From positions 1 through 64,000 of the forward strand of contig JAFSJY010000064.1 in the NCBI GenBank assembly GCA_017449215.1: a stretch of DNA of 64,000 nt, written 5' to 3'. This DNA comes from Acholeplasmatales bacterium (GTDB taxonomy: Bacteria > Bacillota_I > Bacilli_A > Acholeplasmatales > Anaeroplasmataceae). The number at the start of each line of letters is the position of its first letter. Position 1 is the first letter of the stretch. Below, piece after piece: positions 1-64,000 of the stretch. The position numbers and the translations under genes were made by a program. Under the pieces are notes generated by a model that did not search any database, was not told where the DNA came from, and was given only the letters and a program-made list of their open reading frames with translations.

Positions 1-117
1 CCTACGCTTAAACCTAGTCTCACGATTTCGGCTCCAAGGTCTCGGTACTAGATGAGATGCTAGCTCTTTCTAGGTCGGACTCCCACCGACTATGTTAAGT
101 GAACCGAACTGGCGCAC
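1..117 (-). mobile_element. 5' end of a probable group II intron (runs off the window)
   Basis: Read on the minus strand, this stretch begins at base 117 with GTGCGCC, the usual 5' start of bacterial group II introns. About 30 bases further in it has GGTGGGAGTCC, which resembles the domain I element GGTGAAAGTCC of many such introns. It is visibly richer in G and C than the flanking DNA, and the change falls at the proposed 5' splice junction (117/118). The rest of the ribozyme and any reverse transcriptase or maturase would lie left of base 1, so neither can be checked here. The call rests on these two short motifs, the composition change and the absence of a coding frame. Confidence 0.5.
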
Positions 118-129
118 CCTCCATAACAA

Positions 130-165
130 TTTTTAACGATTTTTGGCTGTTTTTAACGATTTTTG
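130..165. repeat. 16-base direct repeat, 20-base period
   Basis: TTTTTAACGATTTTTG occurs at 130-145 and again, identically, at 150-165, just outside the proposed 5' splice site of the group II intron. The function is unknown. Confidence 0.7.
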
Positions 166-255
166 ATACGACCATAAAAAATATGACAATGCCTTTTTTA
201 GACCGAGAAAGTTGTGTATAGTTTGGTTAAATTATTTGTTACCTAAGCCATTTAA

Positions 256-288
256 GCAAAATAAAAAGCAGGGTGAGAAGTCCTGCTT
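256..288 (-). terminator. Rho-independent terminator downstream of the lipoprotein gene
   Basis: AAGCAGG (266-272) pairs with CCTGCTT (282-288) around a 9-base loop. On the minus strand the hairpin is followed by a T-rich tract. The loop and flanks closely resemble the rpsI terminator at 3112-3142. Confidence 0.75.
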
Positions 289-336
289 AATATCTTTTTC
301 TTTGCAATTATAATAATCAAACAATTAACGCTTAGA
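262..336 (-). repeat. Diverged copy of the rpsI 3' flank and terminator
   Basis: On the minus strand this starts with TCTAAGCG, as at the very end of rpsI, continues through TGTTTGATT and TAATTG, and ends in a hairpin with the same GACTTCTCACC segment as the rpsI terminator. The order of these blocks matches the true rpsI 3' flank (3112-3188), with small gaps. It reads as a diverged second copy of the region just downstream of rpsI. Confidence 0.6.
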
Positions 337-385
337 TAGTACATCAATTGACAAAAACCGCATAACTACGCCATTTTTATCAAAC

Positions 386-405
386 TCCGGACACATTCCG
401 GACAC
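386..405. repeat. 9-base direct repeat TCCGGACAC
   Basis: TCCGGACAC is found at 386-394 and 397-405, 11 bases apart, in otherwise AT-rich DNA. The TCCGGA core is itself palindromic, so it could bind a dimeric protein. Nothing more can be said from sequence. Confidence 0.6.
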
Positions 406-422
406 TAAAAAATACAATTTTT

Positions 423-459
423 CGGTCTAATTTGCACCTATTAGGCCATTTTTAGACCG
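423..459. repeat. Inverted repeat CGGTCTAA / TTAGACCG
   Basis: Arms at 423-430 and 452-459 match perfectly over 8 bases. A third copy of the right arm lies at 198-205. There is no T-tract on either side, so it is not an obvious terminator. Confidence 0.6.
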
Positions 460-526
460 CTTCAAAAATCGCACATCAGCAGCGTTTTTTCATTTTTCAG
501 AGAATTATAAACCACTATTATGCAAG

Positions 527-553
527 AGAGAATTGTGGTGCACGTCTTGCTTT
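527..553 (-). repeat. 27-base duplicate of the rpsI 3' coding end
   Basis: This segment matches 3183-3209 at 26 of 27 bases in the same orientation. The one difference is a silent third-codon change (GCT to GCA). On the minus strand it still reads as the S9 C-terminal residues ARRAPQFS, followed here by Leu-Ala-stop instead of Lys-Arg-stop. It begins directly after the stop codon of the lipoprotein gene. A duplicate of a target gene's 3' end is the usual mark of an integrative element attachment site. Confidence 0.8.
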
Positions 554-2680
554 TTATAAATTAATCCAACAAGCTGGACGAACACCTAAACTATTCTCCT
601 TAACATATATGTAGTTATAGGTATTCCCCACAGGAGTAACGTATGAAACAAAGTAAGCATAATCATAATAAGGTGAACGCAACCACCAAAAACTATATCC
701 AGCATATGGATCATCAGTAGAAATCTTTAGGCCTTGACATTTAGCATAATCTGAGCCTTGTGCTTGTCTTGCAATATCATTTGCAAAATAATCTATGTTA
801 TTAGCTTCTTGGTATGATAATAAGAATATTTTATCTTCTGTATTATTACATACATAACTATTCGGATCATCTCCTGTTGAAGATTCCGAATTATCTACTA
901 TTGTTTTTTCTATTAATATCTTTTGTAAATCATTGAAAGCTATATTATAGAAATTTTCATTTAAGAACTTTCTTATAGTAGATAATTCATAATTATTTGC
1001 ATAACCTTCTTCGCCATCAATATGAGTAAATGATGATGAACTTGAGCTTGGATAATAATCTTGTGAGTCAAGTAGTAAATTTGCAATAATTAATGCCTTA
1101 CCATTTTCTTCTTTTAATATATTCCATTCAATTCTATCATAACTGAACCAATAAATTTCATTTGTATTATATCCATTGTTATCTTGATATGTATATATAT
1201 TATCAGCTGATGAATTATTTGGATAATAAGGTCTATATTGGGTAAAATATACACCTCTATAATCATATATACCATTATTATCAATATCTACATCTTTATA
1301 ATACATATAATCTTGTTGTGTAGATTCCATATAATATTTATAACTTGTCCATGTAGATTTATCAAATTCAATTCCTAAAAGACTATTTTCTATCGTTGCT
1401 TCTACTTTTGTTTGAGGATATGTACCAAAATATATTTTATTTCCATTTTTAATATAAGGTCTAGTAGTAGTTACAGTAATTGTTGTATTAGCTGCAGGCA
1501 CATTAAATTTATAATTATCTCCAACATATTCTATGTCATCACTTCTACTCCATTTAATTGTATAACCAGAAGGAATATTTGTTGAAGATAAGATAATTTC
1601 TGTATCATATTCATATTCATTATCACTTGTTATTCCACTAATAATTACACCAGTAGCTTGATTAACAATTGTAATTGTATATTTATTAATTTCCCAATTT
1701 GCTACTAATGTAATATTTGAAGTGCTTGTCCATGTTCCATCTTCTACTTTATTTTCTCCTATAAACCAACCTTTGAATGTATAACCTTCTTTTGTTGGTG
1801 TAACTAATGTATATTCAGTATCATATGTTACTTCTTGTGTTGTTGATGATAAAGCATCGCCACTATTAACATCATATGTGATTGTATATTTATTTGCTGT
1901 ATAAGTTGGAACGCATTCCATTTCAGTAGTTACAGAATCAAATGTATAATTCCATATTCCTGTATAACCATCTTTTGCAGGAACTGAAGGAATATCAGTT
2001 AATGCTTCAGAATCCTTAACTAATTTCTTTAATAATTCATTCCCTGAAGCATCCTTAAATGTAACATAATGATAATTATTACCTTTATTAATGATAAGCT
2101 TTGCCGTTTTATCAGCTACATCATTATAATTCTTGTTACTATTAGAAAAATGAGCAACTACATCGTAACTTCCAATTTCACTTACATTATCACCTTCAAA
2201 TGATACTGTTAAGCCTTCTGGTAAATTACCAACAATGCTTGCTGTTTTATTTTGCTCATCATAATCGAAAAGCATATCATTGAACTGAACATTAGTTAAA
2301 TCATAATCTGCTTTTTCAATTGTCATTTCAGCAGTTAAATCTTTAACATTTTTATACTTGTTGTTAGTATCAGTAAAATGAGCTGTAATAGTATATTTAC
2401 CAGCGTCAGTTCCCTTTCCTGTATAACTAACAATTAAGTCAGATGGAATATTTCCAGTAATAGTTAATGTCTTTTCAGTTCCATCATATTTGAAGCTTTT
2501 TGATTCTAAGCTTAATCCTAATGTAGAAAAATCAGTTTTTTCTTCAGTAGGTTTTGTTATTTCATTTGTATTTGTATTATTAGTATCATTATTATTTGTA
2601 CCGCTATCACAAGATGCTAGTACGAATATAAATACAAATAATGACAAAGATAATAGTAAAAATCTTTTAGCATTAACCAT
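554..2680 (-). CDS. Modular surface lipoprotein with Ig-like repeats and C-terminal DUF6273 domain
   Basis: A 708-residue protein. The start at 2680 is chosen because a GGAG site lies 9 bases upstream and the product then opens with a lipoprotein signal: Lys-Arg, a hydrophobic core and lipobox LASC with Cys24. A short Asn/Thr-rich linker follows. Next come two tandem modules (about 55-125 and 130-200, each ending with an aromatic-containing TITAHF- or DVVAHF-type strand) that resemble MBG/bacterial Ig-like domains, and an InlB/Listeria-Bacteroides type repeat around 265-335 with the GYTFKGW motif. The last 290 residues carry the DUF6273 hallmarks WWLRSP and GVRPA. It is probably anchored to the outer face of the membrane and binds something outside the cell; the ligand is unknown. 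A further in-frame upstream start exists but would bury the signal peptide. The gene is bracketed by rpsI 3'-end material, suggesting acquired cargo. Confidence 0.85.
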   Translation of the reverse strand: MVNAKRFLLLSLSLFVFIFVLASCDSGTNNNDTNNTNTNEITKPTEEKTDFSTLGLSLESKSFKYDGTEKTLTITGNIPSDLIVSYTGKGTDAGKYTITAHFTDTNNKYKNVKDLTAEMTIEKADYDLTNVQFNDMLFDYDEQNKTASIVGNLPEGLTVSFEGDNVSEIGSYDVVAHFSNSNKNYNDVADKTAKLIINKGNNYHYVTFKDASGNELLKKLVKDSEALTDIPSVPAKDGYTGIWNYTFDSVTTEMECVPTYTANKYTITYDVNSGDALSSTTQEVTYDTEYTLVTPTKEGYTFKGWFIGENKVEDGTWTSTSNITLVANWEINKYTITIVNQATGVIISGITSDNEYEYDTEIILSSTNIPSGYTIKWSRSDDIEYVGDNYKFNVPAANTTITVTTTRPYIKNGNKIYFGTYPQTKVEATIENSLLGIEFDKSTWTSYKYYMESTQQDYMYYKDVDIDNNGIYDYRGVYFTQYRPYYPNNSSADNIYTYQDNNGYNTNEIYWFSYDRIEWNILKEENGKALIIANLLLDSQDYYPSSSSSSFTHIDGEEGYANNYELSTIRKFLNENFYNIAFNDLQKILIEKTIVDNSESSTGDDPNSYVCNNTEDKIFLLSYQEANNIDYFANDIARQAQGSDYAKCQGLKISTDDPYAGYSFWWLRSPYYDYAYFVSYVTPVGNTYNYIYVKENSLGVRPACWINL

Positions 2681-2771
2681 ATAAACGAGCTCCTTTTTAA
2701 TATATAAATTAAAAAACATAACACGATTATTATACAATATGCGAAAATCTATATCAAGCCAAACAAAATTA

Positions 2772-2795
2772 AAAACAGGATGTTAAAATCCTGCT
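2772..2795 (-). terminator. Terminator-like hairpin
   Basis: CAGGAT (2776-2781) pairs with ATCCTG (2788-2793), followed on the minus strand by five T. Its right arm and flank (TCCTGCTTAAT) are shared with the hairpin at 266-290. It would isolate the lipoprotein gene from rpsI read-through. Confidence 0.6.
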
Positions 2796-2831
2796 TAATG
2801 TCATTTTAATTAAAAAATAATTTTAAAAAGG

Positions 2832-2878
2832 ACCACACTTTATTTTTAGATAAGTGTGGTGTACACAATAAATGTACA
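2832..2878. repeat. Hairpin plus repeated TGTACAC
   Basis: ACCACACTT (2832-2840) and AAGTGTGGT (2852-2860) form a perfect 9-base inverted repeat. It is followed immediately by two copies of TGTACAC separated by AATAAA. There is no T-tract; this could be an operator or a recombination site. Confidence 0.5.
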
Positions 2879-2958
2879 CAATTACGGGAATAGTCTAAGA
2901 TTTTGTTACAAAAATTAAAAATTTTTCATATGAATAATATTTGCAATTTTTGGCTTAA

Positions 2959-3104
2959 CTAAGCCGTTTTTTCTTATTTATTATTACACTTAGAAAGGGA
3001 AATTTTATGTTCATAATTTAATGAAAATTTGTATTTTTTAGCAAAAAATAGCCCTTTTATAATGTACAAAAATTTAATGATAAAATTTCAAAAAAACGGC
3101 TTAG
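2959..3104. repeat. 14-base inverted repeat enclosing 118 bases (MITE-like)
   Basis: CTAAGCCGTTTTTT at 2959-2972 is exactly complementary to AAAAAACGGCTTAG at 3091-3104. The left arm sits in a larger palindrome, GGCTTAACTAAGCC. Related TTACCTAAGCC occurs at 239-249. The size fits a miniature inverted-repeat element, but no target-site duplication was confirmed. Confidence 0.5.
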
Positions 3105-3111
3105 GTAAAAG

Positions 3112-3142
3112 AAAAAAGCGAGGTGAGAAGTCTCGCTTTTTT
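3112..3142 (-). terminator. Rho-independent terminator of rplM-rpsI
   Basis: AAAAAAGCGAG (3112-3122) pairs perfectly with CTCGCTTTTTT (3132-3142) around loop GTGAGAAGT, about 30 bases after the rpsI stop. On the minus strand the stem ends in six T. Confidence 0.9.
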
Positions 3143-3173
3143 ATAAACAATTACACTTAAATCAAACAAATTC

Positions 3174-3572
3174 CTATCGCTTAGAGAATTGTGGAGCACG
3201 TCTTGCTTTCTTAAGACCGTACTTCTTACGCTCTTTAGCACGTGGATCACGAGTTACTAAACCAGCTGGTTTTAAAATCTTACGATAATCAGGATTTGCT
3301 TCCATTAAAGCACGTGTGATACCTAAACGGATTGCACCTGCTTGACCAGTTATACCACCACCAAATACGTTTACTAAAATGTCGAACTTCTCAACATTCT
3401 CTGTTAACTCAAGTGGTTGTAAAACATCAAGACGGATAGCTGCTGATGGAATGTAATCCTCAAAAGTTCTACCATTAATTGTGATAGTACCTTTACCTGG
3501 ACGTAAATATACTCTAGCAACTGAGCTCTTACGACGACCTGTACCTAAATACTGAACTAACTTCTTTGCCAT
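3174..3572 (-). CDS. rpsI: 30S ribosomal protein S9 (uS9)
   Basis: A 132-residue S9 of full length, a protein of the small-subunit head whose C-terminal tail reaches the P-site tRNA. It opens with the family's [17 protein letters not shown] segment, and the typical basic tail ends [17 protein letters not shown] site precedes the ATG, and the gene follows rplM by 13 bases. Its last 27 coding bases are duplicated at 527-553, and its terminator region is echoed at 262-336. The 3' end therefore looks like an attachment site; as the protein is complete here, any insertion preserved its function. Confidence 0.98.
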
Positions 3573-3585
3573 TTTCGTCCCCTCC

Positions 3586-4026
3586 TTATGCCTTTACCAC
3601 AAATTCTACTGGTTTTTGTGCTTGATGAGGATGCTCAGCAGATGCATAAACATATAACTGACCTCTCATCTGATCGCCAAGCTTTGTATGAGGTAACATA
3701 CCCTTTACTGCATGCTCAACGATTCTAGTAGGATACTTAGCCATAACTTCCTTAGCAGTTAATGTTCTAAGACCACCAGTGTACTCTGAGTGATGACGAT
3801 ATAACTTATCATCCCACTTTGTACCAGTTAATTTGATTTTGTCTGCGTTGATGATGATTACATTATCACCGCAATTTACATTTGGAGTGTAAATTGGCTT
3901 GTTCTTACCTCTTAATAATGTAGCAGCTGCTGTAGCTAATCTACCTAAAGTAAGACCTGTTGCGTCAATTACATACCAGCCGTGTGTTACTGTTTGATTG
4001 TTTGCCATGAATGTCTTATTACTCAT
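3586..4026 (-). CDS. rplM: 50S ribosomal protein L13 (uL13)
   Basis: A 146-residue L13, an early-assembling 23S rRNA-binding protein. The family motif [17 protein letters not shown] and the [12 protein letters not shown] segment are both present. The ATG at 4026 follows AGGAGG with good spacing. It is first in a two-gene operon with rpsI and has its own TTGACA-17-TAAAAT promoter and a short leader with a hairpin. In Bacillus-type genomes rplM-rpsI often follow the large ribosomal cluster, but here they are separated from it by about 15 kb. Confidence 0.98.
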
Positions 4027-4071
4027 GTGTTGTTTTCCTCCTAAAATATTTTAAAATAATATAATTTGAGG

Positions 4072-4089
4072 GCAATTGTGGATAATTGC
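4072..4089 (-). promoter_or_regulatory. Hairpin in the rplM leader (candidate L13 leader) containing a DnaA-box word
   Basis: GCAATT (4072-4077) and AATTGC (4084-4089) form a 6-base-pair stem in the untranslated leader, between the promoter and the rplM start. L13 leaders that bind the protein are known in Firmicutes, so autoregulation is possible, but the structure is too simple to claim the family. The loop strand reads TTATCCACA on the minus strand, a perfect DnaA-box word; one such match in a window this size may be chance. Confidence 0.35.
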
Positions 4090-4108
4090 TTAAAAATGTA
4101 CCGAATAA

Positions 4109-4137
4109 ATTTTACGATAGATAAAGTAAAGTGTCAA
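4109..4137 (-). promoter_or_regulatory. Promoter of rplM-rpsI
   Basis: The -35 box TTGACA (4132-4137) and -10 box TAAAAT (4109-4114) are separated by exactly 17 bases, about 85 bases before the rplM start. It overlaps the tail of the terminator of the upstream regulator gene. Confidence 0.85.
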
Positions 4138-4145
4138 GAAAAAAA

Positions 4146-4172
4146 TAAAAAGAGTTTCCTTTTTGGAAACCC
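4146..4172 (-). terminator. Terminator of the XRE-type regulator gene
   Basis: A hairpin of GGGTTTCC, loop AAAAA and GGAAACTC on the minus strand is followed by a T-rich tract. It begins within a few bases of the stop codon at 4176. Confidence 0.75.
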
Positions 4173-4175
4173 TTA

Positions 4176-4886
4176 TTAATCATCATCCTCATCAAGTGGC
4201 TTTGTCTTAAATACATATTTATCAAATACATCACCAATAATATAGAAAAATGGAATAGTAACAAATAAGAACCAATATGGATGCCATAAATCAAATTGCA
4301 TACCTAAGAAGCAATATACTGCTGTAACTAAGCATGGATAAACAAACTTTGTGATTTGCTTCTTTACGATAGCTTCAAATATAGACATAACTGCTGGCAT
4401 CAATACCCAAACTACCCAAGATACTTCCCAAGCATTAAATACAAGTGACCAAACTAAATATGCTGTTAATGTTAATAATAATACAATTGAATCTGTAATA
4501 GTTAAGAATACAGATTTTTTCTTATCGAACTTCTCTTCAGATCCATCCTTATTGAAGCATCTAATATGACCATTTTCAATTTTTAATGTTTGACCTTCAT
4601 CATCAGTAAGAGAAATTGAATTACCATCATTCTTTCTTTCTTCTTCCTTATCCATTGTTCTTTCTCTTATTTCTTCATTAGATTCATTATCATTTAATAG
4701 ATCATCTAAAGACATATTATATAATCTTGCTAATATAATAAGGTTATCTGTATCAGGAGATGATTCAGCTCTTTCCCACTTAGATACAGCTTGTCTTGAT
4801 ATACCTAACTTATCGGCTAATTCTTCTTGAGAATAACCATTTTCCTTTCTTAACTTTTGTAATCTGTTTGCAATTTCAATATTCAT
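4176..4886 (-). CDS. XRE-family transcriptional regulator with C-terminal membrane domain
   Basis: A 236-residue protein. The start at 4886 is chosen because GGAGG lies 8 bases upstream and the product then opens directly with the helix-turn-helix. Residues about 5-62 form a classic HTH_3 domain (YSQEELADKLGISRQAVSKWE). A charged linker of about 65 residues follows, then roughly four hydrophobic segments and an acidic tail ending DEDDD. Such HTH-plus-membrane proteins are common in Firmicutes and may sense membrane or small-molecule signals; the signal here is unknown. The upstream region has repeated GCAACCGA words that could be its own operator. No partner gene is evident, because rplM has its own promoter. 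Confidence 0.85.
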   Translation of the reverse strand: MNIEIANRLQKLRKENGYSQEELADKLGISRQAVSKWERAESSPDTDNLIILARLYNMSLDDLLNDNESNEEIRERTMDKEEERKNDGNSISLTDDEGQTLKIENGHIRCFNKDGSEEKFDKKKSVFLTITDSIVLLLTLTAYLVWSLVFNAWEVSWVVWVLMPAVMSIFEAIVKKQITKFVYPCLVTAVYCFLGMQFDLWHPYWFLFVTIPFFYIIGDVFDKYVFKTKPLDEDDD

Positions 4887-4930
4887 AACATTTTCCTCCT
4901 TCAATTTACACCTTAAATTTAACAAAAAAT

Positions 4931-4979
4931 GTCGGTTGCCACTACCAAATCTAGTTTGAAGTTACGCAACTATCGGTTG
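4931..4979. promoter_or_regulatory. Repeated GCAACCGA motif upstream of the XRE regulator
   Basis: TCGGTTGC occurs at 4931-4938 and 4972-4979 in direct orientation. The second copy also forms GCAAC-CGATA-GTTGC with neighbouring bases on the minus strand. Both lie just upstream of the regulator gene, a typical place for an autoregulatory operator, but no binding is shown. Confidence 0.4.
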
Positions 4980-5002
4980 CAAAACACGTAAAAACGGCTA
5001 TT

Positions 5003-5977
5003 TTAGCTAATTTTTAGGTATTCTTTCAATATTTTTTTAACTTCTTCAAAATCTACCTGCTTATTACAAAAATCTTTAACTCTAGCACTACCAGGCATAC
5101 CTTTTATATACCAAGATACGTGACTTCTCATCTCTAATAATGCTAATTTAGGTCCCTTTAAGCCTAATAACATATCATAATGTCTTAATATTGTTTTATA
5201 TATTTCCTCATTAGTTGGCTTATCTAATATTATGCCATCCTCTAAATAAGCCTTACATTCTCTAAAAATAAATGGATTACCAAGTGATCCTCTTGCTATA
5301 GCTACTGCAGTACATCCAGTTTCATCTAGCATTTGCTTACATGTTTTATAATCAACAATATCACCATTACCAATAACTGGAATATTTACAGCATCTACTA
5401 CTTCCTTAATATATTTCCAATCAGCTACTCCTGAATAAAATTGGCTCCTAGTTCTTGCATGAAGAGTAATTGCAGAGGCACCAGCCTTTTCAATAAGCTT
5501 TGCATTTTCTACACAATTAATATGCTCCATATCCCAGCCTAATCTCATTTTAACAGTGACAGGCTTAGATACTGCCTCTACTACAGCTTTAACAATTTCA
5601 TATACATTATTAGGGTCTTGTAATAATGCAGCTCCCGCTCCACTTTTTTTAGCTACCTTATTAACAGGACATCCCATATTAATATCGATAATATCACAAT
5701 CGGAATTCTTATCTAAATAGATCGCTGCCTGGACTAACGATTCCTTATCTCCACCAAAAACCTGCATAGAAATAGGATGTTCAACACTATTTACCTTTGT
5801 CATCTTCAATGTCTTGGCATTTTTAAATCCAATAGCCTTATCAGATACCATTTCTGCCACTACTAATCCAGCACCCATTTCCTTACAAAGAATTCTAAAT
5901 GCCTCATTAGTATTTCCTGCCATCGGAGCTAATACCAATTGGTTAGGAATTTCTATATCTCTAATTTTCCATTTCAT
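5003..5977 (-). CDS. dusB: tRNA-dihydrouridine synthase (DusB/NifR3 type)
   Basis: A 324-residue flavoenzyme that reduces uridine to dihydrouridine in the D-loop of tRNAs. It shows the N-terminal LAPMAGNTNEAFR segment, the catalytic-cysteine region DINMGCPVNKVAKKSGAG, the substrate-base region HARTRSQFYSG and GNGDI of the FMN-binding barrel. The length is normal for the family. It overlaps the end of maf by 17 bases, with GGTGA as ribosome-binding site, so the two are translationally coupled in a thioesterase-maf-dusB operon. Pairing of dus with other RNA or housekeeping genes is common and gives no special role here. Confidence 0.93.
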   Translation of the reverse strand: MKWKIRDIEIPNQLVLAPMAGNTNEAFRILCKEMGAGLVVAEMVSDKAIGFKNAKTLKMTKVNSVEHPISMQVFGGDKESLVQAAIYLDKNSDCDIIDINMGCPVNKVAKKSGAGAALLQDPNNVYEIVKAVVEAVSKPVTVKMRLGWDMEHINCVENAKLIEKAGASAITLHARTRSQFYSGVADWKYIKEVVDAVNIPVIGNGDIVDYKTCKQMLDETGCTAVAIARGSLGNPFIFRECKAYLEDGIILDKPTNEEIYKTILRHYDMLLGLKGPKLALLEMRSHVSWYIKGMPGSARVKDFCNKQVDFEEVKKILKEYLKIS

Positions 5978-6527
5978 TTATTTCACCTAATATCTTTTCA
6001 AGCATCTCTGTTGGAAGACCAATTATATTATTTAATGAACCCTCATAATGACTAACTAAGCTTTTACCAATTCCCTGAATTGCATAGCTTCCTGCCTTAC
6101 CAAATGGTTCTTTTGTATCAATATAATTTCTTATTTCTTCATCAGTTAAATCTCTAAAATATACATCAGATACTTCAACGTCATTATATACTTTTTCCTT
6201 ATAAATAACACATACTCCACTCATTACCTGATGCTTCTTACCAGATAATTTCTTAAGCATATCAAATGCTTCTTCCTCATTTTTAGGCTTACCATATATT
6301 TTATTACCTAAAACAACAATAGTATCACAGCCAATTAATACCTTACCATAATCTAAATCCATATTAATAGATGCTTTTTTATATCCTAATAATTTTACAT
6401 TCTCATATGGTGTTTTATTTAAATCTATAGTTTCATCTACATCAAAAACCTTAATAGTAAAATCATATCCCATTTTAGATAATAATTCTTTTCTTCTAGG
6501 TGATGATGATTTTAAAATAATCTCCAT
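5961..6527 (-). CDS. maf: Maf family nucleotide pyrophosphatase
   Basis: A 188-residue Maf/YhdE-like protein. These enzymes hydrolyse dTTP, UTP or modified nucleoside triphosphates to monophosphates and act as house-cleaning pyrophosphatases. The N-terminal signature SSSPRRKELL, the acidic GCDTIVVLG strand, the GKPKNEEEA segment and the AGSYAIQG loop are all present. Which nucleotide it prefers cannot be read from sequence. A GGGAG site precedes the ATG. It lies 9 bases after the thioesterase and overlaps dusB. Confidence 0.93.
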   Translation of the reverse strand: MEIILKSSSPRRKELLSKMGYDFTIKVFDVDETIDLNKTPYENVKLLGYKKASINMDLDYGKVLIGCDTIVVLGNKIYGKPKNEEEAFDMLKKLSGKKHQVMSGVCVIYKEKVYNDVEVSDVYFRDLTDEEIRNYIDTKEPFGKAGSYAIQGIGKSLVSHYEGSLNNIIGLPTEMLEKILGEINEMEN

Positions 6528-6536
6528 AATAACTCC

Positions 6537-6959
6537 CTAATCATTCAAGCTAGAATTTACATAATCATCAATAATCTTATGATATTCTGGATATTCTCTC
6601 TTAAATGAAATAACATTCTTTCCATCTGTGAAGCAATGGCTACTTTCAGCTCTTACCATCACATCATTAGTGTTTTTATCTCTAATAACATAATCAAAAA
6701 TCATTTTAACACCAGTATATTTAATAACCTTCATATCAATTAATACATAATCATCAAAATGAACTGGCTTTACATAATCTAACTTTATAGAAACAACTGG
6801 AGAAATAATACCAATTTCTTCCATCTTTTTATAGCTTAAACCTAAATTATCTAAAAAGAAAATTCTAGCTTCCTCTAACCATCTTAAATAATTAGAATGG
6901 TGAATAACACCCATTTGATCTGTTTCATGATAAAAAGCTTTTCTTTCGTATGTCATCAT
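6537..6959 (-). CDS. Acyl-CoA thioesterase, YbgC/FadM hotdog family
   Basis: A 140-residue single hotdog-fold enzyme that likely hydrolyses an acyl-CoA thioester. The catalytic signature YHETDQMGVIHHSNYLRWLEEAR lies near residue 10, with the conserved Asp of the family. The ATG at 6959 is preferred over a TTG at 6965 because it leaves about 9 bases to the GAGGTG site. It is first in an operon with maf and dusB, under a TTGAAT-17-TATAAT promoter (6980-7008) that diverges from the lysS promoter. The substrate is not predictable. Confidence 0.88.
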   Translation of the reverse strand: MMTYERKAFYHETDQMGVIHHSNYLRWLEEARIFFLDNLGLSYKKMEEIGIISPVVSIKLDYVKPVHFDDYVLIDMKVIKYTGVKMIFDYVIRDKNTNDVMVRAESSHCFTDGKNVISFKREYPEYHKIIDDYVNSSLND

Positions 6960-6979
6960 TTTCAAAACACCTCTTTTTG

Positions 6980-7008
6980 ATTATAAGACTAGAAAACATT
7001 TTATTCAA
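6980..7008 (-). promoter_or_regulatory. Promoter of the thioesterase-maf-dusB operon
   Basis: -35 TTGAAT (7003-7008) and -10 TATAAT (6980-6985) are spaced by 17 bases. It is back-to-back with the lysS promoter. Confidence 0.8.
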
Positions 7009-7019
7009 CTCAAATTTAT

Positions 7020-7049
7020 TTGTAATTACTTACGTAATTATGTTATAAT
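7020..7049 (+). promoter_or_regulatory. Promoter of lysS
   Basis: The -10 box TATAAT (7044-7049) is preceded by an extended TG at 7041. A -35 box TTGTAA (7020-7025) lies 18 bases upstream. The leader is short and has no T-box. Confidence 0.75.
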
Positions 7050-7083
7050 TAATGAGAATTTTTTTAAACAAGGAGGATTTTAT

Positions 7084-8607
7084 ATGGAAAATCTAACAGA
7101 ACAAGAGATTGTAAGACGTGGAAAGCTAGAAAAATATAAAGAATTAGGAATAGATCCATTTGGACAAAAATATGATGTAACTCATCATAGTATAGAAATT
7201 AAAGAAGCTTATGCTGGCAAGACTCATGAGGAGCTAGAGGCATTAAATGTAAATGTTAAGGTTGCAGGTAGAATTATGTTTATCCGTAAGATGGGTAAGG
7301 CATCATTCTTCTCAATTCAAGATAAGATGGGTAAAATCCAAATCTATATCAGAAAGGATGATGTAGGTGAGGATATGTACAACCTATTCAAGCTTGCTGA
7401 TATCGGTGATATCGTAGGTATTGAAGGTGTAGTTATGGTTACACAAACTGGTGAAATCACAGTTAGATGTAAGGAATATACTCATTTAGTAAAGGCATTA
7501 AGACCATTACCTGAAAAGTTCCATGGTCTTCAGGATGTTGAAGAAAGATACAGAAGACGTTATCTTGATTTAATCATGAATGAGGATGCTAAGAGAGTAG
7601 CTATCCAAAGACCAAGAATTATTAGAGCTATGCAAGAATATTTTGATAATGAAGGATTTATCGAGGTAGAAACACCAGTATTACAAAATATCCAAGGTGG
7701 TGCTACTGCTAGACCATTCATTACTCATCATAATGCATTAGATGCTAATTTCTATTTACGTATCGCAACTGAATTACATTTAAAGAGATTATTAGTTGGT
7801 GGATTAGAAAGAGTTTATGAAATTGGTAGAATCTTCAGAAATGAAGGTATGGACAAGACTCATAATCCAGAGTTCACAACAGTTGAATTATACCAAGCAT
7901 ATGGTGATTTAAGCTCAATGATGGACTTAAATGAGGGTGTTATTAGATATGCAGCTAATAAGGTAATTGGAAAGACTATTTTCAAGAACCCATTCACTTC
8001 TATTGAAAACCCTGAAGAAATGACAGTTGAAAATGGTGGATTAATTGATATTTCTAAGCCATTTAGACGTGTTACTATGTGTGAATTAATTAAGGAAGCT
8101 ACAGGAGTAGATTTCAAGAATAATAATTATACTCTTGAGGAAGCTACTGCTATCGCTAAGGAGCATAAGGTTCCAGTTGAACCTCACTTTACAGTAGGTC
8201 ATATTATTAATGCATTCTTCGAGGAATATTGTGAGCACACATTAGTGCAACCTACATTCCTAATGGGACACCCAATTGAAATATCTCCATTAACAAAGAA
8301 GGACCCAGAGGATCCTAGATTTGTTCAAAGATTTGAATTATTCATTGGTGGTAAGGAATTCGCTAATGCTTATACTGAATTAAATGACCCAATCGATCAA
8401 AGAGAGAGATTCGAGGAACAAATGAAGGAAAAGGCTAAGGGTAACGATGAAGCTAATGAAATGGATGTAGACTTCTGTGAATCATTAGAGTACGGTATGC
8501 CTCCTGCTGGTGGTATCGGTATCGGTATTGATAGATTAATCATCTTCTTAACTGAATCTACTACAATTAGAGATGTTATTCTATTCCCTCAAATGAAGAC
8601 TAGATAA
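7084..8607 (+). CDS. lysS: Lysyl-tRNA synthetase, class II
   Basis: A 507-residue class II LysRS that charges tRNA-Lys in the cytoplasm. An N-terminal OB-fold anticodon-binding domain (about 55-165, with GRIMFIRKMGKASFF) precedes the catalytic core. Motif 2 (RIFRNEGMDKTHNPEFT) and motif 3 (PPAGGIGIGIDRL) are evident. AAGGAGG lies 8 bases before the ATG. It is the only clearly housekeeping gene on the plus strand of this window, and the downstream 203-residue gene starts one base after its stop, so the two are probably co-translated. Confidence 0.98.
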   Translation: MENLTEQEIVRRGKLEKYKELGIDPFGQKYDVTHHSIEIKEAYAGKTHEELEALNVNVKVAGRIMFIRKMGKASFFSIQDKMGKIQIYIRKDDVGEDMYNLFKLADIGDIVGIEGVVMVTQTGEITVRCKEYTHLVKALRPLPEKFHGLQDVEERYRRRYLDLIMNEDAKRVAIQRPRIIRAMQEYFDNEGFIEVETPVLQNIQGGATARPFITHHNALDANFYLRIATELHLKRLLVGGLERVYEIGRIFRNEGMDKTHNPEFTTVELYQAYGDLSSMMDLNEGVIRYAANKVIGKTIFKNPFTSIENPEEMTVENGGLIDISKPFRRVTMCELIKEATGVDFKNNNYTLEEATAIAKEHKVPVEPHFTVGHIINAFFEEYCEHTLVQPTFLMGHPIEISPLTKKDPEDPRFVQRFELFIGGKEFANAYTELNDPIDQRERFEEQMKEKAKGNDEANEMDVDFCESLEYGMPPAGGIGIGIDRLIIFLTESTTIRDVILFPQMKTR

Positions 8608-8608
8608 T

Positions 8609-9220
8609 ATGGAAGATATCAATATTTTTAAGGATTATGAAGCTTTTATTAAAGAGAATAATGATTTAATCTCTACTTTAATAAAAAACAATTCAAAGGC
8701 TATTTCTAGATTCGTTCCTGTTATAAAGGTTGTTGAATATTTATATAATCAGCATTACTTTAAAACCCTAACTGAGGATGAAATGACATTCTTCTCTACA
8801 GGCTTTGATTATATATTTGACCAATTTCATTTCATCAATACAATCCTTGAATCTAAATTTAAGGGTAATATAGATGAAATGGAAAAATTTGGAACTACAA
8901 TTAATCTTCTTCTTTATATTAACGAATTCCAAGGAGAAGCATTAAATTCAAATGATTCAAATGTTAAAAAAGGAATTAAGCTATTAGATGATTTAAGTGA
9001 AAAGGTTAATAGCTGCCTAGATAAGAATGAAAATGCACCTGAGGAATATTTCCAGGTATTAAATGATATCTTAGCTAATGTATTTGAAGCTAATGATATT
9101 GAAATTCATACAGTAGATGAAATATTCTATGAGGTAGCACTAGAATATAATCTAGAAACTGAAATAGATAATAATGCATTTATTGATTCATTTAATGAAG
9201 AAATAAAAAAACATAAGTAG
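8609..9220 (+). CDS. Hypothetical acidic helical protein coupled to lysS
   Basis: I do not recognise this 203-residue protein. It is acidic, appears largely helical, and has no signal peptide, membrane segment, Cys cluster or nucleotide-binding motif. Its ATG lies one base after the lysS stop with no good ribosome-binding site of its own, which implies translational coupling to the synthetase. A shared, bidirectional terminator follows. Possible roles include a synthetase partner or a lineage-specific cytoplasmic protein; nothing in the sequence decides this. Confidence 0.75.
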   Translation: MEDINIFKDYEAFIKENNDLISTLIKNNSKAISRFVPVIKVVEYLYNQHYFKTLTEDEMTFFSTGFDYIFDQFHFINTILESKFKGNIDEMEKFGTTINLLLYINEFQGEALNSNDSNVKKGIKLLDDLSEKVNSCLDKNENAPEEYFQVLNDILANVFEANDIEIHTVDEIFYEVALEYNLETEIDNNAFIDSFNEEIKKHK

Positions 9221-9221
9221 T

Positions 9222-9249
9222 AAAAAAGTCACTTTAAAGTGACTTTTTT
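9222..9249. terminator. Bidirectional terminator between convergent operons
   Basis: A perfect palindrome with arms AAAAAAGTCACTTT and AAAGTGACTTTTTT gives a T-run in both directions. It serves lysS plus its partner from the left and the ABC permease operon from the right, where it overlaps the 3' end of the permease gene. Confidence 0.9.
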
Positions 9250-10112
9250 CCTTCTTCTCTTGTTAATGCTTTAATAATACCTTCATATATTTTATTTCTA
9301 AATACAATAATCATTATTATTGCAGGTATAGTAACAACTACCATGAATGCCATAATTACAGGAACATCAACATTATTCATTCTTAATGATTGAATTGTAG
9401 TTCCAATTAATCTATAGCTTTCTTCATTACTTACAAATGAAGGCCATACATATAGATTCCAGCATTCAACTAGCTTTAATGCAATTAGCGCAATAATAGT
9501 TGGTCTAAACATTGGAATTAATATCTTTCTTAAATAATTAAAATCAGATAATCCATCCATCTTAGATGCATAATAAATATTAGCATTAACTGATGAGAAA
9601 CATTTATATAAAATAAACACAGTTGTAATATTTAATACTGATGGGAATATTAATCCAATATAAGTTGATGTTAATCCTAAATCAACCATAGTTGAATAAT
9701 TACCAACAATTAAAACCTCACTTGGAATTATAGCCATAACTGAGAATACAACCATTGCGATTCTCTTACCCTTAAATTCAAATTTAGCAAATGCGAATGA
9801 TGCTAAAATTGAAGCTATAATTGTAAATGCTGTTGTTAATATTGAGAATACTAGCGTATTAACAATAGGTCTTAATGCCGAATAATCCTTAAATACATTT
9901 ATATAATTCTTAATACCCTCAAATAAATCATCTGTTATAAATAAAGGACCGCTTGCATTATTAAATCCCTCTACTGATGTAAGTGATACATTAATCATCC
10001 AATAGAATGGTAAGAATAATACTAATGTACATAATATTAAGAATAAATAAGTAAATATCAATGCTATTACTTTTTTGAAGGTTTTTGTTTGTTTTAATTC
10101 AATATCTTCCAT
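9234..10112 (-). CDS. ABC sugar permease, MalG/AraQ type
   Basis: A 292-residue inner-membrane permease with six predicted transmembrane segments. The cytoplasmic EAA loop that docks the ATPase reads YYASKMDGLSDFNYLRKILIP near residue 190. It belongs to the carbohydrate (CUT1) importer family and follows the MalF-like subunit by 11 bases, so the two likely form the heterodimeric channel. No solute-binding protein or ATPase gene lies nearby, so these must come from elsewhere. The substrate is unknown; the adjacent SGNH hydrolase hints at an acylated glycan or oligosaccharide. Confidence 0.9.
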   Translation of the reverse strand: MEDIELKQTKTFKKVIALIFTYLFLILCTLVLFLPFYWMINVSLTSVEGFNNASGPLFITDDLFEGIKNYINVFKDYSALRPIVNTLVFSILTTAFTIIASILASFAFAKFEFKGKRIAMVVFSVMAIIPSEVLIVGNYSTMVDLGLTSTYIGLIFPSVLNITTVFILYKCFSSVNANIYYASKMDGLSDFNYLRKILIPMFRPTIIALIALKLVECWNLYVWPSFVSNEESYRLIGTTIQSLRMNNVDVPVIMAFMVVVTIPAIIMIIVFRNKIYEGIIKALTREEGKKSL

Positions 10113-10123
10113 ACAAGCACCTC

Positions 10124-11008
10124 CTATCTATCCTTTTTTCTATTGCCAATAACTACTATTAAAGTAAATATTACAATAAAGATAATAGATATTATTAATG
10201 CTACTACGGCAGATACACCAGTAGTACTACCAATACCAGAATACATAAAGCCTGTTAAAGTCGTTAAATTGGCTTCTGTTAGGCTTTCTCCACCAAATAT
10301 ACCTATTGCATTATCAAAGTCCTTTAATACTGTTATAGCGCCAGAAAATGTCAAGAATGCATACATTGGTCTAAGCATTGGAATTGTAATCTTATTAAAT
10401 TGCTTAACATTTGAGCATCCATCAATTTTAGCAGCTACATAATATTCCTTCTTAATAGAATGTAGAGCACTAATTAATATAATTATTTCAAATGGTAACA
10501 ATCTCCATATGATATATAAGATATAAATAATCAGCTTATAAACATATTTATCAGTTAAGAAATTTATTGGATTGGCTCCAAATAATCCAATAAACCAATT
10601 AAATAGGCTTACACTTATTTGATTATTTACGTAAATAATCATTGTAACATAACCAATAATTAAGGCACTTGTTACAAAAGGTATAAAGAATACTGTAGCG
10701 AATAATCTATTCAATACCTTTATATTATTTAAAGCAATTGCGATTCCAGTTGCAATAAATAATGAAATAGGAACTGAAATTACTGCTGCTATTAAAGACG
10801 TTCCTAATGCTTCTAGGAAATCTGTATTCTTAAATAATTCAACGAAATTAGAAAAGCCAATACCATTATATTCATTAGTGCTAATACTATATCCTTCCAT
10901 AAAAGAAAAGCTAATGATTTTCACAAATGGTATTACAGTAAAAAACAACAATAACAAAATTGCAGGTAATAAATATAACCAAGCCTTTGTTTGGTTCGCT
11001 TTTCTCAT
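10124..11008 (-). CDS. ABC sugar permease, MalF/UgpA type
   Basis: A 294-residue permease with about six transmembrane segments and the EAA loop YVAAKIDGCSNVKQFNKITIP near residue 190. It opens with the short cytoplasmic segment MRKANQTKAWLYLLPA typical of UgpA-like subunits. It sits 11 bases after the SGNH hydrolase gene and just before its MalG-like partner, in one operon. The substrate cannot be inferred from the sequence. Confidence 0.9.
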   Translation of the reverse strand: MRKANQTKAWLYLLPAILLLLFFTVIPFVKIISFSFMEGYSISTNEYNGIGFSNFVELFKNTDFLEALGTSLIAAVISVPISLFIATGIAIALNNIKVLNRLFATVFFIPFVTSALIIGYVTMIIYVNNQISVSLFNWFIGLFGANPINFLTDKYVYKLIIYILYIIWRLLPFEIIILISALHSIKKEYYVAAKIDGCSNVKQFNKITIPMLRPMYAFLTFSGAITVLKDFDNAIGIFGGESLTEANLTTLTGFMYSGIGSTTGVSAVVALIISIIFIVIFTLIVVIGNRKKDR

Positions 11009-11019
11009 ATTAGCACCTC

Positions 11020-12156
11020 CTAATCTAAAATCTTCTTTGCAGCTAATTTACCCATTAGCTTATAGGCATCCTTTGATGGATGTAGATGATCACCTGAATC
11101 ACAGCCATCCTTAAATTCCCAAACGCCTTCAATATTTTGACCTATTTCAGCTTCAAAATCAATACATTTATAATTACTTCTTAAATTAAAATTAAATTCA
11201 TTCTTTAATTCTTCTCTAAATGGAGCATATGTTCTCCAATTATAGATTGGTAATAGTGTACCAACATAAACATCTAAATTCAATTCTTTTGCAATATCAA
11301 TATAATAATTAATACCACCAATTAGCTCATCTACTGTTGGTAAATCACTCATTGGTCTAAAGATATTTACATCCTCTCCAACAGGATGGATTATATCATT
11401 TATTCCATGCTGGATAATAATCTTATCCGCACCAGATACAGATGATACCTCATGTCTAAATCTATTAGATCCCTTTAAGCCATATGATTGATATGTAATA
11501 CATTCATATTGTCTTAATATTCTTGTCCCTGAAACAGCCTTTCTAACAACAGAAATATTCATTATATTGTTTTCTCTTAATGCTAGTAGCATTTCATCTG
11601 GCCAATTTTGTGATGTTATAGAATCTCCATAACAAATGACTGCCTTATTAGAATCATCTGTATAAATATCTATATTTGATAAGAAAAATACCCATGATGT
11701 AGATTTAGATGTATTAATATCTAACTTCTTATTTTCGATTTGATTACCATAAGCAAAATATCCTTTTGATAATGGTCCAATTATATCTACACCACCTGTA
11801 AGATTTACATAATCCTTAATATAAATAGATACAATTAAATATTCATCAGATTCTAAATCAATTTCACATTCATCACTAGTTATAGATTTATGTGGTTCTA
11901 AGGTTAAATCTTTTTTACCATTAAATGTTAAATAGGTTATATCCTCTATTGAATCAGATAATGATTTACCTCTTGATATAGCAACTAAATCAATCTTTGA
12001 ATATTCATTTACACAATAATTATCTAAAGTTATTCTTATTTTATTACCTTTAAAAGGAACCAACACTGGATATCTTAATGTTAAATCTTTAGCATATCTT
12101 TGAGGCATTGGCATAACTGTAGATTGGGCATTACCCCACATTGTAACCCACTTCAT
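11020..12156 (-). CDS. SGNH/GDSL-family hydrolase (probable carbohydrate esterase)
   Basis: A 378-residue protein without a signal peptide, so probably cytoplasmic. Residues about 1-165 look like a beta-sandwich accessory domain. The SGNH core follows, with block I ICYGDSIT (catalytic Ser), block III HGINDI (Asn) and block V DHLHPS (Asp-His). The architecture resembles esterases that remove acetyl or other acyl groups from sugars. AAGGAG precedes the ATG. It heads an operon with two sugar ABC permeases, suggesting that it deacylates the imported sugar; this is inference from context. Confidence 0.85.
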   Translation of the reverse strand: MKWVTMWGNAQSTVMPMPQRYAKDLTLRYPVLVPFKGNKIRITLDNYCVNEYSKIDLVAISRGKSLSDSIEDITYLTFNGKKDLTLEPHKSITSDECEIDLESDEYLIVSIYIKDYVNLTGGVDIIGPLSKGYFAYGNQIENKKLDINTSKSTSWVFFLSNIDIYTDDSNKAVICYGDSITSQNWPDEMLLALRENNIMNISVVRKAVSGTRILRQYECITYQSYGLKGSNRFRHEVSSVSGADKIIIQHGINDIIHPVGEDVNIFRPMSDLPTVDELIGGINYYIDIAKELNLDVYVGTLLPIYNWRTYAPFREELKNEFNFNLRSNYKCIDFEAEIGQNIEGVWEFKDGCDSGDHLHPSKDAYKLMGKLAAKKILD

Positions 12157-12191
12157 ATTGAAATCTCCTTGAACCGGTATTTATATTCTAT

Positions 12192-12219
12192 ATTTTACTC
12201 CAAAACATATTTTTTTCAA
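12192..12219 (-). promoter_or_regulatory. Promoter of the SGNH hydrolase-permease operon
   Basis: -35 TTGAAA (12214-12219) and -10 TAAAAT (12192-12197) are spaced by 16 bases, with AAGGAG and the start codon close behind. Confidence 0.65.
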
Positions 12220-12227
12220 GATAAATT

Positions 12228-12254
12228 TAAAATCCTTCCTTGCGGAAGGACTTT
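12228..12254 (-). terminator. Terminator of the rnf operon
   Basis: TCCTTCC and GGAAGGA close a GCAA tetraloop on the minus strand, followed by a T-rich tract. It lies a few bases after the rnfB stop. Confidence 0.8.
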
Positions 12255-12256
12255 AA

Positions 12257-12595
12257 TTATTTTACTTTAATTGGATTAACACTACCATCTGGATTTGGAT
12301 GCTCATCTAAATACTTTCTAATAATTTCTGGCTTTCCAGATTTGGCACCTGGCTTACATTGAGATAGGTTATCAGCCTTACCTTCAACGATTGCCTCGGC
12401 AAAACCTGCACAACCTGGGAATCCACAAGCACCACAGTTGGCATTTGGAAGAATTGCTGTAATATCTTCTATTCTAGTATCAACTTCAACATAGAATACC
12501 TTTGCAGCAATAGCAAGTCCTAAACCAAATAATAATCCTAATACAGCAAGTATTAATACTGCCCACAATAAAGTGAATGCACTAACTAATATCAT
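12257..12595 (-). CDS. rnfB: Short RnfB-like electron-transport subunit
   Basis: A 112-residue protein: an N-terminal membrane helix (about 5-30), then a 4Fe-4S motif NCGACGFPGC with a fourth Cys 17 residues later (C-x2-C-x4-C-x17-C). This matches the N-terminal part of RnfB, which receives electrons from ferredoxin. Typical RnfB proteins continue with further 4Fe-4S ferredoxin-like modules and reach about 260 residues or more; here the protein ends at residue 112 with a normal stop and terminator, so those modules are absent. The start is supported by GAGGAGG inside the upstream gene, which it overlaps by 14 bases. It is last in the rnf operon. Confidence 0.85.
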   Translation of the reverse strand: MILVSAFTLLWAVLILAVLGLLFGLGLAIAAKVFYVEVDTRIEDITAILPNANCGACGFPGCAGFAEAIVEGKADNLSQCKPGAKSGKPEIIRKYLDEHPNPDGSVNPIKVK

Positions 12596-12830
12596 CTTTT
12601 TCTTCCTCCTCTAATTCTTCTCTCAACTTTTCTACATCAAACTTTTGCTTGATGGAACAATCACTTACCTGACATGCTCCACAATTTTCTTCACTAATCT
12701 TAATATGCTCACATCCCTTAGGAACAGGAGTTTTTCTGTTTCTAACAAATGTTACAAAGAATAATACAATTAAGAATACAATAATTGAAATAGAAATTAT
12801 AAGAGCAGCAGTCTTTGATATCAAAAACAT
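12582..12830 (-). CDS. Small membrane protein with RnfB-like Cys motif, within the rnf operon
   Basis: An 82-residue protein: one N-terminal transmembrane helix (about 7-29), a basic stretch, then C-x9-C-x2-C-x4-C (GCEHIKISEENCGACQVSDC), and an acidic Glu/Asp-rich tail. The core NCGAC-x4-C is the same as in the RnfB that follows. It may bind an Fe-S cluster or metal at the membrane. It also resembles FeoB-associated Cys-rich membrane proteins. It sits between rnfA and rnfB, where no gene is expected in standard Rnf operons. Its function is unknown; an accessory electron-transfer role is inferred from position and motif. Confidence 0.75.
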   Translation of the reverse strand: MFLISKTAALIISISIIVFLIVLFFVTFVRNRKTPVPKGCEHIKISEENCGACQVSDCSIKQKFDVEKLREELEEEEKDDIS

Positions 12831-12834
12831 AATT

Positions 12835-13419
12835 TTAAATCATTCCTGAGAATCCTAAGAATGCCATAGCCATTAAAGCGGCTGTGATTAAAGCAATAGG
12901 AATTCCCTTAAATGCCTTAGGTGCATTAGATGCATCTAAACGATATCTAATAGTTGAGAAAATAACGATTACTAGGCAGAAACCTAAGCCTGTACCAATA
13001 GCATTAGCCATTGAGTCTCCGAATGATGCTCCATTATTACCCTCAGCAACACCAAGAACAGCACAGTTAGTTGTAATAAGAGGAAGATAAACTCCTAATG
13101 CCTTATATAATGATGGAGAATACTTCTTTATAATCATTTCAAGTAATTGAACTAATGATGCGATAACTAGAATATAAGTTATTGTACTCATGAATTCAAT
13201 TTCTGCAGCTACTAATAATTGATAAATTGGCCAACAAACGATTGCAGCTAGGATAATAACAACTGTTACGGCAATACCCATACCTAATGCTGCATTAGTC
13301 TTTTTAGAAACACCTAAGAAAGGACAAATACCATAGAATCTTGCTAATGTAACATTGTTGATAAGCATTGAATTTGCTACAGCAAGTAAGAATGTAACTA
13401 TTATACTTAACCAAGTCAT
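12835..13419 (-). CDS. rnfA: Rnf complex subunit A
   Basis: A 194-residue integral membrane protein with six predicted helices, homologous to RnfE and NqrD/E. It opens with the LLAVANSMLINNVTLARFYGICPFLGVSK segment typical of RnfA, including a Cys proposed to ligate a membrane Fe-S centre. Together with RnfE it forms the ion-pathway core of the ferredoxin:NAD+ oxidoreductase. AAGGAGG precedes the ATG, and rnfE ends just upstream. The next gene starts four bases after its stop. Confidence 0.95.
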   Translation of the reverse strand: MTWLSIIVTFLLAVANSMLINNVTLARFYGICPFLGVSKKTNAALGMGIAVTVVIILAAIVCWPIYQLLVAAEIEFMSTITYILVIASLVQLLEMIIKKYSPSLYKALGVYLPLITTNCAVLGVAEGNNGASFGDSMANAIGTGLGFCLVIVIFSTIRYRLDASNAPKAFKGIPIALITAALMAMAFLGFSGMI

Positions 13420-13420
13420 A

Positions 13421-14329
13421 CTATGCTACCTCCTTATTCTCTGTTTTTTCTTCTTTAACTTCAGGAGCTGCTTCCTTTACCTCTTCCTTAACAGGTTCAG
13501 CAGGAGTTTCCTTAGCTTCAGCCTTTACCTCGGCAGCCGCCTCTGACTTAGCCTCTACTATAGGAGTTGCAGCAGCCTTAGCTTCTTCAGCTTGCTTAGC
13601 CTCTAAAGCCTTCTTTTCAGCTAATTCTTTAGCCTTCTTAGCCTTTAATTCTTCAATTCTAGCTCTTTCAGCAGCTAGCTTTTGAGCTTCCTTTCTATTC
13701 TTTCTCCAAGCAAGGAATGCAAGTACAAATGCTAATGTTAAGAAACCACCAGCAGATTGTACGAAGATAGGAATAGCATAAGCTTCAGGAATAATATGGA
13801 AGATATACTGAGCACCAATTGGAAAATATACACCAAATGATAAAGCACCAGTACCAACTACTTCTCTAATTAATGCGATAACACAAATTGCTAATGTAAA
13901 TCCGATACCAGCACCTAAGCCATCGAAGAATGAGGCTACAGGTCCATTCTTTGATGCGAATGCTTCTGCTCTACCTAAGATTATACAGTTAACAACAATT
14001 AATGATATAAATACACCAAGTGATGAATACAAATCAGGTATAAACGCTTCTGTTAGCATTTTTAGGATTGTAACGAATGTTGCAATAATTAAAATGTAGC
14101 AAGGAATCTTAACCTGAGATGGAATAACCTTACGTAATAATGAAATAATTGTATTTGAACCAATTAATGTCAAAATAACTAATAAACCCATACCAATAGC
14201 TGCTTCTACTGATTTAGTAGTTGCTAGTGTTGGACACATACCTAATAAAGATACAAATGTTGGGTTTTCAGTAATTATACCAGCAAGAAGGACTGCCTTA
14301 TTCTTAGAAACACTTTTTGTTTTTTCCAT
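13421..14329 (-). CDS. rnfE: Rnf complex subunit E with long Ala/Lys/Glu C-terminal tail
   Basis: A 302-residue protein. The first 200 or so residues are a normal RnfE with six membrane helices and the NPTFVSLLGMCPTLATT segment carrying the conserved Cys. From about residue 205 a highly charged, low-complexity tail (AERARIEELKAKKAKELAEK and further Glu/Ala/Pro/Val repeats) adds roughly 95 residues that standard RnfE lacks. The tail may form a coiled coil followed by a flexible arm on the cytoplasmic side. The gene abuts rnfG and rnfA in the operon. Confidence 0.93.
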   Translation of the reverse strand: MEKTKSVSKNKAVLLAGIITENPTFVSLLGMCPTLATTKSVEAAIGMGLLVILTLIGSNTIISLLRKVIPSQVKIPCYILIIATFVTILKMLTEAFIPDLYSSLGVFISLIVVNCIILGRAEAFASKNGPVASFFDGLGAGIGFTLAICVIALIREVVGTGALSFGVYFPIGAQYIFHIIPEAYAIPIFVQSAGGFLTLAFVLAFLAWRKNRKEAQKLAAERARIEELKAKKAKELAEKKALEAKQAEEAKAAATPIVEAKSEAAAEVKAEAKETPAEPVKEEVKEAAPEVKEEKTENKEVA

Positions 14330-14330
14330 A

Positions 14331-14921
14331 CTAAGCTGCCTCCTTATCTGTTAATGCGATATTAACTAATGTCTTAACTGTAGTAGCACCATAAGTTGCA
14401 CCACACTTAACATCTACACTAGTTAATTCAGATTCTGTTAATTCCTTACCACTTACTGAATCAGAAGTGAAACCTGCTTCATGCTTTTCAGAACCCTTAT
14501 TATTGAATGTTTGCTTTACCCATGAAGCTACTGTTGAAGCAAATGATTGATTGTTCTCTAGGAATTCTACCTGGTGAACAATATTATCATTAGAAATAGC
14601 TACCATTAATTGAATAGTACCATATGAATTAGAACCCTTAACTGTATAAACATAGCCCAAAACATTACCAGAAGCATCCTTAGCTTCTACTACCTTTAAT
14701 ATTTCAGCTGCCTTACCAGTTGAGCCATTTGCAGTATCATATGTAACCTTTGAATTATTTGAATCATATTCTGAATAAATTGATTGAATTGTTTCGGTTT
14801 GCTTTTTAGCTGAATTATCATCAATGATAGGCTTAGTTAATAAATTTAATGATGCTAAAATTGCTGAACAAATTAAAGCAATTGCACCTAAAACTACGGA
14901 GATTTTTAAATAATTCTTCAT
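14331..14921 (-). CDS. rnfG: Rnf complex subunit G (FMN-binding)
   Basis: A 196-residue protein with one N-terminal membrane helix (about 5-25) and an extracytoplasmic FMN-binding domain. The start at 14921 is chosen because GGGAGG precedes it and the helix then begins at once; its ATG overlaps the rnfD stop in TAATG. The covalent flavin site is normally D-x-x-[S/T]-G-A-T; here it reads DVKCGAT, with Cys where Ser or Thr is usual and the acceptor Thr kept. RnfG passes electrons through its FMN in the Rnf chain. No ApbE flavin transferase gene is in the window. Confidence 0.93.
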   Translation of the reverse strand: MKNYLKISVVLGAIALICSAILASLNLLTKPIIDDNSAKKQTETIQSIYSEYDSNNSKVTYDTANGSTGKAAEILKVVEAKDASGNVLGYVYTVKGSNSYGTIQLMVAISNDNIVHQVEFLENNQSFASTVASWVKQTFNNKGSEKHEAGFTSDSVSGKELTESELTSVDVKCGATYGATTVKTLVNIALTDKEAA

Positions 14922-16012
14922 TAGAACCAACCTCCCATCACTGATGCAGATGCTATACAACATACAATTACAAGGCCAATACCTAATCCTAAACATTGCT
15001 TCCATGTATATGTATTTGGCTTACCACGCATAAAGTAATCTAATGCAGGAGCGATTGTATTAGCAATTAGAATTGAGAATGCAGCACCTTCTGGATAAGC
15101 ACCAACAACTCTAATTAATGCAGTAATTGAACCAGCGATTGCACCAAAGGCAACTCGTCCAAATTTAGTTGTAGGAGATGTTACAGGGTCTGTAATCATG
15201 AATACAGCTGCGAAAATCACACCACCTGACAATAATTGATATGCCCACATCTTAGCAACGTTGCCTTCATACTTACCTGAATAGCTAGCAACTGCAACAA
15301 GCATAACTAATGCAAAGCTTAAGAAATAGCTTAATGCTGATCTTAAATCAGCTGATCTTCTAATGAATAGATATAAGCCACCTACTAAAATTAATAGCTT
15401 ACATCCTTCACCTAATGTACCACCAATATTGCTACCTAAGAATAAGTCACCTAAATCAAATACCATTGCATTTAAGTTACCCTTAACAGATGCTAAAGGT
15501 GTAGCATCAGCAACTATAGTAGAAACATTTGCGGCATTAATCTTAGCACCAAAACAAATAGTAGCGAAGATTCTACCTGCTGCGGCTGGGTTAAAGATAT
15601 TTTGACCTAAGCCACCAAATAGCATCTTACCAACAACGATACCGAATAATGCACCTAAAATAACTACATAAGGTGAACAATTAGCTGGCATAATTAATGC
15701 AAATATCAATGCACTAATTATAGGAGCTAAGAAATTGTTAATTGTATAAATTTCCTTTACCTTAGAAAAACCTTCCTTAGTAAATAATTCCTTAAATTTC
15801 ATATCCTTAGGCCACTTGATGAATAATGTACATAATAATTCACCACATATCATAGTAGCTAAAGATAATAATATTACGTAAATTCCGCCCCATTTATTAT
15901 ATATCATCGCGAATAATGTAATTGGAATTAAAGCTACAATTACATCACCCATCATTCTAGCGACTGATACATTCTTACGAATATATGGGGAAGTTTGTGG
16001 AACTAATTTCAT
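14921..16012 (-). CDS. rnfD: Rnf complex subunit D
   Basis: A 363-residue membrane protein of normal length with nine or ten helices, homologous to NqrB. The covalent FMN region reads VADATPLASVKG near residue 165, keeping the acceptor Thr of the family's GATPL-like site. It opens with TSPYIRKNVSVARMM and ends in a helix. It lies 11 bases after rnfC and overlaps rnfG by one base. It anchors the flavin chain and contributes to ion translocation. Confidence 0.95.
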   Translation of the reverse strand: MKLVPQTSPYIRKNVSVARMMGDVIVALIPITLFAMIYNKWGGIYVILLSLATMICGELLCTLFIKWPKDMKFKELFTKEGFSKVKEIYTINNFLAPIISALIFALIMPANCSPYVVILGALFGIVVGKMLFGGLGQNIFNPAAAGRIFATICFGAKINAANVSTIVADATPLASVKGNLNAMVFDLGDLFLGSNIGGTLGEGCKLLILVGGLYLFIRRSADLRSALSYFLSFALVMLVAVASYSGKYEGNVAKMWAYQLLSGGVIFAAVFMITDPVTSPTTKFGRVAFGAIAGSITALIRVVGAYPEGAAFSILIANTIAPALDYFMRGKPNTYTWKQCLGLGIGLVIVCCIASASVMGGWF

Positions 16013-16023
16013 TCCTATACCTC

Positions 16024-17325
16024 CTAAAGAGCTATTTTCTTGCCCTTACGGCAATACTCAGTTAAATGAATTTTAGAAGTACATGTGTAAGAACACATAC
16101 CACAAAGAATACAAGATCTAATATTTAGCTTATTCTTTAATGCGTCCTTATCATTATTCTTAACAGCTTGCATAATTTGAACTGGCTGTAATCCAGCAGG
16201 ACAAGAATATACGCAAGAACCACATCTTACACATGGCTCCTCTTTATACTTCTTCTCATTCATAATAATACAAGATGTACATGTCTTTGTAATAACTGCA
16301 TCATCTCTTACAAGATTAGCACCCATCATAGGTCCACCAAGGATTAGTACCTTGTTATCTGATTCATCATTATAACCACCACATTGATCAATGATTTCCT
16401 TTAATGAAGTACCAATTCTTACACGGAAGTTTGTTGGAATCTTAACACCATCACCAGTACATGTGAAGTTTCTCTTCATAACTGGCTCATTCCATTTAAT
16501 AGCTCTCCATAATCCAGCGATTGTAGATACATTAAATACCATAATACCAAGCTTTGCAGGTAATACACCAGCTGGTACCTTAATGCCGAGACCAGTCTTA
16601 ATCATTTCGATTTCCCAGCCTTGTGGATAATAATTACCAACACGCTTAACTGTTACTGGAGCTCCAGGGAATCTTGTTAATTCAGCTGTTAATGTATCAA
16701 ATAAGTCTTGATACTTCTTCTTAATACAAATAACAACTCTCTTAGCATTGAATGCCTGTAATGCATATAAGCATCCTTGAATAATTCTTCTTGGGTGCTC
16801 CATAATCATTCTATGGTCAGCAGATAGATATGGTTCACATTCAATACCATTAATACAAATTGTATCAATAGGATCTGTTGTTTGAAATTTAATATATGTA
16901 GGGAAAGATGAACCACCTAAACCAACTAATGAGCACTTCTTTGTTATTTCAACGAAATCCTCTCTTGTTAATTTAGCAATTTCCTCATCTGTTCTTTCCT
17001 TAATAGTTTCACAGAATGTATTTTTCTTATCATTCTTGATTTGAATAAATTCTGTTAATTTACCACTTCTATGGAACTTCTTTACTGTTCCAACAACCTC
17101 TCCACTTACAGTACTATGGATTGGCTGATCAAAGAATGGACCATGACGTAATCCAATAACCTGTCCCATATCAACATGGTCACCAGGCTTTACAAATGAT
17201 TCGCCTGTTGCGCATCTTTGATTTGTAATTCCAAGATATACATATTCAGGATCTACATATCTTACTGATGGTAAGCTGTTTGTAAGTCTCTTGTCCTTGT
17301 ATATTTCTCTAGTCTTTGCTATCAC
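16024..17325 (-). CDS. rnfC: Rnf complex subunit C (NADH-binding, two 4Fe-4S clusters)
   Basis: A 433-residue cytoplasmic subunit that exchanges electrons with NAD(H). An N-terminal barrel-sandwich domain (VKPGDHVDMGQVIG) precedes the NAD/FMN-binding domain with VGLGGSSFPTYIK. Two C-terminal cluster motifs, CVRCGSCVYSCP and CILCGMCSYTCT, hold two 4Fe-4S centres. It is the first structural gene of the operon and starts one base after the ANTAR-regulator stop. Rnf couples reduced ferredoxin:NAD+ electron transfer to Na+ or H+ export; which ion is used here cannot be told. Confidence 0.96.
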   Translation of the reverse strand: MIAKTREIYKDKRLTNSLPSVRYVDPEYVYLGITNQRCATGESFVKPGDHVDMGQVIGLRHGPFFDQPIHSTVSGEVVGTVKKFHRSGKLTEFIQIKNDKKNTFCETIKERTDEEIAKLTREDFVEITKKCSLVGLGGSSFPTYIKFQTTDPIDTICINGIECEPYLSADHRMIMEHPRRIIQGCLYALQAFNAKRVVICIKKKYQDLFDTLTAELTRFPGAPVTVKRVGNYYPQGWEIEMIKTGLGIKVPAGVLPAKLGIMVFNVSTIAGLWRAIKWNEPVMKRNFTCTGDGVKIPTNFRVRIGTSLKEIIDQCGGYNDESDNKVLILGGPMMGANLVRDDAVITKTCTSCIIMNEKKYKEEPCVRCGSCVYSCPAGLQPVQIMQAVKNNDKDALKNKLNIRSCILCGMCSYTCTSKIHLTEYCRKGKKIAL

Positions 17326-17326
17326 C

Positions 17327-17884
17327 TTATCTACCTCCTAAAATATTCTTAGCGGCTTGAAGCTTTGATATTCTTTCATCCATTGATTTTCTCAATATTT
17401 TTTTATAGGCTTCCTCTTCATCAATATTATATTCATTCATTAAATATAATTTTGCTTTTCTAACAAGCCTTTCTTCATTAATTTTATCCTTATATGCATC
17501 TAAGCTATTATTTACATTTTCAAATAATTTCCTATCTCTTTCCATTAAAGGAATTAAATCAGGAATTGAAGATATTCTATTAAAATTAATCATATAAAAC
17601 CTAGGGGAAGACATTGCATTGAATAATGCTCCATCCTCAGAATTAGGTGTTATATAAATAATACTGCATTTATTAGCATTTATTAGCATATCTATCAGCT
17701 GATAATATCCTTTTAGGTAGGTATTTTGAATCAATATAAAATCAGTTGGATGCTTGCATATATAGCTAAATACCTCTTCTGGCTTAATTGATAAGCTTTC
17801 AATTTTATAATCAACCTTATCAAATAAGGAATCAAAGGAACGTATAAAGCTAATATCATTAGATAAAATATAAATTTTAATCAT
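17327..17884 (-). CDS. REC-like protein with C-terminal ANTAR RNA-binding domain
   Basis: A 185-residue protein. Residues 1-115 look like a diverged response-regulator receiver fold without a clear phospho-acceptor Asp pattern. A coiled region follows, and residues about 130-180 match an ANTAR domain, the RNA-binding helix bundle of AmiR/NasR-type antiterminators (RLVRKAKLYLMNEYNIDEEE then AYKKI). Such proteins bind paired hairpins in nascent mRNA and prevent termination. It starts 34 bases after glyA and ends one base before rnfC, so it likely tunes the rnf operon or a distant target. No double-hairpin target was identified in the 34-base gap. Confidence 0.75.
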   Translation of the reverse strand: MIKIYILSNDISFIRSFDSLFDKVDYKIESLSIKPEEVFSYICKHPTDFILIQNTYLKGYYQLIDMLINANKCSIIYITPNSEDGALFNAMSSPRFYMINFNRISSIPDLIPLMERDRKLFENVNNSLDAYKDKINEERLVRKAKLYLMNEYNIDEEEAYKKILRKSMDERISKLQAAKNILGGR

Positions 17885-17918
17885 AAGAATACACTCCTTT
17901 GTGTAATCTAATTAGTTT

Positions 17919-19178
17919 TTATAAATATGGATGCTTACCCATTAATTCTTTTACTTCGTTTTGAACCTTTAATAATTCTTCTTCATTATCAGCATTTCTT
18001 AATGCTCTATCAATCCAGTTAGCAACCTTTCTCATGTCTTCTTCATTGAAGCCTCTAGTTGTAACTGCTGCAGTACCAAGTCTTAAGCCTGAAGTAATTG
18101 TAGGCTTTTGAGTATCATTTGGAATTGCATTCTTATTAGTTGTAATATTTACATCATGAAGAATTCTTTCTGCCTTCTTACCAGTAATACCAACTGAACC
18201 ATAAATATCAACTAAGATTAAATGATTATCAGTACCACCAGAAACTAGCTTATAACCAAGCTTAGTCATTTCATCAGCTAACGCCTTACAATTCTTTACG
18301 ATTTGCTTAGCGTAATCCTTAAATTCAGGTTGTAATGCTTCCTTAAATGCTACAGCTTTACCAGCGATTACATGCTCAAGTGGCCCACCTTGGCATCCAG
18401 GGAATACTGAAGAGTTAATCTTCTTAGCTAATGCTTCATCATTAGTTAAAATCATACCACCACGAGGACCTCTTAAAGTCTTATGTGTAGTAGTTGTAAC
18501 TAAATCAGCATACTCAATTGGATTTGGATGTAAGCCTGCAGCTACTAAACCAGCGATATGAGCCATATCTACCATGAAGTAGCACTTACGTCCAGCCTTT
18601 TCAGTAACCTTATCAGCTACTTCTCTAAACTTCTTGAAATCAATGATTCTTGGATAAGCAGATGCACCAGCAACTATTACATTAGGTAATTCATTTAATG
18701 CAATCTCCTCAACCTTATCATAATCAATAAATCCATCATCAGTTAAACCATAGTTAACTGCTTGATACATCTTACCAGAGAAGTTAACTGAATAACCATG
18801 AGTTAAATGTCCACCAGCATCTAGTGACATACCCATAATCTTTTCACCTGGTAATAAAATAGCGTTATATGCTGCTAAGTTTGCAGATGCACCTGAATGA
18901 GGTTGAACATTTGCGAACTTAGCATTAAATAATTGGCAAGCACGCTCTATTGCTAATGCTTCGATAACATCAACATTCTCGCATCCACCATAATATCTCT
19001 TTCCACAGTAGCCTTCAGCATACTTATTTGTTAAGATTGATCCTTGTGCCTCTAATACAGCCTTTGATACAAAGTTTTCAGAAGCAATTAACTCGATATG
19101 AGTTCTTTGTCTTTCTAATTCTTTTTCAATTGACTCATATATTTCTTGATCAAATTCTTTTAAATTTTTTGTATTCAT
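17919..19178 (-). CDS. glyA: Serine hydroxymethyltransferase
   Basis: A 419-residue PLP enzyme that interconverts serine and glycine and charges tetrahydrofolate with a one-carbon unit. The start at 19178 follows GGAG and gives a normal length. The PLP lysine motif [14 protein letters not shown] is intact, as is [12 protein letters not shown]. Its promoter has an extended -10 inside a 9-base-arm palindrome. With no terminator before the ANTAR gene, glyA and the rnf operon may share a transcript. Confidence 0.97.
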
Positions 19179-19208
19179 ACAATCTCCATCCTTTAAATAC
19201 ATATTTTT

Positions 19209-19229
19209 TACTATTATAACATAATAGTA
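19209..19229 (-). promoter_or_regulatory. glyA promoter -10 inside a palindrome (candidate operator)
   Basis: -10 TATAAT (19213-19218) has an extended TG (19220-19221). It is embedded in a perfect inverted repeat TACTATTAT-AAC-ATAATAGTA (19209-19217 and 19221-19229). No good -35 box is seen. A dimeric repressor binding here would block RNA polymerase; no candidate regulator is linked. Confidence 0.6.
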
Positions 19230-19347
19230 GGGTTAAATAATAGACTTAAAAAAATAAAATCGAATAAAATTCATATTTGAATGTAAATAACAAAACAAAT
19301 ACACGAAGGATATTGTACAAATCGAACAATTATTCTAAATTCTACGC

Positions 19348-19386
19348 AAAAATAAAAAGTTGTAAAGGTGTAGCCCTTTACAACTT
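19348..19386 (-). terminator. Terminator of the ribosomal supercluster (after rplQ)
   Basis: A perfect 12-base-pair stem (19357-19368 with 19375-19386, arm AAGTTGTAAAGG) is followed by a T-rich tract on the minus strand, just after rplQ. Confidence 0.92.
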
Positions 19387-19397
19387 AGTATTATTAA

Positions 19398-19760
19398 TTA
19401 TTCTTCAACGAACATAATGATTGCCATAGGTGCAGCGTCACCACGACGGAAACCAGTCTTGATAACTCTTGTATAACCACCATTACGATTTGCATACTTA
19501 GGTGCGATTTCAGAGAATAACTTCTGAACTGCAAACTTGCCCTCTTCATCCTTCTCAAAACGAATGAATGAAGCTGCTTGACGGCGTGAAGCTAAAGTGT
19601 TTGCCTTACCTAAAGTAACCATCTTATCAGCTAATCTCTTTAATTCCTTAGCCTTTGTTAAAGTAGTCTCGATCTGACCATTAAGAATTAAATCAGTAAC
19701 TAAGTCACGAAGTAATGCTTTTCTCTGATCTGAACTACGACGTAATCTACTATAAGCCAT
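19398..19760 (-). CDS. rplQ: 50S ribosomal protein L17 (bL17)
   Basis: A 120-residue L17 of the large subunit, near the polypeptide exit tunnel. The N-terminal [16 protein letters not shown] and the ETTLTKAKE segment are characteristic. GGAG lies before the ATG. It is the last gene of the cluster, 20 bases after rpoA, and is followed by a strong terminator. In Bacillus an ECF-transporter set and truA follow; here they are absent and glyA comes next. Confidence 0.97.
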
Positions 19761-19780
19761 AATAATTTCTCCTTTTCAGA

Positions 19781-20740
19781 TTAGTTTTTCTTAAAGCTTA
19801 ATCCCATATCTTCAAGCTTTTCTTTAATTTCCTTCAAAGACTTTCTACCAAGATTTCTAACCTTAATCATATCTTCTTCAGACTTTTCAGAAAGCTGCTG
19901 AACTGTATTAATGCCTGCTCTCTTTAAACAGTTGTAAGAACGAACTGTTAAATCTAATTCATCAATTGACATTTCAAGCTTGCGACTTTGACTATCATCA
20001 TCAGCCTCAATCATGAAATCTGTTTCAGAAGCCTTCTCACTTAATTCAACAACTACCATTAAGTGTTCAATCATCATCTTAGATGCGATTGCTAATGCTT
20101 CCTTAGCTGTAATTGAGCCATTTGTTGTTACTTCGATATTTAACTTATCAAAGTTAGCTACATTTACATTCTCTACACGAGTCTTTTCTACATTAAAAGC
20201 TACATTAACAATTGGAGTATAGATAGAGTCGATAGCGATAACACCAACACTCTTGCTGAACTCCTTATTCATTACTGAGCTTACAAAACCAACACCACGT
20301 CTAACTGTTAAAACCATATGTAGGTTTCCACCAGCTGCAACTGTGGCAATGTGCTGCTCTGGATTAATAATCTTAATATCATTATTATGAATGATATCAG
20401 CAGCTGTAACTTCGCCTTCACCCTTTTGAATTTCAACTGTAGCTTCGTAATTAGGATCCTCTGAATCAACAGATAATACTACCTTCTTTAAGTTAAGAAT
20501 AATAGTAATAACATCCTCGATTACTCCATCAACATTTTGGAATTCATGCTCTGCACCATCAATTTTTACATTAACGAATGCAGCTCCTGGTAATGAAGAG
20601 ATAAGAGTTCTTCTTAAAGCATTACCTAAAGTAATACCAAAGCCTCTTTCAAGTGGAGAAATTACGAATTTACCGTAAGATCCCTGATCAGCAATCTCTT
20701 CAACGCTAGTTCTTGGTTTTTCAAATTTTAAATCTTTCAT
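19781..20740 (-). CDS. rpoA: RNA polymerase alpha subunit
   Basis: A 319-residue alpha subunit with the N-terminal assembly domain (GYGKFVISPLERGFG-type opening, LGNALRRTLISSLPG) and a complete C-terminal domain with two helix-hairpin-helix motifs (LEMSIDELDLTVRSYNCLKR and NLGRKSLKEIKEKLEDMG). The ATG at 20740 lies 6 bases after GGAGG; the TTG just before it is too close. An 82-base AT-rich gap separates it from rpsK, the largest in the cluster, and could hide a secondary promoter. Confidence 0.97.
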   Translation of the reverse strand: MKDLKFEKPRTSVEEIADQGSYGKFVISPLERGFGITLGNALRRTLISSLPGAAFVNVKIDGAEHEFQNVDGVIEDVITIILNLKKVVLSVDSEDPNYEATVEIQKGEGEVTAADIIHNNDIKIINPEQHIATVAAGGNLHMVLTVRRGVGFVSSVMNKEFSKSVGVIAIDSIYTPIVNVAFNVEKTRVENVNVANFDKLNIEVTTNGSITAKEALAIASKMMIEHLMVVVELSEKASETDFMIEADDDSQSRKLEMSIDELDLTVRSYNCLKRAGINTVQQLSEKSEEDMIKVRNLGRKSLKEIKEKLEDMGLSFKKN

Positions 20741-20825
20741 CAATGGCCTCCTGTTTTATTTATAATTGAATTGTTTTAATAAAAATCTTATTTAATTTAT
20801 AATTCCAGCCAATCCTAAGTAGGTA

Positions 20826-21209
20826 TTAACCTCTAGGTCTCTTTGGTGGACGACAACCATTGTGTGGAACAGGTGTAACATCTGTAATAGCTGTAATTTC
20901 TAATCCTGCTACTGTTAATGAACGAATAGCAGCTTCACGACCTTGACCAGGTCCCTTAACAGAAACTTCAACCTTAGCTACACCTTGGTCTACTGCAGAT
21001 TTAGCAGCAGCCTCAGCAGCCATTTGTGCAGCAAAAGGAGTTGACTTACGACTACCCTTAAAGCCTAATGCACCAGCACTACTCCAAGAGATAACATTTC
21101 CCTGTGGATCAGTGATTGTAACAATTGTATTATTAAATGTCGAATGAATATGAGCAACACCAAGTGGTGAATTTCTCTTTACACGACGCTTTGTAACCTT
21201 ACGTGCCAT
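20826..21209 (-). CDS. rpsK: 30S ribosomal protein S11 (uS11)
   Basis: A 127-residue S11 of the platform, next to the mRNA exit and Shine-Dalgarno helix. The family segments [37 protein letters not shown] and the tail [13 protein letters not shown] are all present. It follows rpsM by 18 bases with AGGAGG before the ATG. Confidence 0.98.
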
Positions 21210-21227
21210 AATCCTATTTTCCTCCTA

Positions 21228-21593
21228 TTACTTCTTGTGGTTAGCGATTGTACGCTTTGGTCCCTTACGAGTACGAGCATTTGTCTTAGTTCTCTGTCCT
21301 CTAACAGGAAGACCCTTTCTATGACGCATTCCTCTATAGCAACCGATTTCCATTAATCTCTTAATGTTTAAAGCAACTTCTCTACGTAAGTCACCCTCAA
21401 CCTTAACCTTTGCTACTTCAGAACGAATTGCACCTAATTGTGCTTCAGTTAAATCTTTTGTACGGATGTCTTCAGAAACATTCGCAGCCTTTAAAATATT
21501 TTTTGCTGTAGTTTCACCAATACCATAGATGTATTGTAATGAAATTACAATTCTTTTTTCATTTGGAATATCTACTCCTGCAATACGTGCCAT
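21228..21593 (-). CDS. rpsM: 30S ribosomal protein S13 (uS13)
   Basis: A 121-residue S13, which bridges the subunits and touches the P-site tRNA. It has [23 protein letters not shown] and the basic tail [13 protein letters not shown]. It sits 27 bases after rpmJ. Confidence 0.98.
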
Positions 21594-21620
21594 AATCTAT
21601 ATATCTCCTAAATTAAAATT

Positions 21621-21734
21621 TTAGCCTTGTCTCTGCTTGTGCTTTGGGTTTTCGCAAATTACCATTACACGGCCTTTACGCTTAATAACCTTGCACTTAT
21701 CGCAAATTGGCTTTACAGATGGTCTTACTTTCAT
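21621..21734 (-). CDS. rpmJ: 50S ribosomal protein L36 (bL36)
   Basis: A 37-residue L36, easily missed because of its size. It opens [14 protein letters not shown] and ends NPKHKQRQG, with Cys11, Cys14, Cys27 and His33 (C-x2-C-x12-C-x5-H) forming the usual zinc site. GGAGG precedes its ATG at 21734. It lies between infA and rpsM, the conserved position for Firmicutes. Confidence 0.97.
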
Positions 21735-21751
21735 CTTAAATTCCTCCAATT

Positions 21752-21973
21752 TTATTTGTGTCTATAAGTAATTCTTCCACGTGTTAAATCATATGTTGAT
21801 AACTCAATAGTTACCTTGTCACCTGGTAAAATGCGTATGTTGTTCATGCGGATTTTACCAGAAACGTGGGCTTTAACTTGATGACCATTATCTAATGTAA
21901 CTATAAACTGTGTGTTTGGAAGTACGTCTTGTACTGTTCCTTCCATTTCAATTACATCATCTTTTTTTGCCAT
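21752..21973 (-). CDS. infA: Translation initiation factor IF-1
   Basis: A 73-residue S1-fold factor that binds the ribosomal A-site during initiation. It shows the family core [28 protein letters not shown] and ends with GRITYRHK. It follows map by 22 bases and precedes rpmJ by 17. Confidence 0.98.
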
Positions 21974-21995
21974 TTATATTTAGCCTCCTAAAATA

Positions 21996-22745
21996 TTAAA
22001 GCGTTGTCAAGATTTCATATCCATCCTTACGAACTACAACAGTATGTTCAAAGTGAGCACTTGGCTTACCATCCTTCATAGCTGCTGTCCATCCGTCCTT
22101 CAAAATACGAACATCCTTTGTGCCTAAACTAACCATTGGTTCAATCGCAAGTACCATACCCTCTTTTAATACTGGACCAGTACCTGGTGTACCAAAATTA
22201 AATATTACGGGGTCTTCATGCATTTCACGGCCTATACCATGACCGGTATACTGGTCTATTATACCATAACCATACTGGTTTATGTAAGCCCCAATCGCAG
22301 CTGATACATCACCAAGATGAACACCTTCTCTTACTTTTGATAAGCCTTCATATAATGCTTTCTCAGTAACATCAAGTAATTTCTCCTTATCAGGTGAAAC
22401 CTTACCAACCTTGTAAGTATAAGCTGAATCTCCATGATATCCCTTAAAACCTGCAACTAAATCGACTGTGACAATGTCACCTTCTTTTAATTTTTGCTTC
22501 TTAGAAGGAATACCATGAACAACAACTTCATTTACAGAAGCACATATAGTACATGGATAACCTTCGTAACCTTTACAAGAAGGAACTCCTCCGTTTTCAA
22601 GAATTATCTTTTCACAGATTTGATCCAATTCATAAGTGGTTACGCCTGGTTTTACATGCTCTTTTAATGCTTCTAAGCACAATGCAACAATATGACCAGC
22701 CTGTTTAAGTAATGCAATTTCTCGCTCACTCTTAACGCTTATCAT
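21996..22745 (-). CDS. map: Methionine aminopeptidase, type I
   Basis: A 249-residue metalloenzyme that removes the initiator Met from new proteins. Metal ligands are evident in DLVAGFKGYHGDSAYTY (two Asp), TGHGIGREMHEDP (His), AIEPMV (Glu) and the final EHTVVV (Glu). It starts 5 bases after adk, so the two are coupled, as is usual in this cluster. Confidence 0.98.
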   Translation of the reverse strand: MISVKSEREIALLKQAGHIVALCLEALKEHVKPGVTTYELDQICEKIILENGGVPSCKGYEGYPCTICASVNEVVVHGIPSKKQKLKEGDIVTVDLVAGFKGYHGDSAYTYKVGKVSPDKEKLLDVTEKALYEGLSKVREGVHLGDVSAAIGAYINQYGYGIIDQYTGHGIGREMHEDPVIFNFGTPGTGPVLKEGMVLAIEPMVSLGTKDVRILKDGWTAAMKDGKPSAHFEHTVVVRKDGYEILTTL

Positions 22746-22750
22746 ATTAT

Positions 22751-23395
22751 TTATGCACCTAATACTACCTTAATATCTTCGAAAACCTTCTCAAGTGACT
22801 GATCACCATTAACTGTTTTCAAAATATTTTGCTTCTTATAATATTCTAATAATGGTGCTGTGTTTTCATCATATACTGCAAGTCTATTTGTTGCAGTAGC
22901 TTCAGTATCATCAGCACGCTGAATTAGTGGTGAGCCACAGTTGTCGCAAACACCAGCAACCTTTGATGGATTGAATTCAACATGGAATGTTGCACCACAA
23001 GTCTTACATACTCTTCTACCAACCATTCTTCTAACAAGAATTTCAGCTGGTACATTAACATCTAAAACTGCGTCTAATTTTACATTATTCTTATTTAAGA
23101 AAGCATCTAATGCTTCTGCTTGAGCGATTGTTCTAGGGAAACCATCTAATAGGAATCCATTCTTACAATCGTCCTCTAGCAATCTCTCCTCTACGATACC
23201 AATTGTTACTTCATCTGGTACTAGAGCACCCTTGTCCATATAGCTCTTCGCTAATAGGCCAAGCTTTGTTTGATTCTTAATTGCAGCACGAAACATGTCG
23301 CCTGTAGAAATATGAGGAATATTGTAATACTCTCTAATATTTACAGCTTGTGTACCCTTACCTGCACCTGGTCTACCCATAATTAATAACTTCAT
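22751..23395 (-). CDS. adk: Adenylate kinase (zinc-LID type)
   Basis: A 214-residue enzyme that equilibrates ATP, ADP and AMP. The P-loop [11 protein letters not shown] and the AMP-binding HISTGDMFR are present. The LID carries four Cys (VCKTCGATF, then VCDNCGSP), the zinc-binding form common in Gram-positive bacteria. It lies between secY (13-base gap) and map. Confidence 0.98.
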
Positions 23396-23408
23396 TATGT
23401 TATACCTC

Positions 23409-24710
23409 CTAATCTAAGAATCCGGCATAATCCTTAGTCTCAGCTTGTGTTTCAATTTGACGTAATGTTTCAATTGCTACACCTACGACGATGATAATTG
23501 ATGTACCACCGATTGTTACTGAAGAACCTAAACCGAATGACTTAGAAATAATAATTGGAATTAAAGCTAGAATTACTAAGTATGTTGCACCGATTAATGT
23601 TACACGGAATAACATCTTTGATAATTGACGCTTTGTATCCTCACCAGGTCTATAACCTGGGATAAATGCACCTTGCTTCTCTAAGCTTTCAGCGATCTTA
23701 TCTGGATCTACTTGCATGAAAGAATAGAAGAAACTAAAGAATAAAATCATAATTACATATAATGCAATACCAATTGGCTCAGAAGTTGAGAATACTTGAT
23801 TAATCCAATAAGCACCTGTTGATGTTTCAGTTGATAAACCTAATACACCAATAACTGTAAGTGGTAATGATAAAATAGTTGAAGCAAAGATTACTGGAAT
23901 AACATTTGCACTATTTAACTTAATTGGAATATCAGAGCCTTGCTGACCAGCTTGGCGATTTGCATATTGAACAGGAACCTTTCTAACAGCTCCTTCAAAC
24001 CATACAACACCAACGATAAGTAATACATATAATAAAGTAATAAATATGAAGATAAACATGTTACCAACTGTGAAATTACTTCCTAAATATGTGCTACCTA
24101 ATGTAGCGAACATTGATGGAATTGAAGAAATGATACCTGCAGAGATAATCATTGAAGAACCATTTCCTGCTCCGTGACGAGTAATTAAATCAGCTAACCA
24201 CATTGTGAAACATGAACCAGCTGTGATAACTACTGCCATATATAAATAGAATAACCAATATATGTTCTTATATTGTAATACTGATGAAGCTAAAATATTA
24301 TCTGGCTTAGAGCCTAAGCTAAATACTATTAATAATGCTTGCACCATCGCAACAACGATTGTTGCATATCTTGTCCAACGATTAAGCTTTTGTTTACCAA
24401 CCTCGCCAGACTCTCCCCATTCCTTAAACTTAGGAATAACGATTTGTAGCATCTGAATAACGATAGATGCAGTGATATATGGTGAAATACCTAATGCTAA
24501 GATAGAAAAGTTTGATAAACCTCCACCTGAAAATGCATTTAACACTGTTAAAAAGTCATTTCCAGATACGATGGCCTTAACATTTGTAATATCAATTAGG
24601 GGAACTGGAATATAAGTTCCAGCTTTAAATACTAATAATAAAGCAAATGTAATTAATATCTTTAAAACAATCTCACGATTGCTCAAGATAAGCTTTATCT
24701 TTGTTAACAA
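23409..24710 (-). CDS. secY: Preprotein translocase subunit SecY
   Basis: A 433-residue channel protein with ten predicted membrane helices. It contains [18 protein letters not shown] (plug region) and [29 protein letters not shown] (cytoplasmic loop for SecA). Translation appears to start at TTG (24710), because AGGAG lies 7 bases upstream inside rplO and no ATG is close. One base separates it from the rplO stop. Confidence 0.97.
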
Positions 24711-24711
24711 A

Positions 24712-25149
24712 CTAGATCTCCTCTACTTTGCCGCCCTTAGACTCGATAGCCTTTTTAGCTGACTCAGAAAATTTATTAGCCTTTACTGTTAACTTCTTAG
24801 TTAATTCACCATTACCTAAAATCTTAATACCATCTTTAACGTCCTTAACTAACTTTGCATTAACGATTGCCTCTACATCAACTGTAGCACCATCTTCAAA
24901 GCAGTTTAACTTCTCAACGTTTACAACAGCATATTCTACTCTAGAGATATTCTTAAAACCTCTCTTAGGTAGTCTTTGGAATAATGGTAACTGACCACCT
25001 TCGAAACCAGGACGTACTCCACCGCCTGAACGAGAGTTTTGACCCTTAGTACCTCTACCAGCAGTTTTACCAGTACCAGAACCAATACCACGTCCTAAAC
25101 GCTTCTTGCTATGTCTTGCACCTTCAACAGGCTTTAATTCATTTAACAT
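24712..25149 (-). CDS. rplO: 50S ribosomal protein L15 (uL15)
   Basis: A 145-residue L15, an rRNA-binding assembly protein. The Gly/Arg-rich N-terminus with [20 protein letters not shown] and [17 protein letters not shown] is diagnostic. Its 3' end holds the ribosome-binding site of secY. Confidence 0.98.
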
Positions 25150-25164
25150 CTTCGGTACCTCCTA

Positions 25165-25338
25165 TTATTCCTGAACAACCTTTACCATATGTGCAATGGT
25201 AACGATCATTCCTTTAATTGCTTCATTTTCTTCTTTAACTACAGTTTGGCCAATCTTTGTAAGACCTAAAGCCTTAGCTGTAGCAACTTGATTTGGTCTA
25301 CGACCAATTAAACTCTTAACTAAAGTAATCTTGTACAT
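25165..25338 (-). CDS. rpmD: 50S ribosomal protein L30 (uL30)
   Basis: A 57-residue L30. The start at 25338 gives the normal family opening [13 protein letters not shown]; a longer in-frame extension would overlap rpsE. The segment [14 protein letters not shown] is conserved. Four bases separate it from rpsE, implying coupling. Confidence 0.96.
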
Positions 25339-25342
25339 AGTA

Positions 25343-25858
25343 TTAACCTCTGATTTCCTCAACTGTCTTACCACGTCTTGCAGCAACTTGTTCAACAGTC
25401 TCTAATCTCTTTAAGCCTTCTACTGTAGCTCTGATTACATTAATAGGTGTAGCTGAACCTAATGACTTAGAAAGAATATCTGAAATACCAGCTAATTCTA
25501 CAACAGCACGAACTGGACCACCAGCGATAACTCCGGTACCTTGTGCAGCTGGAGCTAAGAATACTCTACCAGCACCATATACACCAGTTACTTCATGAGG
25601 AATTGTAGTATTTACTGTAGCAACAGTAATAATATTCTTCTTTGCTGACTCAACAGCCTTCTTAATTGCATCAGGAACTTCATTAGCCTTACCTGTACCA
25701 AAGCCAACTCTACCCTTCTTGTCACCAATAACAACAAGTGCAGCGAATCTAAAGCGTCTACCACCCTTTACAACCTTTGTAACACGGTTGATAGTAACTA
25801 CTCTTTCTTCGAATTCAGGCTCTTCAACTTCTTTACGTAGCTTTTCATCTTTAACCAT
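25343..25858 (-). CDS. rpsE: 30S ribosomal protein S5 (uS5)
   Basis: A 171-residue S5, important for decoding accuracy. It has the [21 protein letters not shown] and [19 protein letters not shown] signatures. AAGGAGG precedes the ATG and the gap to rplR is 14 bases. Confidence 0.98.
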
Positions 25859-25872
25859 AATTCGATTCCTCC

Positions 25873-26235
25873 TTAGAACTTTAATCCAGCAGCTCTTGCT
25901 GCATCAGCTAAAGCCTTAACACGTCCATGGAATACATAACCACCACGGTCAAAAACTACAGCCTCAATCTTTAATGCTAATGCTCTCTTTGCAACTAAAG
26001 TACCAACCTTAGCAGCTGCCTCAGCATTGCCACCATTTGCTAGTTTTAAATCTTTATCTAGTGAAGAAGCACTACATAAAGTTTTACCAGTTGTATCATC
26101 AATAATTTGAGCATAAATTTGCTTGTTTGAACGGAAAACATTTAGTCTAGGCTTTGCAGCTGTACCAACAATGTTTTGTCTTATACGTAAATGTCTCTTC
26201 TGACGAGTTACATTCTTTGAAACCTTATTAATCAT
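25873..26235 (-). CDS. rplR: 50S ribosomal protein L18 (uL18)
   Basis: A 120-residue L18 that brings 5S rRNA to the large subunit. It shows [28 protein letters not shown] and the closing [20 protein letters not shown]. It follows rplF by 18 bases. Confidence 0.98.
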
Positions 26236-26253
26236 ATTAGTACTCCTTTCCTA

Positions 26254-26796
26254 CTACTTCTTAGCAGTCTTACCTTCCTTACGACGAATAACTTCGTAAT
26301 CATACTTAATACCCTTACCCTTGTATGGTTCTGGCTTTCTAACATCACGAATTTCAGCCGCAAATTGACCAACTAATTGCTTATCAATACCACTAATTTC
26401 GATATTAGTGTTCTTAGGTAATACTACCTTTAAACCTGCTGGAATGTCGAATTCAACATTGTGTGAATAACCAGCAGAAATTACTAACTTGTTACCTTGT
26501 AATGCAGCACGGTAACCTACACCATTAATTTCTAACTTCTTAGTGAAGCCTTCTGATACACCCTTAACCATATTGTTAATTAAGGCACGAGTAGTACCAT
26601 GAAGTGTCTTCATCTCTTTAGTATCATTTGGACGTTTAACTGCAACCTCTGTTGCACTAACGCTTATTGTCATTTCGTTATTGAACTGAAAGCTAAGCTC
26701 TCCCTTAGGGCCCTTTACTGTAACGAAGTTATTATCAGCAACGTTTACTGTAACGCCTGCAGGGATGTTAACTACCTTATTACCAATACGAGACAT
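26254..26796 (-). CDS. rplF: 50S ribosomal protein L6 (uL6)
   Basis: A 180-residue L6 with two homologous domains, near the factor-binding site. It opens [17 protein letters not shown] and carries the late motif [15 protein letters not shown]. The 41-base spacer before it is one of the larger ones in the cluster but shows no promoter. Confidence 0.98.
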
Positions 26797-26837
26797 TTAA
26801 AACACCTCTTTCTTTTCTTAAATATTTTTGTTTGATA

Positions 26838-27230
26838 TTACCAAATGTAAGCTACAACTTCTCCACCCATCTTTTGAGCACGAGCGTCCTTGTCAGACAT
26901 AATGCCCTTAGATGTAGAGATGATAGCTGTACCTAAGCCATTTAAAACTCTTGGTAATTCTTCTGCCTTTGCGTATACACGAAGACTTGGCTTAGAAATT
27001 CTCTTTAAACCTCTAATAACTCTTTGGTTATCAGCTGTATACTTTAATGTGATTACTGTTTCGTTCTTCTCATCAGCTGAAGCAGCAAAGTCAGCAATGT
27101 AACCTTCAGCCTTTAAAACTGCTAAAATTGCAGTCTTAACATTAGAAGTTGGAACTAAAACAGTCTCACGACGCATTTGATTTGCATTTCTGATACGAGT
27201 TAACATATCTGCAATTGGATCATTAACCAT
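26838..27230 (-). CDS. rpsH: 30S ribosomal protein S8 (uS8)
   Basis: A 130-residue S8, which nucleates the central domain of 16S rRNA and is a known translational regulator of spc operons in other bacteria. It opens [17 protein letters not shown] and ends [20 protein letters not shown] then GGEVVAYIW. It lies 30 bases after rpsN. Confidence 0.98.
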
Positions 27231-27260
27231 AATTCGATTCCTCCTTGTATTTTCCTCAGA

Positions 27261-27446
27261 TTACCAGCTTGACTTTTTAACGCCAGGAATCTGACCCTTG
27301 TATGCTAATTCACGGAAACAAATACGGCATAACTTGAACTTACTAATTACAGCATGTGGACGACCACAACGCTCGCAACGAGTATATTCTCTAGCACTAT
27401 ATTTAGGTTTTCTATGATTCTTTACGATCATTGATGTTTTTGCCAT
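27261..27446 (-). CDS. rpsN: 30S ribosomal protein S14, zinc type (uS14)
   Basis: A 61-residue S14 of the short zinc-binding form: C-x2-C (CERCGRP) and C-x2-C (CRICFREL). This type is constitutive in low-GC Gram-positives, whereas a longer zinc-free copy, when present, lies elsewhere. It follows rplE by 16 bases. Confidence 0.97.
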
Positions 27447-27462
27447 AGTTTATATTCCTCTC

Positions 27463-28002
27463 TTACTTTCTAAAAGGCATACCCATTAAACTTAGTAATG
27501 AACGGCCTTCTTCATCTGTACTTGCTGTAGTAACGATAACAATATCCATACCACGAATCTTCTTGATCTTATCAAAGTTAATTTCTGGGAAAATTAACTG
27601 TTCCTTTACACCTAAAGTGTAGTTTCCACGACCATCAAATGCGTTTGGATTTACACCACGGAAATCACGAACACGTGGAAGTGAAATTGAAACTAGCTTG
27701 TCAAAGAACTGATACATTCTTTCGCCTCTTAAAGTTACCTTGCAGCCGATAGGCATACCTTCACGTAACTTGAAGTTAGCGATAGACTTCTTTGCCTTTG
27801 TTACTACTGGCTTTTGACCAGCAATAAGAGTTAATTCCTCAACAGCATCGTCTAATACCTTAGAGTTAGCAACTGCGTCGCCACAACCCATATTAATTAC
27901 AATCTTCTCTAGCTTAGGGATTTGCATAGAAGATGTATAATTGAACTTGTTAACTAATTCTGCCTTAACAGTATTGTTGTACTTTTCTTGTAAACGATTC
28001 AT
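27463..28002 (-). CDS. rplE: 50S ribosomal protein L5 (uL5)
   Basis: A 179-residue L5, which binds 5S rRNA in the central protuberance. It has [31 protein letters not shown] and [17 protein letters not shown]. The gap to rplX is 23 bases with a GGAGG site. Confidence 0.98.
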
Positions 28003-28025
28003 TATAGTATCCTCCTTCCCTAATC

Positions 28026-28367
28026 CTACTTGAATTCATATCCAGACTTAACAGCAACTCTAACCTTACTACCGTCTTCATTAACCTTAGTATGAACACG
28101 AGTTGGCTTGTTAGTCTTAGGATCTAATAACATAACATTAGATGCATCAATTGGAGCCTCAACTTCAATAATGCCACCCTCTTGATTAGCCTGAGTTGGC
28201 TTCTGGTGCTTCTTAACTTTATTAACACCTTCAACTACAACCTTGTTTGTAGAAGGATAAACCTTTAAAACTTTACCAGTTGTAGGTACTTTATTACCTT
28301 TTTTGTCTGTAGTAAATCTATCTTTACCAGCGATTACTACTACTGTATCTCCAGTTTTAATGTTCAT
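28026..28367 (-). CDS. rplX: 50S ribosomal protein L24 (uL24)
   Basis: A 113-residue L24, an assembly initiator with an N-terminal KOW motif ([16 protein letters not shown]) and the conserved [16 protein letters not shown] stretch. A short insertion ([12 protein letters not shown]) sits in the KOW loop. It follows rplN by 10 bases. Confidence 0.97.
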
Positions 28368-28377
28368 AATTTACCTC

Positions 28378-28746
28378 CTATAGAACTTCAGGAGCTAATG
28401 AGATGATCTTCATGAAATCCTTCTCACGTAATTCCTTAGCTACTGGTCCGAAAATACGAGTACCACGTGGAGTCTTGTCTTCACGAATGATTACTGCTGC
28501 ATTTTCATCAAACTTAATATATGCACCATTTGGTCTATGTACACCAGCCTTAGTACGAACGATAACGGCTTTTACAACGTCACCCTTCTTAACTGTACCA
28601 TTTGGAGCTGCTTCCTTAACAGAGCATACAACGATATCACCAACGTTAGCATATCTATGTAATGCACCACCAAGAACCTTAATAATTAATAATTCACGAG
28701 CGCCACTGTTATCAGCGACTTTTAATCTTGTTTCCTGCTGAACCAT
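28378..28746 (-). CDS. rplN: 50S ribosomal protein L14 (uL14)
   Basis: A 122-residue L14 of full length, at the subunit interface. It carries [22 protein letters not shown] and the closing [25 protein letters not shown]. It lies 14 bases after rpsQ. Confidence 0.98.
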
Positions 28747-28760
28747 AATAAGTTACCCCC

Positions 28761-29021
28761 TTATATAGTTTCCTTAACCTTAACTACTTCAACAAGTACA
28801 TAGTGTACTGTCTTAGATAGAGGTCTAGTTTCCATGAATCTTACAACATCGCCAATCTTAGCTGTATTGTTCTCATCATGTACATGAAACTTAGTTGATT
28901 TCTTTGTTCTTTTACCATAAATAGGATGTATACCGAAAGTATCAACAGAAACAACAATTGTCTTATCCATCTTATCAGATACTACTGTACCTTGGAAAAA
29001 TTTACGAGTATTACGTTCCAT
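28761..29021 (-). CDS. rpsQ: 30S ribosomal protein S17 (uS17)
   Basis: An 86-residue OB-fold S17 with [19 protein letters not shown] and the [19 protein letters not shown] stretch. It follows rpmC by 11 bases. Confidence 0.98.
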
Positions 29022-29032
29022 GTTGCTTCCTC

Positions 29033-29245
29033 CTACTTTGAAACCTTGCTAGCATTTTCTTTTTCAGTAATAACTGTCTTCATTCTAGCGATAGTTCTCT
29101 TAATTTCACCGATACGAGCTGGCTTTTCAATGTTTCCTAAAGCAGCCTGAAATTTTAAATTGAATAATTCTTCCTTTAAATCAGCGATCTTCTTATTGAT
29201 TTCTTCAACTGATAAAGCACGAATCTTTGTCATTGTATCTTTCAT
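29033..29245 (-). CDS. rpmC: 50S ribosomal protein L29 (uL29)
   Basis: A 70-residue two-helix L29 at the exit tunnel, where SRP and trigger factor dock. [20 protein letters not shown] and [14 protein letters not shown] are typical. The first ATG is used here because GGTGA lies 6 bases upstream. Confidence 0.97.
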
Positions 29246-29255
29246 TGCTCGTCAC

Positions 29256-29663
29256 CTACTTCTTACAAATAATTTTAGTTGTACATGGTAGCTTGTGAGA
29301 AGCTAAACGTAAAGCTTCACGTGCGATGTCATCAGCTACACCATCAACTTCAAATAAAATTACATCTTTCTTAACTACTGCAACCCATACTTCTGGAGCA
29401 CCCTTACCTGAACCCATACGTACAGCTAATGGCTTTTTAGTCTTAGAAATATGAGGGAATACTTTAATCCAAACTTGTCCTTGACGGTTCATCTTACGAG
29501 TGATTGCTACTCTGGCAGCCTCTAATTGATTAGAAGTTAACCAACAACCCTCAGTTGCAACGATACCATAAGAACCAAATGCTAATTCAGTACCGCCCTT
29601 AGCATGACCAGAGTAATAAACTCTGTGTGGACGACGATACTTTACTCTTTTAGGCATTAACAT
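29256..29663 (-). CDS. rplP: 50S ribosomal protein L16 (uL16)
   Basis: A 135-residue L16 near the peptidyl-transferase centre. It has [12 protein letters not shown], the [23 protein letters not shown] region and [18 protein letters not shown]. The start at 29663 fits the GGAGG spacing better than the ATG two codons later. Confidence 0.98.
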
Positions 29664-29665
29664 AA

Positions 29666-30397
29666 TTACTTAGCCTCCTTTGAGTTCTCTTTAGCTGGAG
29701 CTGGCTTTCTAACAGCTTTCTTAACAGGCTTCTTTTCTTCGAATGCCTTTGGAGTAATACCAAATACTTCACCCTTATAAATCCAAACCTTAATACCAAG
29801 CTTACCATATGTAGTATGAGCTTCAGCTACAGCATAATCTACGTCAGCACGTAAAGTTTGTAGAGGAACTTGTCCTTCATTATAACCTTCTGAACGTGCC
29901 ATTTCAGCGCCACCTAAACGACCTGAAATTAATGTCTTAGCACCCTTAGCGCCAGACTTCATTGCTCTTTGAATTGCAACCTTCTGAACACGACGGAAAG
30001 ATGCTCTTGCCTCTAATTGTTCAGCGATTGACTTTGCTACTAATGTAGCATCTAATTCAGGCTTCTTAATTTCAACAACATTAAGAATAATTTCCTTCTT
30101 AGTTAAATAAGCTAATTCCTTAACAACCTTGTTCTTAGTTTCAGCTTCTTTACCAATTACAACACCTGGCTTACCAGTGTATAATGTAATCTTAACACGA
30201 TCCTTATTAGCAGCCTTTAATCTTTCGATTACAACACGTGATACAGCTGCCTTAGCATATACTTCATCAAGGTAGCCACGAATCTTAAGATCTTCGTGTA
30301 AAAGATCTGCTACCTTAGTTTTATCAGCATACCAAGATGCATCCCAGTCACGGTTGATACCAACACGTAAACCTACTGGACTAACTTTTTGACCCAT
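29666..30397 (-). CDS. rpsC: 30S ribosomal protein S3 (uS3)
   Basis: A 243-residue S3 at the mRNA entry channel. It opens [25 protein letters not shown], has the KH-domain [10 protein letters not shown] and the late [27 protein letters not shown]. The C-terminus adds a Lys/Pro/Ala-rich tail. Two bases separate it from rplP. Confidence 0.98.
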
Positions 30398-30408
30398 GTT
30401 TCTACCTC

Positions 30409-30750
30409 CTACTTGCTTTCTTTCTCAGCTACGATAATAGTAATGTTAGAGAATCTCTTGATGATTACATCACCACGACCCTTAGCACGTGGTAACATTC
30501 TCTTCATTCTTAAACCATCATTAACGTATGCTGTCTTAACATATAGATTGTTTACATCCATATTATTATTGTGTTCTGCATTTGCGATAGCAGAATTTAA
30601 TACTTTTAATACATCCTCAGTAACTTGCTTGTTAGTTAATTTTAGGATTGCCTGTGCTTCAGCTACATCCTTATTACGGATTAGGTCAACAACTAGGCGA
30701 GCCTTACGAGGAGTACACTTAACGTTCTTTGCAATTGCTTTTGCTTCCAT
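30409..30750 (-). CDS. rplV: 50S ribosomal protein L22 (uL22)
   Basis: A 113-residue L22 whose long beta-hairpin lines the exit tunnel. [20 protein letters not shown] and [21 protein letters not shown] are diagnostic. It follows rpsS by 21 bases. Confidence 0.98.
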
Positions 30751-30771
30751 TTTAGTTTATCTCCCTTATTA

Positions 30772-31050
30772 TTATCTTGATGCTTTCTTATCGTCTGCGT
30801 CATGACCACGGTAAGTTCTAGTTGGAGCGAATTCACCTAACTTATGACCTACCATATCTTCTGTAATATATACTGGAACATGCTCACGACCATTGTAAAC
30901 CGCAATTGTTAAACCAACAAATGATGGGAATACAGTTGATCTACGTGACCAAGTCTGAATTACTTTCTTATCACCAGTCTCATTAGCCTTCTCAACCTTC
31001 TTTAATAGATGGTCATCAGCGAATGGACCCTTTTTAATTGAACGAGCCAT
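30772..31050 (-). CDS. rpsS: 30S ribosomal protein S19 (uS19)
   Basis: A 92-residue S19 of the head. It has [34 protein letters not shown] and the [16 protein letters not shown] tail. It follows rplB by 11 bases. Confidence 0.98.
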
Positions 31051-31061
31051 ATTGTTCCCTC

Positions 31062-31895
31062 CTACTTATCATTTCTTCTACGAACTATTAGTTTGTTAGA
31101 AGCTTTCTTATGCTTACGAGTCTTTAAGCCTAATGCTGGCTTGCCCCATGGAGTCATTGGAGAAGGACGACCAACTGGACACTTACCTTCACCACCTCCG
31201 TGTGGGTGGTCATTAGGGTTCATAACTGAACCACGAACTTCTGGTCTTAAGCCCATATGACGAGCTCTACCAGCTTTACCAATTCTTACTAATTCATGAG
31301 ATTCGTTACCTACAACACCGATTGTAGCCTTGCAAGTACCTAAAATCTTTCTAACTTCGCCAGAACCAAGACGAATAATAACATATTGTGATTCACGACC
31401 TAAGATTTGAGCAGAAACACCAGCACTACGTGCTAATTGTCCACCCTTACCAGGATGTAATTCAATATTGTGAATTAATGAACCTACTGGAATATTTACG
31501 ATAGGTAATGCATTACCATCCTTAATATCAGCATTTTCACCAGACATTAACTTTGTTCCTACTGTTAATCCCTTAGGAGCAAGAATATATCTCTTCTCAC
31601 CATCAGCATATACTAATAAAGCGATATTTGCTGATCTGTTTGGATCGTACTCGATTGACTTAACAGTTGCAGGAACACCGTCCTTGTTTCTCTTAAAGTC
31701 AATAATACGATACTTTTGTCTTACACCGCCACCTTGATGACGAACTGTAATCTTTCCTGTATTATTACGTCCACCCTTAGAATTCTTTACAGCTAAAAGT
31801 GACTTTTCAGGAGTTGTAGTAGTAATTTCATCAAAAATTAATACTGACATGTTACGTCTACCATTAGACGTTGGCTTATACTTTCTAACTGCCAT
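31062..31895 (-). CDS. rplB: 50S ribosomal protein L2 (uL2)
   Basis: A 277-residue L2, needed for subunit joining and peptidyl transfer. It carries the opening [16 protein letters not shown], and the C-terminal signature [20 protein letters not shown] with the conserved His. It follows rplW by 19 bases. Confidence 0.98.
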
Positions 31896-31914
31896 AGTTA
31901 ATATTTCCTCCTAA

Positions 31915-32202
31915 TTAAATCTCGAAAGCGTCGATCTTATTACCGTCAGCTAACTTAACGATAGCCTTCTTGTATGCAGGAGTGAATCCTTCATGTTGAC
32001 CAACTCTTTTATGCTTAGGTAATACGTTGATTGTTGCAACAGATAATACCTTTACTTTAAAAATTTCTTCAACTGCATTCTTAATTTCAATCTTGTTAGC
32101 TGACTTAGCTACCTTGAATGTATACTTGTTGAAGTTTTCCTTAAGGCTCATAGACTTTTCAGTAATGATTGGGCCTTGAATAATATCAAATGCTTTAGTC
32201 AT
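31915..32202 (-). CDS. rplW: 50S ribosomal protein L23 (uL23)
   Basis: A 95-residue L23 at the tunnel exit, a docking site for trigger factor and [26 protein letters not shown] opens it. Its ATG lies one base after the rplD stop, so the two are coupled. Confidence 0.97.
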
Positions 32203-32203
32203 A

Positions 32204-32836
32204 TTAGTTTAGAACCTCCTCGAAATACTTAATAGCGCCTTCAGATAATACTAAATTCTTGTATACTAATAATTCATATACTGAAGCGTTGTTTGCATAT
32301 GTATAGAATACATTTGCGATATTTCTAGCTGATAAATTTACTTCTTCAGTAAACTCCTCTTGAGCAACTACAACCATTGTCTTGCCCTCAGCCTTAATAT
32401 TCTCTAAGAACTTAACGAAATTCTTTGTCTTAACTTCGTCAAACTTAATTGCATCAACAGCGATTAATGCATTCTCATTTACCTTATAAGATAATACGTT
32501 CTTTAAAGCTAATCTCTTAACCTTCTTATTTAACTTGAATGCATAGCTTCTTGGTGTAGGACCAAATACTGTTCCACCACCAACCCATTGTGGTGCACGG
32601 ATAGAACCTTGACGAGCACGACCTGTACCCTTTTGTCTCCAAGGCTTCTTACCACCGCCGCGAACTTCGCTACGGCCCTTAGTATCATGAGTACCTTGTC
32701 TCATAGCAGCTCTTTGAGCGTTAACAACATCATAAACTACTTGGTTATTAACATTTTCAATACCAAATACGTTTGCTGATAATTCGATATCTTTTAACTT
32801 CTTTCCAGTCTGATCTAATAATGCGATAGTTGGCAT
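32204..32836 (-). CDS. rplD: 50S ribosomal protein L4 (uL4)
   Basis: A 210-residue L4, which lines the exit tunnel and, in some bacteria, represses its own S10 operon. It has [21 protein letters not shown] and [22 protein letters not shown]. It lies 14 bases after rplC. A structured leader upstream of rpsJ would be its natural target. Confidence 0.98.
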
Positions 32837-32850
32837 GTTAAATCTCCTTT

Positions 32851-33495
32851 CTACTTAGACGCCTTAACGGCTGTCTTAATTACAACATAACCCTTTTTAG
32901 GTCCAGGTACATTACCATGGATTAGGATTAATTCTCTTTCAGTGTCAACCTTAACGATCTTTAAGTTTTGTAATGTTACAGTTACATTACCCATATGACC
33001 TGGTAACTTCTTACCCTTAAGGTTACCCTTAATAGCACCCATAGAACCAACTTCTCTATGACAAGCTGATACACCATGAGACATTCTTAAACGTTGATGA
33101 TTGTAACGCTTAATTGTTCCTGCAAAACCTTTACCCTTTGAAGTACCTTGTACATCAACGATATCGCCTGCAGCGAAAATATCACATTTAATTTCTTGGC
33201 CAACATTGTAAGCTGTAAGTTCATTTCCTTGAGCTTCTGAGAAACGGAATTCTCTGATGAAGCGCTTAGGAGCAGTGTTAGCTTTAGCAACGTGACCTAA
33301 TTCAGGCTTGTTAGCAAGATTTTCTTTCTTGTTAGTTACACCAACCTGAACAGCAACATATCCATCATTTTCAACTGTCTTTTGTTGTAATACTACATTT
33401 TCAGAACAGTCAATGATAGTAACTGGCACAATATTACCAGCTGCATCGAAAATTTGAGTCATGCCCAATTTTCTACCTAAGATTCCCTTAGCCAT
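32851..33495 (-). CDS. rplC: 50S ribosomal protein L3 (uL3)
   Basis: A 214-residue L3, an assembly initiator that reaches the peptidyl-transferase centre. It has the opening [20 protein letters not shown] and the extended loop with [20 protein letters not shown]. It follows rpsJ by 34 bases. Confidence 0.98.
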
Positions 33496-33529
33496 TTGAA
33501 ATTTCTCCTTTTATCTTTTTAATATTTTT

Positions 33530-33838
33530 TTACTTCTTTAATACGATGTCTACACCAGAAGGTAGATCAATGTGCATTAAAGCATCAATTGTTTGTGGGT
33601 TTGGATCCACAATCTCGATTAATCTCTTATGAGTTCTTCTTTCGAATTGTTCACGAGAATCCTTGTTAACATGAGGTGAACGAAGGATAGTGAATACCTC
33701 TTTCTCAGTTGGAAGAGGAATAGGTCCATTTACCTGTGAACCTGTCTTCTTTGCGCTTTCAACGATCTTCTTTGCAGATAAATCTAAAAGCTGATGATCA
33801 TAAGACTTTAAACGAATTTTGATTTTTTCTTTTGCCAT
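33530..33838 (-). CDS. rpsJ: 30S ribosomal protein S10 (uS10)
   Basis: A 102-residue S10 of the head. The start at 33838 is chosen because AAAGGAG precedes it and gives the normal opening [19 protein letters not shown]; in-frame codons upstream belong to the untranslated leader. It closes with [19 protein letters not shown]. It is the first gene of the S10-spc-alpha supercluster. Confidence 0.98.
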
Positions 33839-33974
33839 TTTTGTATTTCTCCTTTCGCCTATAATCGTCGTATAGACTTGCTCCATGGAAAAACCTAACA
33901 CACTGTTAATGACAACACTCTTCGGTGTGTCAGCAACCTTCCACTTCACAGCCATTCATGCTCGATATAGAGCC
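33839..33974 (-). promoter_or_regulatory. Structured leader of the S10 operon (candidate ribosomal-protein leader)
   Basis: About 135 untranslated bases separate the promoter from rpsJ. On the minus strand they contain a GCTC-TATATC-GAGC hairpin, a GACACAC-CGAAGA-GTGTTGTC hairpin and further self-complementary tracts. Leaders of S10 operons are autoregulated by L4 in some bacteria. The structure is suggestive; I cannot confirm the family. Confidence 0.45.
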
Positions 33975-33980
33975 TTTTCC

Positions 33981-34009
33981 ATTATATCAAAGAAAATTAT
34001 CAATTGCAA
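33981..34009 (-). promoter_or_regulatory. Promoter of the S10-spc-alpha cluster
   Basis: -35 TTGCAA (34004-34009) and -10 TATAAT (33981-33986) are spaced by 17 bases. It would drive the cluster from rpsJ to rplQ, about 14 kb. Confidence 0.8.
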
Positions 34010-34035
34010 CTACTAATTTTTTTATTTTTTTACAA

Positions 34036-34072
34036 AGAAAAAAGTGAATCCAAAACTAGTTGAATTCACTTA
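34036..34072 (-). terminator. Terminator of the DUF2188 gene
   Basis: AAGTGAAT (34042-34049) pairs with ATTCACTT (34064-34071), with a T-rich tract on the minus strand. Confidence 0.8.
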
Positions 34073-34091
34073 TATATATTATATTAATAGG

Positions 34092-34565
34092 TTAGAACTT
34101 TCTAATCTTTCCGTCTAAGCCATGTAATAAAACATAACTTCCATCATCCTTATTCTTTGCTAAGCTCTTAGCATAATCTAAAGCTTCCTTTTGAGTATCA
34201 AATAACTTAATTACCTTATCAGAGCCTTGGATAAATACCTTCCACTCTCTACCATCATTATCTCTCTTTGAAACATGATAAGCAGTTTTTCCAGTTGTAG
34301 TCTTTTGTGCGCCACTTCTATCTTGAGTAGGTGTCTTAACAGTCATCTTAGACATATCAACCTGCATCTTAGGCTTTGGAGCTGGTTTAGCTGGCTTCTT
34401 AGCTGGCTCCTCCTTAGGTGTAGCCTTCACAGTAGTAGCCTTAGTTGGTGCTGCCTTCTTAGGAGCTTCCTTTGCTGCCGCCTTTGGAGCAGCCTTTGTG
34501 CTAGGTGACTTCTTTACTGGAGCTGTTGTATCCTTTTTTACTGATGTTGTTGATTTTGTTGCCAT
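34092..34565 (-). CDS. Histone H1-like Lys/Ala/Pro-rich protein with C-terminal DUF2188 domain
   Basis: A 157-residue protein. Starting at the ATG at 34565 (AGGAGG 9 bases upstream), residues 1-75 are a low-complexity Lys/Ala/Pro/Thr tail with repeated AAPKAAAK and KPAKPAPKP words, like the C-terminal tails of histone H1 and bacterial nucleoid proteins. Residues about 95-157 match DUF2188 (YHVSKRDNDGREWKV, KLFDTQKEALDYAKSLA). The tail should bind DNA or RNA non-specifically; DUF2188 is of unknown role. It has its own promoter and terminator and stands alone. A nucleoid-binding role is inference from composition. Confidence 0.8.
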   Translation of the reverse strand: MATKSTTSVKKDTTAPVKKSPSTKAAPKAAAKEAPKKAAPTKATTVKATPKEEPAKKPAKPAPKPKMQVDMSKMTVKTPTQDRSGAQKTTTGKTAYHVSKRDNDGREWKVFIQGSDKVIKLFDTQKEALDYAKSLAKNKDDGSYVLLHGLDGKIRKF

Positions 34566-34600
34566 AATTTTGGTCCTCCTCAATTATTCCGTTCAAAATT

Positions 34601-34629
34601 ATTATACTTTCATAATCACAAAAAGTAAA
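34601..34629 (-). promoter_or_regulatory. Promoter of the DUF2188 gene
   Basis: -35 TTTACT (34624-34629) and -10 TATAAT (34601-34606), spaced by 17 bases, lie in the short gap after mfd. Confidence 0.7.
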
Positions 34630-34646
34630 CATTTTTGAAAAATCAT

Positions 34647-37600
34647 TTAATTAATTTTATCTTCATTCTCATTATGATTAATTAATAGCTTAATAAATTT
34701 AATAATTTGATCAAATGCCTCATCCTTATCACCCTTAATATCAAATATAAAGCTAATAACCTTATCCTTATATTCAAGCTTTAATCTATTGTAATGAGGT
34801 GCCTCCTTAAATATAAATAAGCCATCCTGCTTTTTAGTATTTTCTAAATCAAATGTGAATTTTAATCTATATCCATCTAATTTATTAATTTCTTGAATTC
34901 CAAGCCTATCCGCATATGCCTTCATAAGCTTTTCCTTCATATATAATAGTAGATCATTATCAGGATTACCGAATCTATCTATTAATTCCTCAATTAACGC
35001 ATTCATAGATTCCTCATCCTTAATTAAATCAATCTTCTTATGAATCTTAATTCTTATATCATCATTGTTAATATATTCCTTAGGAATTGTTCTATTAACA
35101 ACTGCCACATATTGTCTATCTGGCTTTTCTTCCTTCTTTTCGTCAGTTTCCTTAATATTATCAATTTCTTCTTGTAATATCTTTAAATACATATCGATAC
35201 CAATAGTATCAATAAAGCCAGATTGCTCCTCTCCTAAAATATCACCAGAGCCTCTAATAGATAAATCTCTCATAGCTATCTTTAAGCCAGAGCCTAATTC
35301 ATTAAATTCCTTAATAGTAGCTAATCTCTTTTCAGCCTCAGGTGTTAGCATCTTTCTTGGCTCATACATTAAATATGCATAAGCAATCTTAGATGATCTA
35401 CCAACTCTACCTCTTATTTGATACATCTGAGATAGACCTAATCTATCAGCGTCATGAATAATTAAGGTATTAGTATCAGGCATATCGATACCTGTTTCAA
35501 TTATTGTAGTACATAATAATACATCATATTTCTTATCAATGAATCCACTAATAATATCCTCAAGCTTTTCCTTTGTTAGCTTACCATGTCCAACACAGAT
35601 TCTTGCCTCAGGCACTAAATCCTTAAGATGAGCAGCGACATCCTCTATATCCTCAACCTTATTATATAAATAGAAAACCTGTCCACCGCGAGCTAATTCT
35701 CTTTCAATAGCGTCAGTAATAATTCTATCATTTCTTTCAATTACATATGTTTGAATTGGATATCTATTTTTAGGTGGTGTTTCAATCATAGATAAATCCT
35801 TAATACCCATCATAGACATTTGTAATGTTCTAGGAATAGGTGTTGCTGATAAGGTAATACAGTCTACATTAACCTTTAATTCCTTTATCTTTTCTTTATG
35901 AGTAACACCAAATCTTTGTTCCTCATCTATTATTAATAAGCCTAAATCCTTATATTGTATTTCAGCTGATAATAATCTATGAGTACCAACTATTACATCA
36001 ATATAGCCACCCTTTAAATCCTCAATGATTTTATTTTGTTCCTTCTTAGAAACAAATCTAGATAGCATAGCTACCTTAACACCATATTCTTCCATTCTAG
36101 ATTTAAATGTATTATAGTGCTGTCTTACTAAAATAGTTGTTGGGGCAAGTACAGCTACCTGCTTACCACCAAATACTGCCTTAAATGCCGCTCTTAGCGC
36201 AACCTCAGTTTTACCATATCCAACATCACCACAAATTAATCTATCCATTGGGCGGCTGCTTTCCATATCTCTTTTAACATCCTTAACAGCCTTTTCCTGG
36301 TCAGGTGTTAATTCATAATCGAAATCATTTTCGAATTGCTCCTGCTCTTCACTATCCTTAGGATAAGCAAAGCCTTCTGCCTTCATTCTAGATGCATATA
36401 AGGCAATAAGCTTTTCAGATATATCATGAACCTTTTTCCTAGCTCTTGCCTTAGCCTTTGCCCATGCTGAATCACCTATAGTATTAATTGTAACTCCCTC
36501 AGTACCTGCACCTGCATATTTCATTATTTGGCTTATTTGCTCAAGCGGTACATATAATGCAGATTTACCACCATACATAATATGTAGCATATCTCTTTTA
36601 ATACCACCTAAATCAGATGTAATAATACCTAAATACTTACCTACACCATAATCATAATGAACAATATAATCACCTATAGTTAATTCATCATATCTAGATA
36701 TCTTTTGAGCATTCTTATAAATAGATTTATATTTAGCTTTATTATGAGATTTATCATCTCTATCAAAAATAGCTGCCTGATTAATAACAATAAAATCCTC
36801 ATCAACTAATTCAAAGGCTGGTATATTACCCTTAATATAATTAATTTGACCTTGTGATATCTTATTACAATCATTTATCTTTACTAAAAGACAACCACTT
36901 TCCTCTAATAGCTCAGAAAGCTTTTCTCTTCTTTCTTCATTTTCAATAGATACAATTAATCTCTTTCTATTCTTTAAGCTAATTAAATCCTCTCCAATTA
37001 GCTTTCTATTGGCATTATAAGGGACAATATCCTTAGAATTGATTTTAATATCAACTCCACCAATATCTCTTACACCCTCAATTAATACATTAGAAATACT
37101 TTCTAAAGATTTATAATCCTTAAAGATTTTTAAATCAGCCATAGAATATCCACTCATTCTACCACAGGCATCATTTAAATCTAATACTAGTCTTTGATAT
37201 GTTTCCTCGCATTTTTTAGGATCAATTAAATATATTTTCTTATTATCACAAAAATCAAAAAGTGATGTATTTGAATCATCAAAGAATCCTAAATATCTAG
37301 ATAATACACCTAAATTCTTATGTAATGTTAATGATTCAATATCTCTTTTATACATATCATCTTCTATTTGAGATAATTCATAATTATCTAAGAATGAATA
37401 TATTTTATTCTTAGCTATTTCTAATTCATTATCATCATAGATAAATTCAGAAACTGGTAGGATATTAACATAATCTAGCTTAACAATACTTCTTTGAGTT
37501 TCAGAATCAAAATGCTTAATAGTTTCAATTTGATCATCAAAAAAATCAATTCTAACAGGCTTATCATATCCCAAAGGGAATATATCTAAAATAGAACCTC

Positions 37601-38114
37601 TTCTAGAAAATTCACCTGTATTAGTTACAGTATAGGCATTAATATATCCTATCCTTAATAATGATTCGCAAACAGCTTTAATATCATATTCCTTATCTAC
37701 TTCTAGCTTAAAACTACTCTTTTTCCATGTTTCCTTCTTCATTTCATATTTAATAGCCCCATGGAAATTAGTAATAATTATTCTTTTCTTTTCATTTACT
37801 AATGAGCATAATGTATTTATTCTTTCAAATAAGAAATCACCTGTAGCGGAAATCATTTCACTAGATACTAGCTCATCTGCAGGGAAAAATAATACATCAT
37901 CAAAATCATATACAGATTGTGATATTTCATCATAATATTTTTGAGCAGAATATAATGTAGGTAAAACGACAAAAATACTTTTACTACCCTTGTAAAAGTC
38001 TGAAATAATCAGCATTTGGTTATAGCCATCCGTTGAGCCACCTAGTTTAATTTTATCGTATGCTAATATATTAGCCTCAATCCTCATATTAGCAAAGTAT
38101 TCATAAATATTCAA
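34647..38114 (-). CDS. mfd: Transcription-repair coupling factor Mfd
   Basis: A protein of about 1155 residues that removes RNA polymerase stalled at DNA lesions and recruits UvrA. It has the UvrB-like N-terminal region (SRRGSILDIFPLG), the polymerase-binding segment (GDYIVHYDYGVGKYLGI), a RecG-like translocase with Walker A GDVGYGKTEVA, DEEQ and the GRVGRSSKIAYAYLMY motif VI. The length is normal. The start is uncertain: TTG at 38114 has AGGTG 6 bases upstream and is preferred; a GTG at 38121-38123 would overlap that site. It lies just after a double hairpin that follows the aminotransferase gene. Confidence 0.97.
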   Translation of the reverse strand: MNIYEYFANMRIEANILAYDKIKLGGSTDGYNQMLIISDFYKGSKSIFVVLPTLYSAQKYYDEISQSVYDFDDVLFFPADELVSSEMISATGDFLFERINTLCSLVNEKKRIIITNFHGAIKYEMKKETWKKSSFKLEVDKEYDIKAVCESLLRIGYINAYTVTNTGEFSRRGSILDIFPLGYDKPVRIDFFDDQIETIKHFDSETQRSIVKLDYVNILPVSEFIYDDNELEIAKNKIYSFLDNYELSQIEDDMYKRDIESLTLHKNLGVLSRYLGFFDDSNTSLFDFCDNKKIYLIDPKKCEETYQRLVLDLNDACGRMSGYSMADLKIFKDYKSLESISNVLIEGVRDIGGVDIKINSKDIVPYNANRKLIGEDLISLKNRKRLIVSIENEERREKLSELLEESGCLLVKINDCNKISQGQINYIKGNIPAFELVDEDFIVINQAAIFDRDDKSHNKAKYKSIYKNAQKISRYDELTIGDYIVHYDYGVGKYLGIITSDLGGIKRDMLHIMYGGKSALYVPLEQISQIMKYAGAGTEGVTINTIGDSAWAKAKARARKKVHDISEKLIALYASRMKAEGFAYPKDSEEQEQFENDFDYELTPDQEKAVKDVKRDMESSRPMDRLICGDVGYGKTEVALRAAFKAVFGGKQVAVLAPTTILVRQHYNTFKSRMEEYGVKVAMLSRFVSKKEQNKIIEDLKGGYIDVIVGTHRLLSAEIQYKDLGLLIIDEEQRFGVTHKEKIKELKVNVDCITLSATPIPRTLQMSMMGIKDLSMIETPPKNRYPIQTYVIERNDRIITDAIERELARGGQVFYLYNKVEDIEDVAAHLKDLVPEARICVGHGKLTKEKLEDIISGFIDKKYDVLLCTTIIETGIDMPDTNTLIIHDADRLGLSQMYQIRGRVGRSSKIAYAYLMYEPRKMLTPEAEKRLATIKEFNELGSGLKIAMRDLSIRGSGDILGEEQSGFIDTIGIDMYLKILQEEIDNIKETDEKKEEKPDRQYVAVVNRTIPKEYINNDDIRIKIHKKIDLIKDEESMNALIEELIDRFGNPDNDLLLYMKEKLMKAYADRLGIQEINKLDGYRLKFTFDLENTKKQDGLFIFKEAPHYNRLKLEYKDKVISFIFDIKGDKDEAFDQIIKFIKLLINHNENEDKIN

Positions 38115-38132
38115 AAATAACACCTACCCATA

Positions 38133-38171
38133 AACAGGAAACAGGACCTAAAAAGGTCCTAAAATCCTGTT
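38133..38171 (-). terminator. Nested hairpin between the aminotransferase gene and mfd
   Basis: Outer arms AACAGGA (38133-38139) and TCCTGTT (38165-38171) enclose inner arms AGGACCT (38143-38149) and AGGTCCT (38154-38160). There is no clean T-run, so termination is uncertain. It ends 8 bases before the mfd ribosome-binding site and may instead affect mfd translation. Confidence 0.45.
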
Positions 38172-38176
38172 AATTA

Positions 38177-39415
38177 TTAATTTGTAGCATCTATAGCTTC
38201 CTTAATCATCTTAGGTAACATCTTGCATTCCTCAAGAGAAATTGCAGAAATTGTTACACGAAGTACATTACCCATCGGTATAATATGTATCTTCTTCTTT
38301 ACTAAATATTCATAAGCCTTATCAGGATTATTTGCAGGAATTGTAATGAAGAATCCACATACAAATGGTAAAGTCTTAAGACCTACCTTCTTTGATTCTT
38401 CAATAAATGTATTAGCTCTCTTAGCTAATGTAGTTCTTGATACTGCTAGCTCATCCTCAAATGATTTAGTTAAATCCTTATCAGTTAAAATCTTAGTAAC
38501 AAGATTAATACCTAAATTAGTAGTATTACTCCACTTAGCTCTAGCTGAGAATTTATTAGCCTTATCAAAATCTACTATATTTTCCTTATTATTAGATACA
38601 ATGATTTGAGCTCCAATTCTAACACCGTATAAAGCAAATGTCTTAGAACCAGAGAATGCCATAACTACAATCGCAGAATCATTTAGTTTCTTATATTTTC
38701 TAATATTTCCTCTAGTTGCGTCAAAGCCTCTAGAATCAAAATCTAAATAAGCCATATCATGTAATAATATGATTGGTGTACCATCTTTAGATAATTCATT
38801 CATCATATCAATTACTGAATCCCATTCAGAATCATTCATTGTATATCCTGTAGGATTATGACAAGGGTCATTAATTACAAATAATACTCTACCCTGAGTC
38901 TTCTTTAATTCTACACATTTATTCTTTAAATCATCAATATTGAATCCACCCTTATCATTAAATAATGAATAAGTTAAGAAGTCCTGATGATTCTCATAAG
39001 CAATCTGCTTATAATTACCCCACATATATGAAGGAACTAAAATCTTATCACCCTCATTTGCATAGTTTGCAAATGTAGATGATAAAGCACCTGTACCACC
39101 TGGAGTTGCCATTACAGATGTTATATCCTTAAATTCATTATAATATTGTCTAAATACCCATCTCTTTAAAGAATCATGGAAATCCTTAGATCCTGGAGTA
39201 GATGCGTATGCATATTTTTCATCTGTAGATAATAAGCTTAATGCCTTATCAACTGATTTAAAAGAAAATAGCTTTCCTTCCTCATCATATAACATACCAA
39301 TTGTTGCATTAACAACTGAATTATCCTTTTTCTTTTCTTCCTTTGCGATAGCGCCTAAAGTAATGATATTACTTTTATCTTCCTTTATAACACTTCTTTT
39401 AGCTAATAATGTCAT
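38177..39415 (-). CDS. PLP-dependent aminotransferase, class I/II (aromatic or aspartate type)
   Basis: A 412-residue fold-type I transaminase. The PLP lysine sits in FSGSKTFALYGVRIG; NDPCHNPTGYTM (the Asn-Pro pair of the family) and the earlier TPGGTGALSSTFANY loop are clear. The motif set resembles TyrB/AspC-like enzymes more than the AlaT group, but substrate specificity cannot be read. It has its own extended -10 promoter and is separated from mfd by a hairpin. The neighbours give no pathway. Confidence 0.88.
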   Translation of the reverse strand: MTLLAKRSVIKEDKSNIITLGAIAKEEKKKDNSVVNATIGMLYDEEGKLFSFKSVDKALSLLSTDEKYAYASTPGSKDFHDSLKRWVFRQYYNEFKDITSVMATPGGTGALSSTFANYANEGDKILVPSYMWGNYKQIAYENHQDFLTYSLFNDKGGFNIDDLKNKCVELKKTQGRVLFVINDPCHNPTGYTMNDSEWDSVIDMMNELSKDGTPIILLHDMAYLDFDSRGFDATRGNIRKYKKLNDSAIVVMAFSGSKTFALYGVRIGAQIIVSNNKENIVDFDKANKFSARAKWSNTTNLGINLVTKILTDKDLTKSFEDELAVSRTTLAKRANTFIEESKKVGLKTLPFVCGFFITIPANNPDKAYEYLVKKKIHIIPMGNVLRVTISAISLEECKMLPKMIKEAIDATN

Positions 39416-39437
39416 GTTAGCACCTCAATTCTTTAAT

Positions 39438-39446
39438 ATTGTAGCA
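39438..39446 (-). promoter_or_regulatory. Extended -10 promoter of the aminotransferase gene
   Basis: TACAAT (39438-39443) is preceded by TGC (39444-39446), about 23 bases before the start codon. The -35 box is weak. Confidence 0.5.
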
Positions 39447-39477
39447 CTAAAATATTTATAAATAAATAATTAATTAA

Positions 39478-39508
39478 TAAAAAAACATGGCTGACCAATT
39501 GGTCAGCC
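39478..39508 (-). terminator. Terminator of the hsp20 pair
   Basis: GGCTGACC-AATT-GGTCAGCC is a perfect palindrome at 39489-39508, followed by seven T on the minus strand. Confidence 0.9.
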
Positions 39509-39525
39509 TGGGGGAAGGAGAATGG

Positions 39526-39909
39526 TTATTCAATGGAAATTGTCTTCTTCTCTACTTTTTCAACAATCTTCTTTTTAACCATAACAGTTAAGATGCCATT
39601 CTCCAATTTAGCTGTTACATTATCCATATCAGCGTCTAGGACCTGGAATCCTCTAGAAAAATTATATGTAGAGACAATTTCATGTCTTAAATACTTATTA
39701 TCTTTATTTTCTTCCTTATTATCTTGCTTAACAGAGATTGTTAATACATCATCCTCAAGCTCGATACTAATATTTTCTTTAGCAATGCCTGGAACCTCCA
39801 TATTTAGAATATATCCATCATTAGTTTCTTCTAAATCTGCATTACCATTAAATGCATTAAATCCAAAGAAATCATTTAAATCATAATTATAATTTCTTAA
39901 ATCAAACAT
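39526..39909 (-). CDS. Small heat-shock protein, Hsp20 family (second copy)
   Basis: A 127-residue alpha-crystallin-type chaperone that holds unfolded proteins for refolding. The core has the MEVPGIAKENISIELEDD strand and the closing VTAKLENGILTVMVKK signature, with a short C-terminal extension carrying an I-x-I-type end (KKTISIE). It follows the first hsp20 gene by 18 bases and shares its promoter and CIRCE control. The two copies differ mainly at the N-terminus, as in hetero-oligomer-forming pairs. Confidence 0.93.
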   Translation of the reverse strand: MFDLRNYNYDLNDFFGFNAFNGNADLEETNDGYILNMEVPGIAKENISIELEDDVLTISVKQDNKEENKDNKYLRHEIVSTYNFSRGFQVLDADMDNVTAKLENGILTVMVKKKIVEKVEKKTISIE

Positions 39910-39927
39910 AATTAATACCTCCTATAA

Positions 39928-40320
39928 TTATTCAATAACAATTTTCTTCTTTTCTTTAACTTCTGGCTTCTTAGGACATAAGATTACCTCTAAGATACCA
40001 TTTTCATACTTTGCAGAAATTGATTCTTCATCAAAATCCTCAAATCGAATACTACGTTCATATGCGCATTCACTTCTTTCCTTTACTAAATACTTCTTAG
40101 TATTTTCTTCCTTTTCTTCTTTCTTACACTCAGTCTTAATTGTTAATAAAGAATTTTCAAAATCAATTTTGATATCCTCCTTATTAACACCTGGGATTGC
40201 AGCGTAGACATGATAATTACCATCCTCTACTGTTACATTAATAGGGAATGATTTCTTATCTCCTTCGTTAAATAAATTGCAATTCATTTGATTTGCTAAG
40301 TCATATAATAATTCAAACAT
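39928..40320 (-). CDS. Small heat-shock protein, Hsp20 family (first copy)
   Basis: A 130-residue Hsp20. The core carries AAIPGVNKEDIKIDFENS and SISAKYENGILEVIL, with a C-terminal KKKIVIE that could act as the anchoring motif. It is the first gene after the TTGACA promoter, flanked by two CIRCE elements, so HrcA control is expected. It differs from its neighbour by a Lys/Glu-rich loop in the middle. Confidence 0.93.
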   Translation of the reverse strand: MFELLYDLANQMNCNLFNEGDKKSFPINVTVEDGNYHVYAAIPGVNKEDIKIDFENSLLTIKTECKKEEKEENTKKYLVKERSECAYERSIRFEDFDEESISAKYENGILEVILCPKKPEVKEKKKIVIE

Positions 40321-40353
40321 AATTTGTTACCGTCCTTTTTCATAATTTATTCG

Positions 40354-40380
40354 TTAGCACTCTATACACCTCAGTGCTAA
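40354..40380. promoter_or_regulatory. CIRCE element 2 (HrcA operator), downstream of the promoter
   Basis: TTAGCACTC - 9 bases - CAGTGCTAA matches the CIRCE consensus TTAGCACTC-N9-GAGTGCTAA with one mismatch. It lies in the 5' leader of the hsp20 pair. Confidence 0.9.
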
Positions 40381-40390
40381 TTACACTTAT

Positions 40391-40418
40391 AGTATAACAC
40401 ATATTTTAGCACTGTCAA
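40391..40418 (-). promoter_or_regulatory. Promoter of the hsp20 pair
   Basis: -35 TTGACA (40413-40418) and -10 TATACT (40391-40396) are spaced by 16 bases. The -35 box lies inside CIRCE element 1. Confidence 0.85.
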
Positions 40419-40432
40419 CACCTAAGTGCTAA
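40406..40432. promoter_or_regulatory. CIRCE element 1 (HrcA operator), covering the -35 box
   Basis: TTAGCACTG - 9 bases - AAGTGCTAA matches the CIRCE palindrome with two deviations, which leave the two arms mismatched at their inner ends. It overlaps the TTGACA box, so a bound repressor would exclude RNA polymerase. Confidence 0.85.
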
Positions 40433-40451
40433 TTTTTTTAAAAAAATTTAT

Positions 40452-40483
40452 AAAAAAACGACCATAGTCAATTGACCACGGTC
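40452..40483 (-). terminator. Terminator of purA-DUF523
   Basis: A 12-base-pair stem (40460-40471 with 40472-40483) pairs fully only in the minus-strand RNA, where two positions become G-U pairs, and it is followed by seven T. The arms meet without a spacer, so the central pairs must open to form the loop. Confidence 0.85.
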
Positions 40484-40913
40484 ATAATAATCTTTCTATC
40501 TCATTTTCATTATAGATAATTATATTATTTTCTTTTAATAGCTTAGCTGTAATACCCATGCCATTAATTTTATTCTTAGTAAATGTACCATCATAAATAT
40601 AAGTTGAACCACAAGATGGAGAGCCATCCTTTAATACAGCCTTTGTTATATTAGATATTCCAACAAGCTGTAATGCTTGATAAGCACCACTTAAATAATT
40701 AGATGTTACATCATTACCTTTATTAGATATTACTAAATCTCCCTTTATTTCGGATGGGTCTCTAGGAATTGATAATCCACCCATAACCTCAGGACATATA
40801 GGTATAAGCTCATATTTCTTTTTTAATTCTTCTATTAGTGGATTATAATTATTCTTTCCGTTATATTTACAATTCACTCCTAAAAGACAAGCAGATATTA
40901 AAAGCTTTTCCAT
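40482..40913 (-). CDS. DUF523 family protein
   Basis: A 143-residue cytoplasmic protein of the DUF523 family, biochemical role unknown. The family's Cys-containing opening ISACLLGVNCKYNG, the CPEVMGGLSIPR segment and LKDGSPSCGSTYIYDG are all present; the conserved Cys suggest metal or thiol chemistry. It ends with TGA, one of the few TGA stops here, which shows the standard code is used. It begins one base after the purA stop. Confidence 0.85.
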   Translation of the reverse strand: MEKLLISACLLGVNCKYNGKNNYNPLIEELKKKYELIPICPEVMGGLSIPRDPSEIKGDLVISNKGNDVTSNYLSGAYQALQLVGISNITKAVLKDGSPSCGSTYIYDGTFTKNKINGMGITAKLLKENNIIIYNENEIERLL

Positions 40914-40914
40914 A

Positions 40915-42195
40915 TTAGAATATTTCTTTTAATCTAATAGTTTGCTTACGATCTGGACCTACAGAGAAGATTACTACCTCAGAATGAGTTAATTCCTCAA
41001 CCTTTCTAATATAGTTCTTAGCTGCCTCAGGTAATTCATCAAAAGATGTTACATTTGTAATATCTTCCTTCCAGCCTGGTAATGTAACATATAATGGCTT
41101 ACATTTTTCAAATTCAGCTAATGTTGCAGGAACTGTTGTTACCTTCTTACCATCAATTTCATAAGCATAACAAATCTTAACCTCATCAAGACCTGATAAT
41201 ACATCAAATAGCATTAATGATAAATAATTAATACCAGATACTCTTCTTGCATAATTTAGGGCTACAGCGTCTAACCAGCCAACTCTTCTTGGACGCTTAG
41301 TTACTGTACCATATTCGTGACCCCTTTCACGAATATAATGAGCTAAGTCACCTTCGATTTCAGTTGGGAATGGACCTTCACCAACTCTTGTAGTATATGC
41401 CTTACAAATACCTAATACATTATTAATATATCTTGGGGCAATACCAGCATTTAGAGGAACAGATGCGGCAGTAGGTGATGATGATGTGACATAAGGATAT
41501 GTACCATGATCAATACAAAGCATTACACCCTGTGCACCCTCAAATAAAATCTTTGAATTCTTTTCTATTTCTTGCTCTAAAAGCTCAGATGTATCACATA
41601 CAAAAGGCTTAATCTTCTTACCATATTCAACATACTCATTGTATACAGTATCAAAGTCTAATGTATCTAATCCAAGCATTTTTAATTCCATGTTCTTAAT
41701 ATTTAAAGCATCTCTTAAAGCTACCTTAAATAATTCAGGCTCAATTAAATCAGCGATTCTAATACCAACTCTTGATGCCTTATCAGTATAACAAGGACCA
41801 ATACCACGCTTTGTAGTACCAATCTTCTTATCACCCTTAAATTGCTCATAAGCGCCATCTAACATTTCATGATAAGGTAAAACTATATGAGCTCTATTTG
41901 AAACAAATAGCTGATAGTTCTTAATACCTCTAGCCTCTAATCCAGCTAGCTCCTCTAGCATTTGCTTAGGATTAATAACCATACCATTAGCCATAACATT
42001 CTTAATATGTGGACTGAAAATACCAGAAGGAATACTTCTTAAAGCAAACTTCTCTCCATCAAATGTAATAGTATGACCAGCATTGTTACCACCCTGGCTT
42101 CTTACTACAACATCAGCCTCTTGAGCTAGATAATCAGTAATCTTTCCTTTTCCTTCGTCGCCCCATTGGCTACCTACAACTACTAAAGTACTCAT
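40915..42195 (-). CDS. purA: Adenylosuccinate synthetase
   Basis: A 426-residue enzyme that makes adenylosuccinate from IMP, GTP and aspartate, the first committed step to AMP. It has the N-terminal GSQWGDEGKGKITD loop, the GGNNAGHT segment, IGTTKRGIGPCYTDKASR and the base-binding VGPDRKQTI end. The start at 42195 follows GGAGAG with good spacing. A TTGTTT-16-TATAAT promoter precedes it, without a purine riboswitch. Confidence 0.98.
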   Translation of the reverse strand: MSTLVVVGSQWGDEGKGKITDYLAQEADVVVRSQGGNNAGHTITFDGEKFALRSIPSGIFSPHIKNVMANGMVINPKQMLEELAGLEARGIKNYQLFVSNRAHIVLPYHEMLDGAYEQFKGDKKIGTTKRGIGPCYTDKASRVGIRIADLIEPELFKVALRDALNIKNMELKMLGLDTLDFDTVYNEYVEYGKKIKPFVCDTSELLEQEIEKNSKILFEGAQGVMLCIDHGTYPYVTSSSPTAASVPLNAGIAPRYINNVLGICKAYTTRVGEGPFPTEIEGDLAHYIRERGHEYGTVTKRPRRVGWLDAVALNYARRVSGINYLSLMLFDVLSGLDEVKICYAYEIDGKKVTTVPATLAEFEKCKPLYVTLPGWKEDITNVTSFDELPEAAKNYIRKVEELTHSEVVIFSVGPDRKQTIRLKEIF

Positions 42196-42229
42196 AATAA
42201 CTCTCTCCATTCATTTCTTGTACTATTCT

Positions 42230-42257
42230 ATTATAATACTTATAACCTTTAAAACAA
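42230..42257 (-). promoter_or_regulatory. Promoter of purA
   Basis: -35 TTGTTT (42252-42257) and -10 TATAAT (42230-42235) are spaced by 16 bases. Confidence 0.7.
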
Positions 42258-42267
42258 ATAATTATTT

Positions 42268-42606
42268 TTATTTATTTGTCTTACCAATAATAGACTTAAT
42301 ATAATTATCATTCATTTTAATTTCTAAGAAGGCATCATTAACCAATTTAATCATTTTATAAACGACATCATAAATCTTATTAATCTTTCTATAATAACCA
42401 GAATGACTAATAGAACAATTAGATACTATCTCATCTACCTTTGCTTCGTTATCAATAATATATTCCTTAAGTATCATTAAATAATCATTGCCATATAATT
42501 CCTTACCAAAATCGAAAAAAATACAGGCCAAATTCAATATCAATCTATCATGGCCTGTATTCTTCTCTATTAATTTATCTATTACATTTTTACGTCTCTT
42601 ATTCAT
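42268..42606 (-). CDS. Hypothetical small helical protein downstream of an XRE regulator
   Basis: I do not recognise this 112-residue basic protein. It is predicted to be mostly helical, with no signal peptide or membrane segment. The central IVSNCSISHSGYYRKINK stretch has a faint helix-turn-helix look, but this is not a firm match. It follows a 75-residue XRE regulator by 33 bases, and its ribosome-binding GGAG is unusually far (about 20 bases) from the ATG with a palindrome between. The pair looks like a small regulatory cassette. Confidence 0.6.
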   Translation of the reverse strand: MNKRRKNVIDKLIEKNTGHDRLILNLACIFFDFGKELYGNDYLMILKEYIIDNEAKVDEIVSNCSISHSGYYRKINKIYDVVYKMIKLVNDAFLEIKMNDNYIKSIIGKTNK

Positions 42607-42613
42607 AAAAAAC

Positions 42614-42626
42614 TATGCTAAGCATA
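42614..42626. repeat. Palindrome TATGCTAAGCATA in the spacer of the XRE cassette
   Basis: A near-perfect 13-base palindrome between the GGAG and ATG of the 112-residue gene. It could be an operator for the XRE regulator or a hairpin that shortens the effective spacing. Confidence 0.4.
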
Positions 42627-42639
42627 TCTCCTTTCGACA

Positions 42640-42867
42640 TTAAATCTCATAATTAGAATTAAAAGTAGAAAAGAATTCGCTAACACTTATTCCTAAAACA
42701 ACTGTAATCTTATATAATGTCTTAATTCCAACACTACATTTGCCATTCTCGATATTATGCATCGCCTTTCTAGAAATACCAGCTGCGTTGCATAATTCCT
42801 CCTGAGATATTCCCCTTTGCTTTCTTAATTCAGTTATTCTAGTTCCTATTGTAAGTGTTAGTTCCAT
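42640..42867 (-). CDS. Small XRE-family helix-turn-helix regulator
   Basis: A 75-residue single-domain regulator. Residues about 8-62 form an HTH_3 fold (GISQEELCNAAGISRKAMHNIENGKCS), with the recognition helix in SRKAMHNIE. There is no sensor domain, so it is likely a dimeric DNA-binding protein that controls its own cassette. A CGTA-TTATAG-TACG inverted repeat near the probable promoter upstream could be its operator. It is first of two genes. Confidence 0.85.
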   Translation of the reverse strand: MELTLTIGTRITELRKQRGISQEELCNAAGISRKAMHNIENGKCSVGIKTLYKITVVLGISVSEFFSTFNSNYEI

Positions 42868-42969
42868 TTTTGTGTTCCTCTTATGAATAATTATCTATAA
42901 AGGGGTATAAAACTACCACGTACTATAATACGCATTTGCTCTATTTTTATAAAAAAATCTAAAATATAT

Positions 42970-42994
42970 TAAAAAACACACCCATGACGAGTGT
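42970..42994 (-). terminator. Terminator of the enzyme I-like gene
   Basis: A short stem (ACACTC with GGGTGT on the minus strand, loop GTCAT) followed by six T lies just after the stop at 43007. Confidence 0.7.
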
Positions 42995-43006
42995 ATTTTT
43001 ATAAAA

Positions 43007-44515
43007 TTATTTCTTATTCATATATTCACTATAGCTCATATTAAGCATAGTAATCAATGGTGGAGAAACTGATAATCTCTTAATACCTATTTCATAGAAT
43101 TTTAAGGCTACTTCCTTAATAGAAGCTATTTCACCACATACTGATAAAGGCTTACCACTCTTATTAGCAAATTCTACTACAGGCTTTAATAATTCTATTA
43201 GATTATCTACATATTTTGATACATCACTAAAATCCTCTCTACTAATACCATATAGTTCCATAGTTAAATCATTAGTACCAATAGAAATAAAATCAGTCTT
43301 AACAAAGTCTGTTACATGCTCTAATGCGTCCTTAGTTTCGAGCATCATACCAATTGAAGGAACGCTATATTCATTTCTTCTAGCGATTTTAATAACCCAA
43401 TCTCTTAAATATTCAAATTCAGAATTAGAATAAATCATAGGAAACATTATCTTTACTGAATTATTAGTATTTGCCTTCATAAGGGCAGATACCTGAGCCT
43501 CAAATATTTCAGGATTCATAATATAATTATTAATTCCCTTTTTATCTGATTGTAAATATTTAATTATCTTATCATCACCAACATCAAATGTTCTAAATGT
43601 AATAGGCTTTCCCTTCATCATTTTAACAGCTTCACTATAAATAGAATACTGTTCTAGGAAGGTATAAGGTAAATCAGCATTCATAAATAGCATTTCAGTT
43701 CTATATAACCCTATCGCATCAAAATTATATTCATTTGCCTTTAATACCTCAAAGCTATTGGAAACATTAGCTAAGAATTCAAATTCAGGTTCATGAGCAA
43801 TTGCTGCTTTAGATGTAAATATTCTTTTGCTGTTTTCACCATTAAATAGATCCTCATCCTTTTTGGATGGATTAACATCAATCTCATTAAATCTAGTATC
43901 AATAATGATAGTATCATCTGATTCACAATCGATATCTGCTATTACATAAGGAATTTCAAATGAACGACATAAAATTGCAGAATGGGATGTATATCCACCT
44001 CTTTTAGCAATTACACCAACAAGACTTTTTCTTCTTTGAATTAATAATGATGGATATAATACATCAGTAACTAAAATATATCTATCATCATCAGAAAAAT
44101 CATTTCTTTGGCTCATATTTCTAATTAATCTATCAGTAACATCACTAATATCATTAGCTCTTTCTCTTAAATAATTAGATTTAGAGTTTAATAGATTATG
44201 AATATATACATCCATAACAGTTTCTACCGCAGCCTCAGCACTTAATCCATCCTGCTCAATCTTATCAGTAACACCCTTTCTTAAAATAGGGTCTACTGCA
44301 ATCAATCTTTCTGTTTCTAAATAATCTGCTAAATCAGGATTCTTATGCTTCATATCAATAAGCTCATTAGATGTTCTTTGAATTGAATGATTTAGCTTAA
44401 CAATCTCTATATTCTTAGAAACAAATTTAGTTGATTCATTATTTTCCTTTATTAACTTTAAAGCTTCACCCATTACATATCCATCGGATAGTATTTCATT
44501 AATTTTGTATTTCAT
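43007..44515 (-). CDS. ptsI: PEP-utilising enzyme I-like protein (phosphotransferase system EI family)
   Basis: A 502-residue protein of the EI/PEP-utilising family, which takes phosphate from PEP and passes it to HPr. It keeps the opening ILSDGYVMGEA, the phospho-His site GGYTSHSAILCRS, GLYRTEMLF, IGTNDLTMELYGISR and the catalytic Cys in SVCGEI. It is shorter than typical EI (about 570) but has no obvious break. No HPr or EII gene is nearby. It could be the main EI or a regulatory paralogue; the symbol is provisional. It lies 6 bases after the PHP phosphatase gene. Confidence 0.8.
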   Translation of the reverse strand: MKYKINEILSDGYVMGEALKLIKENNESTKFVSKNIEIVKLNHSIQRTSNELIDMKHKNPDLADYLETERLIAVDPILRKGVTDKIEQDGLSAEAAVETVMDVYIHNLLNSKSNYLRERANDISDVTDRLIRNMSQRNDFSDDDRYILVTDVLYPSLLIQRRKSLVGVIAKRGGYTSHSAILCRSFEIPYVIADIDCESDDTIIIDTRFNEIDVNPSKKDEDLFNGENSKRIFTSKAAIAHEPEFEFLANVSNSFEVLKANEYNFDAIGLYRTEMLFMNADLPYTFLEQYSIYSEAVKMMKGKPITFRTFDVGDDKIIKYLQSDKKGINNYIMNPEIFEAQVSALMKANTNNSVKIMFPMIYSNSEFEYLRDWVIKIARRNEYSVPSIGMMLETKDALEHVTDFVKTDFISIGTNDLTMELYGISREDFSDVSKYVDNLIELLKPVVEFANKSGKPLSVCGEIASIKEVALKFYEIGIKRLSVSPPLITMLNMSYSEYMNKK

Positions 44516-44521
44516 AAATTA

Positions 44522-45358
44522 TCACTTTATTTCCATTTTATTTAATACATCTAATTTTAAATCTTTAACCATTTCAAGTACTGCCTTAACATTATCATTT
44601 CCTAAGGCCTTAGGCTCATGTGCATCCGCACCAATAATTAATTTTAATTTATTAGGATTCTTATCCATATATTCCTTAACAACCTTAAAAAATTCAATAT
44701 TAGGATATAACCATAAATCTCTATTGTTTTTATCCTTTGAATATTTTAATCCATTAGTATTTATTTCAAAATAAATATCATGCTTAACACATAAATCTAT
44801 TAGCTTTAAGCAAATTTCCTTTGCCTTATCATCAAATTCATTCTTACCATTAATAGATTTATAATCAAATAAATATAAATCTGGATGTGCTAAATAATCA
44901 AATAATTCAGTCTCAATAGCTCTTTTAGCACATTCATAATAACAATCTACATTCTTATAAGTAATATCCTTATATGTATCTAATACTCTTCCTTCTCCAT
45001 TAAAGAAATGAATACCTAATATCATGTAATCTAATTTACTTCTTAATTTCTTATACCAATCATCATTATTATATAAATATTCAGATTCACAACCCTTATA
45101 TAATTTAATATTATATTTAGATTTTAGATTATCAATTTCATTTAATAAATTATCAAAGGTATTAATATCCATATTCTCATAACAATAATTCTCTTCCCAT
45201 TCTTCCTTAGTCATACCATGATTTAAAGGAATAGGGGCATGATCACTAATACCTAGCTCTTCCATATTTAAATTTACAGCCTCTTTAACATAGTCTTCTA
45301 CATCACCCTTGGCATGGACACAATATTTAGTGTGGGTATGATAATTATTCTTTAACAT
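44522..45358 (-). CDS. PHP-domain phosphatase (histidinol-phosphatase HisK-like)
   Basis: A 278-residue PHP-fold metalloenzyme. Metal-binding motifs are NNYHTHTKYC at the N-terminus, ELGISDHAP, GCESEYL, ILGIHF, YLAHPDLY and the closing GADAHEP. This pattern is typical of HisK-type histidinol-phosphatases, but no histidine-biosynthesis genes are near, so another phosphoester may be the substrate. It ends with TGA and is close to the EI-like gene. Confidence 0.85.
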   Translation of the reverse strand: MLKNNYHTHTKYCVHAKGDVEDYVKEAVNLNMEELGISDHAPIPLNHGMTKEEWEENYCYENMDINTFDNLLNEIDNLKSKYNIKLYKGCESEYLYNNDDWYKKLRSKLDYMILGIHFFNGEGRVLDTYKDITYKNVDCYYECAKRAIETELFDYLAHPDLYLFDYKSINGKNEFDDKAKEICLKLIDLCVKHDIYFEINTNGLKYSKDKNNRDLWLYPNIEFFKVVKEYMDKNPNKLKLIIGADAHEPKALGNDNVKAVLEMVKDLKLDVLNKMEIK

Positions 45359-45361
45359 AGC

Positions 45362-45838
45362 TTACCTCAATCTCTTCTTTGAATATAAATACATGCATCC
45401 AAAAGATACTAATATTTCATTTAATAATTCTATATCTCTAATTTCATTAATTAAGAAATATCTAATTATCTTATCAAAATCATCATTTCCTAATTTATAT
45501 GATAGCTTACTTAATACATTAATTGTATCATTTAATGATAAATTTAAATAGATACATATAGCAACTGCTAATCCTTTTGATGGAATAGCACTATATCTAA
45601 ATAAATCATTTAATTTATCAAATTCTACACCTAATTTATTAGCTAAATCATTTATATCGATATTATAATCTAAAAATAATCTAATATTTAATGCATCAAC
45701 ATTATTATGTCTATACATACTATCAATATTATTATAAGCATCATAATTAGTAATAGAATCCTCACAACAAGGAATATCTGGGATCTTAACCTCACCAAGA
45801 TAGCTTCTAATCTTAATCTTTAATTGTTCCTTATCCAT
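45362..45838 (-). CDS. Hypothetical protein
   Basis: I do not recognise this 158-residue protein. It is helical, rich in Asn, Asp and Leu, and has no membrane segment. A paired Cys (IPCCEDS) lies near residue 25, and the middle (NDLANKLGVEFDKLNDLFRYS) looks like a helix-turn-helix but is not diagnostic. The ATG at 45838 with AGGA about 10 bases upstream is chosen over a GTG three codons earlier; it overlaps the glycosyltransferase stop by 8 bases. It ends 3 bases before the PHP gene, in the same operon. Confidence 0.65.
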   Translation of the reverse strand: MDKEQLKIKIRSYLGEVKIPDIPCCEDSITNYDAYNNIDSMYRHNNVDALNIRLFLDYNIDINDLANKLGVEFDKLNDLFRYSAIPSKGLAVAICIYLNLSLNDTINVLSKLSYKLGNDDFDKIIRYFLINEIRDIELLNEILVSFGCMYLYSKKRLR

Positions 45839-46793
45839 TAATATCACGTCCTATAAAATCTTTATAATTTAATTCTACCTTAATATCATTAAATGCAGTT
45901 TTAGTTAATTCTAATTGTGATTCATATATTTCATCTAGCTTATCACTTAATTCAATAAATATATCCTTATATTTTAAATACATATTATATAATTCTTTTT
46001 CCTTATCATTCTTCTTATTCTTATCAAAATATTGACTTTCAAGCTTAATAAATAATTCAAAGAATCCAGATAATAAATAATATTTATTTTCAATATTATT
46101 ATTCTTTTTTATGATATATTCATACGCATCATTAATACATTTAAAATTATCATCATATAATTTATTAATTAAATCATTAGATCTCATTGTGCTATTCTTA
46201 TTATATTTCCATAAATAAATAGGAACATTTAAAATAGGATGATTAGATGATGTCATAAATAATATTTTAGTAAAATATGAATCCTCACAATATCTTAATC
46301 TTTCATTAAATCTAATATTATTATTTATTAAATATTCTCTTTTTAGGAATAAGCCATGCATAAAAATATATAAATCATTCTTATGCTCAGTATACATATA
46401 TTTATTATCTATTAATACCTCTTCTATGAAGTGACTTAATAGCATATCAAAATCATGTTTCTTTAAAGCATCAATCACATACTTTAATCTATTTTCTATA
46501 AATTCATCATCAGCGTCTAAAAATGTAACATATTTAGATTGGCTAATATCAATTCCATATTGTTCTGCCATTCCTTGTGTATTATGAATTTCTGGAATAA
46601 TATATTCAACATTTATTTTTCTATATCCATTTAAAAAAGATTTACTAAGCTTATAGCCATCAATATCTCCAATGATTAATACTCTAAAATCATTAAAATC
46701 TACATCCTGCTTTTCTAATGAATTTAATAAATTCTTTAGATAGCTTTCATCTTCTTTAAATTGAGGAACTATAATATCTAAAAAATACTGCAT
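45831..46793 (-). CDS. Family 2 glycosyltransferase
   Basis: A 320-residue GT-A fold enzyme. It opens LDIIVPQFKEDESYLKNLLNSL and has the metal-binding TFLDADDEF motif near residue 95, so it should transfer a sugar from a nucleotide sugar. It has no membrane helix. A TACAAT promoter with extended TGA sits upstream, so it heads the run glycosyltransferase - hypothetical - PHP - EI-like. Acceptor and sugar are unknown. Confidence 0.85.
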   Translation of the reverse strand: MQYFLDIIVPQFKEDESYLKNLLNSLEKQDVDFNDFRVLIIGDIDGYKLSKSFLNGYRKINVEYIIPEIHNTQGMAEQYGIDISQSKYVTFLDADDEFIENRLKYVIDALKKHDFDMLLSHFIEEVLIDNKYMYTEHKNDLYIFMHGLFLKREYLINNNIRFNERLRYCEDSYFTKILFMTSSNHPILNVPIYLWKYNKNSTMRSNDLINKLYDDNFKCINDAYEYIIKKNNNIENKYYLLSGFFELFIKLESQYFDKNKKNDKEKELYNMYLKYKDIFIELSDKLDEIYESQLELTKTAFNDIKVELNYKDFIGRDING

Positions 46794-46843
46794 ATACTAA
46801 TCCTTTCAACATATTTATATTGTATCATATTTAGTTCTTGAAT

Positions 46844-46881
46844 AAAAAGAAAAGAGCTATAGATTATAAAATCCATAGCTC
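46844..46881 (-). terminator. Terminator of the peptidase operon
   Basis: An 11-base-pair stem (46854-46864 with 46871-46881) pairs fully in the minus-strand RNA, where one position becomes a G-U pair, and is followed by TTTTCTTTTT. It lies a few bases after the M29 peptidase stop. Confidence 0.85.
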
Positions 46882-46887
46882 AATATA

Positions 46888-48120
46888 TTAAATAGCAAAT
46901 TCTCCGTCCTTAAAGATTTGAACAGTCTTACCATCGTATGTTTCACCAACAATGTTTAAGTCACTAGAGCCAATCATGAAATCAACATGAATTACTGAAT
47001 GATTTAATCCAACGCTCTTAATTTCTTCTTCGCTTAGCTTATCAAAATCCTTAATACAATCATCAAATGCTCTACCAATTGCTAGGTGGCAGCAAGCATT
47101 CTCATCATATAATGTTGAATAGAATAAAATACCAGTTCTATTAATTGGAGATGAGAATGGTACTAATGCGATTTCTCCTAAACGAGAAGCACCCTCATCA
47201 ATAGAAATTAGCTTTTCTAATAATTTCTTCTCCTCAGGCTTTTCTGATAATACCTCTACAATCTTACCATTTTCAAATCTAAAGCCAAAATCAGAAACTA
47301 CAGAGCCCATTACAGATAAAGGCTTAGTTGAATAAACAACACCATTTGCTGTATTAGGATCTGGAGATGTGAAGCATTCCTCTGTTGGCATATTTGGATT
47401 ATAAACAATACCAGAAATAGTCTTACCAGCACCTGATTCAAATATTAAGCATTCAGGCTTTTCAATTGTGAAGTTAGTACCTGTTTGTTCTGACTTATAA
47501 GTAAACTTCTTAACATTTAAGCTATTTAGCTTATCTGTCTTTTCCTTTAAGAATGCATTATGCAGAACCCAATTTTGGATAGCATCACCATTTACTCTTG
47601 TTACCTCTAGGATGGCATCCCATAGCTTATCCATAGCCTTCTTAACTGATAATTCAGGGAATACCTTCTTAGCCCATGCCTCACCTGGAATACCAACGAT
47701 ACACCATTGATACTTATTTTCCATTTGCTCACGATACTTCATAATGATAGGTCCTGTAATCTTTCTTACATTAGTAACCTTTTCCTGATCAACACCAGCT
47801 AAAGCATCTGGATTTGATGAATCAATATATAATCTAGCAGGTAATTTTTCTACCTGATATTTTAATTTTTCTTCCTTCCAAGTAGGGAATTCAGATAAAG
47901 CCTCTAGCTTAGCATTCTTATATGTTAAGAAGTCTACCTCATCAGATACCCAATCAACTGTTACTAATCTAGCCTTAGCCTTATAAGCTTCCTCTACTAA
48001 ATACTTTACAAAATAATTGTCATTTACATTAGCTGTAATAATTAAGTCCTGGCCCTTTTGAATATTAACACCAGTTTTAATTGCAAGCTTTGCATATGAT
48101 CTTAATACAGATTTTTTCAT
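46888..48120 (-). CDS. Aminopeptidase, M29 (AmpS/PepS) family
   Basis: A 410-residue metallo-aminopeptidase that trims N-terminal residues from peptides in the cytoplasm. Metal and catalytic residues are seen in NMPTEECFTSPD, IDEGASRLGE, CHLAIGRAF and NHSVIHVDFMIGS, which match the M29 pattern (Glu, Glu, His, His, Asp). It starts with a one-base overlap on the M24 peptidase stop, so the two peptidases are made together, probably for intracellular peptide recycling. Confidence 0.9.
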   Translation of the reverse strand: MKKSVLRSYAKLAIKTGVNIQKGQDLIITANVNDNYFVKYLVEEAYKAKARLVTVDWVSDEVDFLTYKNAKLEALSEFPTWKEEKLKYQVEKLPARLYIDSSNPDALAGVDQEKVTNVRKITGPIIMKYREQMENKYQWCIVGIPGEAWAKKVFPELSVKKAMDKLWDAILEVTRVNGDAIQNWVLHNAFLKEKTDKLNSLNVKKFTYKSEQTGTNFTIEKPECLIFESGAGKTISGIVYNPNMPTEECFTSPDPNTANGVVYSTKPLSVMGSVVSDFGFRFENGKIVEVLSEKPEEKKLLEKLISIDEGASRLGEIALVPFSSPINRTGILFYSTLYDENACCHLAIGRAFDDCIKDFDKLSEEEIKSVGLNHSVIHVDFMIGSSDLNIVGETYDGKTVQIFKDGEFAI

Positions 48121-49358
48121 TACTTCTTACTCTCCTCAATAAATTTTTCTATATCATCAACCTCTTTAATAATTTGAGGTGATAGCCACTCAGCACCATT
48201 TTCGGTGATTAAAACATCGTCTTCAATTCTAATACCGATGCTTTCCTCTTTAATATATAATCCTGGCTCATTAGAAATAATTGAACCGGCTCTTAGAGGT
48301 GTATAATCACATAAGTCATGACAATCAATACCAATATGATGTGATACACCATGATAATAATATTTAGAAACCTCTTCTTCAGTTTTTTCCTTAATTAAAC
48401 CAATCTTATATAATTCTTCTTTAAAATATTCTCTTAATATTTGATTTAATTCTCTTGTTGTAACACCAGGCTTAGCATTCTTAAAGACAAGCTTTTGTCC
48501 ATTTAATACAATGTTATAAATAAGCTTTTGTCTTTCAGTATACTTACCTGATATAGGGAATGTTCTAGATATATCTGCACAATAACAATTGTAGCTAGCA
48601 CCTAAATCAAACAAAATTAAATCTCCATTTTTAGCATATGAATCATTATTTGAATAATGTAGGCAGCATGAATTAGCACCTGATGCGGCAATGGTAGGGA
48701 ATGAATAGCCTGTAGCTCCATTTGCCTTTATTGCCTGATCAAAATATGATTCTAGCTGATATTCATACATTTCTCCCATATGAGATAATATATTTTTAAT
48801 ACCCTCATTAGTTATTTCTACTGCCTTTTTAAATTCCTTTATTTCAAGCTCATGCTTAATAGTTCTTGCATGCTGAAATAGGATTCTACCATTCTTAATT
48901 TGAACATAAGGCATTTTCTTTACAATCTTATCTGCAAAATATGCCTCATATGATAATGGTTCATCATTATTATTAACTTCAATATCTAAATATAATTTAT
49001 TAAATGTTTGTAATGTATTTGATAATACATCATCAAATGATGAAATATATCTAATATCCTTAATACCAGATATTTTATTTACCTCATCCTTAGATAAAGG
49101 AGCACCAACCCATTTAGCCTTAAATTCATCATAAGGATTAATAAATATAATCTCATTTGTTTTATCAATACCCTTAACAAGCATAACGATATTGTTATAT
49201 TCAACAACACCACATAAATAAAAATAATTTCTATTAATATCAAATCTTACATTATGAGTCTCAATATTATTAGGTCTAGAGAATGATAATAATACTGAGC
49301 CCTCCTCCATTTGATCTAATATCTTTTTTCTATTAATACAAAATAATTCACTTTCCAT
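48120..49358 (-). CDS. Xaa-Pro aminopeptidase, M24B family
   Basis: A 412-residue creatinase/prolidase-fold enzyme with an N-terminal domain (about 1-170) and pita-bread catalytic domain. Ligands lie in ILFDLGASYNCYCADISRTFP (two Asp), HGVSHHIGIDCHD (His), ISNEPGLYI (Glu) and IRIEDDVLIT (Glu). It removes residues before proline. It lies 10 bases after the DUF697 gene and overlaps the M29 peptidase gene by one base. Confidence 0.92.
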   Translation of the reverse strand: MESELFCINRKKILDQMEEGSVLLSFSRPNNIETHNVRFDINRNYFYLCGVVEYNNIVMLVKGIDKTNEIIFINPYDEFKAKWVGAPLSKDEVNKISGIKDIRYISSFDDVLSNTLQTFNKLYLDIEVNNNDEPLSYEAYFADKIVKKMPYVQIKNGRILFQHARTIKHELEIKEFKKAVEITNEGIKNILSHMGEMYEYQLESYFDQAIKANGATGYSFPTIAASGANSCCLHYSNNDSYAKNGDLILFDLGASYNCYCADISRTFPISGKYTERQKLIYNIVLNGQKLVFKNAKPGVTTRELNQILREYFKEELYKIGLIKEKTEEEVSKYYYHGVSHHIGIDCHDLCDYTPLRAGSIISNEPGLYIKEESIGIRIEDDVLITENGAEWLSPQIIKEVDDIEKFIEESKK

Positions 49359-49368
49359 AATAAACTTC

Positions 49369-50391
49369 CTAAGCTACAGCTAAATCCTTCTTCTTTGCTT
49401 TATTCTTAATATCTTCTCTTAAAGATTCAACCATTTCCTTTTCTGAATCTAATTCCTTTTCCTCATCTAATTCAATTTCATCTAAAATATCCTGTAAATG
49501 ATATTCCTTCTTTAAATATTTCTTAGTTTGGAAACCAATTAATACAGTTAATGTTGAATTAATAATACCTTGAGCAGCTGAATCTATAATAGTTCCTAAG
49601 GCAGTTCCTAAGAAAGGAATACCCTCTACTGCTTTACCACCAAATTTAGTAACAGCTGTTGTTGCCATACTACCAGTTGCATTACCAACGCCATAAGCTA
49701 TTAAGGCATCTACTATTACAGATTGATAAATCTTTGCAAGCTTAGCATCTGATGGTCTATATCCATATAAGAATACAATATCCTTAATTAAGCTTAAATT
49801 ATATGCGGCAACAAATAATGTATCAACCTTTTCTGATTGAGATAAGGCTGTAGTAATACCAACCTTAAAGGCGTGGTCTCTAATCATCTTATTAGATGCT
49901 ATTCTAACATCCTTATCATAAATAGCAGTTAATACATTCTTTACTTCCTTATCATTTTTAGTTTGGCGAGCAATGGCAAGCTTTCCAATTAGCTCATCGC
50001 TATACCAGCCTACACCTTCAGTGTTAGCCTTTAAATCAATCATCTTATCAGCTATAGAATTTCTTAATTCTCTATTATATTTTTGAGCCTTAGATGCATT
50101 TGATGAATCTACATTAGTAATAAATGCCTTCATATTAGAAATCTTAATAACAGGGATTATATATACTACTATATAGATAATTGAAGCTACACCAATACCT
50201 ACATAACCTGCAATTTGATGTATTTCAAATAATCTCATTACTAAAAAGAATAAAGCTACAAAAATTATAATTCCAATTGAAGCTGCGAATATAAATAAGA
50301 ATGTTTTAGCAGCCTTAACATTTTCAGGCTTAGAATATTTCTTTTCATATTCCTCTAATGTTAGCTTCTTTTCCTCTTTATTTTTAGCCAT
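49369..50391 (-). CDS. DUF697 (YcjF-like) membrane protein
   Basis: A 340-residue protein with two N-terminal membrane helices (about 30-53 and 62-82), a charged middle, and a DUF697-like helical domain (about 180-270: AAYNLSLIKDIVFLYGYRP, then GTALGTIIDSAAQGI). The C-terminus is an acidic then basic helix. YcjF-type proteins are inner-membrane and often linked to a GTPase, but none is nearby. It sits between rlmI and the peptidase pair, and its function is unknown. Confidence 0.75.
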   Translation of the reverse strand: MAKNKEEKKLTLEEYEKKYSKPENVKAAKTFLFIFAASIGIIIFVALFFLVMRLFEIHQIAGYVGIGVASIIYIVVYIIPVIKISNMKAFITNVDSSNASKAQKYNRELRNSIADKMIDLKANTEGVGWYSDELIGKLAIARQTKNDKEVKNVLTAIYDKDVRIASNKMIRDHAFKVGITTALSQSEKVDTLFVAAYNLSLIKDIVFLYGYRPSDAKLAKIYQSVIVDALIAYGVGNATGSMATTAVTKFGGKAVEGIPFLGTALGTIIDSAAQGIINSTLTVLIGFQTKKYLKKEYHLQDILDEIELDEEKELDSEKEMVESLREDIKNKAKKKDLAVA

Positions 50392-50403
50392 TATCTCATC
50401 TCC

Positions 50404-51567
50404 TTACTTAACTCTTAAAATCATGCATTTTAAATATAATTGCTCCTCACTTTGTAAAAGTGCTGGATGATCTGGTGCTTGAATTCTAAAATCTAAGAAT
50501 TGCACAGTTCTTTTAGCATCATGAGCTGCCTCATTAACCATTTGCATAAATAAATCAGGAGTCATGTGCTGGCTACATGAGAATGTTAATAAATATCCAC
50601 CAGATTTAATAATCTTCATAGCCTGCATATTTATTTCTTTATATCCTCTATAAGCCTTCTTTATAGAATCCTTATTCTTAGAAAATGCTGGAGGATCCAA
50701 TATCACAACTGAATACTTATTAACAATATCAGGTGAATGAAGGTAGTCAAATACGTCTACACATTTAGTTTCTAATTGTGTATACCCATTTAATTTAGCA
50801 TTACTCATTATTTCATCACATGCTCTTTGTGATATATCACACGCATCTACATGCTTTGCACCATATTTACAAGCATGAAGTGCAAATCCACCTACGTTAG
50901 AAAATGCATCTAACACTATTTGATCTTTAGCATATAATCTTAAGATATCTCTATTTAGCTTTTGATCTAGAAAATATCCTGTCTTTTGACCATTTTCCAT
51001 ATCTACTATCATATGGATATCATCTTCAACGATTTCAACTCTAGGATCAAATTTACCATATAGGAATCCCTTAGTTTGTTCTAAGCCTTCCTTTTCTCTT
51101 GTTGGCATATCGCTTCTTTCATATATTCCCTTACAGCCTGTCAATTCAACTAATATATCAACAATATCTTGCTTTATCATATCCATACCTAAAGACATGA
51201 ATTGAACAGATAAATAATCACCATATTTATCAACAACTAATCCTGGTAAAAAGTCAGCCTCACTAAATATTAATCTTGTGGCACTCCATCCTAAATTCTT
51301 TCTATGCTCAATTGCATAAGCAATTCTCTTTTTAAAGAATTCCTTATCAATCTTTTCGTTTTCATCAAATGATAATATTCTAACCATTATCTTAGAATTA
51401 GCATTAAAAAATCCATAACATAAAAATGAACCATCCGATTTATAACAGCTACAAACCTTACCAGACTCAAATTGGCCTTCAAATTTATCTATCTCATTAG
51501 AAAATATCCAAGGATATCCATTTAATTTTTCTATTTCTTCATTCTTTTTTAAAATAATCTTTAGCAT
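50404..51567 (-). CDS. rlmI: RlmI-type 23S rRNA m5C methyltransferase
   Basis: A 387-residue SAM enzyme with an N-terminal PUA-like domain (GYPWIFSNEIDKFEG), a middle EEHRKNLG-type region and a Rossmann core with VLDAFSNVGGFALHACKYGA (SAM loop) and ILDPPAFSKNKDS (catalytic). It matches RlmI, which methylates C1962 of E. coli 23S rRNA. The start at 51567 gives the usual family opening, yet no ribosome-binding site precedes it, so translation may be leaderless or inefficient. Confidence 0.88.
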   Translation of the reverse strand: MLKIILKKNEEIEKLNGYPWIFSNEIDKFEGQFESGKVCSCYKSDGSFLCYGFFNANSKIMVRILSFDENEKIDKEFFKKRIAYAIEHRKNLGWSATRLIFSEADFLPGLVVDKYGDYLSVQFMSLGMDMIKQDIVDILVELTGCKGIYERSDMPTREKEGLEQTKGFLYGKFDPRVEIVEDDIHMIVDMENGQKTGYFLDQKLNRDILRLYAKDQIVLDAFSNVGGFALHACKYGAKHVDACDISQRACDEIMSNAKLNGYTQLETKCVDVFDYLHSPDIVNKYSVVILDPPAFSKNKDSIKKAYRGYKEINMQAMKIIKSGGYLLTFSCSQHMTPDLFMQMVNEAAHDAKRTVQFLDFRIQAPDHPALLQSEEQLYLKCMILRVK

Positions 51568-51716
51568 ATTATCAATAAAATATAAATTAAAAAATAAACA
51601 TAAAATCAATTAATGACCGTTATTTTTAAATAATTTATACTAGAGCCTTTCAATTGTATTATTTTAACATTTTTATGCTATTTCTTCAATAAAAAAGAAA
51701 GGGGTGTTAGTTAAAA

Positions 51717-52211
51717 CTAACTACCTCTACTAACCTTCTCAATGTATGTTAAAAAGTCTCTAGCCTTTTGAGTTAAAACCTCTAAATTAAAATATTTCAA
51801 AATAGCTCTATATAATTCTTCTCCTTCTAAATCATATTCTTTAACTAAATTCTTAATTTCAGCACTAGGAATATCATAAATTAATCTATCAGAATTAATT
51901 CTTAAATAATCAATATTAAATTTACCAGAGCTTGGCCAAATAATAGTATCATATATTTCATCTTCCATAACATATTTACCCTTATTTAATTCTTCTAATA
52001 TAAATTCTAATGCCTTACCACTAATTTTAGCTACATCAAATATTTCTCTCATTCTAGCCTTTAATGTATTTAATGTAAGTGGAGCTTCTGTTTCTACAAT
52101 AATTTTAATATCGTTAGAAAGTGTATTACTAATAGCTGAAAAATTATTATACAAATCATCTAATGTAATATGTTTTAAATTTACTGCTCTTTCATAATTA
52201 ATAGTTTTCAT
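51717..52211 (-). CDS. Hypothetical protein, weakly like DUF3320
   Basis: A 164-residue protein I cannot place with certainty. The stretch IIVETEAPLTLNTLKARMREIFDVAKIS resembles the short DUF3320 module found at the C-terminus of large helicase-like proteins, here as a stand-alone gene. The rest is helical with a WPSSGKFNIDYLR turn. It has a GGAGG site and its own TAAAAT -10 (52253-52258). It is flanked by a terminator-less gap before rlmI and by the small-RNA region. Function unknown. Confidence 0.6.
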   Translation of the reverse strand: MKTINYERAVNLKHITLDDLYNNFSAISNTLSNDIKIIVETEAPLTLNTLKARMREIFDVAKISGKALEFILEELNKGKYVMEDEIYDTIIWPSSGKFNIDYLRINSDRLIYDIPSAEIKNLVKEYDLEGEELYRAILKYFNLEVLTQKARDFLTYIEKVSRGS

Positions 52212-52353
52212 TTATATCCTCCAAATTTATGAAAAAAGTCACTTCTAATATCATTTTATCATAATTATTTTGTATTACATTAATATATTTATATTCAAAA
52301 CACATTTTTTACCATAATTTTAACGTTTTTCAAATACATTTTTCTAATATACT

Positions 52354-52474
52354 ATAGTTGTATCGAAAGCAAGGCAAAACGTGACCTTTCCCTTCTCATA
52401 CCAAAACCAATGTTTTGTCTTGTTTTCGAGCATATTATTTTTTTCTCCTATAGCCTTCAAAAGAGGCTTTTTTT
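52354..52474 (+). ncRNA. Candidate small RNA: long stem with pyrimidine-rich loop
   Basis: 52363-52382 pairs with 52410-52429 over 20 positions with three G-U pairs. Those wobbles would be C-A mismatches on the other strand, so the plus-strand RNA is the better folder. The 27-base loop contains CCTTTCCCTTCTC, complementary to Shine-Dalgarno sequences. A -10-like TATACT (52348-52353) lies just upstream, with no strong -35. A terminator (AGCCT/AGGCT then six T) ends it near 52474. No known family is recognised: it lacks the SRP, 6S or tmRNA hallmarks. Confidence 0.6.
52452..52474 (+). terminator. Terminator of the first small RNA
   Basis: AGCCT (52452-52456) and AGGCT (52464-52468) form a stem, followed by six T on the plus strand. 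Confidence 0.75.
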
Positions 52475-52525
52475 GTTGTAGATAAAGAATAACGTTTTCA
52501 CAAAATTAAGTAAACCTTTTCATAG

Positions 52526-52553
52526 TTGTTTTTATATTTTTTCACGCTATAAT
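52526..52553 (+). promoter_or_regulatory. Promoter of the second small RNA
   Basis: -35 TTGTTT (52526-52531) and -10 TATAAT (52548-52553) are spaced by 16 bases, pointing right into the short RNA. Confidence 0.7.
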
Positions 52554-52559
52554 GAATGT

Positions 52560-52623
52560 GTCCTAAACAAAAGGACTAAAAACATTTTTTCTCTGAGGTT
52601 ATAGACCTCTTTTTCTTTTTTTA
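52560..52623 (+). ncRNA. Candidate short RNA with terminator
   Basis: A transcript starting about 52560 would begin with a GTCCT/AGGAC hairpin (52560-52576), continue through an A- and T-rich single strand with TTTTTTCTCT, and end in a GAGGT/ACCTC terminator (52595-52609) followed by a long T-rich tract. At about 65 bases it encodes no peptide of note. It may be a small RNA or a start-stop unit of unknown purpose. Confidence 0.55.
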
Positions 52624-52633
52624 TAGGATATTT

Positions 52634-52674
52634 AAAAATCCGAAGACTCCTTGAATCTTCGGATTTGTTTTTTA
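52634..52674. terminator. Terminator of serS, usable from both sides
   Basis: An 11-base-pair stem (AAATCCGAAGA 52636-52646 with 52656-52666) has T-rich flanks on both strands. Confidence 0.85.
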
Positions 52675-53952
52675 TTACTTTATAATTGTCTTTCCACCCA
52701 TATATGGTTGTAAAGCCTTAGGAATAGAAACAGATCCATCCTCATTATAATTATTTTCAAGTACTGCAATTAATCCTCTTGGAGTTGCAAGTACTGTATT
52801 ATTTAATGTATGAACTAAATATGTACCATTTTCATTCTTAGTTCTAATACCTAAACGTCTTGCTTGTGCATCACCTAAAGTTGAACAAGAACCAACCTCG
52901 AAATACTTCTTTTGACGTGGTGACCAAGCCTCAACATCACATGACTTAACCTTTAAGTCAGCTAAATCACCTGAGCAGCACTCTAATGTTCTAACAGGAA
53001 CATCTAGGCTTCTAAAGAATTCAACAGTATAGCTCCACATCTTGTTATACCATTCCATAGAATCCTCAGGCTTACAGATAACAATCATCTCTTGCTTCTC
53101 AAATTGATGAACACGATAAATTCCTCTTTCTTCAATACCATGAGCACCAACTTCCTTTCTGAAGCATGGTGAATATGATGTTAATGTAAGTGGAAGCTCA
53201 TTTTCCTTAATGATTTGATTTTTAAATCTACCAATCATTGAATGCTCAGATGTACCAATTAAATATAAATCCTCGCCTTCAATCTTATACATCATGTTTT
53301 CCATTTCAGCGAAGCTCATAACTCCATTTACTACATCTGAATGAATCATGAATGGTGGAATACAATAAGTGAATCCCTTATCAATCATGAAATCTCTAGC
53401 ATATGATAGCATTGCAGAATGAAGTCTAGCTACATCACCAATTAAATAATAGAAGCCATTTCCTGATGTTCTACCAGAAGCTTCCTTATCTAAACCATTG
53501 AACTTAGCAATGATATCAGCATGATATGGAATTTCATAGCTTGGAACTACTGGCTCACCAAACTTTTCAATTTCAACATTCTCTGAATCATCCTTACCAA
53601 CTGGTACTGATGAATCAATGATATTTGGAATAACTAGCATCTTCTTATTTAATTCAGCTGCTAGCTCATCAAGCTCAGGCTCAATTTCAGCAATTCTTGC
53701 GTTATTTTTAGCAACAGTTTCCTTAATCTTATTAGCTTCTTCAATCTTCTTTTCTCTCATTAAAGCACCAATCTGCTTTGAAAGATCATTACGAGAAGCA
53801 CGAAGTGATTCAGCCTCTTGCTTATATGCTCTAATTTTTGCATCTAATTCAATTACCTCATCAACTAAAGGTAACTTAGCATCTTGATATTTCTTCTTTA
53901 TATTTTCCTTTACTATTTCAGGATTTTCTCTTACAAATTTAATATCTAACAT
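52675..53952 (-). CDS. serS: Seryl-tRNA synthetase
   Basis: A 425-residue class II SerRS. The N-terminal long coiled-coil arm (about 30-105) that grips the tRNA-Ser extra arm is clear. The catalytic core has TSEHSMIGRF, SPCFRKEVGAHG (motif 2) and the closing TVLATPRGLIAVLENN (motif 3). AAGGAG precedes the ATG, and a TTGAAA-16-TATAAT promoter with an extended TGA lies upstream; no T-box is seen. Confidence 0.98.
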   Translation of the reverse strand: MLDIKFVRENPEIVKENIKKKYQDAKLPLVDEVIELDAKIRAYKQEAESLRASRNDLSKQIGALMREKKIEEANKIKETVAKNNARIAEIEPELDELAAELNKKMLVIPNIIDSSVPVGKDDSENVEIEKFGEPVVPSYEIPYHADIIAKFNGLDKEASGRTSGNGFYYLIGDVARLHSAMLSYARDFMIDKGFTYCIPPFMIHSDVVNGVMSFAEMENMMYKIEGEDLYLIGTSEHSMIGRFKNQIIKENELPLTLTSYSPCFRKEVGAHGIEERGIYRVHQFEKQEMIVICKPEDSMEWYNKMWSYTVEFFRSLDVPVRTLECCSGDLADLKVKSCDVEAWSPRQKKYFEVGSCSTLGDAQARRLGIRTKNENGTYLVHTLNNTVLATPRGLIAVLENNYNEDGSVSIPKALQPYMGGKTIIK

Positions 53953-53989
53953 AAATAACTCTCCTTATGTTCAATTAATCACAACAATT

Positions 53990-54017
53990 ATTATATCATA
54001 ATAATAAGTAATTTCAA
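53990..54017 (-). promoter_or_regulatory. Promoter of serS
   Basis: -35 TTGAAA (54012-54017) and -10 TATAAT (53990-53995) are spaced by 16 bases, with TGA next to the -10. Confidence 0.75.
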
Positions 54018-54023
54018 TAAATG

Positions 54024-54042
54024 AAAAAAGCCCTTGTGGGCT
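54024..54042 (-). terminator. Terminator of the small membrane-protein gene
   Basis: AGCCC-ACAA-GGGCT followed by six T on the minus strand overlaps the end of the coding region. Confidence 0.8.
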
Positions 54043-54358
54043 ATTCTTCATTTATATTTTCTTCTACTTTTTCTTCTTCATTAGTTTCAGTAGTTGTATT
54101 CTCTTCTACAACAGATTCCTCAACAACCTTATTTTCTTCTGCTGCTTCTAGCTTTTTAACTCTTTCAGCTTCCTCAGATTTAATGAATTTATATCCAATA
54201 TAGCAACCAAGCGCTGCAATTAGAATACCAACGATTACATCAATCCACCAAATTTCCCAAAGGCAATCAGCACTAACTGTATAAACAAGTGTTGATACAA
54301 TGATATAACAACAAACTAATATTACATTTTTATATTGGTTTTTAAATAATTCCTTCAT
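54041..54358 (-). CDS. Small membrane protein with acidic C-terminal tail
   Basis: A 105-residue protein with two predicted membrane helices (about 10-30 and 38-56) and a cytoplasmic tail rich in Glu, Val and Asn (EENKVVEESVVEEN). The start at 54358 follows GAGG and opens MKELFKNQYKN; a longer in-frame start would add unlikely residues. It has a TTGTGA-17-TATATT promoter and its own terminator. No family is recognised. A similar acidic arm ends RnfE. Confidence 0.7.
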   Translation of the reverse strand: MKELFKNQYKNVILVCCYIIVSTLVYTVSADCLWEIWWIDVIVGILIAALGCYIGYKFIKSEEAERVKKLEAAEENKVVEESVVEENTTTETNEEEKVEENINEE

Positions 54359-54381
54359 AATATCAACCTCAATCACATAGT

Positions 54382-54410
54382 AATATATCATATTTTGCAT
54401 AAATTCACAA
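54382..54410 (-). promoter_or_regulatory. Promoter of the small membrane-protein gene
   Basis: -35 TTGTGA (54405-54410) and -10 TATATT (54382-54387) are spaced by 17 bases. Confidence 0.6.
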
Positions 54411-54454
54411 CAAAATAAAAAAGTCGAACTCATTATAATCAATAAATTCGAACC

Positions 54455-55036
54455 TTAATAATTCAATACTGAATCAAATATTAAATGGAATGAATATAAT
54501 ACATTCTCCTCTGATAATTCCAAATCCTTCGCTGCGATTCTTCTACAAATAGATAATGTAGTATCCTGTGCTACTATAAAGAAGAAATCAAAATTAATAC
54601 CTGAATAATTATTAATTTCATTTTTAACATGCTCAATTAATTTATGGAATTTACCATAATTTTCAGTTCTTCTCCTTCTAATTTCATCCTTATAAAGCTT
54701 ATTATCTGTAACAAACTGAGAATAATAATTTATATATGAAGTATTTTTTACAAAGAAATCAAAATACTTTCTCCATATTTTATAAATTAATGAAGTCATC
54801 TTATCATGTGATGATAAATCATTCTCAGAGTAATCTATATTAAGATATTTAGCAGCCTTAGAATCAATATAAAGGAAGGTTTCAGCTAATAAATTTTCTT
54901 TAGTTTTGAAGATTTTATAAATATTAGATTCACTAGTACCAGCAGCCTTAGAAACACCAATAGTACTTATCTTACTAATAGAGCTATTTTTAGACTCTTT
55001 AATAACGGATTCTAATATTTTAGTTTTAGTATCCAA
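54455..55036 (-). CDS. TetR-family transcriptional regulator
   Basis: A 193-residue TetR-type protein. The N-terminal HTH (about 5-50) has KISTIGVSKAAGTSESNIYKIFKTKENLL. The C-terminal ligand-binding half is helical and Phe/Tyr-rich, which fits an apolar or drug-like ligand. A TTG at 55036 with AGGATGG upstream is the preferred start; an ATG four codons earlier lacks a good site. Its promoter (55073-55101) carries a palindrome at the probable transcription start, so it likely represses itself. No divergent efflux gene is next to it. Confidence 0.85.
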   Translation of the reverse strand: MDTKTKILESVIKESKNSSISKISTIGVSKAAGTSESNIYKIFKTKENLLAETFLYIDSKAAKYLNIDYSENDLSSHDKMTSLIYKIWRKYFDFFVKNTSYINYYSQFVTDNKLYKDEIRRRRTENYGKFHKLIEHVKNEINNYSGINFDFFFIVAQDTTLSICRRIAAKDLELSEENVLYSFHLIFDSVLNY

Positions 55037-55052
55037 ACGTATCACCATCCTA

Positions 55053-55068
55053 GTGAGGACTTACTCAC
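55053..55068. promoter_or_regulatory. Palindromic operator for the TetR-family regulator
   Basis: GTGAG (55053-55057) and CTCAC (55064-55068) are inverted around six bases, located at the predicted start of transcription of the tetR gene. Length and place fit a TetR operator. Confidence 0.6.
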
Positions 55069-55072
55069 CTAT

Positions 55073-55101
55073 ATTCTATAATTATTGAAAATAAAAGTCA
55101 A
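55073..55101 (-). promoter_or_regulatory. Promoter of the tetR-type gene
   Basis: -35 TTGACT (55096-55101) and -10 TAGAAT (55073-55078) are spaced by 17 bases. Confidence 0.7.
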
Positions 55102-55117
55102 CAAAAACCCCATTAAT

Positions 55118-55144
55118 CCAAAGAAAAGAGGACCATTAGTCCTC
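55118..55144 (-). terminator. Terminator of the Sel1-GGDEF operon
   Basis: GAGGAC and GTCCTC (55128-55133 with 55139-55144) form a stem, followed by TTTTCTTT on the minus strand; it overlaps the stop codon. Confidence 0.75.
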
Positions 55145-55843
55145 GTTACTTTCGATGTTTGTGAAATAGCACCCAGATTCCTTTGCTTTAGCCTCCCAAG
55201 CATCAGAATCCTTTTGACTTTTCTTTGTTCCTAATCCATTCTTATACATTAATGCTAATCTTTGATAAGCTGGCTTATATCCAGCCTTCGCAGATGATAG
55301 CATAAATGTTAATGCATCAGCGTAATTCATTACATTATAATAGCTCATCGCAAGCATATATTTAGCCTTCTCTGAACCATTTAACTTAATCTTGTTCTTA
55401 TATTTTTGAACCTTAGAAATAGCATAATGATTTGCATAATAGATACATAGCTGATAATCAGCTAATGAATAGCCCATATCAGCTACCTTTTCTAATAGCT
55501 TTAGACCCTTCTTTAAATCTAAATCTATTCCATCACCATTCATTAATGCTATACCCATATAAAACATAGCTCTTTTATTTTTCTTTTCTACTAATGATGA
55601 AACAATTTCAAAGAATTTAATGTTATTTTCTTCTACTATTTTTCCATATGCATAAAACTCAGCTAATAATAATTCATATTCAGGCTTATCCTTAACAAAA
55701 TCATATAATTCCTGATATTTATTTTCATCTTCGAATTTTAATTCTAAAAATTCATATTCTTCATCATAATAAAGCTTAATAAATTCTTCTATATTATCAC
55801 AAGATATATTTATTTCTTTTTCTTCATTTAATAAATAATTCAT
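55136..55843 (-). CDS. Sel1-repeat protein
   Basis: A 235-residue cytoplasmic protein of tandem helical repeats. Sel1-like repeats lie at about 90-125 (RAMFYMGIALMNGDGIDLDLKKGLKLLEKVADMG) and 190-225 (PAYQRLALMYKNGLGTKK), with weaker ones between. Such repeats usually bind partner proteins. It follows a GGDEF protein by two bases, so the two may act together as a signalling module. Confidence 0.85.
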   Translation of the reverse strand: MNYLLNEEKEINISCDNIEEFIKLYYDEEYEFLELKFEDENKYQELYDFVKDKPEYELLLAEFYAYGKIVEENNIKFFEIVSSLVEKKNKRAMFYMGIALMNGDGIDLDLKKGLKLLEKVADMGYSLADYQLCIYYANHYAISKVQKYKNKIKLNGSEKAKYMLAMSYYNVMNYADALTFMLSSAKAGYKPAYQRLALMYKNGLGTKKSQKDSDAWEAKAKESGCYFTNIESNED

Positions 55844-55845
55844 TT

Positions 55846-56907
55846 TTATTCTTCACTCAATTCATCTAATTCTAAATGCTGATAATATAGCTCTAATGCC
55901 AATATATGAGCAAGATTTAATAATACATCCATATCAATGCTTTGCCATACTCTACCTCTTGGGTTTTCGCAGCAATCAGCTCTAACATAACCAAATGTTT
56001 TACCATAGATAGCTATCTTAGCATAAACAATTGCATATACACCATCATTAACCATTTCCTTTAAAACAGGAGATAAAGTAAACATATCCTGAACAATAGA
56101 ATTTACATTACAAATACCAGTATTAGTATTAATTATTTTTTCTATTTCTGAATTATCATAAACTCTATGATTATGATTTTTACAAAGTGGATGGAAATAT
56201 TCACAATAAAGCTTCTTATCATCCATTAAGCATAAATGGTCAATCATGAAGTAATTGCCTAAGAAATTAATAGTTTCCTTAATAGTTGTAGCAACATTCT
56301 TAGTTCTACTTAAGGCATTAAATACCTTAGAATGTAGATACATTGAGCTTACAACCTTATCTCTTTCTGTCTTTAAATTAATATTAGCGTGCTTTTCAGG
56401 AAGATAAATGATAAAGCAGTTTCTACCCTTCATCTTACCTCTATATAATGCCTTATCAGCTAATTCAAATAAATCATCAATCTTAGTGGCATCCTTAGGG
56501 AATCTTGAAGAACCGATAGTACAAGTAAGACCCATATCTCTTAGCTTCCTATCCTCAAGTAGATTAGGTGTACCTAAAATTTCATGTAGGAATCTCCATA
56601 AATCATCATATTCCTCAACGTCCTCTAATACACCAAAGAATTCATCTCCACCGTATCTACCTAATACTCCTCTTTCCTTAAAAATCTTTCTTAAGGCTTC
56701 AGCGTATTGCTTTAAAACACGATCTCCAAATAAGTGGCCAAATCCATCATTGATATATTTGAAATTGTCTAGGTCAATAATAATTAACGCAAATTTTTTA
56801 TTTTCACTAATTAATTTACCAACATATTCAACAATGACATCTCTATTATATAGATCAGTTAGATTATCTAATCTATCATATTTGTCATCAAAAAACTTCT
56901 CATCCAT
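55846..56907 (-). CDS. Diguanylate cyclase (GGDEF) with C-terminal GAF-like domain
   Basis: A 353-residue protein. The N-terminal GGDEF domain (about 10-175) has the substrate segment IDLDNFKYINDGFGH and an intact active site GRYGGDEFF, so it should make cyclic di-GMP. The usual inhibitory R-x-x-D site before it is absent (K-x-x-G at that place). The C-terminal 180 residues look like a GAF domain that may bind a small signal; the order GGDEF then GAF is the reverse of the usual. The ATG at 56907 is preferred over an earlier GTG because AGGTGGTG then lies at proper spacing. Confidence 0.88.
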   Translation of the reverse strand: MDEKFFDDKYDRLDNLTDLYNRDVIVEYVGKLISENKKFALIIIDLDNFKYINDGFGHLFGDRVLKQYAEALRKIFKERGVLGRYGGDEFFGVLEDVEEYDDLWRFLHEILGTPNLLEDRKLRDMGLTCTIGSSRFPKDATKIDDLFELADKALYRGKMKGRNCFIIYLPEKHANINLKTERDKVVSSMYLHSKVFNALSRTKNVATTIKETINFLGNYFMIDHLCLMDDKKLYCEYFHPLCKNHNHRVYDNSEIEKIINTNTGICNVNSIVQDMFTLSPVLKEMVNDGVYAIVYAKIAIYGKTFGYVRADCCENPRGRVWQSIDMDVLLNLAHILALELYYQHLELDELSEE

Positions 56908-56946
56908 AGAATACACCACCTAAATAAATCGAATATTACAATATTT

Positions 56947-56975
56947 ATGATACTTTAAGTATGATAAATTGTCAA
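56947..56975 (-). promoter_or_regulatory. Promoter of the GGDEF-Sel1 operon with overlapping palindrome
   Basis: -35 TTGACA (56970-56975) and -10 TATCAT (56947-56952) are spaced by 17 bases. An ATACTT-A-AAGTAT inverted repeat lies in the spacer beside the -10 box and could be an operator. Confidence 0.8.
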
Positions 56976-56981
56976 ATTATA

Positions 56982-59900
56982 CTATAGTATTTCATTATAA
57001 ATTCCATCAGAAATTGAATATAGGAAGCCTAAAACATTCTTATTAGTTTTCTTAGCTATTTCATTCATATATGATCTAACCTGAGTCTTATAATAATCCT
57101 TATTAATTTCCTTACTTTTATAATCGATGACAATAAAGAAATTCTCTGTTTCTACTAATAAATCTATTTGACCATTAGTATCATTCATTTTAATATCATA
57201 TTCCTTATAAAACCTAATTGGCTTTTCCTTACATATAGCATCTAAATTATCAATAAATAATTTAACCTTTTTCTTTATATTATCATCTAATCCACTATAA
57301 TCAGGATTATTAAAATCTAAATCCTCTAATATCTTATGAAGCTTAGTACCATATTTTAATGATAGGGCTGTCTCTCTATCAATAAGATTTTCAATATTAT
57401 GAGACGCTCTAGCAAAATTATATAATGATGAATCAATCTTTAAATTATCAAAGCTTACATTCATCTCCTTATAATCAGATACCTTTTTGTTAAATACAAC
57501 TTCCTTATCATCTAATGCCTTATATGATTCAAATGCACTCATCAGCATATCATCATATGTTTTAAATTCTGCCTTATCCTCTTTACTAACATAGTCTACT
57601 AGCTTAGTCTCATCACCAAACTTCTCACTTTCGGTAAAGATGACAATACCACATTTAGCTCTAGTTAAGCATACATATAATAATCTTAAGTCCTCATATA
57701 GTTGTTCTAATCTATTTACCTCATCCATTTTTTTATTTATGAAATTATCACCATAAATAGATTTAATAGATAAGCCAATATCATCATGATAAGATATAGC
57801 ATTCCTATCTATCTTACCAACGACACTATCTAATTCAACGAAATAAATATATTTATATTCTAATCCCTTAGATTTATGAATAGTAATTAAATTTACAGCT
57901 TCATCATTAAAGGCATCATTAGAATCATATGATATATCTAATTCCTTTCTTAATGACGGAGTATTTAATACATTTAAATATTCATTCATTTCCTTATATG
58001 TCCATCCTAATGCCATATAGGTATTAGTATTTTCTAGCATATATAATAATCTCTTTTCAGCACCAATTGGATCATCTAGCTTATAAATATGCTTAAAGAA
58101 TTCAAATTTATCATATATTTCCTTTATTAATTCATATAAGGATACATAATCCTTTAATAAGCAAATATCTAATAGCTTTTCATCAATATCCTTAATATTA
58201 TCTGATGTATTTCCATTTAAATAATTTAATATTTCCTGGTCACTAACATTAAATAAAAATGAACGTAATATAGATACCTTATAAATATCTTCCTTAGAGC
58301 ATAAATAATTAATAATAGAATTTAATACCATTATTTCAGTATTTCTAATAAAAGGCTTAGAAGCCTCACATACTAAAGGAATATTATATTTTTCAGCTAT
58401 CTTAGAATAGTTATTAAAATATCCCTTATTTCTGACAATAACTGCAAAATCAGAATATTTTAAACCCTTTTCTCTTTCCTTAAATTCAATATCCCTTAAT
58501 ACTCTTTCGAAGTTCTCTTCTACTACATCTATTTTCGCTCTAGCCTTAGGCTTACCATCTACTATTTCCTTATCATTAACATGATAGAATTCAATACCAG
58601 GCTCTATATCAGTAAACTTCTTATTTCCAGGATTTAATCTATGCTCATCCTTATAATTAATTCCATCAAAATCAGATGTCATTAATAAATCAAAGATGGA
58701 ATTAATCTCATTTAATACCTCTACCCTAGATCTAAAATTATCCTTTAAATCTACTCTAGTACCACCATTACCTTTTCCATATTCTTCAAATTTCTTTTTA
58801 AAGATATTTGGATTAGCATTTCTAAATCTATAAATAGATTGCTTAACATCTCCAACAACAATTAAATTATTATCAGAAATTAAATTAATTAATTCCTCCT
58901 GAATATTAGATGTATCCTGATATTCATCTACATATATTTCAGTAATCTTATTTTTAATGCTTTCTAATACATCCTTATTTTCCTTTAATAGCTTAATTAC
59001 CATTTTAGCAACATCATTAAATGTAAATGCATTATTCTTATAACAATATTCATTATATTCATTGAATATATCTACACAGATATCTCTAATAATATTTGAA
59101 TATTTAAGCATATCATTTAAGCTATCTAAAATAGATTTAACTGATTCATTATAATTTAAATATTCAATTAATAAAGGCTTAAATATTAAATGGAATTCAC
59201 CATTAGGGTTATTTTTACCCGCAAATGGCTTTCTATTTCTTCCAGGTAATGTTGATATATCTAATCTAAAATCCTCTAAATCAGCCCAATTATTAGCTAA
59301 TAAAATAGGATTAATAAAGCTTCTAAATACAATATCCGCATCCTCATCTATATCAGCATCATAATAAGCCATTTTAATTCTTGTTATAATATCATTCTTT
59401 TTATTTTTATAATCATCTAATAATTTATCTATATTAGATTTAGATACATTAAATAAATTATTTAAGAATTCAATTGAATCTACAGAATTATTAACATGTG
59501 AATTATAAAAATTAAATAAGGCTTCCTTAAATGCCACATCATCTCTAACAGTTAATAAATCTAATAATTTAATAAATGTAGGATCATCATAATATTTTTC
59601 ACATACCTCATTTATTATTCCAGATAAAATATATGAATATTGTGTTCCATCTAATATATTAATATCTGATTTTAAACCAAGCTTATATGAATATAGCTTA
59701 AAGAAGTTATGACATAATGAATCAAATGTAGAAATATTAGATTGCTCAACAAAATCATATTCATCTACTAATTTAGGATTATTATCTAATTCACCCTTTA
59801 AAGCTTCCTTTATCTTCTTTCTAATATCATTCGCAGAGGCATTAGTAAAGGATAATACAATTAAATTCTTAATTGATAATTTTCCTTCCTTAATTCTTTT

Positions 59901-60014
59901 AATGATTCTGGCAGTTAATACTGATGATTTACCACAGCCAGCACCAGCACTAACAAGCATATTAGCAACACCAGCATCTATTATCTTTTGTTGATCAGGA
60001 GTAGGCTTATTCAT
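56982..60014 (-). CDS. addA: ATP-dependent helicase/nuclease subunit AddA
   Basis: A 1010-residue UvrD-like helicase with C-terminal nuclease. Walker A SAGAGCGKSS is at residues 22-31, Walker B VDEYQDTS and motif VI LYVCLTRAK are present. The nuclease motif QIDLLVETENFFIVIDYKSK near the end carries the PD-(D/E)xK residues. With AddB it processes DNA double-strand breaks for RecA. It overlaps addB by eight bases and is the last gene of the operon. Confidence 0.95.
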   Translation of the reverse strand: MNKPTPDQQKIIDAGVANMLVSAGAGCGKSSVLTARIIKRIKEGKLSIKNLIVLSFTNASANDIRKKIKEALKGELDNNPKLVDEYDFVEQSNISTFDSLCHNFFKLYSYKLGLKSDINILDGTQYSYILSGIINEVCEKYYDDPTFIKLLDLLTVRDDVAFKEALFNFYNSHVNNSVDSIEFLNNLFNVSKSNIDKLLDDYKNKKNDIITRIKMAYYDADIDEDADIVFRSFINPILLANNWADLEDFRLDISTLPGRNRKPFAGKNNPNGEFHLIFKPLLIEYLNYNESVKSILDSLNDMLKYSNIIRDICVDIFNEYNEYCYKNNAFTFNDVAKMVIKLLKENKDVLESIKNKITEIYVDEYQDTSNIQEELINLISDNNLIVVGDVKQSIYRFRNANPNIFKKKFEEYGKGNGGTRVDLKDNFRSRVEVLNEINSIFDLLMTSDFDGINYKDEHRLNPGNKKFTDIEPGIEFYHVNDKEIVDGKPKARAKIDVVEENFERVLRDIEFKEREKGLKYSDFAVIVRNKGYFNNYSKIAEKYNIPLVCEASKPFIRNTEIMVLNSIINYLCSKEDIYKVSILRSFLFNVSDQEILNYLNGNTSDNIKDIDEKLLDICLLKDYVSLYELIKEIYDKFEFFKHIYKLDDPIGAEKRLLYMLENTNTYMALGWTYKEMNEYLNVLNTPSLRKELDISYDSNDAFNDEAVNLITIHKSKGLEYKYIYFVELDSVVGKIDRNAISYHDDIGLSIKSIYGDNFINKKMDEVNRLEQLYEDLRLLYVCLTRAKCGIVIFTESEKFGDETKLVDYVSKEDKAEFKTYDDMLMSAFESYKALDDKEVVFNKKVSDYKEMNVSFDNLKIDSSLYNFARASHNIENLIDRETALSLKYGTKLHKILEDLDFNNPDYSGLDDNIKKKVKLFIDNLDAICKEKPIRFYKEYDIKMNDTNGQIDLLVETENFFIVIDYKSKEINKDYYKTQVRSYMNEIAKKTNKNVLGFLYSISDGIYNEIL

Positions 60015-62190
60015 CTAAATCACCATCCTCTTTAAATGAATAATAACAAATATTCTTATAATTACAGAATTTACAATTGCCCTCTAATGGCTTAATATCA
60101 AATTTAGCATTTAATACCTTATTCTTATAATCTAATATTAAATTTATAGTATCATTCATTACCTTATCATATTGTTCCTTATTGATATTTCCGCTTCCCT
60201 TTTTATTACCACTAATATCAAAAGGTAATGTAGAATTATCCTCCTTATATCCATATGGCTTAAATAATTTACCATTATTCATTAATTCTAAATCCTTTAA
60301 ATTCTTAGGCATTATTCTTTGATAAAATACACCAGCGAAGCTTTCATAATTAACATCTAAGAATAATAAATAAATGAATAATTGATATTTCTTATAATAA
60401 TCACTATTCTTCTTATCAGAATCCTCTGATGGATCATTTTGAATACTAATTTTAGAACCACTTTTATAATCGATAACTATCTTCTTACCATCCTTATCCA
60501 TTACCTTATCTATTTTTCCAGATAAAATAATAGAATCATCATTTGGTAATATTATTTCCTTTTCTATTTCAGTTCCAATAAGCTTTATGTTATAGGTATC
60601 ATTTTCTGATTCTATTTCTTCTATTAGCTTATTTAATATATTTTCATATTTAGATTTATATGGCTCTCTTAGAGAAAATAATTCCTTTTTATTATTCTTA
60701 TTATATTCATCGATAGCCATATCTAGTGTATAGCTCTTATTCTTAAAATAGTTTTCTAAGAATAAATGTAGTACATTACCTACATCTACAGTATTCTTAT
60801 ATACTCTTAGGCCTAATACGTAATTACAGAAAAAGCTAAAAGGACAGCTATAATACTGTTCTAATTTAGAATATGATATTTTTAATTTACCATTATCTAA
60901 TAATAAATCATGGATTGTTTTAGGATTAATTAATGTAAAGCTTGAATTATATTTATTAATATCTCCAAACATTTTTCTATAAAAGCTTAAATATTCATTA
61001 TCTAATCCAGTCATTAGCTTCTTTTCAAATGCCTTATTATAATCTAATTTAGCTCTTTCCATTGAATACTTAAATTTATAATCATTATCCACATTAAATT
61101 CAACAATACCATCTAATAAATCACTCTCTACATATTTATTAGAAATACCATTTAATGAATAGCTTATATATAATTCATTCATTGATTGAATTGAATTAAT
61201 AAAATATTCCTTTTCCTTTTTATTTTCCTTAAATGATGTATTTATATTAATTGATTCTAAAATATTATCATCATAATATAAATCATCCTTATGGATAGTA
61301 GGAATATTTTTAAATGTAAATCCAACAATAAATGTATATTTATACATTGGATTAATAGAATTAGCACCTCTTACCCTAATACCAGTATTTTTCTTTCTTA
61401 AGGCACAATTGCTTAATTCATCTATTAAATCATCCTTAGTAAAATCTATTTCTACAAGCTTGTTATAGCAATTAACAAATGCATTTCTTATATCATTATC
61501 CTTTAATGATGATAAATCTATTGAATCTAAATCAATATTGTCAATTAATGCCTTAACCTTAGGAATAGAATATAATGATTCAGCTCTATCATATGATACT
61601 GGAATGCCATAAAAGCTAAATACATTTTCAATTATTCCTAAATATTCAGAATCACCAATATAAATAATAAAATCATCAAATGAATATAGATTATTATCCT
61701 TATATATCTTAACAATTCTTCCCGCTAAAGCCTCTACCTCTTCTATGATATCCTGATATTTATATGCATGAATATTATTATTCTTTTCATATTCAAAATT
61801 AATATATTCATAATCCTTTAATGCATATTCTAATAATCTAGATGGCTTAGTAGCTAATATTATTCTTTTATTATATTTTTTCTTATCATGATAATATTTT
61901 TTAAGCTCATTTCTTAATTCATTATTATCATTTAAAATATCACCTATTATTAATGATTCATAAATTAATTTAGATCTATCATATTTCAAATTATATTTAT
62001 GCTTTATTAAATATATAGCAATATCATCATAGTAGCCTAATAAATCGTTCTCTGCCTCTTTTACAGATTTAAATGTAACATCGGCAATAAAATCCATTTC
62101 AGATAGAATCATCATCTTAGTATCACTATCAGTAATAACAATACATGGCTCTTCTAATATTAAATTCATTAGCTTATTTAAATTAGACAC
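60007..62190 (-). CDS. addB: ATP-dependent nuclease subunit AddB, short form
   Basis: A 727-residue AddB-like protein, well below the usual 1100 or so. The C-terminal nuclease is clear (IVIDYKSGSK; earlier KIDKVMDKDGK) with the 4Fe-4S cysteines: one in YYSCPFSFFC and three in CKFCNYKNIC (C-x2-C-x5-C). The N-terminal P-loop typical of Firmicute AddB is not seen. It starts at GTG (62190), with GGGAG 8 bases upstream. It would pair with AddA for end resection and Chi recognition. Confidence 0.88.
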   Translation of the reverse strand: MSNLNKLMNLILEEPCIVITDSDTKMMILSEMDFIADVTFKSVKEAENDLLGYYDDIAIYLIKHKYNLKYDRSKLIYESLIIGDILNDNNELRNELKKYYHDKKKYNKRIILATKPSRLLEYALKDYEYINFEYEKNNNIHAYKYQDIIEEVEALAGRIVKIYKDNNLYSFDDFIIYIGDSEYLGIIENVFSFYGIPVSYDRAESLYSIPKVKALIDNIDLDSIDLSSLKDNDIRNAFVNCYNKLVEIDFTKDDLIDELSNCALRKKNTGIRVRGANSINPMYKYTFIVGFTFKNIPTIHKDDLYYDDNILESININTSFKENKKEKEYFINSIQSMNELYISYSLNGISNKYVESDLLDGIVEFNVDNDYKFKYSMERAKLDYNKAFEKKLMTGLDNEYLSFYRKMFGDINKYNSSFTLINPKTIHDLLLDNGKLKISYSKLEQYYSCPFSFFCNYVLGLRVYKNTVDVGNVLHLFLENYFKNKSYTLDMAIDEYNKNNKKELFSLREPYKSKYENILNKLIEEIESENDTYNIKLIGTEIEKEIILPNDDSIILSGKIDKVMDKDGKKIVIDYKSGSKISIQNDPSEDSDKKNSDYYKKYQLFIYLLFLDVNYESFAGVFYQRIMPKNLKDLELMNNGKLFKPYGYKEDNSTLPFDISGNKKGSGNINKEQYDKVMNDTINLILDYKNKVLNAKFDIKPLEGNCKFCNYKNICYYSFKEDGDLDE

Positions 62191-62206
62191 GATTCTATCT
62201 CCCTTC

Positions 62207-63562
62207 TTAATTTAAAATATTTTCAAATATTCTATAATTTGCAGACTTCTCTTCATTCTCGTCTGGTATAGCAAAGATAATCATTTTAAAATATTTTTTA
62301 TATTCATCACAGATTAATTTGAATGCCTTAGCATTAACTAATGTATTATTTGAAAATGCACCACAGCCAAATGCACCTAATATTAATATTTCTATATCAT
62401 TATCTAAGGCTACCTCAAATATGTTTTTAATTCTAGTTAGAATAATATTATATAAATCATTATCACTAATTTGTTCATTTCTTAAATTAGGAGCTGATGA
62501 TGATATTATATTTATCTTATACCAATCATTTTTATCTAATAATGTATTTTCCTTATCATCATTTTTAAATACTAATACATTAGGTGAATATATTATTCTA
62601 TCTGAATATAAATTACCTAGCTGCTTATGATATCCATAAAATGATTCATATAAATTACCACTTTCATCATTTAAGCATTTATATAATGTAGATGCTCGGC
62701 AAATTGATTCCTCCTGAGCATTGGCCCCAGTTAATACTCCACCACCTGGATGAGTACCTGATGCAAAATTTAAAAGAGCTACATTACCTAATTTAGCATA
62801 TTTTTTAGCTGCGTCTAATGATGATAATCTTTCAAATATTAGCTTTGAATCATCAGATATATTTTTCTTATTTGATTCAAAACCTTCTAAATATAATTTA
62901 GTATTCTTCTTTGTTTCCTTAATAGATTTAATTAATGATTTATCATTCATATATAAATCTCTAGTATTCTTAAATGCTTGGACTCTCATATCTCTATCCT
63001 TTAATGTATCTCCAAGCTTTACTATATCATTTATATTTCTTTTCCAATCATTAATGTATTTATAATGAACATCATTAAATACCTTATATATTTCATCATC
63101 ATAACAATAAATATAGACATATGCTAAATCATTATCGTGAATTCTTTTATAATCATATATTGTTGATATAGCGATATTCGCAGCTAATTCATAAGGATAA
63201 TTATATAATCCAGTAGATAATGCTGGAAAAGCAATTGTTAAGCAATTATTATTAATTGCTAGATTTAATGAATTAATATAAGCAGATGCTAATAATAAAT
63301 CATCATCTCTATTATCCTTATAAATTGGTCCTACTGCATGTATTATGTATTTTGAATTTAATTTAAATCCAGGAGTAATAACAGCATTACCAGGTGCACA
63401 ATAGCCTTGCTTACTTAAGGCTTCCTTTAATTCATCATAGCCAGCAGCATTAAAGATAGCACCACATTCACCACTTGATGGGGCAAGCCTTGAATTCGCA
63501 GCACATACTATCGCGTCTGTAATAGCATTTGTTATGTCTCCCTTAACAATTATTATCTTCAT
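62207..63562 (-). CDS. Fusion of a macro domain with a PARG-like (TIGR02452/DUF2263) hydrolase
   Basis: A 451-residue, apparently two-domain protein. Residues 1-175 are a macro domain with GDIT (8-11), CAANSRLAPSSGECGAI (20-36) and the ALSTGLYNYP loop near 114-123, which bind ADP-ribose; in the ligand loop PSSGECG replaces the usual glycine run. Residues about 180-451 resemble microbial PARG, with the hallmark GGG (273-275) and QEE (283-285), so removal of ADP-ribose or poly-ADP-ribose is likely. Both halves thus act on ADP-ribose. It is 16 bases upstream of addB and three bases after the DUF2130 gene, which hints at a link to DNA damage or phage defence. Confidence 0.85.
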   Translation of the reverse strand: MKIIIVKGDITNAITDAIVCAANSRLAPSSGECGAIFNAAGYDELKEALSKQGYCAPGNAVITPGFKLNSKYIIHAVGPIYKDNRDDDLLLASAYINSLNLAINNNCLTIAFPALSTGLYNYPYELAANIAISTIYDYKRIHDNDLAYVYIYCYDDEIYKVFNDVHYKYINDWKRNINDIVKLGDTLKDRDMRVQAFKNTRDLYMNDKSLIKSIKETKKNTKLYLEGFESNKKNISDDSKLIFERLSSLDAAKKYAKLGNVALLNFASGTHPGGGVLTGANAQEESICRASTLYKCLNDESGNLYESFYGYHKQLGNLYSDRIIYSPNVLVFKNDDKENTLLDKNDWYKINIISSSAPNLRNEQISDNDLYNIILTRIKNIFEVALDNDIEILILGAFGCGAFSNNTLVNAKAFKLICDEYKKYFKMIIFAIPDENEEKSANYRIFENILN

Positions 63563-63564
63563 AA

Positions 63565-64000
63565 TTAATCCTTATTTTTTAATTCTTCAAATTTTAAAGC
63601 CATAGTAGGATTATTCTTAGTTAATTTCTTAATACTTAAATCCTGAGCCTTATCATTAGCTAATCTTAAATTATTTTCAGATGATAATAAGGCTTCCTTC
63701 GTTTTAGTTAAATGATCTATAGTCTTATCTATTTCTTCTATTGCTTTAGCAAACTTTTCACTAGCTATTCTATAATTTCTACCAAACTTATCCTTAAAAT
63801 CATCCATCGCCTCTTCAAAATGAGTAATATCTAGATTTTGAGCTCTAGCCACTGCTAATTCCTGCTTATATGATAAAGAATTTAAGGCAGCATTTCTTAA
63901 TAATGTAATCATAGGAATAAAGAATTGTGGTCTTATTACATACATCTTTGGATATTTATATGATACATCTACAATTCCTTGATTATATAATTCATTATTA
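63565..64000 (-). CDS. DUF2130 family protein (3' part; gene continues beyond the window)
   Basis: The reading frame is open to the right edge of the window, so only the last 144 or so codons are seen. They match the C-terminal part of DUF2130: [19 protein letters not shown], then [16 protein letters not shown], ending in a coiled region with [16 protein letters not shown]. The family is of unknown function and is predicted to carry long coiled coils and a nuclease-like fold. Two bases separate it from the macro/PARG gene, placing it at the head of the visible operon. Confidence 0.85.

Follow-up and report, generated by a model that had tools for sequence, protein, structure and literature searches.

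Multi-copy putative small RNAs with proposed translation-start-masking motifs and a CssR-type operator in a bacterial family, probably Anaeroplasmataceae

Streptococcal csRNAs carry anti-Shine-Dalgarno (anti-SD) and anti-AUG sequences and respond to CiaR (PMC3091779, PMC8186281). In Listeria, LhrC1-5 block the Shine-Dalgarno sequence by means of three CUCCC...UUUU sites, located in the loop, in the linker and in the terminator loop, and LisRK is needed (PMC4132741). In B. subtilis, CssRS controls htrA (PMC9386232, PMC12826053), and the published box of CssR is TTTTCACA (PMC6749698). The CiaR, LisR and CssR systems all act on htrA as well. A literature search, which covered few subscription papers, found no small RNA (sRNA) under CssR and none in the bacterial family considered here; sRNA control is almost unstudied in the lineage of the source genome.

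The window analysed is the whole stretch of 64,000 nucleotides from one contig of this genome, an Acholeplasmatales bacterium. At 52354-52474, a preliminary description had recognised on the plus strand a terminator preceded by a 20-pair stem, three pairs of which are G-U, with a loop of 27 bases, and this anatomy is confirmed at the same coordinates. The elements of this copy, named w1, are the following.

52354..52474, plus strand: small RNA copy 1 (w1), class A; start at about 52359-52360; z -6.2; locus shared with eight other species
52300..52337, plus strand: degenerate TTTCACAT-type repeats of w1, namely ACACAT at 52300-52305, TTTACCATAA at 52308-52317 and TTTCAAATAC at 52328-52337
52348..52353, plus strand: -10 box of w1, TATACT, then 5 nt and TGT(A); the family plan is -10 box, 5 nt, TGTC
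52363..52429, plus strand: main hairpin of w1; 52363-52382 pairs with 52410-52429 in an uninterrupted stem of 20 pairs, including 3 G-U
52383..52409, plus strand: C-rich loop of w1, 27 nt; unpaired probability 0.95; holds CCTTTCCCTTCTC at 52385-52397
52431..52448, plus strand: single-stranded linker of w1, CAUAUUAUUUUUUUCUCC; unpaired probability 1.0; anti-start-codon CAU and anti-Shine-Dalgarno CUCC
52452..52474, plus strand: intrinsic terminator of w1; stem 52452-52468, then a T run

The position of the -10 box sets the start of w1, which reads TGTA where the family has TGTC. RNA folding of the plus strand gives -34.2 kcal/mol, a stability that none of 200 shuffles attains, while the minus strand is unremarkable (z -1.2). 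The hairpin is the longest uninterrupted one in the window, considering both strands and loops of up to 40 nt; the next two, of 17 pairs, lie at 18873-18924 on the plus strand and at 42514-42567 on the minus strand. CCTTTCCCTTCTC is present as a single exact copy within the window. The absence of a recognisable Rfam family, previously judged by eye, is borne out by a scan of the window with Rfam release 15, which gave no family at gathering score on w1 and low-threshold matches at chance level; the only match in the window is an S10-Clostridia ribosomal protein leader (RF03136) at 33855-33957 on the minus strand. The Rfam scan of 17 loci of relatives gave no match to the sRNA units, and its sole match is an unrelated T-box in locus L007. 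Overall, w1 is very probably a stand-alone, terminator-ended sRNA gene of about 115 nt, whose transcription is predicted from its anatomy and from the family to which it belongs.

The preliminary description had missed a second, short copy (w2) just downstream of w1, which has a TTTTCACA box, a -10 box and a terminator of its own. The features of w2 and the genes flanking the two copies are listed below.

52495..52502, plus strand: TTTTCACA box of w2; single box p = 0.003, pair reached by 0 of 300 shuffles
52548..52553, plus strand: -10 box of w2, TATAAT, from the promoter alignment
52554..52621, plus strand: short-form small RNA copy 2 (w2), with a GTCC/GGAC hairpin, the linker CAUUUUUUCUC and a terminator at 52595-52609
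51717..52211, minus strand: gene for an uncharacterised 164-aa protein, divergent from w1; constant neighbour of class A copies
52675..53952, minus strand: serS (seryl-tRNA synthetase), convergent neighbour; Pfam Seryl_tRNA_N and tRNA-synt_2b

A short second copy resembling w2 is present in one locus of the relatives (L096). Homologues of the 164-aa protein, with 44-67% identity, adjoin class A copies in eight other species, and the pairing of class A with this gene is found in the source genome (G000) and in G009, G013, G012, G010, G017, G015, G003 and G040, with or without serS nearby. A Pfam search of the protein gave no family above cut-off, with a weak hint of DUF3320 in the G009 homologue (E 0.058).

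The genus was sampled through 27 species genomes, the nearest named records being rumen or gut assemblies labelled Acholeplasmatales, Anaeroplasmataceae or Anaeroplasma; most of the compared genomes are incomplete assemblies, in which absences are weak evidence. Visual inspection and folding of the region downstream of serS revealed, in about ten species, units of the same plan and differing sequence. Each has a promoter, a hairpin whose large loop bears UCUCCC(C), a linker and a terminator, sometimes two or three in tandem, each of the tandem copies with its own promoter and terminator. Two patterns built from these units gave, in searches of the genus, 14 true matches vs 0-1 control matches per pattern direction, with reversed controls, and revealed additional copies at other loci. 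From the genus and from the family, probably Anaeroplasmataceae, 33 related RNAs were gathered. Their common plan consists of a promoter with TTTTCACAT repeats, a -10 box followed by 5 nt and a TGTC start, a hairpin and a terminator; the hairpin arms are unrelated among the 33 RNAs, yet CUCCC is unpaired. Two classes can be distinguished: class A has a long hairpin, while class B has a short hairpin, the loop AAUCUCCCUA and the conserved linker CAUAAGCAAACUAUAACUCUCCCAA. Apart from TGTA at its start, w1 displays the plan of the sRNA family described, with its own promoter, a hairpin with an unpaired CU-rich motif, a CUCC linker, a terminator and a shared locus.

RNAalifold predicted no common structure on the class B alignment, and for this reason the model of class B, R1, was kept sequence-only. 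R1 matches 45 of the 55 family genomes, in six or seven genera, with up to 6 copies per genome and E down to 5e-23; outside the family, only two marginal matches were obtained among 105 other genomes of the order. In the source genome, which carries the class A copy w1 and the short w2, no class B copy lies above the R1 threshold. On one contig (G132:C6; L176, L177), an 8-kb stretch contains several short units of class B type whose C-rich segments are identical, an apparent recent amplification.

Other searches were less productive. A DNA similarity search of the w1 region in 40 relatives showed that the immediate sequence is not conserved and gave chance matches only; L002-L004, which fall within genes or close to them, were rejected as being due to chance. 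A long pattern combining the exact operator and promoter had no match. An order-wide pattern was also discarded: it had many matches outside the family, several of which, in genera g9, g10 and g27, are coincidental, being located antisense to a related response-regulator gene. The combination of variable arms with constant motifs accounts for the failure of sequence searches and of Rfam to recover such RNAs. As judged from the sequences compared, w1 is very probably one copy of an undescribed multi-copy RNA family found in one bacterial family. The RNA of the preliminary description is indeed a stand-alone plus-strand unit, but it is not isolated, since it belongs to a multi-copy family with a common promoter element.

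Conservation of the stem and loop in relatives had been proposed as a test of the RNA, and the outcome is divided: structure, loop and motif are kept, while the similarity of the arm sequences is no more than chance. In the 13 class A copies, 10 of 10 inner pairs form in all, with an average arm identity of 30%; the arms were read from each fold, so that the pairing is partly circular and counts as support, not as independent covariation. The class A loops are conserved, with UUUUCUCCCA and AAC kept. In nearly all 33 members, the CUCC nearest the start has an unpaired probability of at least about 0.9. A CAU is found 2-12 nt before CUCC in 18 of the 33 RNAs, while shuffles give 6.3 on average and at most 12. 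In a class A subgroup (L007, L090, L095, L097, L100, L103), AGAAAGGAG precedes the hairpin and CUCCC lies in the loop, an arrangement in which an H-type pseudoknot could hide the anti-SD sequence.

The pairing of these segments with translation starts was computed for 57 start regions within the window. On average, the linker of w1 reaches -11.7 kcal/mol, vs -8.6 +/- 0.33 for shuffled linkers and -5.8 on internal mRNA; the w1 loop reaches -10.8, vs -10.3 +/- 0.33 for its shuffles, which indicates that most of its affinity is due to composition. The loop had been put forward as the binder of ribosome-binding sites: its C-rich anti-SD sequence is present, but it barely exceeds its shuffles and the linker is stronger. 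Since the linker clearly beats its shuffles and the loop hardly does so, CAUAUUAUUUUUUUCUCC at 52431-52448 is, according to these modelled energies, more likely the functional segment of w1 than the loop. The loops of classes A and B show similar behaviour in their pairing with translation starts; the class B linker CATAAGCAAACTATAACTCTCCCAA is only 2.3 sd better than shuffles on these regions, and the w2 linker only about 1.9 sd. Target ranking within the window gave no convincing single target.

Upstream of the -10 box, the family promoters contain TTTCACATAA repeats at -40, -50 and -61, with a spacing of about 10 bp. A strict two-repeat pattern has 15 matches in 55 genomes and 0 in the control, and 13-14 of them precede family members; the sRNAs account for the largest number of exact operator sites. 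TTTTCACA boxes are clear for w2 and for most relatives, while w1 has a degenerate pair only: its TTTACCATAA occupies the same -40 position as the repeat in other copies, and a profile trained on the other copies gives p = 0.033 for the best pair vs dinucleotide shuffles, a weak value from one test among several. In the genus, all 14 standard htrA promoters, that of the source genome included (boxes, p = 0.008), have the repeats at exactly -29, with a spacing of 11; one further Trypsin_2 gene is without the htrA-type repeat. When the source genome was scanned for the operator with 3 mismatches, 47 matches vs 42 in the control were obtained, which is chance level, and only the promoter of the regulator described below is near-perfect. 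TTTCACAT repeats were also observed before predicted lipoprotein genes in L222 (G023:C19) and L278 (G000:C29), which may be further members of the regulon.

Two OmpR-family regulators are encoded in the source genome, and the promoter of one of them (L230) carries the repeats. This regulator shares 67-77% identity with response regulators whose genes, in more than 20 genomes, are preceded at 75-144 nt by a class B unit in sense orientation. The DNA-binding domain of the L230-type regulator has CssR (7cx5) as its best match among solved structures, with 114 bits, the next having 74. PhoP/WalR-type boxes were considered for the TTYACA repeats and set aside in favour of CssR, which fits better in its exact box, in htrA and in the DNA-binding domain. 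The shared operator, htrA, the regulator promoter, the gene linkage and the CssR-like domain together argue strongly for direct regulation of the sRNAs by a CssR-like regulator, whose binding to the boxes is predicted. At L230 (G000:C53, 2157-2330, minus strand), the region before the CssR-like gene has ATCACATATTTTCACA, a -10 box and a terminator-like hairpin and is without the CUCC motif; this site would be either an attenuator or a class B unit that has decayed or changed. Another family of the order has related response regulators (L145-L148, L151, L155, L158, L164, L165), with about 56-58% identity and accompanied by a histidine kinase, but no copy of the sRNA, suggesting that the regulator is older than its sRNA.

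The same evidence bears on readings in which no mRNA is targeted in trans. The w1 hairpin might be a product of chance or a structural element, such as a bidirectional terminator or a REP-like repeat, devoid of RNA function; the lack of conservation of the immediate DNA, for which relatives yielded chance matches only, and the commonness of terminator-like hairpins agree with this. It is nevertheless improbable, because the hairpin is the longest in the window, is restricted to the plus strand, has its own -10 box and a separate terminator, is matched in stability by none of 200 shuffles and has structurally equivalent units at the same locus in eight other species. Marginally less improbable is a cis-acting leader or attenuator, in which premature termination at class B would control the regulator gene that follows it, class A copies being displaced derivatives: class B does lie in sense before that gene, at 75-144 nt, and ends with a terminator, and the equivalent site of the source genome keeps operator and terminator without CUCC. 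However, class A copies, w1 included, have no sense gene downstream, since the 164-aa gene diverges from them and serS converges with them; some class B copies occupy other sites, such as that before serS or before another gene, and every copy of a tandem has a promoter and a terminator to itself.

It is very unlikely that the RNA acts as an antisense RNA on the mRNA of the convergent serS gene, even though units converge with serS in several species: w1 ends at 52474 and w2 at 52621, before the serS stop codon at 52675, so that overlap would need run-past transcripts, and elsewhere the unit adjoins the 164-aa gene but not serS. The alternative to which we give most weight, still a small one, is that the RNA is made but has a protein, not mRNAs, as its target, and serves for instance as a decoy that captures an RNA-binding regulator. 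Repeated C-rich motifs in loops and linkers are also typical of protein-titrating RNAs, and the class B linker is conserved beyond anti-SD needs, while its pairing with translation starts exceeds shuffles by the modest margin given above. Conversely, CAU precedes CUCC in more copies than in any shuffle, loops and linkers strongly prefer translation starts, which points to mRNA pairing, and CsrA decoy RNAs display GGA, not CUCC.

Our preferred reading, which we regard as probable, is that w1 is a copy of a multi-copy family of trans-acting sRNAs, activated by a CssRS-like system via TTTTCACAT and blocking the translation starts of target mRNAs. The two-component system would sense secretion or envelope stress and activate the sRNA promoters through the TTTTCACAT repeats, also driving htrA; the stems would keep single-stranded CAU...CUCC segments open, and these could pair with the Shine-Dalgarno sequence and the start codon of target mRNAs, stopping translation initiation. 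The anatomy, the family, its conserved motifs, the operator shared with htrA and with the regulator's own promoter, and the gene linkage are the observed elements from which we infer transcription, regulator binding, target pairing and repression by the family sRNAs. If this is correct, a whole sRNA family, its likely regulator, its operator and its mode of action are named at once.

Compared with the known systems, the family resembles the streptococcal csRNAs (51-202 nt) in having several copies per genome, stem-loops, unpaired anti-SD and CAU sequences and a terminator; a segment combining the two unpaired elements, as in csRNAs, is found in 18 of the 33 family RNAs, and in w1 it is the linker at 52431-52448. 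Both also share an OmpR-family regulator and direct repeats about one helical turn apart, and the CiaR two-component system also drives htrA (PMC12826053), as proposed here for the CssRS-like system. However, csRNA promoters have TTTAAG-N5-TTTAAG, while the family here has TTTCACAT-type/TTTTCACAT repeats of CssR type in place of CiaR repeats; long class A stems, loops of 23-51 nt, the location of class B directly upstream of a putative regulator gene and the different bacterial order are further distinctions. LhrC1-5 are likewise multi-copy and partly clustered, and LisRK also affects htrA (PMC12826053), but LhrC copies are nearly identical in sequence, unlike the copies here, which in addition have an anti-start-codon element, a different type of regulator and a different lineage. 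Neither the window nor the loci of relatives gave an Rfam match that would indicate LhrC membership, though Rfam holds LhrC families. On anatomy and linkage, the family appears to work like csRNAs and LhrC and to be a member of neither, since the csRNA operator and an Rfam match are both absent. With the CssRS regulon of Bacillus subtilis (htrA, htrB; PMC6749698, PMC9386232) it shares a CssR-like regulator, the TTTTCACA box, htrA and a box in the regulator promoter.

Taken together, these comparisons incline us, with somewhat less assurance than for w1 itself, to the view that a CssR-type secretion-stress system in Anaeroplasmataceae controls htrA and undescribed multi-copy sRNAs that mask translation starts, one subclass lying directly before the regulator gene. 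Among low-GC bacteria, it would be a third htrA-linked stress system to have acquired C-rich anti-initiation sRNAs, beside CiaRH/csRNAs and LisRK/LhrC. If so, operators and RNA sequences apparently differ among the three systems, suggesting a recurrent circuit design, and the idea that envelope-stress systems controlling htrA repeatedly recruit anti-initiation sRNAs becomes testable.
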